A stretch of 36,529 nt of DNA from a candidate division KSB1 bacterium (lineage in GTDB: Bacteria > Zhuqueibacterota > JdFR-76 > DREG01): assembly GCA_022566355.1 (NCBI GenBank), contig JADFJB010000035.1, forward strand, positions 1-36,529, read 5' to 3'. Under the pieces are notes generated by a model. The model was not told the DNA's origin, did no database searches, and saw nothing but the letters and a program-made list of their open reading frames with translations. Shown piece by piece: positions 1 to 36,529 of this stretch (the stretch's first letter is position 1; each line of letters begins with the position of its first letter). The position numbers were made by a program, and so were the translations under genes.

Positions 1-124
1 TGATTCTACGCGCAGGAACCCGGATATCAAGAGCGAGGCGATTTTGGCTAAGATTCATGGGTTTTAAGAATTCTTCCTGTAAGATTTCGCCTGGATGTAA
101 AGGTGTCATTTTTTTAGAAGTCAT
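1..124 (-). CDS. higA: HigA-type antitoxin, XRE family (N-terminal part, cut by window edge)
   Basis: Only the first 41 codons lie in the window. They read MTSKKMTPLHPGEIL followed by QEEFLKPMNLSQNRLA, the hallmark N-terminus of HigA/VapI-type helix-turn-helix antitoxins: an HPGEIL box and then the LSQNRLA helix. By family knowledge it neutralises the HigB toxin encoded just upstream and represses the shared promoter. The ATG at 124 follows an AGGAGAG ribosome-binding site and lies 8 bases after the higB stop. This toxin-first order is typical of higBA and opposite to most toxin-antitoxin modules. The rest of the helix-turn-helix domain is outside the window, so an intact C-terminus cannot be confirmed. 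Confidence 0.85.
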   Translation of the reverse strand, partial: MTSKKMTPLHPGEILQEEFLKPMNLSQNRLALDIRVPARRI

Positions 125-132
125 GTTCTCTC

Positions 133-414
133 CTAATGATAATCAACTATTTCTACGTTTTTAGCATCGTTCTCATGCCATTCAAAACAGATTCTCCATT
201 GGTTATTTATTCGGATACTGTGTTGACCTTTTCGAATACCCTTTAGTGCTTCAAATCGATTTCCAGGTGGAACAAGTAAATCTCTCAAAGTCTTAGCTCG
301 ATTCAACATTCTTAGTTTTCTCAATGCGACGCGCTGAATGTCGTTGGGAAACTTTTTGACAAACTGTCGATGGAATATCTTTTCTGTTTCTTTGCACTTA
401 AACGACCTAATCAT
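133..414 (-). CDS. higB: HigB-type toxin, RelE/ParE superfamily ribosome-dependent mRNA interferase
   Basis: A 93-residue protein of normal HigB length. Family landmarks are the PPGNRFEALKG segment (residues 49-59), the RKGQHSIRINNQWRICF strand pair (61-77) and the terminal VDYH, which together form the compact RelE-like fold of plasmid-maintenance killer proteins. Known HigB toxins cut translated mRNA at the ribosome; that activity is inferred here from family. Arg74 in the QWRICF strand is in the position of conserved basic residues of the family. higB is the first gene of the module and higA follows after 8 bases. Expression probably starts at the promoter-operator at 423-451. Nothing suggests inactivation. 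Confidence 0.9.
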   Translation of the reverse strand: MIRSFKCKETEKIFHRQFVKKFPNDIQRVALRKLRMLNRAKTLRDLLVPPGNRFEALKGIRKGQHSIRINNQWRICFEWHENDAKNVEIVDYH

Positions 415-422
415 GAATCATT

Positions 423-451
423 AATATATAACGTTTAACGTTAAATGTCAA
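423..451 (-). promoter_or_regulatory. higBA promoter with embedded palindromic operator
   Basis: On the minus strand a perfect -35 box TTGACA (446-451) is followed after exactly 17 bases by the -10 box TATATT (423-428). The spacer contains the odd-centred perfect palindrome TAACGTTTAACGTTA (429-443, 7-base arms around 436). The -10 box ends nine bases above the higB start codon, so any leader is very short. An operator inside the promoter spacer fits autorepression by HigA or the HigBA complex, as known for this family; binding itself is inferred. Confidence 0.72.
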
Positions 452-471
452 ACGGACTTTTTCACTAGAAT

Positions 472-642
472 TCATATTCTGCGATGAACTGTCTCGGGCT
501 TGGCGCGAGTAATCCAGCCAATATAGTCATTTTGCTGATATGCGGGGCGGTTGTGATACGCTTCCATCAGGTTATTCTCAATAAGAGCCGTCCTGATAAA
601 TTCGGGCATTGGGTAACGCGGTCTTTTTAATCCTGATGGCAT
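472..642 (-). pseudogene. YdeI/OmpD-associated-like small protein, 3'-truncated
   Basis: From an ATG at 642 with GGGAG ten bases upstream, 56 residues can be read. They resemble the conserved C-terminal module of the YdeI/OmpD-associated (bacteriocin-protection-like) family: a proline-rich start (KRPRYPMPEF), then NRPAYQQNDYIGWI and RAKPETVHRRI. Homologues normally continue another 15-20 residues (a QMLDEL-type helix and a glycine turn), but here a TGA follows RRI directly. Neither other downstream frame restores that helix. The truncation point lies about 20 bases from the higBA -35 box, so the gene end was probably lost when the higBA module arrived. A naturally short paralogue is the alternative. 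Function unknown. Confidence 0.5.
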
Positions 643-883
643 TGGTTTCGAGTCTCCCAAATTATGCTTTCTTTCGAATAATGTGTTTACAATAAGCGCT
701 AAACAACAAGTGTACCGGCGCAAAATTTTAGAGCACCTAATGTTTTTGACTCACAATGTGTTTGTAAAAACTCCAAACTCTGATTTTATCCCACAGCTTT
801 CGAGTCCGGTTGACACTGAAGTTATATACCGGACTAAATCTCATTACAGAAATCTTAATGTTGAAAAGCCTTGAATATTCTAT

Positions 884-1666
884 TTACTCTTGATAAGCCC
901 TCCAAATATTGTCCAAAGCCATAGCCGCTTTCAAAGGAATTTTTACGTCAACTATATTAGAAACTTCGGTAACTCCAGGGTTAATTTCTACCGTTGGTGA
1001 TCCAGCATTTTTTGCGCGATAAATTGGTTCATTTATGTATGGAAATAAACTAGTTGTGCCGATGCTGAACACCAAATCAAATCCTTGGTCAAGTTCATGC
1101 TGCAGCAATCTAACCTTTTCTGCCGGTAAGATTTCTCCAAAGAGTACGACATCGGGTCGTACAACAGCATTGCAATTTGGACACTGAGGCACAATACTTA
1201 ACCGACTAAAATCAGGTACGGTTTCTCGATAGTTACAACTCATACACTTCAGATGATGCAAGTTTCCATGAATATCGATTACATTATTGCATCCAGCCGC
1301 TTGATGGAATCCGTCAACATTTTGCGTAAGAGTCCACACCCTCTTGAAGCGCTCTTCCATCGCAGCAATGACTTCGTGAGCTCGATTGAATTTAGCGCCG
1401 CGACAAGCCAGTTCAATTTGTTTTAGGTATTTCCAAGTGAGCTCCGGGGTATTCTCCATTGTCGATCCTGACAGTGCTACTTCTATAGACATCCCATCCT
1501 CTGTTGTTTCTACATTATACAAACCACCTATCCCGCGATAGGTTGGGAGACCTGAATCGGCTGAGATTCCAGCACCAGTCACGAAAAGGATGCTCTGACA
1601 TCCTTTTAGCAGTTGAGTTACCTTATCAATATCTGATGTATCGATTCTTGATACCTTCTCATTCAA
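884..1666 (-). CDS. SIR2-family NAD-dependent protein deacylase (sirtuin)
   Basis: A 260-residue sirtuin of normal bacterial length. Visible motifs are GAGISADSGLPTYRG (31-45, NAD binding), TQNVDG (114-119), catalytic His133 in IHGN, a zinc ribbon with Cys141/144 and Cys162/165, GTTS (203-206) and EINP (227-230). These predict removal of acyl groups from lysine with NAD consumption in the cytoplasm. The Tyr-x-x-Arg pair that marks desuccinylases (CobB/SIRT5 type) is not evident, so plain deacetylation is more likely. The start is TTG at 1666 without a good ribosome-binding site; it overlaps the end of the upstream membrane-protein frame (TGA at 1659-1661) by 8 bases, suggesting translational coupling. 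The zinc ribbon separates it from the zinc-less SIR2 NADase domains of antiphage systems. Confidence 0.9.
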   Translation of the reverse strand: MNEKVSRIDTSDIDKVTQLLKGCQSILFVTGAGISADSGLPTYRGIGGLYNVETTEDGMSIEVALSGSTMENTPELTWKYLKQIELACRGAKFNRAHEVIAAMEERFKRVWTLTQNVDGFHQAAGCNNVIDIHGNLHHLKCMSCNYRETVPDFSRLSIVPQCPNCNAVVRPDVVLFGEILPAEKVRLLQHELDQGFDLVFSIGTTSLFPYINEPIYRAKNAGSPTVEINPGVTEVSNIVDVKIPLKAAMALDNIWRAYQE

Positions 1667-2237
1667 AGAACAGAGGTTTTAGATTAAACCACAAAATCAC
1701 GATAATAAGTATTATCGCTATGGATATATATGTGCCATTCAGAAGCTTAAAGTAATAATAGAGGGAACCCTTTTTCTTTAGCCCGGCTTGGACAAACTCT
1801 TCACTTGATGAATGACTTTTGGCAATAAATTGTTTCGGTAATAAATATTTGTCCGTCGTATATTGTTGCCATTCCATTTCCTTATATAAACCCAATTTGT
1901 ATTGAAGTTTATTCAATACAACGACTCATTCAAGAAAGCGCGAGTATTCACGAGCTAAGTTTCTAACACCAATAATTGCGATTACGATTACCATACCAGG
2001 GATTATGATTAAGAGATTTCTAGCTATCAATTCTCCAAAGTTTATAGGTTCCACTCTTAGCATAGCCACGATACCTGCGCCGGTTGCGGTGAGCATTCCA
2101 GAAATAATCGTTGTGAAGAACCTGGCATTGGTCCAAATTTTATCAACGACATACCTGGCATTCTTATTCACTTCTATGTAGATCAATAGCAAACCTGACT
2201 TATCACTGAGAATGTCAGCATCTTCCTTTTTCTTCAT
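1659..2237 (-). pseudogene. Three-TM membrane protein gene interrupted by one in-frame TGA
   Basis: Two frames, 1926-2237 (103 residues) and the codons from 1925 down to 1659, lie in the same reading frame and are separated only by a TGA at 1926-1928. Joined, they give a 192-codon protein: a short cytoplasmic N-terminus, TM1 near residues 40-60, TM2 near 72-92, a charged helix (NLAREYSRFLE, stop, VVVLNKLQYKLGLY), a polar region, and a third TM near the C-terminus. The stop sits where a Trp (TGG) would keep the helix amphipathic, so a single G-to-A change explains it. I do not recognise the family by name. The gene overlaps the sirtuin start, so the two form a likely operon. It could be a decayed gene, a read-through product, two short proteins (TTG restart at 1916), or a sequencing error. 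Confidence 0.6.
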
Positions 2238-2267
2238 TGTATTCTATTATTCTTAATCTAACATAAT

Positions 2268-2284
2268 ATTATGTGACACATAAT
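2268..2284. promoter_or_regulatory. 17-base perfect palindrome upstream of the membrane protein-sirtuin operon
   Basis: ATTATGTGACACATAAT has 8-base perfect arms around a single central base. It lies 31 bases before the start codon at 2237, a normal position for a repressor or activator site. The bound factor cannot be named from sequence; no regulator gene lies next to it. Confidence 0.45.
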
Positions 2285-2515
2285 TACGGTATTATGCAAC
2301 ACACCATGTCTTATGATACTGCTTTCATTTATTGTATAACCTGCTATAATTTAAAAGTTAACTAATAATTCTAGGTGTTTTCATTTTGAGTAATAATGCC
2401 AATAACGATTGTTGCATAATGCTGTCGCATAACAACAGGGATTTATTTCATCCATAATTTTTGTTTTCGGGATTTAGTATATTTTTTGTCCCAACTTTCC
2501 CATGGTTACCCTAAT

Positions 2516-2541
2516 GGATTATTCTATTTTTTGAATAATCC
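2516..2541. repeat. Perfect 9-base-pair hairpin downstream of the RND pump gene
   Basis: GGATTATTC and GAATAATCC flank an 8-base loop rich in T. It lies about 140 bases past the pump stop codon on the minus strand. No T-run follows the stem in the direction of transcription, so it is not a classical intrinsic terminator; it may protect a 3' end. Confidence 0.4.
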
Positions 2542-2679
2542 GAAATTACATAGCAAATTTCAAAAAGTCAAGAAAAATATTATTAAACTAAACTTCCGAG
2601 GCTAGGTTGTGAATATTCTTTAGCCCAATCTATGCAGTTAAGAAATGCGAATCTGTAACGTAATTTTCCATAGCCAGAT

Positions 2680-5600
2680 TTATCCATGCCCACCCTCGGT
2701 CACCAACTTTGTTCCTGGCGGCAATTCCTCTTTAGATTTGCCAGTTTCGGGAACGTACTCACCGGCTCTAACCGCTTTGGTGAAACGCGCCAGAAGGGTA
2801 TAGACTACCGGCACCAAAACCAGGGTCAGGAAGGTGGAGAAAAACAACCCACCCACAACCGCTAGACCAAGGGGACGACGGGATTCCGCGCCGGCACCCA
2901 GGCCAAGGGCAATCGGCATTACACCCAGAATGGTGGAGAATGAGGTCATGAGGATCGGGCGCAGGCGAATGGTTGCCGCTTCCACCACGGCTTCCATCAC
3001 TGCTTTCCCGCGCGCTCGCAACTGATTGGAAAATTCCACAATCAAAATCGAATTTTTGGTCACCAGGCCGATGAGCATGATCAACCCGATCTGCGAATAA
3101 ATATTCAGGCTTTGCCCGAAAATATACAGCGTCAGGATGGCGCCAAAGACTGCCAGCGGCACTGAAAGTAAAATCGTAAACGGATGGACAAAACTTTCGA
3201 ATTGAGCCGAAAGCACCAGGTAGATAAATACAACGGCGAACAGGAACATAAAAATGAGACTGGCGCCCGCCGACTGGTACTCCAATGACTGCCCGGCAAA
3301 CTCGCGTTTAATACCGCCCGGCAATTTCTCTTGTGCGATCCGGTCCAGATCGTCCAAAGCCTGCCCCAGGCTGATACCAGGAATGAGGCCGGCAGTGATC
3401 GTTGCCGAACGCATACGGTTGTAATGGTTTAACGCTTTCGGTGCAACGGTTTCTTTAACCTGAACAACATTTGCCAGTTGCACCAATCCTCCGCCACCAC
3501 GAATGTAGATTTCCCGGATGGCATTCGGTGTAGTACGGGCCGAAGGCTTCATCTGGATAATCACATCATATTGCTTGGTGCCGCGTTTAAAATTGGTAAC
3601 CACCCGACCGCCCAGAAAGGTCTCCAGTGTCGAACCAATATCGGTAACAGAGACTCCCAGGTCTGCGGCGCGTTCCCGATCCACATTGATATCCAGTTGG
3701 GGTTTGTTGAGACGGAGATCGCTATCCAAATTGATCAGGTAGCCTAATTGTGATGCTTCGGCTATCATGATTCCTACCGCTTGGTTGAGCTCATCATAGC
3801 TATCCGCCTGGAGGACATATTCCACCGGGTTTGAGTTGAATCTGCCGCCGATACTTGGAGGATTGATGACGAAAGCCATTACCCCGGGAATTGATATCAG
3901 TTGAGGAAAAAGCTCTTGAACGATTTGTTGTTGGGATTTCTTTCTTTCGCTGCGCGGTTTTAACGCCAGGAAAAGGAAGCCGTTGGTAACCTGGCCGGGG
4001 CCGCCAAATCCCAATCCAACAGCGGTAAACAAGGCACGCCGCTCCGGCAGCGGCAGTAAGATGGCTTCAACCTCACGCATATAGCGGTCGGTATATTCCA
4101 GCGTTGCGCCTTCCGGGGCGATTACAATACCAAAAGCGATGCCACGATCTTCCACCGGCACTAACTCGGTGGGTATGAATCTCAAAAGAACCACACTCAA
4201 AGCAATGGCCAGAATTCCGCCAACAATTGTCAATAACCGGTGGTGCAGGGCGCCCTGTAAAATACGGTTGTAAATTCGGTTCAGGGAATCGAAAAAATGA
4301 TCAAATGAACGTGAAAACCAATTGGTGCTGGTTCCATGCAGTGGTTTCAGAAACTTGGAGCACAGCATGGGTGTTAATGTTAATGCGACAAATCCGGAAA
4401 TCAGGATAGCAACCGCCAGGGTAATGCCAAACTCGTTGAATAAACGTCCGACCGATCCTGTCATGAATGCCAGGGGAACAAACACCGCGACCAGGGCTAT
4501 CGTCGTAGCAACAATTGCGAAGCCAATTTCTTTACTACCATCGAGGGCGGCCTGCCAGCGGTTTTTCCCCATTTCCATATGCCGATAGATATTTTCCAAC
4601 ATCACAATGGCATCGTCGACCACAATACCGATGGCCAACACGAGAGCTAGCAAGGTTAGAATGTTGATGGTGAATCCTGCAAAATAAGCAACGGCGAAAG
4701 CTCCGATAATCGAAATCGGGATCGCCAGGGTGGGTATCAATGTGGCCCGAAAACTCTTCAAGAAGGCCAAAACTACCAAAATCACCAGACACATAGCAAT
4801 GAAGAGTGTTTCCTTTACTTCCAAAATCGAATCATTAATGAAAGTCGAGGAGTCGTAAGCAACGTCTAATTTCATACCCGGGGGCAATAGTCCGCTTAGT
4901 TCAGGCAGCGATTTGCGGATTTCGGCGGCAACATCAACTGTGCTCGCTTTGGACTGTTTTACGATACCTAATCCAATTGCAGATTCTCCGTTATAGCGGG
5001 CGACTGTTCTTTCATCCTGTGCGCCAACCGTTACTTCAGCAATATCACGCAAGCGCACCAGGTCGGTTTCTTTTTGGGAAATAATAATCGCACCGAATTC
5101 CTCGGGCGTGGTTAGCTCTCCCCGGATTCGGACTGCAAATTCCCGTTGCAGGCCTTCTACACGGCCACCGGGTATTTCAGCATTTTCTCTACGGATAGCT
5201 AATTCGACATCCTGGGTTGTGAGTCCGTGCGCTGCCATCTGAAATGGATCGAGCCATACGCGCATGGCATAGCGGCGTTCACCGCCGATAATCACGGAAC
5301 CCACACCAGGCAAGCGTTGAATTCTTTCTTTCAAAATACGGTCACCAATGTCGGTTAATTCCAGGCCATTGTGCCGTTCACTAAACAGCGCCAACCAGAC
5401 AATCGGTTGGGCATTCACATCCACTTTAGAAACGATAGGATCGTCTACTTCGCGGGGAAGCGCACCGCGTATCCTGGATACTCGATCGCGAATATCATTG
5501 GTCGCTTCGTCCACATCCCGGTTTAGCTCGAATTCAATCGTGATAACCGAACCCTGTTCCTGGCTGGAGGAGGTTAATGTTTTAACACCTTCCAGGGTGG

Positions 5601-5814
5601 CGAATTGTTCTTCCAGCACGTTGGTGATTTCTGTCTCAACCACACTCGGGCTGGCGCCCCGGTAAAGGGTGACGACAGAAACAATCGGTGGATCGATATC
5701 CGGGTATTCGCGTACCGGTAGCCGGTTAAATGAAATGATGCCGAAAAGCAGAATCGTTAAACTCATGACGGTGGCAAATACCGGTCGGTGTATGGATATG
5801 CTGCTAAGTTTCAT
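2680..5814 (-). CDS. RND efflux pump inner-membrane permease (AcrB/MexB, HAE1 family)
   Basis: A 1044-residue proton-driven exporter of the AcrB family, full length. TM1 is near residues 10-30, followed by the large periplasmic porter domain. TM4 carries the proton-relay pair Asp400-Asp401 (GIVVDDAIVMLEN), and TM10 carries Lys920 in GLVTKNSILIVEF, equivalent to AcrB Lys940. A second periplasmic domain lies between TM7 and TM8. The trimer takes drugs or other amphiphiles from the periplasm or membrane and passes them to a TolC channel. Its partners are the lipid-anchored adaptor (5991-7067) and the TolC-like protein (7867-9402) on the same strand upstream. The start ATG at 5814 is 176 bases from the adaptor stop, and that gap is filled by repeat copy A. 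Substrate cannot be told. Confidence 0.96.
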   Translation of the reverse strand: MKLSSISIHRPVFATVMSLTILLFGIISFNRLPVREYPDIDPPIVSVVTLYRGASPSVVETEITNVLEEQFATLEGVKTLTSSSQEQGSVITIEFELNRDVDEATNDIRDRVSRIRGALPREVDDPIVSKVDVNAQPIVWLALFSERHNGLELTDIGDRILKERIQRLPGVGSVIIGGERRYAMRVWLDPFQMAAHGLTTQDVELAIRRENAEIPGGRVEGLQREFAVRIRGELTTPEEFGAIIISQKETDLVRLRDIAEVTVGAQDERTVARYNGESAIGLGIVKQSKASTVDVAAEIRKSLPELSGLLPPGMKLDVAYDSSTFINDSILEVKETLFIAMCLVILVVLAFLKSFRATLIPTLAIPISIIGAFAVAYFAGFTINILTLLALVLAIGIVVDDAIVMLENIYRHMEMGKNRWQAALDGSKEIGFAIVATTIALVAVFVPLAFMTGSVGRLFNEFGITLAVAILISGFVALTLTPMLCSKFLKPLHGTSTNWFSRSFDHFFDSLNRIYNRILQGALHHRLLTIVGGILAIALSVVLLRFIPTELVPVEDRGIAFGIVIAPEGATLEYTDRYMREVEAILLPLPERRALFTAVGLGFGGPGQVTNGFLFLALKPRSERKKSQQQIVQELFPQLISIPGVMAFVINPPSIGGRFNSNPVEYVLQADSYDELNQAVGIMIAEASQLGYLINLDSDLRLNKPQLDINVDRERAADLGVSVTDIGSTLETFLGGRVVTNFKRGTKQYDVIIQMKPSARTTPNAIREIYIRGGGGLVQLANVVQVKETVAPKALNHYNRMRSATITAGLIPGISLGQALDDLDRIAQEKLPGGIKREFAGQSLEYQSAGASLIFMFLFAVVFIYLVLSAQFESFVHPFTILLSVPLAVFGAILTLYIFGQSLNIYSQIGLIMLIGLVTKNSILIVEFSNQLRARGKAVMEAVVEAATIRLRPILMTSFSTILGVMPIALGLGAGAESRRPLGLAVVGGLFFSTFLTLVLVPVVYTLLARFTKAVRAGEYVPETGKSKEELPPGTKLVTEGGHG

Positions 5815-5846
5815 GTGGATGGTCCTTTAAATAGCGTGTTTTCTTT

Positions 5847-5975
5847 TTGAACACGGATGACACTGATAAGACGGATTAACACGGATTTTTTAAATTTGTT
5901 TCTTTCGTTTTAAGTTTTTTAATAATTTATGTTTTATCTGCGATTATCCGTGTTATCAGTGTCATCTGCGTTCAA
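5847..5975. repeat. Interspersed inverted-repeat element, copy A (full)
   Basis: Terminal arms start TTGAACACGGATGACACTGA and end as the near-complement TCAGTGTCATCTGCGTTCAA (two mismatches in the outer 23 bases). Each arm carries repeated ACGGAT units, and the core is AT-rich with TTTTTTAATAA. It fills the gap between the adaptor and pump genes. Copies B, D and E have the same layout. The element could fold into a long hairpin in the efflux mRNA. Confidence 0.85.
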
Positions 5976-5990
5976 TTCAACCAAAGTTTC

Positions 5991-7067
5991 TTACCTTTCA
6001 TTCGAACGAGTTGCACCTTGACTGGAAACAGGCATCACCTTTGCACCTTCAAAAAGTTTTTGATGGCCGGCTCGTACTACTTTCATTCCCGGCTCCAAAC
6101 CTTGTAGCACTTCCACCACCTCGGCCGATCTTGTTCCGAGTTTAATGGACACACGTGCAACTATGCTATCCGGCTGAACTACAAAGACAAAAGTTTCATT
6201 GCCGCTGGCAAATACCGATTCATTTGGAATCGTCAAGGCTTGGGATCGTTCGCTAAGAATTACTGAGACGTTGGCTGACATTCCAGCCCGGAATTTCCGG
6301 CCAGGATTCTCCACCCTGGCGATAATCCTGGCGCTTCTGGTTGCAGAATCCAATATAGGTTCGATCACGATAATTGTTCCTTTTAATTCGTAACCCGGAT
6401 ATGCAGTTGTTGAAACCGTAACAGCGGCCCCTTTTCTCAGAAGAGAAATGTATCGTTCGGGAGCGGAAAAATTCACCCGGATTGCATCAATATTGGCCAG
6501 ATCGGTGATTGCCTGACCAGATCGCAAAAACGCGCCAATACTTACACGCCGTGACCCGATGATACCGTCGAATGGAGCTATGACCTTGGTTTTTGCAAAG
6601 CGCGCATTTGCCAGGGCGAGATTCGCTTCGGCGACTTTCAAAGCTGCAGCCGCGTCGTCCAGGTCCTGGGGAGCGCCTGCTTTTAGTTCAACAATAGCAA
6701 ATATGCGGTCATAAAAAGCCTGTCTTTGAGCTCGCAATGCTTCGGCGCGGGCAACTTCTGCGGAAAGCTGAGAGTCGTCTAATTGTGCGATTAATTCTCC
6801 ACGCTTGATTTCACCACCTTCAACGAAAGGGAGACCCGTTACAGCAGCATCTATTTCGGCGACAACAGTAATCGATTCATTGGCTTTAATTGTGCCAACC
6901 GCTTCAAATTTATCAGCGACGTTTTGAACTGACACCTCGACAATTTCCACCGCCGTTGGCGGCATGGAAAAACCACCGCCTGCATTTTGTTTTGAGCAGC
7001 TGGAAATTAGTAAAAGAATAAGGATGTAAATTATTGAACTAAATATTTTTAAAGAGACTATTTTCAT
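5991..7067 (-). CDS. RND efflux periplasmic adaptor (membrane fusion protein), lipoprotein
   Basis: A 358-residue HlyD/AcrA-type adaptor that links the pump to the TolC channel in the periplasm. The chosen start ATG at 7067 gives a lipoprotein signal: Lys-containing n-region, hydrophobic stretch IIYILILLLISSC and lipid-attachment Cys24. The frame is open for 46 more codons upstream, but that part is translated from the interspersed repeat and is not coding. Next come the first half of the lipoyl-like domain (ITVVAEIDAAVTGLPFVEGG), a coiled-coil hairpin rich in Ala, Glu and Arg, the second lipoyl half (KTKVIAPFDGIIGSRRVS) and beta-barrel strands (PNESVFASGNETFVFV). It lies between the TolC gene and the pump gene, as expected for one tripartite system. 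Confidence 0.93.
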   Translation of the reverse strand: MKIVSLKIFSSIIYILILLLISSCSKQNAGGGFSMPPTAVEIVEVSVQNVADKFEAVGTIKANESITVVAEIDAAVTGLPFVEGGEIKRGELIAQLDDSQLSAEVARAEALRAQRQAFYDRIFAIVELKAGAPQDLDDAAAALKVAEANLALANARFAKTKVIAPFDGIIGSRRVSIGAFLRSGQAITDLANIDAIRVNFSAPERYISLLRKGAAVTVSTTAYPGYELKGTIIVIEPILDSATRSARIIARVENPGRKFRAGMSANVSVILSERSQALTIPNESVFASGNETFVFVVQPDSIVARVSIKLGTRSAEVVEVLQGLEPGMKVVRAGHQKLFEGAKVMPVSSQGATRSNER

Positions 7068-7110
7068 TGTAAAATTTTGCCTTTCATTTATAAATGAGAG
7101 ATCCTTCTTA

Positions 7111-7224
7111 AGAACACGGATGACGCGGATTAGACAGATTAACACAGATTCTTTTATTTTATGTTTTTTAATAAATTTTGTTTTATTTGTGAGTATCCGT
7201 GTCATCTGTGTTATCTGCGTTCAA
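7111..7224. repeat. Interspersed inverted-repeat element, copy B (full)
   Basis: Left arm GAACACGGATGACGCGGAT and right arm ending ATCTGTGTTATCTGCGTTCAA around an AT-rich core with TTTTTTAATAA. The right arm supplies the last base and stop codon of the GxxExxY gene (stop 7221-7223), and the element separates that gene from the adaptor start at 7067. Confidence 0.85.
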
Positions 7225-7529
7225 ACCCATAAGTAGAAATCCGTTTCATAGTTAATAAGTTGAGCTTCATGCTCTTCACGTAAGCTCTCTTTAGCTTTGG
7301 TCTCTACTATAACCATATCACTCATTATTAAATCTGCTTCATATTTGCCTACTATTTGATCATTATAACGAACTACGATTTGTTTTTGTTGAATTACTTT
7401 CAAGCCTATTTTTCGTAACTCAATTGCCATTGCATTTTCATAGACTTTTTCCAAGAAACCATATCCAAGTTCATTATTGACCTTATAAAAAGCATAAATA
7501 ATCTTTTCAGTGATTTCTCTATGTAACAT
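7221..7529 (-). CDS. GxxExxY family protein (PD-(D/E)XK-like fold), C-terminus altered by a repeat
   Basis: A 102-residue protein with the defining G-x-x-E-x-x-Y motif as GFLEKVY (residues 24-30), then KYEADLI (Asp66) and VETKAK (Glu76, Lys78). The D...E-x-K arrangement is that of PD-(D/E)XK nucleases, the superfamily to which these proteins have been assigned; cellular role and activity are unproven. Relatives are usually about 120-130 residues and continue after HEAQLINY with a hydrophobic strand. Here the frame changes to a short tail (ETDFYLWV) and stops at the edge of repeat B, so the 3' end looks truncated. Upstream of the start lies another arm of the same repeat (7549-7581). The gene breaks up the efflux locus and is unrelated to efflux. 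Confidence 0.8.
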   Translation of the reverse strand: MLHREITEKIIYAFYKVNNELGYGFLEKVYENAMAIELRKIGLKVIQQKQIVVRYNDQIVGKYEADLIMSDMVIVETKAKESLREEHEAQLINYETDFYLWV

Positions 7530-7548
7530 TTTGCTCTTTTGATTCTGT

Positions 7549-7581
7549 AATCATTTGCATCATCAGTGTCATCTACGTTCG
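7549..7581. repeat. Isolated right arm of the interspersed repeat, copy C (partial)
   Basis: The stretch ends CATCAGTGTCATCTACGTTCG, matching the right arm of copies A and B with a few substitutions and no matching left arm. It lies about 20 bases upstream of the GxxExxY start. On the minus strand it reads as an Asp-rich open stretch (SNVDDTDDAND), but in a different frame from the gene. Confidence 0.7.
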
Positions 7582-7615
7582 ACATTTTAGAAGTTGTTAG
7601 TTGTTTTGTATGAAA

Positions 7616-7735
7616 GAACACGGATGACGGGGAATTAGACTGATTAACACAGATTTTATTTATTTGTTTTAGGCTTTTTAACGAAATTGTGTTTTATCTG
7701 TGAATATCCGTTTCATCGGTGTCATCCGCGTTCAA
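7616..7735. repeat. Interspersed inverted-repeat element, copy D (full)
   Basis: Left arm GAACACGGATGACGGGGAA and right arm ending CGGTGTCATCCGCGTTCAA, with a core again holding a T-run and GTTTTATCTGTG. It lies between the partial arm C and the shortened copy E in the gap upstream of the GxxExxY gene. Confidence 0.85.
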
Positions 7736-7775
7736 TTGCCGCATGCAGCACGCATATAACGCGAATTTGGTATAA

Positions 7776-7862
7776 AAACACGGATTTTTTTGTTTTATTT
7801 TTTTTAATAAATTCATGTTTTATCTGTGTTCATCCGCATTATCCGTGTCATCCGCGTTCAAA
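7776..7862. repeat. Interspersed inverted-repeat element, copy E (left arm shortened)
   Basis: Only the inner part of the left arm (AAACACGGATTTTT) remains, while the right arm is complete and ends TGTCATCCGCGTTCAA. It abuts the stop codon of the TolC-like gene at 7867. Confidence 0.8.
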
Positions 7863-7866
7863 CAAA

Positions 7867-9402
7867 TCATTCACGGATAGCGCCGGGGTACTTACCTGAT
7901 GTTAATTCTTTCAAGGTGGCTGCTGCTTTCGCAGTTCGAACCAAAGCCTCTGAATAACGTTGTTGAGCAAGAGCAAAATCAGCGCCCAGCCGTACCAACT
8001 CAAATGCCGTAGTTCTACCGTTACGAAACTCGATTAACCCGATACGAACCTGTTCCTGGGCAGCTTCGACACCTTCTATAGCCGCATCAAGGCGGCGTCG
8101 GCCGTGGAACAATTCCCTGTGGCTTGTTCTTACTTGCTCTTCCAAGGCACGTGCCTGTTCAATATGTCGTTGCTCAGCTAAAATTACCTCTGCATGTAAC
8201 CGGTCTTTTTCACCCAATCCACTACGAAAACCGATAGGTATGCTAACCTCAACGCCTATACTCCAGGTTTTAAAATCACGTTTTCTAACCTGGCTTATGG
8301 CTTCACCAAGACCTCCGCTGCGGGTCAATCTTAAGGTGTCATTCCCAAAGATAACATCCTGTGCAGTTCCAGCCAGGCCATTTCCTCCTAACGAACCGAC
8401 CAGATCCACTTTTGGCAACGCTTCCCAACCAGCTGCTTTTGCACGAGTCCGGCTCACTTCCACATCTTTCTGTGTCGCTTTCAGATCCGAATTATTTTGT
8501 AATGCGTGTTGCACCAATATATCCACCTGTACTAATGGAAATTCACTCGGCGGATCATCTACAGTGATGAAGCGTGTCATTCCATTTTCCGGTCTTACTC
8601 CAATCAAAGATGCGAGTTGATCGGAAAGTTGATCCAACTGTTCTTCACGTTCGAGTAAAAGTAATTTTTGTTCTGCAAGAAATGTTCTGGCACTTGCAAC
8701 CTGGTTTGGTCCGATTAATCCGGCATCTGCTTGCAATTTTGTTTCCCGGAGAAAAATTTCACCCTGGTCAAGTGTAAGTTTCCGTACGGCATAATCGCGT
8801 TCGGCAGCATAGAGATTCCAATAAGACCGCTCAACTTCGGCGTTTATTGAAAGTACTTCCTGATCCCGGCGAGACTCGGCAGCCTGTAATTCTTGTTCCG
8901 CCAGGGAAAGCTGATTTCGGGCGGATATGTGAAATCCTCCCAACAATGGTTGCCGAAACCTTACACTACCAAACGTGGTATATTGGGGATTCAAAAAAGC
9001 AAAAGAAGAATTGCTCTTTAAGCGGATCAAATTGAGAGAAGCCTCTAATTCTGTACCGATTGGCAAATCCCACCGCAATCCGGTTTGTGTGCTCATTTGT
9101 TTGGTGAACAGGATTGGCGCCCCGGAAAAAAATGAAGCTGTCGGCTGCTCCTGATCCTCGAAATTCAGGTTAAAGAACAATTCCGGGTCAAAAAATCCCT
9201 TTTCTTTGCGAACCGTACCACGTGCTGCAAGATATTCGGCGTTCGCTTTTTGAACGGAAGTGGCATAAGCCAAAGCGTGGCGAGTAGCCTCATTAAGGGG
9301 TAGGGGAGAGCCTTCTAATTGTTTAAGAATGGTTTGAAGCGCACTATCAGGATTCGCCGGCTGGGTTTGTCCATTTACTAACTGAGTTGTGCCGAAGAGC
9401 AC
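7867..9402 (-). CDS. TolC-family outer-membrane efflux channel
   Basis: A protein of 511 residues or more with the two-fold repeated helical structure of outer-membrane efflux proteins: alpha-helical repeats rich in Ala, Glu and Gln (EVERSYWNLYAAERDYAVRK; later EEQVRTSHRELFHGRRRLDAA) joined by beta segments (FGSVRFRQPLLGGF; WSIGVEVSIPIGF). It forms the trimeric exit duct for the adaptor and pump encoded downstream. The first standard start is GTG at 9402, but this leaves a stub of a signal peptide. The frame is open for 18 more codons upstream, giving a better signal sequence (PYRHHLVFIRQLLIIVLFG), and an AAGGA ribosome-binding site stands just before ATC/ATT codons at 9451-9456. The true start may therefore be non-canonical. 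It heads the efflux locus. Confidence 0.93.
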   Translation of the reverse strand: MLFGTTQLVNGQTQPANPDSALQTILKQLEGSPLPLNEATRHALAYATSVQKANAEYLAARGTVRKEKGFFDPELFFNLNFEDQEQPTASFFSGAPILFTKQMSTQTGLRWDLPIGTELEASLNLIRLKSNSSFAFLNPQYTTFGSVRFRQPLLGGFHISARNQLSLAEQELQAAESRRDQEVLSINAEVERSYWNLYAAERDYAVRKLTLDQGEIFLRETKLQADAGLIGPNQVASARTFLAEQKLLLLEREEQLDQLSDQLASLIGVRPENGMTRFITVDDPPSEFPLVQVDILVQHALQNNSDLKATQKDVEVSRTRAKAAGWEALPKVDLVGSLGGNGLAGTAQDVIFGNDTLRLTRSGGLGEAISQVRKRDFKTWSIGVEVSIPIGFRSGLGEKDRLHAEVILAEQRHIEQARALEEQVRTSHRELFHGRRRLDAAIEGVEAAQEQVRIGLIEFRNGRTTAFELVRLGADFALAQQRYSEALVRTAKAAATLKELTSGKYPGAIRE

Positions 9403-9456
9403 AATAATCAGTAGTTGTCTAATAAAAACTAAATGATGGCGATATGGATTAATGAT

Positions 9457-9729
9457 ATTATTCCTTATATTGTAATTTGAGATTATTTAATAAAGTTCAT
9501 TAAAAAGACGAATTCATGGTTGAATTGGAGACAAAACTATCGATCGGATTTTTCAAAAAACGATTTACAATACTCCCTTATAAATAGATGAGTTTATTAA
9601 ATTATAAGACTGGAAAATATGTGAGGATTATATGAGAAATGCAATATCTAAATGCATCAGGTTGATGATTTTTATTCTCAAAACGGTTATCTTTAAAAGG
9701 GATTCCTATTGCAGTTTAGCAGTAAAATT
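9457..9729. other. Non-coding gap upstream of the TolC-like gene
   Basis: AT-rich and without a supported reading frame. It contains the 3' side of the DUF6940-like gene and presumably the promoter of the efflux locus. I found no convincing -35/-10 pair or terminator hairpin. Confidence 0.4.
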
Positions 9730-10320
9730 TTATCTGAATTCCGTGTACGGGTGAAATCCATAGTATTTGGGCCAACTATCTAACCTTACATGTATCCATG
9801 AGACGCCACCACCTGCAGTGCTCAGCCAAATTGGCCGAGCCGATATTCTTTTTTGCATCGTTTCACCAACGATCTGCCACAAAGCGTGATTCTGCGAATC
9901 GGGACCGTTTCGCGTAAATGCCGCGAGATGGGCGTATGCGGAATCGGCTGTTCGCGGAGACGGAACCACGAGCACGGCGTCTTTACCCAAATTTTCGAAG
10001 ACAACGATTCCTGCACCCGGTTCGTCGGTGGTGAAATAACTTTCGAATGTCTTCGTATCCGGAGGTCGTATTAGTGAAGGACTGTCAAGGAGCACGAATT
10101 CGAATGCCCGGTTTACCGTGCTGGAAGTGACAGGCGGAGACTCCCAGCGATAAGCCGAAAAGGGGATTTCAGTTAATAGTGAAATAAAAAACGATCGAAA
10201 CGATTCATCGTGCTGCCACAAATCCAAAGCGTCGACATAACAAAGCGGCTTTGTGTTATGAGTGATGCTGAACTTATGGACACGACCATCGTTGAGAATG
10301 TCAAGTTTGTATTTGAACAT
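9730..10320 (-). CDS. DUF6940-like protein of unknown function
   Basis: A 196-residue cytoplasmic protein without signal peptide or membrane segment. It shows the conserved middle and C-terminus I associate with DUF6940 proteins: VVFENLGKDAVLVVPSPR, then DSAYAHLAAFTR, the NHALWQIVGE helix, RPIWLSTAGGGVSWIHVRLD and the terminal KYYGFHPY. The Ser-Thr-Ala-Gly-Gly-Gly turn followed by WIHVRLD looks like a binding or active site, but no activity is known to me. It begins 57 bases after the end of the CysO-MoeZ fusion on the same strand, so it may be carried on the end of that operon's transcript. The family assignment is from memory of the motif pattern. Confidence 0.7.
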   Translation of the reverse strand: MFKYKLDILNDGRVHKFSITHNTKPLCYVDALDLWQHDESFRSFFISLLTEIPFSAYRWESPPVTSSTVNRAFEFVLLDSPSLIRPPDTKTFESYFTTDEPGAGIVVFENLGKDAVLVVPSPRTADSAYAHLAAFTRNGPDSQNHALWQIVGETMQKRISARPIWLSTAGGGVSWIHVRLDSWPKYYGFHPYTEFR

Positions 10321-10377
10321 TTATGTTTACAACGATTGGTATAAACCACACAATAACCAATAACTTGAGTCTTTCGC

Positions 10378-11799
10378 CTAGTACATGTTTAAACTTGTGT
10401 CTACTTCTATTGTCCATGCTTTAATACCGCCCACCATATTCTTTACTCTGGGGTAGCCCTGTTTGATTAGGTATTGGGTTACAGCGGCAGAACGTTGTCC
10501 AGTGCGACAATGAATTACGATTTCTTTAGAAGGATCCAGCTCTTCCAAACGTGAATGGACTGAATTCATGGGAATAAAAAGGGTTTCACTGATTTGAGCT
10601 ATATCTCGCTCCCAGGGCTCACGAACGTCCAAAATCAAAAAGTCCTCTTCCTGGTCGAGTTTCTGTTTTACTTCTTGAACATAAATCTCAGGCACGGCTA
10701 TCGTTTCTTGCGTGCCGGATACCCCACAAAATCCTTCATAATCGATGGGTTCCGTAACTGTAGGATGTTCGCCACAAACCAAGCAGTCTGGATCCTTCTG
10801 CAGCTTAACTTCCCTGAAAGTCATGGAGAGTGCATCAAATAGGAGCAATCGACCAATAAGAGATTGTCCTGCACCAATAATCCACTTGATGGCTTCTGTT
10901 GCCTGCAAGCAGCCCACGATACCGGGTAGTACGCCAAGCACACCTCCTTCGGCACATGATGGCACCAAACCTGGCGGAGGTGGTTCGGAATACAAGCAAC
11001 GATAACACGGGCCTTCCTTGGCATAAAAGATAGAAATCTGACCGTCGAAACGGAAAATGGAACCATATATATTCGGTTTCCCCTGGAAAACACATACATC
11101 GTTAACCAGATAGCGAGTTGGGAAATTATCCGTACCATCAATGATAATATCGTAGTCCTCAAAAATTCTCATAGCATTGCTTGAAGTGAGAGGTTCTTCA
11201 AATGTGGTCACTTTGGTTTTTGGACTTATACTCTCTAGTCGCTCTTTTGCAATTTTTAACTTTGGCTGGTTCACATCTTGCGATGAATAAAGAATCTGCC
11301 GATGTAGATTAGACAGGTCAACGACATCAAAGTCCACCAGGCCTATATGTCCAACACCAGCCGCCGCAAGATAGATAGAAATGGGACTTCCAAGGCCACC
11401 TACTCCAATAATCAGCACCGAAGAATCCTTTAATTTATGCTGGCCTTCCAATCCAATCTCCGGCAATGAGAAATGGCGGCTATAACGAATATAGTCATCT
11501 TGTTCAAACACAGAATTGTTCTCTTTTCCACCAGCAATGGACGGGATGATCATTACTTCATCATTTTCTTCCAGCCGTGTCTCCATACCTTCCAAATATC
11601 GGATATCCACTCCCCTTACATAGACATTGACGAAATTCCTAAGCTTACCCTCATCACCGTAAAGATGGGCGGCGAGATCCTGATACTGGGAATCAACCTC
11701 TTTCAACGCTCCTTTGACAGTATCTGCTGAAACAATTACGGCGGGATGATTGTCCGTAAATCGGCGTAGAGGAGCCGGAATTCTCACGGTAACTTTCAT
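10378..11799 (-). CDS. Fused sulfur carrier (CysO/MoaD-like) - E1 activating enzyme (MoeB/MoeZ) - rhodanese
   Basis: A 473-residue three-domain protein. Residues 1-91 are a ubiquitin-like carrier similar to mycobacterial CysO (start MKVTVRIPAPLRRF, end MIIPSIAGG with Gly90-Gly91). Residues 100-350 are an E1 enzyme: ATP loop IGVGGLGS (131-138), LHRQIL, DGTDNFPTRY, candidate transfer Cys282 in PSCAEGGVLG and zinc Cys265/268/339/342. Residues 370-473 are a rhodanese with catalytic Cys431 in CRTGQRS. E1 would adenylate the carrier's C-terminal glycine and the rhodanese would supply sulfur, making a thiocarboxylate for cysteine (or cofactor) synthesis. Oddly, the di-glycine end is internal, so it must be released or work in cis. 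The start ATG overlaps the JAMM protease stop (ATGA). With cysM upstream, a cysteine role is favoured over molybdopterin or thiamin. Confidence 0.9.
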   Translation of the reverse strand: MKVTVRIPAPLRRFTDNHPAVIVSADTVKGALKEVDSQYQDLAAHLYGDEGKLRNFVNVYVRGVDIRYLEGMETRLEENDEVMIIPSIAGGKENNSVFEQDDYIRYSRHFSLPEIGLEGQHKLKDSSVLIIGVGGLGSPISIYLAAAGVGHIGLVDFDVVDLSNLHRQILYSSQDVNQPKLKIAKERLESISPKTKVTTFEEPLTSSNAMRIFEDYDIIIDGTDNFPTRYLVNDVCVFQGKPNIYGSIFRFDGQISIFYAKEGPCYRCLYSEPPPPGLVPSCAEGGVLGVLPGIVGCLQATEAIKWIIGAGQSLIGRLLLFDALSMTFREVKLQKDPDCLVCGEHPTVTEPIDYEGFCGVSGTQETIAVPEIYVQEVKQKLDQEEDFLILDVREPWERDIAQISETLFIPMNSVHSRLEELDPSKEIVIHCRTGQRSAAVTQYLIKQGYPRVKNMVGGIKAWTIEVDTSLNMY

Positions 11800-12245
11800 C
11801 TTTTGTTCTCCTTCACTTTTGTATTGATGAATTTTACTTCAATGAATTGAGTTCGATCTTGGGAAAGTTCCCACCATCGTGTATCTGTAGTAGATTCTTG
11901 ATTGACGCTAACAATCAAATAAAGGAAACTCGGGAAAGCCATTTCCAAATCGTATTGTGATGGGACAGCTTGGTGATCGGGATGGGAGTGATAGACTCCT
12001 ACGAGCTGAAAACCAGACTTATCTGCAAATTTTTCTGCCTCAAGATATTGCTCTGGGTTAATAAGGAATCGGCGGTTACGCTTGTCTGTTCTTTCATTAT
12101 GCATGGATTTTGCCATTCTCACCTCAACAATTCCATCGATATCGTTTCCATAAAGGAAGCCACAGCATTCCTCCGGATAGATCGAAATAGCATGATCGAT
12201 CACCTTTTCCATGACCTCACTATGTGTTGATACCTTTTCTGACAT
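11796..12245 (-). CDS. mec: Mec-like JAMM (Mov34/MPN) zinc metalloprotease
   Basis: A 149-residue JAMM/M67 protease. The catalytic set is complete: Glu26 in PEECCGFL, His86 and His88 in YHSHP, Ser96 and Asp99 in PSQYD, the H-x-H-x7-S-x2-D signature. In Mycobacterium the homologue Mec releases cysteine from the CysO-cysteine adduct; the same role is likely here because CysM and the CysO-like carrier flank it. It might also cut the carrier-E1 fusion after its di-glycine. The ATG at 12245 shares a base with the cysM stop (TGATG); a TTG one codon earlier is also possible. Its own stop overlaps the next start, so all three proteins are translationally coupled. Confidence 0.9.
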   Translation of the reverse strand: MSEKVSTHSEVMEKVIDHAISIYPEECCGFLYGNDIDGIVEVRMAKSMHNERTDKRNRRFLINPEQYLEAEKFADKSGFQLVGVYHSHPDHQAVPSQYDLEMAFPSFLYLIVSVNQESTTDTRWWELSQDRTQFIEVKFINTKVKENKR

Positions 12246-13138
12246 CAATTAGCCTCCCATAGTCCAGTTGAAAAATAACGCTCCCCAGTATCGTTAAGGA
12301 GCGTTACTACACAGGCTTTTGGTTCCTTTGTCAACACCTTTTCTACAGCAGCCATATAGGCACCGGAAGATTGACCTACAAACAAACCAACCAGGGCAAG
12401 TCTATGGCAATATTTCCGGGCTTCATTTGATGTTACTGGAACAAATTGGCTAATAATTGTTTGATCCAGAATATCCGGAACGATATCCTCCGGTTCACCT
12501 ATGGGTTTTAATCCTTCGATTCCTGGAAATCTCTCCGGCTTTACACTAAGGATGGAGAGATTTTTATTGTACTCATGCAATCGCCTGCCAATACCGGTAA
12601 TAGATCCACCGGTACCAATACCACCAACAAAGTGAGTTATATCCGGAACTTGATTCAAGATTTCTTCAGCAGTAGATTCGTAATGGGCCAACCAATTATC
12701 ATCATTGCTATATTGATTTGCCAGGTAATATTTATCGGGTGTTTTTTCATACCTGCGTCGTACTTCCCTGATCGCTTCATCATATCCTTCCAATGGATCT
12801 GTAGTAACCACACTGGCGCCATGGGCTTTGATGCGTGCTAATCGTTCCACAGTTGCATTTCCAGGAATGACCAGTTCAACATTATATCCAAGAGCCTGAC
12901 CGAATATAGCATATGCAATCCCGGCATTACCTGAGCTAGAATCAAGAATAATCTTGTTACCCTTCAACTGACCGCGTGCTACTGCCTGGGATAGCATTCT
13001 TGCTATTGGCCGATCTTTCAACGAACCTCCGGGATTCATAAACTCCGCTTTGCCAAATATTTTTGCATTTGGATAACGTTCGGAAAAAATAGTGATAGGA
13101 ATCATCGGAGTATTCCCTATTAAATCTAATATGCTCAT
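12243..13138 (-). CDS. cysM: Cysteine synthase, CysM/CysK-type PLP enzyme
   Basis: A 297-residue fold-type II PLP enzyme; the stop is at 12245-12247. It starts with the family sequence SILDLIGNTPM. The PLP lysine is Lys41 in NPGGSLKDRP, the substrate loop is SSSGNAG (67-73), the phosphate loop is GGIGTGGSITG and the pyridine-ring Ser lies in VGQSSGAY. These enzymes replace the acetyl or phosphate group of activated serine with sulfur. Next to a JAMM protease and a CysO-like carrier it probably takes sulfur from the carrier thiocarboxylate, as mycobacterial CysM does with O-phosphoserine. ATG at 13138 follows AGGA. A palindrome at 13169-13185 lies 30 bases upstream. Sulfide-dependent cysteine synthesis remains possible. 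Confidence 0.92.
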
Positions 13139-13168
13139 TGCATCCTACGCTTAAAGAAACAAACAATT

Positions 13169-13185
13169 TTTCTGATCATCAGAAA
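13169..13185. promoter_or_regulatory. 17-base palindrome upstream of cysM
   Basis: TTTCTGAT and ATCAGAAA form perfect 8-base arms around one central base, 30 bases ahead of the cysM start and about 120 bases after the ferredoxin stop. No T-run marks it as a terminator. The position suits a repressor site controlling the cysteine operon; the factor is unknown. Confidence 0.38.
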
Positions 13186-13308
13186 GCTCACTAACATTCT
13201 CTCAAAAACTATATAGGGCTCGTCATACCATTTAACTAAGCTAAATGATTTTTGAAGCTGTTTTTTATTTTTTTGAAGAAAGTTTGTGAAAAAGCTTAAT
13301 TGGCATTT

Positions 13309-13605
13309 TTATGACGGTGCGTCGAATCCAAATCTGGTATAGTTAATTGCGATGTATTTTTCTTGATCTTCGGGAACATCCTCTTCAGGAAAGATCGCTT
13401 CAACGGGGCATTCTGGCTCACAAGCACCACAGTCTATGCATTCCTCCGGATGGATATAGAGCATTTCGCCATCCTTCAGCATACGCTTTTTGTCATCATC
13501 GCTCAATGTATAGCCCTCCTGTGGATAAATGCAGTCGACGGGGCAGACATCAACACAAGAAGTGTCACATGTTCCAATACAAGGTTCAATTATGATGTAT
13601 GTCAA
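13309..13605 (-). CDS. Ferredoxin with two iron-sulfur clusters (FdxA-like, 7Fe or 8Fe)
   Basis: A 98-residue soluble electron carrier. Nine cysteines are present: 9, 13, 17, 21 and 25 in CIGTCDTSCVDVCPVDC, and 56, 59, 62 and 66 in CIDCGACEPECP. By comparison with Azotobacter ferredoxin I, Cys9/17/66 would hold a 3Fe-4S cluster and Cys21/56/59/62 a 4Fe-4S cluster, with 13 and 25 free. The FdxA-type tail AIFPEEDVPEDQ follows. About 12 residues (LSDDDKKRMLKD) are inserted between the cluster motifs, a variation seen in relatives. The start is TTG at 13605 with a strong GGAGG four bases before it; no in-frame ATG fits. It is divergent from the pterin dehydratase gene. Confidence 0.93.
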   Translation of the reverse strand: MTYIIIEPCIGTCDTSCVDVCPVDCIYPQEGYTLSDDDKKRMLKDGEMLYIHPEECIDCGACEPECPVEAIFPEEDVPEDQEKYIAINYTRFGFDAPS

Positions 13606-13622
13606 TGGTCCTCCAAATTAGT

Positions 13623-13669
13623 TTGACAATCGTTAAAATATATATTAGATATATACGACTAAAATAGTC
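13623..13669 (+). promoter_or_regulatory. Putative promoter for the pterin dehydratase gene with adjacent small palindrome
   Basis: TTGACA (13623-13628), 17 bases, then TAGATA (13646-13651), pointing right. GACTAAAATAGTC at 13657-13669 is a palindrome with 5-base arms where transcription would begin. The leader to the start at 13805 would be about 145 bases. The divergent ferredoxin gene starts just left of this site. Confidence 0.42.
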
Positions 13670-13804
13670 CGATATAAATAATAGTTTATAAAAAATTGGA
13701 TTTCAAGTGTTAGTGGTGATAGATATTCTAGAAACCAAGCCTGGATTGAGATTAATCAGACAATCATTCGGTGAGAAGCGAACAGCTATTAGATGAGGTA
13801 GAAA

Positions 13805-14158
13805 ATGCAGGATCTTGTTCAAATGAAATGTGTAGCCTGCCAAAAGGGTGCTCCTACAGTCACAGAAGAAGAGATTGCTGAGATTCACCCATTAGTACCC
13901 AAGTGGGAGATCGTGGATCGCGACAATATCAAACGACTGGAGAGGATGTTTAAATTCGACAATTTCTTGCAAGCTTTATTATTTACGAATAAGGTTGGCG
14001 ATCTGGCAGAGGAGGAGGGCCATCATCCCGCGCTCTTGACAGAGTGGGGTAAAGTGACAATAACCTGGTGGACGCACAAGATAAAAGGACTGCATAGGAA
14101 CGATTTTATCATGGCCGCAAAAACGGATAAATTGTATAATACTCCGGATTTCAATTGA
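13805..14158 (+). CDS. 4a-hydroxytetrahydrobiopterin dehydratase (pterin-4a-carbinolamine dehydratase)
   Basis: A 117-residue PCD/DCoH-family enzyme. The active-site motif is EGHHP (71-75) with paired His73/His74, followed by [18 protein letters not shown] (84-101), containing the third conserved His and Asp100. It dehydrates the hydroxypterin made by aromatic amino acid hydroxylases; in bacteria lacking these it may act in molybdopterin or folate-related pterin repair. No phenylalanine hydroxylase is in the window. Start ATG at 13805 follows GAGGT. The N-terminus carries CVACQKGAP, typical of bacterial members. Confidence 0.94.
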
Positions 14159-14225
14159 ACATGGAATAACCGAAAAGTTATACTTCTTTTTTGGAATACC
14201 GACTTTGTAGACGAGGAAAATTAAT

Positions 14226-14564
14226 ATGACTATTCAAGAATTTATTACCAGGTTCCCGGAAATACCAGCTGATCTACATAACGAATCATTGCTAGCGGAA
14301 TATGCCGAAACTTTTGGGGGATTGTTACGAATTGCCAGCAAGCCAAGTGCCTGTTCCACCGAATATGATGCCGGCAATCACTATTACCTGCAACTTGTCG
14401 GTCCTATGGATATCTATCGGTATGGTCTTTCCACAAAGGAGAAAGTGCTTACTCAACTTCAAGACCTCCTGAATCAACACAAAAATAATCCGGATGGATT
14501 TGCCGCTTGCCTTCTTCCGACAGATATCGCGTCAAAGGAGGTTAAGGGTCCAGGTTGTGAATGA
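14226..14564 (+). CDS. Small conserved-looking protein of unknown function
   Basis: A 112-residue soluble protein that I do not recognise. It has a good ribosome-binding site (GAGGA), normal codon use and no signal or membrane segment. It starts with a helix (MTIQEFITRFPEIP), has a central segment (SACSTEYDAGNHYYLQLVGP), then a helical QLQDLLNQHKNN, and ends in GPGCE with a penultimate cysteine. It follows the pterin dehydratase by 67 bases on the same strand and ends 150 bases before a terminator, so both may be co-transcribed. Cys43 and Cys111 could form a metal or redox site; that is only a suggestion. Confidence 0.7.
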   Translation: MTIQEFITRFPEIPADLHNESLLAEYAETFGGLLRIASKPSACSTEYDAGNHYYLQLVGPMDIYRYGLSTKEKVLTQLQDLLNQHKNNPDGFAACLLPTDIASKEVKGPGCE

Positions 14565-14713
14565 TTAGTTCCTTACATTTACTAAGATTACGCTAACCAA
14601 TTTCTCGATATGAGATAGGACTTCTTTTCGCCGTAACGGGGTAAGTCACCTGCGCCGAAATTCTTTTTACATTACTTACAATATATGTTTTCAAAGCAAT
14701 TTAACGCCTAAAT

Positions 14714-14750
14714 CAGCCACCACGTTAGCGGTCGGCTGCTTTGATTTTTT
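14714..14750 (+). terminator. Rho-independent terminator for the 13805-14564 transcript
   Basis: The stem CAGCCACC (14714-14721) pairs with GGTCGGCTG (14730-14738) with one bulged base, followed by TTTGATTTTTT. It sits between convergent genes; the T-run lies only on the right side, so it mainly stops rightward transcription. Confidence 0.7.
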
Positions 14751-14759
14751 AGCCATTAT

Positions 14760-15419
14760 TCACTTTGGTTGCTTCACAGTTCTCAAGTAAGGTTTTACTG
14801 TTTTCCAACCATCTGGAAACATTGTTTCAGCTTCTTCATTTGAAACAGAGGGTACGATGATTACATCGTCACCATCTTTCCAATTTACAGGGGTAGCTAC
14901 TTTGTGTTTTACTCGTAACTGCATAGAATCGATGACTCGTAAAATCTCATCGAAATTACGGCCTGTCGTCATTGGATAGGTTAACATTAATTCAATCTTT
15001 TTATCTGGGTTAATAATAAATACTGATCGAACTGTCGCGTTTGTCATGGCTGTGCGTCCTTCTGAGGTACCTTCTTCTTCAGCAGGTAGCATGTTATATA
15101 ATTTTGCAACAGCTAAATCACTATCACCTATCATTGGATAATTAACAGCATGCCCTTGAGTTTCTTCTATATCTTTAGCCCATTCAATATGGTCTTCTAC
15201 TGGGTCAACACTTAAACCAATAACTTTACAATTCCTCTTTTTGAATTCGGGCTCCAAGCCAGCCATATAACCTAATTCGGTGGTACAGACGGGCGTGAAA
15301 TCTTTAGGATGTGAAAATAAAACTCCCCAGCTATCACCTAACCACTCATGGAAATTGATTTCCCCGTGGGTAGTTTGGGCTGTGAAGTTAGGCGCTTCGT
15401 CGTTGATTCTAAGTGACAT
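14760..15419 (-). CDS. 1-Cys peroxiredoxin (Prx6 family)
   Basis: A 219-residue thiol peroxidase that reduces hydrogen peroxide and organic hydroperoxides. The catalytic motif is FSHPKDFTPVCTTE with peroxidatic Cys45; Pro42 and Thr in that loop and the Arg in VRSVFII complete the site. The long C-terminal domain (TPVNWKDGDDVIIVPSVSNEEAETMFPDG) is the mark of the Prx6 subfamily. The only other cysteine, in KKRNCKV, is not in the usual resolving position, so an external thiol is expected. Start ATG at 15419 follows AGGAGA. It is monocistronic, convergent with the unknown gene on its left. Confidence 0.95.
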   Translation of the reverse strand: MSLRINDEAPNFTAQTTHGEINFHEWLGDSWGVLFSHPKDFTPVCTTELGYMAGLEPEFKKRNCKVIGLSVDPVEDHIEWAKDIEETQGHAVNYPMIGDSDLAVAKLYNMLPAEEEGTSEGRTAMTNATVRSVFIINPDKKIELMLTYPMTTGRNFDEILRVIDSMQLRVKHKVATPVNWKDGDDVIIVPSVSNEEAETMFPDGWKTVKPYLRTVKQPK

Positions 15420-15522
15420 AACGTTCTCCTTAATTAATTGAAAGATTTATTGTTAATAAATATCCATATACATCTAAAATTGCTAACAAGTAATTCTATG
15501 GTTTCTTGACAACATCCCAAAG

Positions 15523-15663
15523 TTATAAGATTTTAATTGGCAAGAGAAATTTTAACTCCCGTTCTAGTTCAGTATCCTCGGCTTTGTAAACAACACCCAT
15601 TCCACCTTCGCCGAGTTTGGAGAGGATTTTGTCCCGCCTGGGCGGGATGGTTTTGCCGATCAC
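15523..15663 (-). pseudogene. Ser/Thr kinase 5'-end remnant 1
   Basis: From GTG at 15663, 46 codons read VIGKTI, then an insert, then [20 protein letters not shown] and ELKFLLP before a TAA. This is the start of a kinase like the intact one (15660-18014), including the glycine-rich ATP loop, but nothing of the catalytic lobe follows. SHYK is replaced by PPRRDK through a GC-rich palindrome (15632-15647). The GTG overlaps the TGA of the intact gene (GTGA), as if two kinases were once coupled in tandem. 65 bases (15566-15630) match 17923-17987 with two mismatches. Confidence 0.75.
15632..15647. repeat. Short GC-rich palindrome
   Basis: TCCCGCCTGGGCGGGA has 7-base arms and stands out against AT-rich flanks. 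It replaces four conserved residues in kinase remnant 1, so it looks inserted. Similar short palindromes stand near 18322 and 18481. Confidence 0.65.
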
Positions 15664-18014
15664 TTATCCAACCCTACTTTTTTCACCAGTTCAATAAATC
15701 TCGGATCGGAACGAAGATTATCCCAAAATGGATCAACCTTAATGTAAGTCAGCCACACCGATCTTTGCTCAAGAGATAGTTTCAACAATTCCAGCGCTTT
15801 TTCTTTTTCTCCTAATCCTGCATAAATCATTGCCACATGGTAAGGAGAAACAACACGTTTTGATGAGAGTTTATCCATTTCAACCAGCGTTTTCTCGGCT
15901 TCCTCAATATTTCCTGAAATCCCATAAGTATAACCGAGCCCTGCTAATACATCTGGACTATCACTGAGTCGTAGCGCTTCTTTCATGTACTCAATGCCTT
16001 TAGCGGTCTGGTTTTTTAATACATAAGCTTTACCGATCCAATAATGGGTCAAATAAAAATCTTGATCCATACTTAGTGTTTTTTGTAGATGCTCCAGGGC
16101 GAGATCATACCGTCTGGCCGCAATGTAGGCATAGCCAAAAGTCGCGTTGATAATAAGTGAATGCGGGTCGACAGTCAACGCCTGCTTGAGCTCGGCAAAC
16201 CCTTCCTCAAAACGGCCACGGTAATACAATCCTAGGCCATACCAGTGATGGGCGGTTGCATAATTGGGATTCAATTCAATAGCGCGCCTAAAACTTTTAT
16301 CAGAGAGTTCCCATTCCCACTCAATTTGATATGCTGAGGCTAACGAGGTATGCGCTTCCGCCAGTTGCTCATCTATCTGAAGGGCTTTTAATGCAGCTGA
16401 TTTTGCTTTTGGGATGGCTTCTATGGCGGGCAAAACAGTGTAATATGGGAATAAACCATAACAGTCGGCCAAACCCGCATAAGCGGCGGCATAGTTTGGG
16501 TCTCTATCTATCGCTTGTTGAAAATACCCCAAAGCTGTTTTCAGTGCCTCGCCTGTCCGCTGATTCCAATAAAAACGGCCTTTTAAGTAGAGTTGATACG
16601 CTTCCCTATCTTCGGTATGCCGTTTGACCAATCTGCTCTTGTCATCGCTGCTCAGTTTCAACCGTAAGCTGGTTGAAATTTGCTCGGAAATGGCATCCTG
16701 AACTGCAAAAATATCATCCATCGTGCGATTATATTGCTCACCCCAAATCTGCGCTCCGTCCGAGACATCAACCAATTCGGCGTTGAGACGTAGAGCATTC
16801 CCTCGTTGAACTATCGCTCCCGTCAATACAGCTCGCACGTTTAGCTCCTCTCCCACCTGCTGTGCCGTCATATCTTTTCCTTTGAAACGAAAAACGGTGT
16901 TGCGAGCCATTACCCGTAGCTCCGGCAGTTGGGAAAGTTTAGTGATGAGGGTTTCGGTGATGCCGTCGCTCAGATATTCGATGTCGGGATCGTTGTTTGA
17001 GTTGACGAATGGAAGCACTGCGATGGAATCGATTGGCTGGCTGCGGGTGAGGAAATAGATGAGCCCGGCCGCGGTTACCAACACAGCAAGGATTGCAAGG
17101 CCATAGTAGGCAAAAGATTTATTAAACCGGTTTTGTTGTGGAGCTTTTTGCACGGGTTTAGATTGCGTCATACCCGTCTTCGAAAGTATTTCTTTTGTCT
17201 CTGATTCCTTCTTTAATTCGCTTAAGTCTGCAATTAGCTCGGCAGCCTGTTGATAGCGACCTGAAACATCCTTTTTGAGGCATTTGTTGATGATCCGTTC
17301 AAGTTCCATAGGAATACCGGTGCGCAAACCTGTGACTGGTTCAGGTTCCTCATTCAGAATGGAATAGGTGATGGCTTGTTCATAGTCACCTTTGAAAGGG
17401 TATTGACCTGTCAACATTTCATAGATCAAAACTCCTAATGAAAATATATCCGTCCGATTGTCAACCTCTTCGCCCCTGGTCTGTTCAGGTGACATATATG
17501 AGGCTGTTCCCAGGGTTGTTCCGGCTTTCGTGAGCTTTGTCTGACTACCTAACTTTGCCAACCCGAAGTCCATGATCTTGACTTCACCCCGATCGGTCAG
17601 CATTATATTGGCTGACTTGATGTCACGATGAACAACGCCGCCTTCGTGTGCTACCTGCAAACCTCTTGCTATTTCGGTGACAAGATTAAGGGCTTCATCA
17701 ATTGGCAGGAGGCCAGCTTCAATTTTATCCTTTAATTCCTTACCCTTGATGTATTCCATAACGATGAACATCTCATCATCGACTTCTTCAATACTATGAA
17801 TTGTAGCGATGCTGGAATGGTTCAGGCGAGCAGCAGCTTGCGCTTCAACTCTGAAACGTTTTCTTTCCTCACCATGCTTTGCTATATGTTGTGGCAGGAA
17901 TTTGATTGCTACTTCGCGTTTAAGTTCGGTGTCCTCGGCTTTGTAAACAACACCCATTCCACCTTCGCCGAGTTTGGAGAGGATTTTATAATGGGATATT
18001 GTTTGACCAATCAT
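15660..18014 (-). CDS. Transmembrane Ser/Thr protein kinase (PknB-like) with FlgO/TolB-like and TPR domains
   Basis: A 784-residue protein. Kinase domain 9-265: ATP loop GEGGMGVVY (16-24), Lys38, catalytic HRDIKSANIM (129-138) and DFG (149-151), all intact. A basic, Gln-rich linker precedes a TM helix near 302-323. Outside the membrane comes a domain starting SIAVLPFVNSNNDPD and LSDGITETLITKLSQLPEL (about 329-450), as in CadC- or FlgO-like signalling proteins, then multiple TPR units to the end (e.g. AYAGLADCYG, EAHTSLASAYQ, ATAHHWYGLGLY). It is a sensor kinase with a protein-binding exterior; ligand and targets are unknown. Start ATG at 18014. Remnants of related kinases lie on both sides. 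Such kinase-TPR genes form large families in many environmental lineages. Confidence 0.92.
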   Translation of the reverse strand: MIGQTISHYKILSKLGEGGMGVVYKAEDTELKREVAIKFLPQHIAKHGEERKRFRVEAQAAARLNHSSIATIHSIEEVDDEMFIVMEYIKGKELKDKIEAGLLPIDEALNLVTEIARGLQVAHEGGVVHRDIKSANIMLTDRGEVKIMDFGLAKLGSQTKLTKAGTTLGTASYMSPEQTRGEEVDNRTDIFSLGVLIYEMLTGQYPFKGDYEQAITYSILNEEPEPVTGLRTGIPMELERIINKCLKKDVSGRYQQAAELIADLSELKKESETKEILSKTGMTQSKPVQKAPQQNRFNKSFAYYGLAILAVLVTAAGLIYFLTRSQPIDSIAVLPFVNSNNDPDIEYLSDGITETLITKLSQLPELRVMARNTVFRFKGKDMTAQQVGEELNVRAVLTGAIVQRGNALRLNAELVDVSDGAQIWGEQYNRTMDDIFAVQDAISEQISTSLRLKLSSDDKSRLVKRHTEDREAYQLYLKGRFYWNQRTGEALKTALGYFQQAIDRDPNYAAAYAGLADCYGLFPYYTVLPAIEAIPKAKSAALKALQIDEQLAEAHTSLASAYQIEWEWELSDKSFRRAIELNPNYATAHHWYGLGLYYRGRFEEGFAELKQALTVDPHSLIINATFGYAYIAARRYDLALEHLQKTLSMDQDFYLTHYWIGKAYVLKNQTAKGIEYMKEALRLSDSPDVLAGLGYTYGISGNIEEAEKTLVEMDKLSSKRVVSPYHVAMIYAGLGEKEKALELLKLSLEQRSVWLTYIKVDPFWDNLRSDPRFIELVKKVGLDK

Positions 18015-18316
18015 TGTTCATTCCTATTGGGATTACCAAAGCTGAAAATATCGATGGAAATAATGCTAAACTAATCAATTATATCTATGTAGTCAAGGTG
18101 TTTTGATTCGTGAATATGGATAAGTTCTTCCCGTGGGGTTGATTTAATTCATCCGTCAAGCTGGCGTTCGATAATATTCGAAATTCAATCCAAGTAATAT
18201 TGGTTTTGATTGAATTCTTCAAACAAAAGTAAGAAATGAAAACATAATGTCTCCCAAAAAATCAAACACTACCGATTTTCAGAGACTTTTTCAATAAAAT
18301 ATCAGGCGGATAGAGT
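18015..18316. other. Non-coding gap upstream of the intact kinase
   Basis: AT-rich, without a supported frame. It presumably contains the kinase promoter. It may include unrecognisable remains of the deleted portion of kinase remnant 2, whose frame ends at 18317. Confidence 0.4.
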
Positions 18317-18454
18317 TTATCCCCCCAACGGGGGCAGGAACTTCAAGGCGACGAATCGGTCGAGTTTGGTGTCTTCGGCTTTATAGACGACACCCATCCC
18401 GCCTTCGCCTAACTTCTGTAGGATTTTGTAATGGAGAATTTTTTGTCCAATCAT
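18317..18454 (-). pseudogene. Ser/Thr kinase 5'-end remnant 2
   Basis: ATG at 18454 opens a 45-codon frame: [20 protein letters not shown], then [20 protein letters not shown], then PPLGG and TAA. It contains the ATP loop and the beta-3 lysine and stops immediately after, nearly where remnant 1 stops. The junction carries CCCCC-AAC-GGGGG (18322-18334). It is more diverged in nucleotide sequence from the intact gene than remnant 1, so it derives from a different paralogue. Confidence 0.75.
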
Positions 18455-18480
18455 AGTTGGGCTTCCTCAAGAAATAATGT

Positions 18481-18548
18481 CGGGACAGGTTCCCGTCTTC
18501 ACTGAGTTTTTCAAGGATTTTGTAATGTGAAATTGTTTTACCGATCAT
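18481..18548 (-). pseudogene. Ser/Thr kinase 5'-end remnant 3
   Basis: ATG at 18548 begins MIGKTISHYKILEKLSEDG, matching the first 19 residues of the intact kinase, then departs at CGGGACAGGTTCCCG (18481-18495), a palindrome with 5-base arms. The frame continues without kinase similarity into remnant 2. It is the shortest of the three remnants and lies furthest upstream. Confidence 0.65.
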
Positions 18549-18770
18549 GATATGTTTATCACAAGATAGTTTTTGATTTTATTCAGGAGATATTTTCTGG
18601 AACTACGATATTGCATATTACTAGTTGATAAGTCAAAAATCAATGATTTTCTTGGAAATTAGTTGAAAACTAGTGGTAAGAAAAGTTCTAAGAATAGGTA
18701 TATAAAAAGTGTAAGTAGAATCGTGTGCACTAAATGTCCCAATATGTCCATATTTGTCCCTCACCCTAGT
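18549..18770. other. Non-coding gap between kinase remnants and the tRNA terminator
   Basis: AT-rich with no supported gene. One curiosity is three TGTCC units at roughly ten-base spacing (around 18736-18760). No promoter could be assigned with confidence. Confidence 0.35.
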
Positions 18771-18798
18771 AAAAAAGGCTCGCCTTACGACGAACCTT
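18771..18798 (-). terminator. Rho-independent terminator of the initiator tRNA gene
   Basis: On the minus strand AAGGTTCG (18791-18798) pairs with CGAGCCTT (18775-18782), one T-G wobble, 8-base loop, followed by T residues through 18771. It lies 29 bases past the tRNA 3' end. Confidence 0.72.
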
Positions 18799-18827
18799 GC
18801 ATACTGTTTTTATTGAACTTACCTTAG

Positions 18828-18900
<73 letters not shown>

Positions 18901-18912
18901 ATGACGGTTAAT

Positions 18913-18940
18913 AATATAGGGTATTTTTCTGATTTGTCAA
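18913..18940 (-). promoter_or_regulatory. Promoter of the initiator tRNA gene
   Basis: TTGACA (18935-18940) and TATATT (18913-18918) are separated by 16 bases on the minus strand; the -10 box ends 12 bases before the mature tRNA 5' end. This near-consensus promoter suits a strongly expressed stable RNA. Confidence 0.72.
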
Positions 18941-18977
18941 GAGGATTACATTTTGCTTATCTTTTCCAATAAAATTC

Positions 18978-19823
18978 CTACAGCGTTATCATCAAATTAT
19001 CGATCAACCTGGTTTTTCCGATCCATACGGCAATAGCAATTAATATCTCACCCTGTAGAATAGCAACAGGTTTAAGCTGAGTCGTTTCAACGATTTCAAT
19101 ATAATCAATTTTGGCTGATGAAACCGATTCGATCATCTTCTCTAAAGTGGACTTTATCATTACTGCTCCTCTCTCGCCTGATTCGATGAGTTCTCTGGCT
19201 CGATTTAGAAATTGGTTCAAAATGAGCGCATCCTTTCTCTCAGATGCAGAAAGATAAATATTTCGTGAACTCATCGCCAAACCATCCTCTTCGCGGATAA
19301 TCGGGCCAATAATAATTTCAATGTCAAAATTGAGATCCCGAACCATTTGCTTAATCACAAAACATTGCTGGGCGTCTTTTTGCCCAAATACGGCAAAATG
19401 TGGTTTTACGATGTTAAATAACTTTGCTACGATTGTCGTTACTCCACGAAAATAAACCGGCCGCGATGCGCCACACATCAGCTCTGTAATCTGTTTCACA
19501 GATACGTAAGTACGATAAGGGTCCGAATAAATCTCATGTTCATTTGGATAAAAAAGGATGTCGCAGCCCCGCTCCTTTGCCAGGGTTTCATCCTGTACGA
19601 AATCCCGGGGATAAGCATCAAAATCCTCATTCGGATCAAATTGGGTCGGATTAACAAAAATGCTCATTACGGTCAGGTCTGAATTTTGCCGGGACAGATC
19701 CAATAAGGAAAGGTGCCCTTCATGCAAAAATCCCATTGTGGGAACGAAACCAATGCGTTTTCTTGCAAGGCGGCTTTGTTCTGCAACCCACTGCATTTCA
19801 TGGATTGTCTTAATGATTTTCAA
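18978..19823 (-). CDS. panC: Pantothenate synthetase
   Basis: A 281-residue enzyme of normal PanC length. It joins pantoate and beta-alanine using ATP, the last step of vitamin B5 synthesis, in the cytoplasm. Visible signatures are VPTMGFLHEGHLS with the His34-x-x-His37 nucleotidyl-transfer motif, SIFVNPTQFDPNEDF, FGQKDAQQ, and the AMSSRN loop equivalent to KMSKS. Start ATG at 19823 lies 17 bases after the DUF547 stop, so the two are likely co-transcribed; the combination has no obvious pathway logic. No panB or panD is in the window. Confidence 0.96.
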   Translation of the reverse strand: MKIIKTIHEMQWVAEQSRLARKRIGFVPTMGFLHEGHLSLLDLSRQNSDLTVMSIFVNPTQFDPNEDFDAYPRDFVQDETLAKERGCDILFYPNEHEIYSDPYRTYVSVKQITELMCGASRPVYFRGVTTIVAKLFNIVKPHFAVFGQKDAQQCFVIKQMVRDLNFDIEIIIGPIIREEDGLAMSSRNIYLSASERKDALILNQFLNRARELIESGERGAVMIKSTLEKMIESVSSAKIDYIEIVETTQLKPVAILQGEILIAIAVWIGKTRLIDNLMITL

Positions 19824-19840
19824 CGATCCCGGATACTTCC

Positions 19841-20590
19841 TTAACTTTTGCTTTTAACCACATTCAACGTCCAATCGTATTGAATGAAATTGATTGAAAA
19901 ATCATCAGGGATTTGCTCATCATGATATTTATTGATGAAATCGATAATCGTTTTTCCCTCTTCTGTAAAATCATCTTTGTACCACTTGAAGATTTCGGTC
20001 ACAAAAATTTTCTTTGACTTTTTATCAACTCGAACATTCTTTTCATTATTTAACGATTCCATGGATTTTTGCTTGAGCTGCTGATCCAAAGTCTCACCAA
20101 AAAAAGCGCTATCAATCAGAATCGGACATCCCATTGCTGCACATACAAGGGCAAAATGGATCCTGGCATCTTTAAATTTTGGTCGAATTATTTTATTTTC
20201 GATATCATTCAGGGTCAGTTTTTTATTTCCTACCGAATGCACTTGTTGATCAAAAAACCCCGATACATCCATGGGTGACTTTATTGGGTAGACTTCTACG
20301 ACTGAATGTAAAACAAGAATATTGTATGTATTTATCCAGAAAGCCAGCTCTTGATTCTTGCTGGAAAATTCCAGTGAATCAATTTTTGCCAGGTACCTTA
20401 TGACTTTGTCCAATTTGGCGCGATTTTTCTTGAGAGACGGATAATCAACCAATCCATCCCGAACATATTCTTTGAATATCTCATCGCTTTGCTGACTTAA
20501 ATCAGATGGAAGACCATCTGCGAGTAAAAAGCTCGCGCCTGAAAAATAAATCAGGGCAACAAGTACTAATCGGATTACAAATCTTACCAT
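19841..20590 (-). CDS. DUF547 family exported protein
   Basis: A 249-residue protein with an N-terminal signal peptide (hydrophobic about residues 4-23, likely cleaved near LLADG). The conserved DUF547 elements follow: ELAFWINTYNILVLHSVV, the GFFDQQVHSVGNKKLTLNDIE region, IHFALVCAAMGCP and a C-terminal YDWTLN. The fold is thought to be related to papain-like or transglutaminase-like enzymes; the Cys in CAAMGCP is a candidate functional residue, but no activity is established. It is expected in the periplasm. It follows the MsrP-like gene by 137 bases and precedes panC by 17. Confidence 0.9.
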   Translation of the reverse strand: MVRFVIRLVLVALIYFSGASFLLADGLPSDLSQQSDEIFKEYVRDGLVDYPSLKKNRAKLDKVIRYLAKIDSLEFSSKNQELAFWINTYNILVLHSVVEVYPIKSPMDVSGFFDQQVHSVGNKKLTLNDIENKIIRPKFKDARIHFALVCAAMGCPILIDSAFFGETLDQQLKQKSMESLNNEKNVRVDKKSKKIFVTEIFKWYKDDFTEEGKTIIDFINKYHDEQIPDDFSINFIQYDWTLNVVKSKS

Positions 20591-20647
20591 GACGGACCTT
20601 TAATTATGTTATAATTTCGGAAATTAGTCATTAGAATTTGCTTCGGA

Positions 20648-20666
20648 TTCCTGAACTTGTCAGGAA
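20648..20666. repeat. Short palindromic repeat, TTCCTGA-TCAGGAA type
   Basis: TTCCTGA (20648-20654) and TCAGGAA (20660-20666) flank a 5-base loop in the gap between the MsrP-like and DUF547 genes. No T-run follows, so it is more like a REP-type palindrome than a terminator. Confidence 0.5.
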
Positions 20667-20727
20667 CAGGTTTCGAATTTCTGATTTTATAGACTCGTTC
20701 AAATTATCCGTTTTAGGCGAAGGTTTT

Positions 20728-21705
20728 TTATGCCTTATACAAATGGCCAACATAGTCTTCATAGCCATTGTAGGGCCTGGTTGGAATTCTCTCACCCGTG
20801 TTAATGTCACGTTCAGTAGCCTGAGACCAACGGGGATGAGGAATTTTTGGATTTACATTCGAAGTAAAACCATATTCGCTGGGTGCAACCGTATTCCAGA
20901 ACGTAGCTGGTTGTTTTCTAACGAATTCGATCTTCACAATTGATTTTATGCTTTTGTAACCATATTTCCAGGGTGTGACAAGTCGAATCGGTGCCCCGTG
21001 TTGGGTGGGCATTGCATGTCCGTAAATTCCCGTGACCAGCATAGTCAATTCATTCGTCGCTTCTTCCATGGTGAGGGCTTCATAATACGGCCAGGGATAC
21101 CAGGATTGAGTTTTCTGGCCAATGGCTTGATCCGGTTTATTGAAGGTAACGAATCGGATAAATTTCGCCTTGGAAGTCGGCTCAACTTTATCGATCAGCG
21201 CTGTTAATGGGAACCCGGTCCAGGGGACAACCATCGACCATGCCTCAACACAGCGGTGACGATAAACACGCTCTTCAAATGGCATGGTTTTTAGCAAATC
21301 CTCTACATCGAACGTACCCCCTTTATTGACTAATCCTGAAACTTCAACTTGCCAGGGTTTGGTTTTGAATTTTTCTGCCAGTTTCCAAACGCGATCCTTA
21401 TCAGTCGTAAATTCATAAAAATTATTATAGGACGCCGGTATCTCTTCGCGGGCGATTTCCCGGTCTACCATGTATTTTGTATTTCTTTGCACCGGGTATA
21501 TGCCCTCGGCTTTGGGAATCGATCGCCAAACCGAGGCATCTTGTCCATGCGCTTGATTTCCAGTGCACCCATTCACTAACGCATAGGCGCCTAACCCCAA
21601 ACCACCCATCCGTTTCAAGAATTGCCTTCTGTTTGAGTAAACACTCTCCGGGGTGACATCACATTCGGGAATTTCCCAACCACTTTTTATTTTAATAAAT
21701 GCCAT
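20728..21705 (-). CDS. msrP: MsrP/YedY-like molybdopterin-dependent protein-methionine sulfoxide reductase
   Basis: A 325-residue periplasmic molybdoenzyme of the sulfite-oxidase fold. A Tat signal is present: SNRRQFLKRMGG with Arg26-Arg27, then a hydrophobic segment and a possible lipobox Cys47 (VNGC). Cys152 in RHRCVEAWSMVVPW is the expected molybdenum ligand, followed by GFPLTALI and the cofactor-contact segments YGHAMPTQHGAPIRLVTPWKYGYK. In E. coli this enzyme repairs oxidised methionines in envelope proteins with the heme membrane protein MsrQ; no msrQ is in the window. Length and C-terminus (PTRPYNGYEDYVGHLY) match the family. Regulation is not visible. Start ATG at 21705. Confidence 0.93.
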   Translation of the reverse strand: MAFIKIKSGWEIPECDVTPESVYSNRRQFLKRMGGLGLGAYALVNGCTGNQAHGQDASVWRSIPKAEGIYPVQRNTKYMVDREIAREEIPASYNNFYEFTTDKDRVWKLAEKFKTKPWQVEVSGLVNKGGTFDVEDLLKTMPFEERVYRHRCVEAWSMVVPWTGFPLTALIDKVEPTSKAKFIRFVTFNKPDQAIGQKTQSWYPWPYYEALTMEEATNELTMLVTGIYGHAMPTQHGAPIRLVTPWKYGYKSIKSIVKIEFVRKQPATFWNTVAPSEYGFTSNVNPKIPHPRWSQATERDINTGERIPTRPYNGYEDYVGHLYKA

Positions 21706-22458
21706 CTTTCACTCCTGGTTAGTACTTTTGTCAATTTCAGAATTTTAACAATTTTTGACTATTAATTCTTCCAAACACTATTTTAATTAAAACAATAGTT
21801 ATACTAAAAGTATCACGATTGATTATTATTTCTAAAATAAATTGTTTTTTAATAAATGAAAAATTAATACAAAAATCAAATCAGGTTCTCTGACTTAATT
21901 AATATTATTTTTGACTTTTGTATTTGGTAATTTAAATTTGAGTTCATTTTAAAAAGGTGGGATACCGATTCCATCGCTCTCATAAGTATTTGTTTTTATG
22001 TATAAATTTTTTTTAGAAAAGCGATTGAATCGGTTTTTAGAGTAAACTCAAATTTTAAATTATAAATATTTTAATTTTGGAATTATTCTCTTCTCACACC
22101 TAGTTAAACGATTCCTAATTATCATCGCAATATTCAATGACAACCAATGACATTATATAATCAGAATTTGACAATTCATTACTATTTTATTCTGAAACAC
22201 ACGTTATTTTGGAACCATTTCACTCGTTCCTCCAGAGACAGCACTGTGTATAACTAAAATTTTATTTTGCCAATGTTAAGGATTTTAATAATTGTTTTTT
22301 CATAAGATTTTGCCAAATAATCCCAATCGTACATAAAAAATCTATCTTTGATAAACTTTAAAAAAACCTTGCTACTTCTTATTTCCATGTTTACATTCAG
22401 TTAATTAGTGAATAATCAAAAACTAAATTGACAACATTCCAAATAAAGGAGAATTGTC
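21706..22458. other. Long AT-rich divergent intergenic region
   Basis: About 750 bases between the divergent MsrP-like and aminotransferase genes, without a supported reading frame. The only clear structure is the long inverted repeat 21929-22061. It must hold promoters for both genes, but AT richness makes individual boxes unreliable. Confidence 0.5.
21929..22061. repeat. Long imperfect inverted repeat in the divergent intergenic region
   Basis: The left arm 21929-21978 (AATTTAAATTTGAGTT at its outer end, CCGATTCCATCGCT at its inner end) pairs with the right arm 22020-22061 (AGCGATTGAATCGG inner, AACTCAAATTTTAAATT outer), with a few mismatches and one bulge, around a 41-base loop. The RNA or single-stranded DNA could form a hairpin of about 40 pairs. 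It may be a MITE-like remnant or a structured leader or ncRNA. Confidence 0.6.
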
Positions 22459-23760
22459 ATGGTAAATCGACGTGAATTCTTTGGGGCAGTTGGCAAACCC
22501 GCAGCTGCTGTTTTGGCGGTCGCCGTAATCGATCCATTCAAAATGACCCATGCATTGGAGGCTCTCGCTAATCATAAGGGAACCCCGGAAGACATTGCAA
22601 AGGATGAATCCTACTGGTTTGAAATCCAGCAAGGTTTTACGGTCGATAGAAGTATCGTCAATCTAAATAATGGTGGCGTGAGCCCCGCCACTAGCATAGT
22701 CCAGGAAGCCATGAAGAGACACCTGGATTATTCGAATACTGTGCCTGTTTATACCATGTGGCAAATCCTGGAACCCCAGCGGGAAGGCGTGCGGAAAAGA
22801 CTAGCCCGGGAATTTGCTTGTGATCCAGAAGAGATCGCCTTAACCCGAAATGCATCGGAAGGCTTGCAAATTTGTCAACTGGGATTTGATTTGAAAGCTG
22901 GCGATGAACTGCTGACGACCACCCAGGACTATGGCAGGATGATTAACACATGGAAACAACGCGAGCGTCGCGAAGGTCTTGTCATGAAACAATTCAAAAT
23001 TCCCGTTCCGGCAGAAGACCCCGATGAAATTGTGCGATTATTTGAGAAGAATATTACCTCAAAAACAAAAGTCATTTTGATGTGTCACATGATCAATTTA
23101 ACCGGCCAGATTTTGCCGGTCAAAAAAGTGGTGCAAATGGCCAGGAAAAAAGGGATCCCAGTAATCGTGGATGGCGCCCATGCATTTGCGCATTTCGATT
23201 TTAAACATGAAGATTTGGATTGCGATTATTATGCCACCAGTTTACATAAATGGTTGTGTGCACCTCATGGCACTGGCATGTTGTATGTCCGCAAAGATAA
23301 AATTGAGGGATTGTGGCCGATGATGGCTGCTCCGGAAAAGATGGATTCTGATATTCGCAAATTCGAAGAAATTGGTACTCACCCTGCCGCCAATTACCTG
23401 GCAATTGCCGAGGCATTGACATTTCACCAGGGCATTGGAGCCAAACGCAAAGAAGAAAGACTCCGTTACCTGCGCAACCGATGGGCTAACCAGCTTTTGA
23501 AACATGACCGGGTTCGACTAAATACCAGTTTGATGCCGGAATTTGCCTGTGGTTTGGCCAATGTCGATATCGAAGGACTGGACCCAGGTGCGTTAGCCAA
23601 ACATTTCTGGAATAAGTATAGGATCATTGTTACACCAATCAAGCATAAAGAATTCCAGGGCTTGCGAATAACTCCGAATGTGTACACGACTCTTGAGGAA
23701 ATTGATCGTTTTGTGGATGCAATGGAAAAAGTGATTAAAAACGGGTTGCCGAAAGCTTAG
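22459..23760 (+). CDS. Tat-exported class V aminotransferase-fold PLP enzyme (isopenicillin-N epimerase-like)
   Basis: A 433-residue fold-type I PLP protein. The N-terminus is a likely Tat signal (NRREFFGAV with Arg4-Arg5, then Ala/Val-rich), unusual for an aminotransferase. Core motifs are LNNGGVSPA (69-77), the cofactor phosphate segment RNASEG (130-135), Asp238 in VDGAHAF and the PLP lysine Lys264 in SLHKWLCAPHGTG. Relatives are annotated as isopenicillin-N epimerases or cysteine desulfurase-like enzymes; substrate cannot be inferred and beta-lactam synthesis is not implied. If exported by Tat, it would fold with PLP in the cytoplasm and act in the periplasm. Start ATG at 22459 follows AAGGAGA. 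It stands alone, divergent from the MsrP-like Tat substrate. Confidence 0.88.
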   Translation: MVNRREFFGAVGKPAAAVLAVAVIDPFKMTHALEALANHKGTPEDIAKDESYWFEIQQGFTVDRSIVNLNNGGVSPATSIVQEAMKRHLDYSNTVPVYTMWQILEPQREGVRKRLAREFACDPEEIALTRNASEGLQICQLGFDLKAGDELLTTTQDYGRMINTWKQRERREGLVMKQFKIPVPAEDPDEIVRLFEKNITSKTKVILMCHMINLTGQILPVKKVVQMARKKGIPVIVDGAHAFAHFDFKHEDLDCDYYATSLHKWLCAPHGTGMLYVRKDKIEGLWPMMAAPEKMDSDIRKFEEIGTHPAANYLAIAEALTFHQGIGAKRKEERLRYLRNRWANQLLKHDRVRLNTSLMPEFACGLANVDIEGLDPGALAKHFWNKYRIIVTPIKHKEFQGLRITPNVYTTLEEIDRFVDAMEKVIKNGLPKA

Positions 23761-24180
23761 TATTTAAAAACAGTATTACTGTAACCTATTAAAATTGTAA
23801 TTATCAATATTATTAAACCTCCGCTACCTCTCCTTAAACAAGGAGGGGAATTTCCTCCCTTTGATAAGAGGAGTTTAGGTGGGGTAATTGAGACAAACAA
23901 ATTACCACACATTCTATAGCTCCGTTTAAAAATACGTCACCGAATTTTATTAAACAGACCGCTTAGATAAATTATTTTGAGGGTGAATTGGTTTTTATGG
24001 CGAATTGCCGAAACCGTTTTTTCTTCACGTGTCATGGCAGATTTGTCTGATCATGTCGATCAGATTGAAGAAAGCCAAAATTCCAAAAATACAGCATAAA
24101 GAATTTTCTTATTTCTGACGAAATAAAATAAGAGAAAAGTATTTTTTTATGGAAGTTTAATATTTTTATGGATTAAAAAT
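23761..24180. other. Intergenic region with an interspersed repeat
   Basis: No supported gene in about 420 bases. It contains the C/G-rich repeat at 23815-23885 and otherwise AT-rich sequence leading to the RRM gene. No clear terminator follows the aminotransferase. Confidence 0.45.
23815..23885. repeat. CCTCC/GGAGG-rich interspersed repeat with nested hairpins
   Basis: About 70 bases with sharply higher GC than the flanks. An inner hairpin TCTCCTT-AAAC-AAGGAGG is followed by TTTCCTCCC and AAGAGGAG, and the outer ends (AAACCTCC, GGTGGGG) are partly complementary. The pattern resembles intergenic repeats scattered through many environmental genomes; only one copy is in this window, so multiplicity is inferred. 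Confidence 0.55.
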
Positions 24181-24483
24181 ATGAATATTTATGTGGAAAA
24201 TTTAGCTGATGTGGTCATTGAAAAAGATATCAAAAAACGATTTTTGGAGTTTGGGGATGTAGAATCGGTTAAAATTGTCAAGGATATTATAACCGGAGAT
24301 TCCATGGGTTATGCTTATGTGGATATGCCGGATCATGAAGAAGCAATGAATGCGATCAGCAAATTGAATGGCAGACAATTGAAAAAGCGGAAAATGAAAG
24401 TAAGAGTTTTTAATCCTACCATCGATCGGAGAGGGGGTAGGGCAATGGGGAATATAGGGGCAGGTGGCTTACGGAGATGGTAG
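24181..24483 (+). CDS. RRM-domain RNA-binding protein
   Basis: A 100-residue single-RRM protein. RNP2 is IYVENL (3-8) and RNP1 is SMGYAYVDM (41-49), with the usual aromatic residues Tyr4, Tyr44 and Tyr46; RNP1 ends in Met where Phe/Tyr is common. The RRM is followed by a short basic tail (RRGGRAMGNIGAGGLRRW), like the Gly/Arg tails of cyanobacterial Rbp proteins, which respond to cold. It binds single-stranded RNA, presumably mRNA, in the cytoplasm. No good ribosome-binding site precedes the ATG at 24181, so initiation may be weak or conditional. Targets cannot be inferred. Confidence 0.93.
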   Translation: MNIYVENLADVVIEKDIKKRFLEFGDVESVKIVKDIITGDSMGYAYVDMPDHEEAMNAISKLNGRQLKKRKMKVRVFNPTIDRRGGRAMGNIGAGGLRRW

Positions 24484-24662
24484 TATCTTCTTTGACTTGA
24501 TTTCTTCACTATTCCCTTCAACAATATAATTTTTTCTAAAATTTAAGACTACCTTACACTCAAAACTTTAGCTACAATTAAGTTCAATAGCTTAATTTAG
24601 CTTGCTTCATTAGCCTATGTTTTCTATACTGTTACAGATTTCCTTAACGGATTCCTAAGAAG

Positions 24663-26072
24663 ATGGATACTAATTTAATCTTTATTAACATTGGCTCATT
24701 TGCCGAAGTGATCACCGGCGTTCTCGGTATTGCAATAACCGTTGTTGCTATTATTGTTGAACTTGCCGCAACCCGCTATACGCCCCGAATTAGCGAGTTG
24801 TTCATTCGAGAAAAAAGAAATATAATCATTCTTAGTTTTTATGTTTTGACTTGTGTTTTGGGCATCTGGGTGGCTATTCTAAAACATGATCCATCTGCAG
24901 TCTGGGTTAAGATACTGGCATGGATTTATTTCGGTTTTGTTACCATCAGCTTCCTTTCCATTGTTCCTTTTTTTATCTACATTTTTACATTTTTGCATCC
25001 CAATAGCATCATCAATCGATTGGAAAGCCTCGCCAAAAAACTTATACAACGTGCAAGTAAAAAATCCGGCCATCTGCCAACCTTAAAAAATAGATTAACC
25101 AATACTTTTGAAGAGATCAGTGATATTGCCCTCAATTCGATTGTAAATATGGATCGATCACTTGGTTTAAGATGTGTTTCCTCTCTTGAAAGAATCTTGA
25201 TTTCTTATATGGAAACCAAGGATAAATACCCCCAGGAATGGTTTACAATCGACAGTGACAATTTTTTTGGGTTCTCGGTCCGGTCTATTCAAAAAATTGA
25301 AGAAAACCATACCTGGCTGGAGATGGCTATACTTAAACAATATGAGTTTATTTTCGTACGTGCCGTATCTCAGAATCGGGAGTTGGTTCAAGAAATATCC
25401 AATGATACAAGAGAAATTGCATTGGCTGCCTATCGCTTGAATCTTAAGGAATCTGTAGAGTTGCTAATCATATACTTTAATACCTATTTGCGGATCAGTT
25501 TAAACGCTAAGAACCAGTATGCCATTTTTAATATCTTTGATCAGTATCGTTCTTTTGCCGAAGAGATTATGGAATCCAATGTGGAGATACCTTTACAAAT
25601 TGCAAATTACTTTAAGTATTATGGCCAATCTGCGATGAATATTCTTCCCTTCACAATCGTTATTGCTTCTAACGATCTTCGCTTATTGAATCAAAAAGCC
25701 TATAGAGAAAATTTTTCCCAAAGGGATGAATTGTTAGACATATTTCTGGAATTGGACAAACCACCGGAATCTGAAGCTGAGGAAATCGGTTTCCGCGGTG
25801 TAAGAAAGAGCCAGTCAATTTTAGCTGCTTTTTACCTGGAATTGGAGGAGGAGGAATTGGCGCGGCGAATATATCAAGATATGATTAATGAACCGCTTGA
25901 CCGTATGATGTCCATCTGTGTTGAACTTCTTGAGGTAGAGCAAGAAAGATTTTGGGAAGTAACAGATCGCTGGATAAACTTTGATTATGTTTCTGCTGAA
26001 AGACGAATAAAGCTCATTGAGTTTTTCGGTTGGTTTGAAGCCAGGGGACCTATTGCAAAAGCGAAATCATAA
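24663..26072 (+). CDS. DUF2254-like integral membrane protein
   Basis: A 469-residue protein with an N-terminal membrane domain and a long soluble helical part. TM segments lie near residues 12-35 (EVITGVLGIAITVVAIIVEL), 52-73 and 80-112 (perhaps two helices). The first segment and its continuation ATRYTPRISELFIREKRN resemble DUF2254 proteins, which have a similar TM followed by a (S/T)-x-(F/Y)-(G/T)-PR-type motif; the match is by eye. The remaining 350 residues are helical with many Glu, Leu and Ile, possibly repeat-like (EEEELARRIYQDMI). Function unknown. Its stop overlaps the convergent methyltransferase 3' end by 6 bases. Confidence 0.75.
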   Translation: MDTNLIFINIGSFAEVITGVLGIAITVVAIIVELAATRYTPRISELFIREKRNIIILSFYVLTCVLGIWVAILKHDPSAVWVKILAWIYFGFVTISFLSIVPFFIYIFTFLHPNSIINRLESLAKKLIQRASKKSGHLPTLKNRLTNTFEEISDIALNSIVNMDRSLGLRCVSSLERILISYMETKDKYPQEWFTIDSDNFFGFSVRSIQKIEENHTWLEMAILKQYEFIFVRAVSQNRELVQEISNDTREIALAAYRLNLKESVELLIIYFNTYLRISLNAKNQYAIFNIFDQYRSFAEEIMESNVEIPLQIANYFKYYGQSAMNILPFTIVIASNDLRLLNQKAYRENFSQRDELLDIFLELDKPPESEAEEIGFRGVRKSQSILAAFYLELEEEELARRIYQDMINEPLDRMMSICVELLEVEQERFWEVTDRWINFDYVSAERRIKLIEFFGWFEARGPIAKAKS

Positions 26073-26642
26073 TTTCTGCAATAAATATTGGGACTGCAAT
26101 TTGGTCTTAAATACTTGAACAATAAAAAAACGCTGGGCAGCTATAAGATCGTGGGCCGTTGATCCTGAGATGGGATAGATTCTCTTTCCTGACAAATTAC
26201 GCATCTTGTTTAAAATTTTTGGCGGAGAAAAAGTAACCAACGCATAACCCTCTTTTTTCAGCGTTTTATAAATCTGGTGCAGCAAGACATCCTTTTCGGA
26301 GATGTATTCACTTACACCAATGCATGTGATCAAATCAAAACTATTTTTTTTAAGAGGTAGGGTCGAGACATTACCAACCAGTTTGATATCTGAATTTATT
26401 AATCTTAGTTTTGATAACATTTCGAATGAAAAATCCAATAAAAAGCGATTCGTGAAATCATCAAACAGGTGCAGCGAATCTCCGATTCCTGTTCCTATAT
26501 CAAGTACTTTTTTCAGGGATTTTTGTGGAACGAGTTTAAGTAGTTCAGTCAGTGAATAACATTCTTCTTCAAAAATGTTTTTTGTAAATATGGATTTTCT
26601 AAAAAGGTGGTAAACTTTAGATCTCTGTTTCCAATTCGACAT
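26067..26642 (-). CDS. Class I SAM-dependent methyltransferase
   Basis: A 191-residue enzyme of the UbiE/Methyltransf_11 kind. Motif I is VLDIGTGIGDS (46-56), the acidic segment LLDFSFEML follows, then the VSTLPLKKNSFDLITCIGVSEYI region that packs on the adenine, and a post-motif LKKEGYALVTFSPP strand. The substrate (lipid, quinone, small molecule) cannot be read from sequence. It is the last gene of the minus-strand run starting at tdk, 43 bases after the amidohydrolase, but its link to nucleoside metabolism is uncertain. Confidence 0.87.
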   Translation of the reverse strand: MSNWKQRSKVYHLFRKSIFTKNIFEEECYSLTELLKLVPQKSLKKVLDIGTGIGDSLHLFDDFTNRFLLDFSFEMLSKLRLINSDIKLVGNVSTLPLKKNSFDLITCIGVSEYISEKDVLLHQIYKTLKKEGYALVTFSPPKILNKMRNLSGKRIYPISGSTAHDLIAAQRFFIVQVFKTKLQSQYLLQKL

Positions 26643-26685
26643 AGTTTATATTTTCTACATGAATTTATCCCCATTTTATTCGAAC

Positions 26686-28014
26686 TTAACTTAACTTAAC
26701 TTTTTCAAGTAACATTTTTAACTCTTGCTCAGCCGTAGCTATTGCTTCGTTTTCATTGATGGCCAATAAGTTGCGATTTTCCATAATTATTTTACCATCG
26801 ATTAGAACAGTGCGAACATTCTCAGTTTGAGCGGAGTAGACTAGCTGGTTGAATATATCGCTTCCAGGGATACAGTTAATTGTTTTCAAATCCAAGAGAA
26901 TAATGTCAGCCTTTTTGCCAACTTCCAGGGAACCGATTTGACTTTCCAGATGCATGGTTTTTGCGCCCTGAATGGTTGCCATCTCAACAAGAGTTTTTGC
27001 CGGCATAATTTTAGGGCCATATTTTGGTTTTTGAATCAAACCGGCTAATCGCATTTCGGTAAACATGTTTAAGTTGTTGTTACACGGAGGCCCATCCGTT
27101 CCAATTGAGCATAAAATATTTTCATTTAAATATCTAGGGATATCAGCAATTCCGGAAGCCAGCTTTAAATTTGCCGTTGGGCAATGCAGTACACGTGTAT
27201 CGGTTTCTTTAAGAATTTCGATTTCTTCTTCGTCCAGCCAGATACAATGAGCCAGGCATAAATTTGGTCCAGTCATGCCACATTTATGGTAAAACATCAC
27301 GTTGCCTACATCGAAGCGATCACGGATGAAAGCTACTTCCTGCCGGTTTTCCGATGAATGAGTATGAAGTAAAAAATCTTCGGATTTCGATATTTCACCA
27401 AGTTCTTGTAGAATCTGTTTAGAACAAGAAAGCGCAAATCGAGGAGACAGGTTTATCGTGATTCGACGATCTGCAAAATTATGCCATTGCGTCGTCAACT
27501 CTCTGAAATATTGTAAGCTGTCTGCAGCCGGGCGCAAAAGGTCAGGTGGAACTTCGTCTCCTTCGTCCATAAAAGTAACGCCTACGGATGCCCGTAATCC
27601 ACTCGCGGCGACTTCTTCCAGAATGGCTTCCGTATGATATACACTGCCAAAATCCAGGATTGTAGTGGTTCCGCTTTTGATTAATTCTATGATGCCCAAC
27701 CGCGCAGATGCAGCTAATGAAGCAGGAGTATGAGCAGCTTCAAACGGCCAGATTCTTCTTTTTAGCCAATCTAATAATTGCAGATCGTTGGCATAATTAC
27801 GAAATAAAGTTTGGCATAAATGAGTATGTGTTTGGATAAATCCCGGCATTGCCACCAATCCGGAAGCATCCAGAACTTTTGCAACATCAGAAGTTAAGTT
27901 TTCTCCAATTGCAGCAATTTTATTTTTCTCAACCAGAATATCTCCAGTAGACAGAGAAGTATCATCACTCAAAGATAAAATGGTGGCATTCTTGATTAAA
28001 ACAGAGTCGGCCAA
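26686..28014 (-). CDS. Amidohydrolase, adenosine/5'-deoxyadenosine or S-adenosylhomocysteine deaminase-like
   Basis: A 442-residue metal-dependent hydrolase of the TrzN/MtaD branch. Metal ligands are His63 and His65 (QTHTHLCQT), His219 in LHTHSSE with Glu222 as general acid/base, and Asp307 in SIGTDGPP; His256 in LAHCIWL is the other conserved histidine. Members deaminate adenosine-like nucleosides, 5'-deoxyadenosine, methylthioadenosine, S-adenosylhomocysteine, or guanine and s-triazines. The preceding pnp and nupC genes favour a nucleoside substrate, giving an inosine-type product that PNP could cleave. Start TTG at 28014 is 3 bases after the ftcD stop, so translation is coupled. The enzyme should be cytoplasmic. 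Confidence 0.9.
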   Translation of the reverse strand: MADSVLIKNATILSLSDDTSLSTGDILVEKNKIAAIGENLTSDVAKVLDASGLVAMPGFIQTHTHLCQTLFRNYANDLQLLDWLKRRIWPFEAAHTPASLAASARLGIIELIKSGTTTILDFGSVYHTEAILEEVAASGLRASVGVTFMDEGDEVPPDLLRPAADSLQYFRELTTQWHNFADRRITINLSPRFALSCSKQILQELGEISKSEDFLLHTHSSENRQEVAFIRDRFDVGNVMFYHKCGMTGPNLCLAHCIWLDEEEIEILKETDTRVLHCPTANLKLASGIADIPRYLNENILCSIGTDGPPCNNNLNMFTEMRLAGLIQKPKYGPKIMPAKTLVEMATIQGAKTMHLESQIGSLEVGKKADIILLDLKTINCIPGSDIFNQLVYSAQTENVRTVLIDGKIIMENRNLLAINENEAIATAEQELKMLLEKVKLS

Positions 28015-28017
28015 TTG

Positions 28018-29694
28018 TTAGCTTTCAAGCTTTTTGTTTACTGTTTCTAAAATGTCATTTTTTAATCTCAAAGCTTCGGAAAGAATAACTAAGGCTATAT
28101 CCTGGATATTTTTTTTATAAGAATCATCATTTATATTAGGAAGGTTAATTTTTACATTGAGAAAAGCGCCATTCACTGCCGCGAAGCTCATATGCGCCCC
28201 GACACCGGCATCACTTACTGCATTTGGGTTGCCGGAATTCGCGGCAATTTTGCAAAGTTTCATAACATCCAGAGACAGCTCCATTACTTTGAAGGGAATA
28301 CTGGTTGCATGCTGATTTGCCTCTTCGATGGCTTTATCCCTCATTTTTTGCATTTCAGGCGTCTTTTTGGGGAGACGCCTAGCTTTCATTACATTGTTGA
28401 ATGCATCCGTATCTTGATCAATTGCCTGAACTAACTGACTTTTGAGTGTTTGGCTTTTGACTGCCAGGGGTTCCATGGTTTCCCAAACGTCTGTATAATT
28501 TCTATTCCCATAAGTCAGGTTTGCAACCATAGAGCTTAATCCGGCAGCCAGACTTCCTGCAAGAGCGGATACGCTTCCACCACCAGGCGCTGGTGATTCG
28601 CTAGCTAACTCATTAACGAATTCATGAATTTTTAAACCGGCTAACTCGCCATATTGCGAACGAAAACGATATTCAATAATCTTATTATTTGGCTCGAATT
28701 TTCCCAAGTCATCCAAACCAAGTGATTTGATTGCGATATGAATCAATTCCTCATCTGAGACACCAGTTGATCTGCCTTGTTTTGAAAGATAATATTTTCC
28801 TGCTTCAAGCAGAGCTTGCAAAGGAATAAGTCCAACTATCTCACTTCCTGTTACGCGCAATCCTAATTTTTCGGCTTCTTTACAAGACTCTTCGAAAAGG
28901 ATATGTAGACGAGTGGTTTTAAAATTGATTAAATTATAGGAAATTTGTGCCTGACCATATTCTTCAATGTACCAACCGACTCCCTTAACAGCTTTTAAAC
29001 GGCCTTCCATTCTTAAGGCATTTCCTTCATCATCTCGAACGATTTTCCCTTCATCATCTCTTTTTAAACGGCCTTTTTCACGTAAATTCAGGGCAATTTC
29101 ATTGGCTAATTTTTTCTCTCGTGTATTCAAGTTGACATTGTAGGCAATGAGAAATTCTCTGGCTCCAATAGCTGTTGCACCGGATTTAGTATTAAATTCC
29201 GAATTCCCATAATCCGGTTGCCAATGTGGATCTGTTAGTTTCTCTTGCAGTCCCTCATATTCACCTGCTCTAATGTTAGCCAGGTTTTCCCGATCAGGTT
29301 GTTTGGCTGCCTCCTCATAAAGAAACACCGGAATTCCCAGCTCTTCGCCCACACGATGTCCTAATTCGTTTGCAAGTTTTACACACTCTTTCATCGATAT
29401 ACCGGATACAGGAACAAAAGGGCATACATCGGTGGCCCCCATTCTAGCATGTTCACCGGAGTGTTTGCTCATATCGATTAATTCAGCAGCTTTTTTAATA
29501 GCACGAAAAGCCGCTTGTTTAACAGCCTCCGGGCTACCAATAAATGTTACAACAGTCCGGTTTGTGGCAAATCCGGGATCCACATCCAATAAAACTGCAC
29601 CTTCAGTATCTTCAATCTCCTGGGTGATGGCCTGGATTATATTTTTGTTCCTGCCTTCACTGAAATTTGGTACGCATTCAACAATCTGAGCCAT
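28018..29694 (-). CDS. ftcD: Bifunctional glutamate formimidoyltransferase / formimidoyltetrahydrofolate cyclodeaminase
   Basis: A 558-residue fusion. Residues 1-330 are the formimidoyltransferase: QIVECVPNFSEGRN at the start, His82 in GEHARMGATDVCPF (matching the catalytic His of the mammalian enzyme), and the WYIEEYGQAQISYNLINF strand. A charged insertion (209-230) is common in bacterial forms. Residues 355-558 are the cyclodeaminase with PAPGGGSVSALAGSLAAGL (368-386) and a helical bundle. The enzyme moves the formimino group from formiminoglutamate (or formiminoglycine) to tetrahydrofolate and converts it to 5,10-methenyl-tetrahydrofolate with ammonia release. No histidine-degradation gene is nearby; it sits between pnp and a deaminase, which hints at purine-derived one-carbon recovery. 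Confidence 0.95.
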   Translation of the reverse strand: MAQIVECVPNFSEGRNKNIIQAITQEIEDTEGAVLLDVDPGFATNRTVVTFIGSPEAVKQAAFRAIKKAAELIDMSKHSGEHARMGATDVCPFVPVSGISMKECVKLANELGHRVGEELGIPVFLYEEAAKQPDRENLANIRAGEYEGLQEKLTDPHWQPDYGNSEFNTKSGATAIGAREFLIAYNVNLNTREKKLANEIALNLREKGRLKRDDEGKIVRDDEGNALRMEGRLKAVKGVGWYIEEYGQAQISYNLINFKTTRLHILFEESCKEAEKLGLRVTGSEIVGLIPLQALLEAGKYYLSKQGRSTGVSDEELIHIAIKSLGLDDLGKFEPNNKIIEYRFRSQYGELAGLKIHEFVNELASESPAPGGGSVSALAGSLAAGLSSMVANLTYGNRNYTDVWETMEPLAVKSQTLKSQLVQAIDQDTDAFNNVMKARRLPKKTPEMQKMRDKAIEEANQHATSIPFKVMELSLDVMKLCKIAANSGNPNAVSDAGVGAHMSFAAVNGAFLNVKINLPNINDDSYKKNIQDIALVILSEALRLKNDILETVNKKLES

Positions 29695-29706
29695 TTTTAA
29701 TAAATC

Positions 29707-30540
29707 CTAATTTTCGAGCGAATAATCATAAATGTTCTTAATCACACCTTTGATTAATTTTTGGAATTTATCACTAACTTGTGCTGCAATTTCCGTTACT
29801 TCTGAATGGTCCAATCTATTTTGAGTCATGCCGGTAGCTAGGTTAGTAATACAGGAAATCCCTAACACTTTCATATTGTTTTGATTTGCCACCAGTACCT
29901 CCGGAACAGTTGACATTGTAGCAGCATCTCCGCCAAGCATACGGAGCATTCGTACTTCGGCAGCCGTTTCATACGAAGGACCAAGTCCGTTGATTAATAC
30001 TCCCTTTTGAAGTTGGATACCTAAATCGAGACCTGTTTCTTCCGTCATTTGAATGAGTTCCTGATCATAAGGTTCTGACATATCAACAAATCGTTTGCCG
30101 GGCGGCAAAGGGTCGTTGGATACCAGGGGATTTTTAAAGGAAAAATTAATGTGGTCATTAATTAGCATTAAATCTCCCGGCTGAAACTTTAAGTTTAACC
30201 CACCGGCAGCGTTGGTGATAATCAAGTGAGTTATGCCCAATTCAGCGAGAAGTTGAATTGGGAAAGTCACATCCTGTATGGAGTAGCCTTCGTAAAAATG
30301 AATACGCCCTTTTAACGCTAAAATCTTCCTGTTTTCCAGGTTGCCTACTATCCAGGAGCCTTCGTGTCCTTCAACTGTTGATTTGGGATAAAATGGGATT
30401 TGCAGAGTATCGATAACCAGTTTATCTGAAATATGATCGGAAAATGGACCCAGGCCAGAACCTAAAATAATGGCTAATTTTGGGAAATATTCAACTTGGT
30501 CCGTTAAATACTTAATCGCAGATTCGATTTTGTTTTTCAA
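29707..30540 (-). CDS. Purine nucleoside phosphorylase (trimeric, inosine-guanosine type)
   Basis: A 277-residue PNP that splits inosine or guanosine with phosphate into base and ribose 1-phosphate. The phosphate loop GSGLGPFSD (27-35), HFYEGY around His81 and ITNAAGGL (108-115) are present. In the purine site Glu191 (GPSYETAAEV) and Asn233 (CITNLATG) match human Glu201 and Asn243, which select 6-oxopurines over adenine. The start is TTG at 30540, as no in-frame ATG fits; the upstream nupC stop is 30 bases away. It ends 12 bases before ftcD. With the transporter and the deaminase it forms a purine nucleoside salvage set. Confidence 0.95.
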   Translation of the reverse strand: MKNKIESAIKYLTDQVEYFPKLAIILGSGLGPFSDHISDKLVIDTLQIPFYPKSTVEGHEGSWIVGNLENRKILALKGRIHFYEGYSIQDVTFPIQLLAELGITHLIITNAAGGLNLKFQPGDLMLINDHINFSFKNPLVSNDPLPPGKRFVDMSEPYDQELIQMTEETGLDLGIQLQKGVLINGLGPSYETAAEVRMLRMLGGDAATMSTVPEVLVANQNNMKVLGISCITNLATGMTQNRLDHSEVTEIAAQVSDKFQKLIKGVIKNIYDYSLEN

Positions 30541-30570
30541 AATGCTAAAATTTCTTTCAAAGCAATTTTG

Positions 30571-31809
30571 TTATAGAATAATACCAACGACAGTCGCTGT
30601 TAGCCAGGAAGCCAAGGCGCCGCCAAACATAGCTTTCAGAGCTAATTTTGACAAATCCTTCCTGCGATTAGGAGCCAATGCTCCTATTCCACCGATCTGA
30701 ATTCCAACGGAGGCAAAATTAGCAAAACCACAAAGGGCATAAGATGCGATAATCACTGATTTAGTTTCTAATTGCGGTATCATCTCTTGGAGATGGCCAT
30801 AAGCAATCAATTCGGTCAGGGCAATTTTTTCTCCCATTAATTCTCCAATTAGCAAAACATCCTTTGTTGGGACACCCATAGCAAATGCAAGGGGAGAAAA
30901 AATCCAGCCCATTATTTTTTGAAGGGTTAAATCCACCACTCCAAGGCTTGATCCCACTGCTTCAAGAACAAAATTTGCAGCAGCCACCAAGGCCACGATT
31001 GCGATCAGCATTGCAGCTACATTTGCCGCAAGACGCATTCCGTCATTTGAGCCGCGTGTGATGGCTTCCATTACATTGTCTTCGGTTTTTTCAATGTGTA
31101 GCGTCAAATCACCTTTGGTCGGGGAGTCTTCTGTCTCCGGATAAATGATTTTAGCAATCACTAACGCAGCTGGAGCGCTCATCACGGAAGCTGCCATTAA
31201 GTGTCCGGCAATATTCGGTACACCCGTTAGCATTTTAACATATATGGCCATTACCCCGCCGGCAATGGTTGCAAATCCAACCGTCATAATTGCCATGAGC
31301 TCACTACGGGTCATGGTGTCAAGGAAAGGGCGGATCACCAGTGGGGCTTCTGTTTGTCCGACAAAAATATTGGCCGAAGCTGAAAGTGTTTCCGAACCGC
31401 TGGTATTCATGGTTTTTTGCATAACCTTTGCAATTAATCTCACTACAAATTGCATAATGCCAAAATGATAGAGTATGGTCATGAAGGCTGAAAAGAAGAT
31501 AATTGTCGGCAAAACTTGAAAAGCGAAAAAAAATCCCAGAGATCCTTCATTCCCGGGAGATATGGCCAAAGCGTTAAATATGAATTGAGCGCCCTGGTCG
31601 GAAAAAGATAGTAATTTGCGAATCACTCCATCCAAAAAAAGGAATATAGGTTTTCCAATGGGTGTTTTCAAAATGAACAACGCGAATGAGAGTTGCAATC
31701 CCAATCCCCAAAACACCAACCTGAAATTGATCTGGCTCCGTTTTGCAGACATCAGGTATGCAATTCCCAGGATTCCCGCCACTCCGATAAGACCAACAAA
31801 GCGTTCCAT
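30571..31809 (-). CDS. Concentrative nucleoside transporter (NupC/CNT family)
   Basis: A 412-residue inner-membrane symporter. The CNT hallmark GQTEAPLVIRPFL lies in the middle, followed by MTVGFATIAGGVMAIY, and the C-terminal ALCGFANFASVGIQIGGIGALAP carries the second substrate-binding half. About ten hydrophobic segments are evident, including re-entrant loops. It couples nucleoside uptake to a proton or sodium gradient; substrate preference cannot be read. ATG at 31809 follows AAGGAAGAG. It lies between tdk (47 bases) and pnp (30 bases), so imported nucleosides meet their salvage enzymes. Confidence 0.95.
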   Translation of the reverse strand: MERFVGLIGVAGILGIAYLMSAKRSQINFRLVFWGLGLQLSFALFILKTPIGKPIFLFLDGVIRKLLSFSDQGAQFIFNALAISPGNEGSLGFFFAFQVLPTIIFFSAFMTILYHFGIMQFVVRLIAKVMQKTMNTSGSETLSASANIFVGQTEAPLVIRPFLDTMTRSELMAIMTVGFATIAGGVMAIYVKMLTGVPNIAGHLMAASVMSAPAALVIAKIIYPETEDSPTKGDLTLHIEKTEDNVMEAITRGSNDGMRLAANVAAMLIAIVALVAAANFVLEAVGSSLGVVDLTLQKIMGWIFSPLAFAMGVPTKDVLLIGELMGEKIALTELIAYGHLQEMIPQLETKSVIIASYALCGFANFASVGIQIGGIGALAPNRRKDLSKLALKAMFGGALASWLTATVVGIIL

Positions 31810-31856
31810 AATCTCTTCCTTATTCTAAGATTCTAAGCTCTAGCGCTCAATCGTCT

Positions 31857-32423
31857 TTAATTCTGGTTTTCAGGTGGGACATAGCATTTGCGACATCGCG
31901 CTTCATAAATTTCACTCCCTCCAACAACCACTCTCTCTTCATCATGTGTTTTCCTCTGTGTTCGATTTGCAGGATTGCCGCAAACCATACAAATTGCAAG
32001 AGTTTTGGTTATGTACTCAGCAACAGCCAACAGTTGAGGAATAGGTTCAAAAGGTACTCCTCTAAAGTCCTGATCCAAACCGGCGACAATGACTCGTTTC
32101 CCTTCCGCAGAAAGTTTCTGGCAGATCGGAACTAGCTCTAAGCCGAAAAATTGTGCTTCATCGATTCCAACCACATCAGAATCATTGGCTCTTGTTAAAA
32201 TATCTTCAGCGGTTTTTACAGCAATGGAGGATATTTTTAAATCACTGTGTGATACAATATGATTTTTGCTATAACGATTATCAATTTCAGGCTTGAAAAT
32301 ACTAACTTGTTGGCGGGCAATCTGGCAACGTCGAAGACGGCGGATTAATTCTTCACTTTTGCCACTGTACATACTACCACAAATAACTTCGATCCAACCA
32401 ACATCAGATTGAATTACATTCAT
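31857..32423 (-). CDS. tdk: Thymidine kinase (type II)
   Basis: A 188-residue tetrameric-type kinase that phosphorylates thymidine (and deoxyuridine) with ATP. The P-loop is [11 protein letters not shown] with GSMYSGKS at 16-23, the catalytic Glu88 is in DEAQFF (87-92), and the zinc site is Cys144/Cys147 (CMVC) and Cys176/Cys179 (CRKC). The lasso segment after [10 protein letters not shown] binds the base. ATG at 32423 follows AAGGAATATGA. It is the first gene of the nucleoside-salvage run, and the 280-base gap upstream (32424-32703) should hold the operon promoter. Confidence 0.96.
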
Positions 32424-32703
32424 TCATATTCCTTCATGGTCAATTTATATATTCGTAAAATAAAGATTCAAATATTGCAGAGATGATTTAGACTAGAAAG
32501 TAAAATTTAAACCACCTATTTTTTTGCAAAATTTTACGGAAATTATTTTAAACGCAATATTTTAGCGGTCACTAATATATCTTGTTGACACTAAAAAATC
32601 AATAGAATTGGAAATCACGGAAGGGTATGGTATTAAAATTAAAATTTTTTTTAAAAATTTAGGAAGGATACATTTTAGGACGGATTCTTTCTTGAAACCA
32701 GGT

Positions 32704-33195
32704 TCAGGAAGCAATAGCTTCGACTTGTCTTACTTTTCTTGGTTGAGATAATATTTTGTGTTTTAAGGTAATCGCATCAATAAGAGTTTGAACTTGCAGA
32801 GGTGATGTGACATTATAAAAAATCCACCGAACATTTCTGGCATTTCTACCGTGACGAATTGCTTGTTTCATGTCAGTATCAATCGCATCGGAATTAAGTA
32901 GTTTTAGTTCTTCTTTTTGGGAAATAATGAAAGTCGCGATAACTGCATCTTCGCATGGATGTATATATAAAAGTTTTCGGGAATTAATTTCATAACTCCA
33001 GGTCCATTTCCAGGTGGCTGTGAAGAATTCTTGAGTTTCAATTACATTTTCTAATGATAGCATTGATTTTCTGATTTGGGCGAAGTACTGAGAATAAGGT
33101 TTAGATAATGTTTTTACCGGAGCAGCCGTAGTTGGTTTACTCTCACTATCCCTATACAGTGCTTTATCCCAAAAGCTATTTGCTTGGTGGTTCAT
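32704..33195 (-). CDS. DUF3788-like small protein
   Basis: A 163-residue cytoplasmic protein. The middle (TATWKWTWSYEINSRKLLYIHPCEDAVIATFIIS, residues about 59-92) resembles DUF3788 domains, in which a W-x-W-containing strand is followed by a strand ending in a P-C/R turn and a hydrophobic strand. The end (RNVRWIFYNVTSPLQVQTLIDAITLKHK) fits their C-terminal strand and helix. The first 45 residues are low in conservation and Ser/Thr-rich. Function unknown. Start ATG at 33195 follows TGGAGA. It stands alone with long gaps on both sides. Confidence 0.65.
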   Translation of the reverse strand: MNHQANSFWDKALYRDSESKPTTAAPVKTLSKPYSQYFAQIRKSMLSLENVIETQEFFTATWKWTWSYEINSRKLLYIHPCEDAVIATFIISQKEELKLLNSDAIDTDMKQAIRHGRNARNVRWIFYNVTSPLQVQTLIDAITLKHKILSQPRKVRQVEAIAS

Positions 33196-33612
33196 AAATC
33201 AATCTCCAGTTAAATGATAACGATTTTATTGATTCTTCAACTGTTCATTTTTCAAATGAGTTCCTTGCTAACGAATCAGGATAATCTAATTTTCGTTTTT
33301 ATCTGACAATTTGAATTTTACTAAATGATCAGTTGCAGATTTGGCAACAATACATTTTATATATCGACAGCACTTTAGATAAACTGTAGATAACAATTTG
33401 TATTTGTTTAAAAGGAGCTAAACCGCACGTTCAAAGCGGTAGTGTAAATATTCGAATTCACGACTAATAGAGTTGACTTCAGTTGTTATCTATGATTAAT
33501 AATTGGTATTCTAGGAAGAACGGATTTTGTATTAATTTAATTAGTAATATGTACCGGGATTATGCAAAAGTCAAGTTAAGTATTCGTAACAAATAAGAAA
33601 AGAGTTAGAAAT
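33196..33612. other. Non-coding gap between the DUF3788-like and O-methyltransferase genes
   Basis: About 415 AT-rich bases, no supported frame. The only structure seen is a short hairpin ACCGC (33422-33426) with GCGGT (33436-33440) preceded by AAAAGGAGC; too small to assign a role. Confidence 0.4.
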
Positions 33613-34233
33613 TCACTTTTTGATAGAAATACTTATACCATCACGTATTGGCAGGATGGTAGAAACAACTTTATCGGAGTTGAAAATAAGTTGATTAAAT
33701 TCACGGATAGCTTTTATTGTTTCATCATCGGATGGTGAAACAACTTTGCCTTTCCAGAGTACGTTATCGCTGATTAGCACACCACCAGGCCGTAATTTAC
33801 TGAGCATATTTTCAAAAGCTATGGGATACGAGGTTTTTTGTATATCATTCAAGATAATATCAAATTCCCCTTCAGCTTGGTTTAAAAATTCAATAGCATC
33901 CCCTACCGAAAAGTTTATTTTTTTTTCAAGTCCGGCTCTTGAAAAATACTCTTCGGCAATTTGTTTATTTTTTACGGAATAATCTGTACAATAGATCTTT
34001 CCATCGTCCTGCAGGCCCATAGCAAACCAAAAAGCAGAATATCCAAATCCCGATCCCAATTCCATAATTCGTTTCGCATTAATTGCCAATGTAAACTGAA
34101 GCAGAATGGTACCCACCATAGGACCCAGGATAGGAAAGTTTAAACTTCGTCCGAAATCTTCCATTTCTTTTAGGATGGGGTGTTTTTTGTGCATATTTAA
34201 TATGTATTCTTCGATGTCCGGATTAATAATCAT
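33613..34233 (-). CDS. O-methyltransferase (COMT-like, SAM-dependent)
   Basis: A 206-residue class I methyltransferase of the caffeoyl-CoA/catechol O-methyltransferase group. Motif I is IMELGSGFGYSAFW (about 56-69), the ribose-binding acidic residue lies in KIYCTDYS, the metal-binding aspartates are expected in IILNDIQKTSYP and LISDNVLWKGKV, and it ends in a typical LPIRDGISISIKK strand. It would methylate a phenolic or hydroxyl substrate with a divalent metal; the substrate is unknown. Start ATG at 34233 after GGGAATATC. Divergent from exbB, with 271 bases between. Confidence 0.9.
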   Translation of the reverse strand: MIINPDIEEYILNMHKKHPILKEMEDFGRSLNFPILGPMVGTILLQFTLAINAKRIMELGSGFGYSAFWFAMGLQDDGKIYCTDYSVKNKQIAEEYFSRAGLEKKINFSVGDAIEFLNQAEGEFDIILNDIQKTSYPIAFENMLSKLRPGGVLISDNVLWKGKVVSPSDDETIKAIREFNQLIFNSDKVVSTILPIRDGISISIKK

Positions 34234-34400
34234 GATATTCCCAACTTTTTTTAATGAAATATAAGCAATCTTAATTTATAGGATTTATGTTTTTAGGACA
34301 ATATAATTTATATAGATTTGCGTTTATACATAAATTTCATTAAAAGTTTGCTTTAGATACATTAATTCCCTGAGGGCATAATTTTTTTGAAAAAAATGTG

Positions 34401-34429
34401 TTGACTTTTTACAAAATATTAATTAATAT
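34401..34429 (+). promoter_or_regulatory. Promoter of the exbB-exbD-exbD-tonB operon
   Basis: TTGACT (34401-34406), 17 bases, TAATAT (34424-34429). It lies 75 bases before the exbB start with an AAGGAGA ribosome-binding site close to the gene. No obvious Fur-type palindrome was seen near it. Confidence 0.6.
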
Positions 34430-34504
34430 CGTTCCGTTATTGTTACAGTAAAGAAATCATTTGTCAAATAATCATTTTAATTAACAAAAGGAGATTGGGA
34501 AATC

Positions 34505-35125
34505 ATGGTTGAATTATTTATTAAAGGCGGTGGTTTTATGTGGCCAATTTTATTTTTCTTGATTTTTGGTTTAGCAATAAGTATAGAAAGGTTTATAAGT
34601 CTCACTCGGGCAACTATAAATACAAGAAAGTTTATGGAAAAAATAAGATCTGCCCTGGATGAAGGCGGAATTGATGCTGCGAAAGAAGTTTGCGAGAATA
34701 CTCGCGGACCGATCGCATCAATTTTTCATGCGGGCCTTATGCGTATGGATAAAGGCATAGATTACGTGGAAAAAGCGATCATGAACGCCGGTTCTATTGA
34801 AATGGCATTTTTAGAGAGAGGATTAATCTGGTTAGGAACCGTAATAAGTTTAGCCCCAATGCTTGGTTTTACAGGCACAGTAGCAGGAATGATTCAATCC
34901 TTTGATGCGATTGCAGTAGCCAATGATATTTCTCCAAGTATTGTTGCAAGTGGTATTTCGGTTGCGCTTTTAACAACAGCATTTGGATTGGTTGTTGCTA
35001 TTATTATTCAGTTGGCCCATAATTATTTTGTATCGAAGGTTGATCGAATTATTATTGATATGGAAGAAAGTTCGGTTACCTTTGTTGATGCATTATTTGA
35101 AAGACAAGCTAAGTTAAAAGCATAA
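34505..35125 (+). CDS. exbB: ExbB/TolQ/MotA-family proton channel protein
   Basis: A 206-residue inner-membrane protein. TM1 lies near residues 12-30 (MWPILFFLIFGLAISIERF), a cytoplasmic helical region follows, then TM2 (about 105-128) and TM3 (140-166) with the conserved LGFTGTVAGMIQSF and VASGISVALLTTAFGLVVAI. It forms a pentamer with ExbD that turns proton flow into force for TonB-dependent outer-membrane transport. It is the first gene of an operon with two exbD genes and tonB. Compact size and lack of an N-terminal extension suit environmental ExbB types. Confidence 0.94.
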   Translation: MVELFIKGGGFMWPILFFLIFGLAISIERFISLTRATINTRKFMEKIRSALDEGGIDAAKEVCENTRGPIASIFHAGLMRMDKGIDYVEKAIMNAGSIEMAFLERGLIWLGTVISLAPMLGFTGTVAGMIQSFDAIAVANDISPSIVASGISVALLTTAFGLVVAIIIQLAHNYFVSKVDRIIIDMEESSVTFVDALFERQAKLKA

Positions 35126-35142
35126 ATGAAGGAATTAACACT

Positions 35143-35544
35143 ATGATGTTAGAAAAAGAACGAAAAAGCGGGGCTGAAATTCCTACTGCTTCCATGGCGG
35201 ATATTGCTTTTTTGCTATTGATTTTTTTCTTGGTTGTTACCACAATTGATGTTGATAAAGGTTTAGGTCTCACCTTGCCGCCGATTGGTCAGAATATTGA
35301 AATTCAGAAAAAGAATATCTGTACCGTTCTCATTAATGCCGGAGGTAAAGTATTGATAGACGAAAAACCGGTTCAAATCAACTTGATTCATGAGATTATC
35401 TCCCTGAAGCTTGCTAACAATAAACTGCTTATTGTTTCATTAAAAACTGCCAGAGAGACAAAATATGAAGTTTATATAAAAACGTTAGACCAGATAAAAA
35501 TGGCCGGGGCAAAAAGAATTTCATTGGCCGAACCTGATGTTTAG
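35143..35544 (+). CDS. exbD: ExbD/TolR-family protein, first copy
   Basis: A 133-residue protein with a short cytoplasmic N-terminus ending AEIPTASMADIAFLLLIFFLVVTT: the Asp in MADIAF is the proton-carrying residue of the single TM helix. The periplasmic domain (about 45-133) has the usual strand order, with ICTVLINAGGKVLIDEKPV and a final helix. It partners with ExbB. It begins 17 bases after exbB and is followed by a second exbD, so the stator may contain unlike ExbD subunits, as in some Bacteroidota-type operons. Confidence 0.93.
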   Translation: MMLEKERKSGAEIPTASMADIAFLLLIFFLVVTTIDVDKGLGLTLPPIGQNIEIQKKNICTVLINAGGKVLIDEKPVQINLIHEIISLKLANNKLLIVSLKTARETKYEVYIKTLDQIKMAGAKRISLAEPDV

Positions 35545-35600
35545 TTTTTAGTGGAAACTATCCATCCTATGGTTAGTCTAATACGAACAGGAGTTTTTTT

Positions 35601-36071
35601 ATGTCTGATGATGTGAACAAAAATCAAGAAATCACTGCACCATATACACCTCCCCAACGCGTCCAATTTAAGCAAAAGGGTGGTGCTAAAACAGAAATTC
35701 CCACAGCTTCCATGCCCGACATCGTTTTTATGTTGATACTTTTTTTTATGGTTACAACCGTATTCCAGCAATACAAAGGACTAGCTATCGAGCTACCCTC
35801 TGCTAGTCAAATAGAAAAATTACCGGGGAAGCGGAATGTAAGTTATATATGGATTGATCAGGACGATCAAATCTCCATTGACGATATACTTCTAGAGTTG
35901 AAACAAGTTGCTTCCTTAATGTATGAAAAACGGGTTGCAAATCCAAGAATCGTGGTTTCGCTGCGGATTGATCGTTTAGCTAATATGAAAACTGTTTCCG
36001 GAGTTCAGCAGCAACTTCGGGAAGCCGATGCTTTAAAAATAAATTATTCTACCAAGTTTGCACCAAAATAA
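35601..36071 (+). CDS. exbD: ExbD/TolR-family protein, second copy
   Basis: A 156-residue paralogue. Its cytoplasmic tail is longer and Pro/Gln-rich (YTPPQRVQFKQKGGAKTEIP), followed by TASMPDIVFMLILFFMVTTVF with the proton-relay Asp. The periplasmic part includes NVSYIWIDQDDQISIDDILLEL and a C-terminal QQLREADALKINYSTKFAP. It differs clearly from the first copy, so this is an old duplication. 56 bases separate the two; tonB follows 13 bases after the stop. Confidence 0.93.
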   Translation: MSDDVNKNQEITAPYTPPQRVQFKQKGGAKTEIPTASMPDIVFMLILFFMVTTVFQQYKGLAIELPSASQIEKLPGKRNVSYIWIDQDDQISIDDILLELKQVASLMYEKRVANPRIVVSLRIDRLANMKTVSGVQQQLREADALKINYSTKFAPK

Positions 36072-36084
36072 CGGGAGAAGTCCT

Positions 36085-36529
36085 ATGGAAAATTTGACAG
36101 AACGTATGAAATTTAAGCTTAATTACCGTAAGATAATCGAAGGTTCCTTGGTGATTGCTCTTCTAATTTTGTTGATCACGTTCCAGGCTTTTAAAAGGTT
36201 CGAGTCTGACCTTGAAATAGCCAGCGAAGAGCAAGTCATCATCGATGTTGATGAAATTCCATTAACAGAACAAATTGATCGGCCACCCCCGCCTCCACGA
36301 CCCGCAGTTCCCATACCAACTGAAGATGAAGATATTCCTGACGATTTGACGATAGAAGAGACAGAGATAGATTTTGATGAAGAGCCACCGCCGCCTCCGC
36401 CGCCTCCAAAGGAAGAAGAAGACATCATTTTTGTTGCTTATGATACGGAACCAGTACCAATAGGTGGTTTTGCAGCTATCCATAAAAATCTGACATATCC
36501 TGATATTGCAAGAAGAGCCGGCGTTGAAG
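36085..36529 (+). CDS. tonB: TonB-family energy transducer (C-terminus outside the window)
   Basis: 148 codons are present. An N-terminal cytoplasmic stretch with Lys and Arg leads to a TM helix at about 17-34 (IIEGSLVIALLILLITFQ). The periplasmic linker has two proline clusters (PPPPPRP at 67-73 and eight Pro at 101-108) between acidic stretches, and the start of the TonB C-terminal domain is seen in GFAAIHKNLTYPDIARRAGVE. Acidic instead of Lys-rich linkers are seen in many non-proteobacterial TonBs. It transmits force from ExbB/ExbD to outer-membrane receptors. ATG at 36085 follows GGGAGAAG. Confidence 0.93.
   Translation, partial: MENLTERMKFKLNYRKIIEGSLVIALLILLITFQAFKRFESDLEIASEEQVIIDVDEIPLTEQIDRPPPPPRPAVPIPTEDEDIPDDLTIEETEIDFDEEPPPPPPPPKEEEDIIFVAYDTEPVPIGGFAAIHKNLTYPDIARRAGVE

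Follow-up and report, generated by a model that had tools for sequence, protein, structure and literature searches.

We analyzed a 36,529-nucleotide stretch of DNA (hereafter, the window) from a candidate division KSB1 bacterium (assembly GCA_022566355.1, contig JADFJB010000035.1), which contains a tolC-adaptor-pump operon with hairpin-forming repeats in both of its internal gaps. The locus comprises the following features:

2680-5814, minus strand: RND efflux pump gene (PF00873, 1073 bits; matches to NCBIfam RND permease models fall below the cut-offs of those models).
5847-5976: hairpin copy A, a gene-less element in the adaptor-pump gap, with arms at 5847-5886 and 5936-5975.
5991-7067, minus strand: RND periplasmic adaptor gene (TIGR01730, 248.5 bits), its start taken at the ATG at 7067, while the open frame begins at 7205.
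7110-7225: hairpin copy B, abutting the 3' end of the GxxExxY gene.
7221-7529, minus strand: GxxExxY gene (PD-(D/E)XK nuclease family), lacking the C-terminal part of the domain, with D, E and K of the motif present.
About 7544-7582: arm C, the single arm 5' of the GxxExxY gene.
7614-7736: hairpin copy D.
7746-7862: hairpin copy E, with one arm degenerate.
7867-9402, minus strand: TolC-like outer membrane factor gene (PF02321, 137 bits).

The original prediction held that one inverted-repeat family, with three full copies (A, B and D), a shortened copy (E) and a single arm (C), fills all intergenic gaps of this locus, and we recovered every one of these copies, so that the observation itself is confirmed. 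"All intergenic gaps" holds for the two gaps inside the operon, but the 7068-7866 gap also holds the GxxExxY gene between B and C, which had been missed. The arms of copy A are 40 nt long and 83% complementary. Folded as single RNA strands in operon sense, copy A reached -43.4 kcal/mol (z -9.8), B reached z -4.3, D z -5.2 and E z -2.8, with 2 of 200 shuffles as good as E. No further copy was found in the window, where only AT-rich partial matches to loop or arm pieces appear elsewhere, and a search against Rfam returned only a tRNA in the window at the gathering threshold. In the 4.6-Mb assembly (213 contigs, 98.5% complete), an arm pattern allowing up to 3 mismatches gave 6 hits, all at this locus, whereas the reversed control pattern gave 0. 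A covariance model built from the four copies gave 11 matches: these four on both strands (8), position 11579 of contig C7 on both strands (E 0.0025 and 0.005), and one on contig C87 (E 0.14). The family is essentially confined to this locus within the assembly. Compensatory change between the copies, which had been proposed beforehand as evidence of structure, was not above shuffles (2 pairs changed on both sides, shuffled mean 1.6, 248 of 500 shuffles as high); this count covers the four copies alone and leaves out an alignment of 83 matches of the repeat search R1 from 38 sources, which is fitted to the model and holds both strands. A literature search with the letters of the arms returned only primer-like text among the papers listed.

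We next characterized the gene inside the cluster. Its product scored above the curated cut-offs of both TIGR04256 (101 bits, cut-off 35) and PF13366 (103.6 bits, cut-off 22), but it covers only positions 1-91 of the 116-position TIGR04256 profile, and aligned relatives extend further, indicating that the C-terminus has been lost. A search by sequence for a solved GxxExxY structure returned only two matches, at E 0.76 and 0.80, both to oxidases. We modeled a relative, the protein of locus L077 (L numbers denote individual loci), rather than the window copy. The model (pLDDT 91) has a predicted nuclease fold, with structural matches that include SSO0001 (Z 9.7) and restriction-endonuclease-like folds; similarity to resolvases is weak (1gef, Z 7.1). 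Residues D66, E76 and K78, in the numbering of L077, are invariant in the 29 sequences aligned and are also present in the window copy.

To explore whether GxxExxY genes are generally associated with such repeats, we tested whether they lie between matched inverted arms (score of at least 15). This was the case for 47 of 73 named loci (6 of 1623 control intervals) and 34 of 52 loci of relatives (2 of 268), that is, 81 of 125 testable loci against 8 of 1,891 control intervals. One locus is in both sets (L065 is L079); without it the count is 80 of 124. The remaining 44 of the 125 loci show no arms at the threshold. A first run had given 46 of 72 loci, with 2 of 1128 control intervals and 2 of 1440 shuffles. 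Y1 genes, the positive control, scored 16 of 27 (5 of 136), and ParE-toxin genes, the negative control, scored 0 of 30 (4 of 157). The arms are imperfect tandem units of about 9 nt: periodicity peaked at lag 9, then 10, and the best lag was 9 in 23 of 40 and 15 of 28 usable arms, whereas Y1 arms had no shared period. Three or more arm copies were present in 16 of 40 loci, compared to 5 of 160 in cross-locus controls.

We then asked whether the type of arm follows the subtype of the protein. Arm similarity tracked protein identity over 80 loci (Mantel r 0.504; highest of 2000 permutations 0.19), and over 77 loci after duplicates and close copies were removed (r 0.527; highest permutation 0.24), although the overall Mantel test is partly confounded with phylum. 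Within this phylum and with the window left out, at least 3 GAT units on both sides were found for 4 of 4 proteins at least 55% identical to that of the window and for 3 of 50 below (Fisher p 0.0001); without the two from G019, a genome picked for its hairpins (G numbers denote individual genomes), the first count is 2 of 2 (p 0.0075). Over all loci with arms, the counts were 38 of 46 at 50% identity or more and 6 of 31 below. A cross-phylum correlation as first computed (r 0.434, p 0.0002) was not relied on, since it held a duplicate locus and two loci that we had added after seeing their arms. With titles limited to other phyla and L065, L417 and L418 left out it is r 0.112 (p 0.13), and with L417 and L418 it is r 0.377 (p 0.0008), so it rests on a few loci. 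Within one genome, different protein subtypes can carry different arm sequences, which suggests a recognition code that can be read from sequence. GAT-unit arms go, for example, with the GxxExxY protein of Stygiobacter electus, and CAGAG-unit arms with one of another subtype. The alternative that the arms are operators for autoregulation by GxxExxY, and that neither gene nor arms move, is consistent with arms that flank the gene and go with its subtype. However, an operator is not needed downstream of the gene, gene-less copies and tandem arrays exist at other sites, and the orthologous junctions described below differ in content; we regard this reading as very unlikely.

To examine the history of the locus, we compared the adaptor-pump junction in orthologous operons. 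As read by eye, no arms are present in G028, G058, G024 and G035. G036 and G053 hold a complete GxxExxY element with arms unrelated to those of the window, and G057 holds that same element, sharing its arms, with most of the gene deleted; the window holds hairpin A. No clean empty site with matching flanks was found, and, with element ends too uncertain, no target duplication is shown: for one presence/absence pair (G048/G053, flanks 94-96% identical) the intergenic region differs as a whole, which rules it out as a clean empty site, and a second pair (L020) was not clean either. These comparisons bear on the proposal, made in the original prediction, that the hairpins set the relative expression of pump, adaptor and outer membrane factor or end transcription. 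The hairpins do fill both internal gaps and fold strongly by prediction. However, they are not a conserved part of the operon, similar hairpins sit at other, unrelated places in other genomes, and insertion tolerated in a gap explains the position. The interpretation in the original prediction was thus partly supported: a single repeat family, predicted to form hairpins in the operon mRNA and clustered by what looks like local spread, is supported, whereas tuning of the three components is not, remains a very unlikely hypothesis, and is not needed to explain the pattern.

We also considered whether the hairpins could be conventional miniature elements moved in trans by another transposase, for example Y1/RAYT, with GxxExxY as a passenger. 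Of 59 genomes, 45 hold Y1 matches, three of them in G000, the genome of the window. In the repeat-rich genomes G001, G002, G020 and G058, no fetched GxxExxY with a match is at least 50% identical to the window protein, although not all their genes were fetched. R1 hits occur in 31 of 52 genomes with and 2 of 7 without a GxxExxY match. In G002, R1 hits cannot be counted as independent insertions, since 10 of 11 fetched copies share flanks on both sides and so travel in a larger repeat. Against this reading, Y1 genes have their own, unperiodic palindromes, the three Y1 (PF01797) matches of G000 lie on contigs C72, C12 and C135 and none on the window contig C35, and arm type follows the GxxExxY subtype within this phylum. 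We consider this alternative unlikely.

GxxExxY genes are mostly sense to their neighbors: both flanking ORFs were sense to GxxExxY in 51 of 66 and 29 of 42 loci, and both antisense in 2 of 66 and 0 of 42. Together with the strong stems predicted in operon sense, and with a similar sense bias of S23 genes, this result would fit an RNA-level reading, as in 23S rRNA intervening sequences, in which the arms fold in the transcript and RNase III cuts the stem and removes or isolates the loop with its ORF, so that insertions into transcribed gaps are tolerated; spread may go through RNA or be incidental. S23/IVP genes of relatives show the same architecture, with inverted arms of 7-nt units, and the Coxiella intervening sequence holds an S23 ORF and tandem heptamers and is excised by RNase III (PMC4990558). 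However, gene-less hairpins are nearly symmetric, so their orientation says nothing, and the sense bias may only reflect survival of expressed copies, as Y1 and ParE genes lean the same way (13 sense/sense to 2, and 9 to 1). For the present loci this reading is inferred from sequence alone; we hold it to be possible but unlikely on its own, and it can hold together with the explanation that we favor.

We favor, with moderate confidence, the view that the repeats are gene-less copies of a small element whose gene-bearing form consists of an inverted arm of tandem ~9-nt units (here ending in GAT), a GxxExxY gene and a matching arm, apparently an undescribed family of selfish DNA. In this view, a GxxExxY element entered the operon, its gene later lost its 3' end, and gene-less hairpins multiplied locally into both internal gaps; such hairpins can arise by internal deletion of gene-bearing elements, of which we saw one case. 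The GxxExxY protein, a predicted PD-(D/E)XK nuclease, would most likely recognize the arm units of its own subtype and promote spread by cutting DNA at or near the hairpin or cruciform, with host repair completing insertion, much as RAYT proteins are thought to do for REPs but with another enzyme. Insertions would persist in non-coding gaps, sense to transcription. Our analysis demonstrates the bracketing arms, their period, the association of arm type with protein subtype, the sense bias, presence and absence at an orthologous junction and one deletion derivative, whereas arm recognition, cutting, mobilization, host repair and the order of events in the window are inferred. Against this view stand the 44 of 125 tested loci without arms at the threshold, the lack of a clean empty site and of a target duplication, the truncation of the window gene, the weak resolvase similarity, the repeat-rich genomes without a fetched GxxExxY close to the window protein, the occurrence of R1 hits in 2 of 7 genomes without a GxxExxY match, and the G002 copies that travel in a larger repeat. 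GxxExxY relatives of L077 occur in 8 of 72,556 plasmid and 0 of 50,697 phage records, so transfer between hosts is not explained by this view.

We know of no established function for GxxExxY, which has matches in 52 of 59 related genomes and occurs in cultured species such as those of Spirosoma and Flavobacterium, and no link between this family and flanking repeats was found in our searches. The association gives the family a concrete candidate role, could explain many orphan intergenic hairpins, and offers a frame for 23S rRNA intervening sequences, whose origin is called unclear (PMC4990558). A broader possibility, which we consider somewhat less likely than not, is that GxxExxY and S23 elements are two branches of one unrecognized class of bacterial selfish element, in which a protein of about 120 aa is coded inside a hairpin whose arms are short tandem units of family-specific length (9 nt and 7 nt) and reads its own units. 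Gene-less hairpins scattered in many genomes, and the 23S rRNA intervening sequences, would then be their offspring, and for GxxExxY a PD-(D/E)XK nuclease would be the only protein a mobile element needs.

Among known systems, MITEs and insertion sequences with terminal inverted repeats likewise have gene-bearing and gene-less forms that share ends, as seen for the G036/G053 element and its G057 derivative, but here there is no known transposase, no target duplication is shown, and the ends are tandem-unit arms. The 23S rRNA intervening sequences resemble the present elements in carrying an ORF in the loop of a hairpin with short tandem units, and PMC4990558 cites an older idea that this ORF served mobility. 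However, their S23/IVP four-helix ORF belongs to another protein family, the unit length is 9 here instead of 7, and the present elements are not in rRNA. REP/REPIN sequences with RAYT (Y1) genes, that is, REPtrons and TIRtrons, share a small protein gene bracketed by inverted repeats, repeat-specific pairs and gene-less hairpin copies often in clusters (PMC3733652), and our flank test recovered Y1 loci at a similar rate. The present elements, which we read as REPtron-like, differ in that the protein is a predicted PD-(D/E)XK nuclease and not a Y1 HUH transposase, and in that the copies here are 116-130 nt long, with ~40-nt arms of tandem ~9-nt units, in place of palindromes of 20-40 bp (PMC3733652).

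To define the context of the repeats, we first examined gene order across the locus by profile searches. The operon lies on the minus strand and consists of a TolC-like gene, an adaptor gene and an RND pump gene, with a further gene of the GxxExxY family located in its TolC-adaptor gap:

2680-5814, minus strand, RND pump gene
5991-7067, minus strand, adaptor gene
7221-7529, minus strand, GxxExxY gene, between hairpin copies B and C
7867-9402, minus strand, TolC-like gene

Both internal gaps of the operon hold copies of one hairpin family. Copy A lies in the 176-nt adaptor-pump gap, and copies B, C, D and E lie in the 799-nt TolC-adaptor gap. Each full copy is composed of an arm, an AT-rich loop and a second arm, and an arm contains about four units of the type ACGGAT/ACAGAT/ACTGAT, spaced 9-10 nt apart. 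Predicted folding was better than that of shuffled sequences for A, B and D (0 of 200 shuffles as good) and mostly so for E (2 of 200 in operon sense, 3 of 200 in the other). The original prediction, that the gaps of this efflux locus are filled by a single inverted-repeat family, was confirmed. To explore whether the family is dispersed, a check that had been proposed with that prediction, we took a census of the assembly. Eight of 11 matches to a model of the repeat were these four copies on both strands, and the other three were weak. A pattern search gave 6 hits at this locus, none elsewhere and none for a reversed control pattern. Together, these results indicate that the family is essentially restricted to this one locus, and is local rather than dispersed. 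Two other repeats were noted in the window: a separate AT-rich inverted repeat at 21921-22068, with 35-nt arms that are 77% complementary and 78 nt apart, and direct repeats of 74 nt, 72-93% identical, at 15557-15630, 17914-17987 and 18354-18427, perhaps the shared start of related kinase-like genes.

The original prediction had not listed the GxxExxY gene, which scored 101 bits against TIGR04256 and 103.6 bits against PF13366. The gene lacks the C-terminal part of the domain, where it runs into hairpin B, but the D, E and K of the nuclease motif are present. The genome has 8 matches to the family in 6 loci, two of them split by frame. In locus L005 of the same genome, a broken GxxExxY gene was seen by eye between repeats of the type TGTCTGAACCATGATT...AATCATGGTTCAGACA (about 1330-1475 and 1853-2000), a further arm type.

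We next asked whether GxxExxY genes lie between inverted arms more generally. We compared 400 nt upstream of each gene with the reverse complement of 400 nt downstream by local alignment, using same-sized intervals elsewhere in the same loci as controls. Among named loci from several phyla (80 retrieved), 47 of 73 tested reached a score of 15, compared with 6 of 1623 control intervals; at a score of 18, these numbers were 36 of 73 and 0 of 1623. Among loci from related genomes (53 retrieved), 34 of 52 reached a score of 15, compared with 2 of 268 controls. Y1 transposases with REP-like palindromes, used as a positive control, gave 16 of 27 (controls, 5 of 136), whereas ParE toxins, used as a negative control, gave 0 of 30 (controls, 4 of 157). 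A first run had given 46 of 72 loci, against 2 of 1128 control intervals and 2 of 1440 dinucleotide shuffles. One locus is present in both GxxExxY sets (L065 = L079), and a few pairs are close copies. The arrangement is found in isolates and not only in metagenome bins, as seen in Stygiobacter electus (L077), Spirosoma sordidisoli (L152), Winogradskyella ouciana (L083) and Gelidibacter mesophilus (L114). Genes for S23/IVP four-helix proteins of relatives (loci L154-L183 and L354-L393) also often lie between inverted arms, in 40 of 67 loci tested (controls, 9 of 354).

To characterize the arms, we measured their self-similarity. For GxxExxY, this peaked at lag 9, then 10 (excess identity 0.139 and 0.070 in named loci; 0.120 and 0.018 in relatives), and for S23 at 7 and 14 (0.282 and 0.248), while Y1 arms showed no such peak (largest 0.011). 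The best lag was 9 in 23 of 40 and 15 of 28 GxxExxY arms, and 7 in 24 of 36 S23 arms. The Coxiella 23S rRNA intervening sequence, which holds an S23 ORF, has tandem heptamers upstream of the ORF (PMC4990558), and we read this as an instance of the S23 rule.

We then tested whether the type of arm goes with the protein subtype. Protein identity and arm similarity correlated over 80 loci (Mantel r 0.504; highest of 2000 permutations 0.19) and, after removal of duplicates and close copies, over 77 loci (r 0.527; highest 0.24). GAT-ending units occurred in 38 of 46 loci whose protein is at least 50% identical to that of the window and in 6 of 31 others (39 of 48 and 7 of 32 before this removal). 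This contrast is partly one of phyla, since most of the similar proteins come from other phyla. Within this phylum alone, at least three GAT units on both sides were found for 4 of 4 proteins at 55% identity or more (L065, L287, L417 and L418; window left out) and for 3 of 50 below (Fisher p 0.0001). When L417 and L418 were left out, because their genome had been picked for its hairpins, the result was 2 of 2 (p 0.0075). In the related genome G019, the proteins at 66% and 70% identity have four GAT units on both sides, and the two at about 32% do not. A correlation over pairs between this phylum and the named set gave r 0.434 (p 0.0002), but it included the duplicate locus and the two added loci; strictly filtered, it was r 0.112 (p 0.13) without L065, L417 and L418, and r 0.377 (p 0.0008) with L417 and L418. 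The cross-phylum link therefore rests on few loci. In our assessment, this weakening and the within-phylum result offset each other. Also against the association, in the repeat-rich related genomes G001, G002, G020 and G058 no retrieved GxxExxY with a match was of the window type. Arms paired best with their own partner in 24 of 42 and 28 of 32 GxxExxY loci, 36 of 39 S23 loci and 13 of 15 Y1 loci, although these loci had been chosen for pairing.

To determine whether the hairpins are a stable feature of the operon, we compared the same junction in orthologous operons of related genomes (L394-L400). The adaptor-pump junction has a 33-nt gap in G028 (pump 82% identical), about 5 nt in G058 if the frame is read right, and roughly 100 nt without arms, judged by eye, in G024 and G035. 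In G036 and G053, it holds a complete GxxExxY element with arms of the type AACCGCGAATGAACGCGAAT. In G057, the same type of arms encloses only an N-terminal remnant of that gene, a miniature derivative by internal deletion. The element or its deletion derivative occupies L398 3459-4123, L399 2986-3651 and L395 3630-3932. In the window, the junction holds hairpin A, with unrelated arms. Thus, at least two different elements reached this junction, and the hairpins are not a conserved part of the operon. In G028, the TolC-adaptor gap, where the window has the GxxExxY cluster, holds a 4HBT_2 thioesterase-like gene (PF13279; L394 4188-4595, minus strand) and, by eye, no arms. In G057, a hairpin of the type designated R1 here lies beside another RND adaptor gene (contig C77 6196-6291, locus L030; adaptor match at 6314-7222). 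The interpretation offered with the original prediction, that hairpins folding in the mRNA may set the relative expression of the three components or end transcription and that their clustering suggests either local spread or tolerance only in these gaps, was partly supported.

We also looked for evidence of spread. Copies 77-93% identical occur at several places in G020, with different flanks beyond some shared outer bases. Three or more arm copies were found in 16 of 40 named loci, compared with 5 of 160 cross-locus controls. Hairpins on both sides or in tandem were seen by eye in L225, L226, L286, L288, L296 and L299, and arrays of successive gene-less hairpins separated by a few A/T-rich bases, alone or around a GxxExxY gene, were present in L222 (501-695 and beyond) and L225. 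However, in G002, 10 of 11 retrieved gene-less copies, R1 hairpins at L214-L221, L223 and L224, ride in a larger repeated unit whose flanks, as far as shown, are shared on both sides, so they do not count as independent movement. The sister species G048 and G053 share one hairpin locus at 97% identity (L260/L264), so some copies are inherited vertically. Relatives of the L077 protein were found in 8 of 72,556 plasmid and 0 of 50,697 phage records. GxxExxY genes are sense to both neighbours in 51 of 66 and 29 of 42 loci and antisense to both in 2 of 66 and 0 of 42; the corresponding numbers were 42 and 2 of 54 for S23, 13 and 2 of 22 for Y1, and 9 and 1 of 26 for ParE. Ordinary operon genes lean the same way; for a mobile element, this bias suggests a need for read-through expression or an RNA-linked way of insertion.

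To better characterize the protein, we examined a predicted structure of the relative L077 (pLDDT 91, pTM 0.84). Its structural matches are mostly PD-(D/E)XK nucleases: SSO0001 (Z 9.7), restriction-endonuclease-like proteins, LHK and lambda exonucleases (Foldseek), and archaeal Holliday junction resolvase (Z 7.1, rmsd 3.3 over 85 residues). The predicted fold fits DNA cutting at hairpins or cruciforms but does not prove it, and a Z under 8 may reflect only a common arrangement.

The analysis shows the arms, their period, an arm type that goes with the protein subtype, the sense bias, presence or absence at a junction, and one deletion derivative. From these we infer as most likely, without demonstrating it, that GxxExxY recognises its units and cuts, and that host repair copies the element nearby; in this view, the hairpin form would keep insertions tolerable in non-coding gaps, perhaps also through RNase III processing of the transcript.

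In the literature, GxxExxY is mentioned in a passage of PMC8934634 only as a neighbouring domain. Searches on the arm sequences, S23 with intervening sequences, PDDEXK with palindromes, RAYT/REPIN, heptamers, small dispersed repeats and S23 transposition showed no report of this link, within open-access articles, excluding preprints and judged largely from listings. The locus itself is one decayed instance, and it is the class behind it that seems new. We consider this class to be REPtron-like, because a protein together with its own inverted repeats is a known principle, while the enzyme, the tandem-unit arms and the unit-length rule are not part of it.
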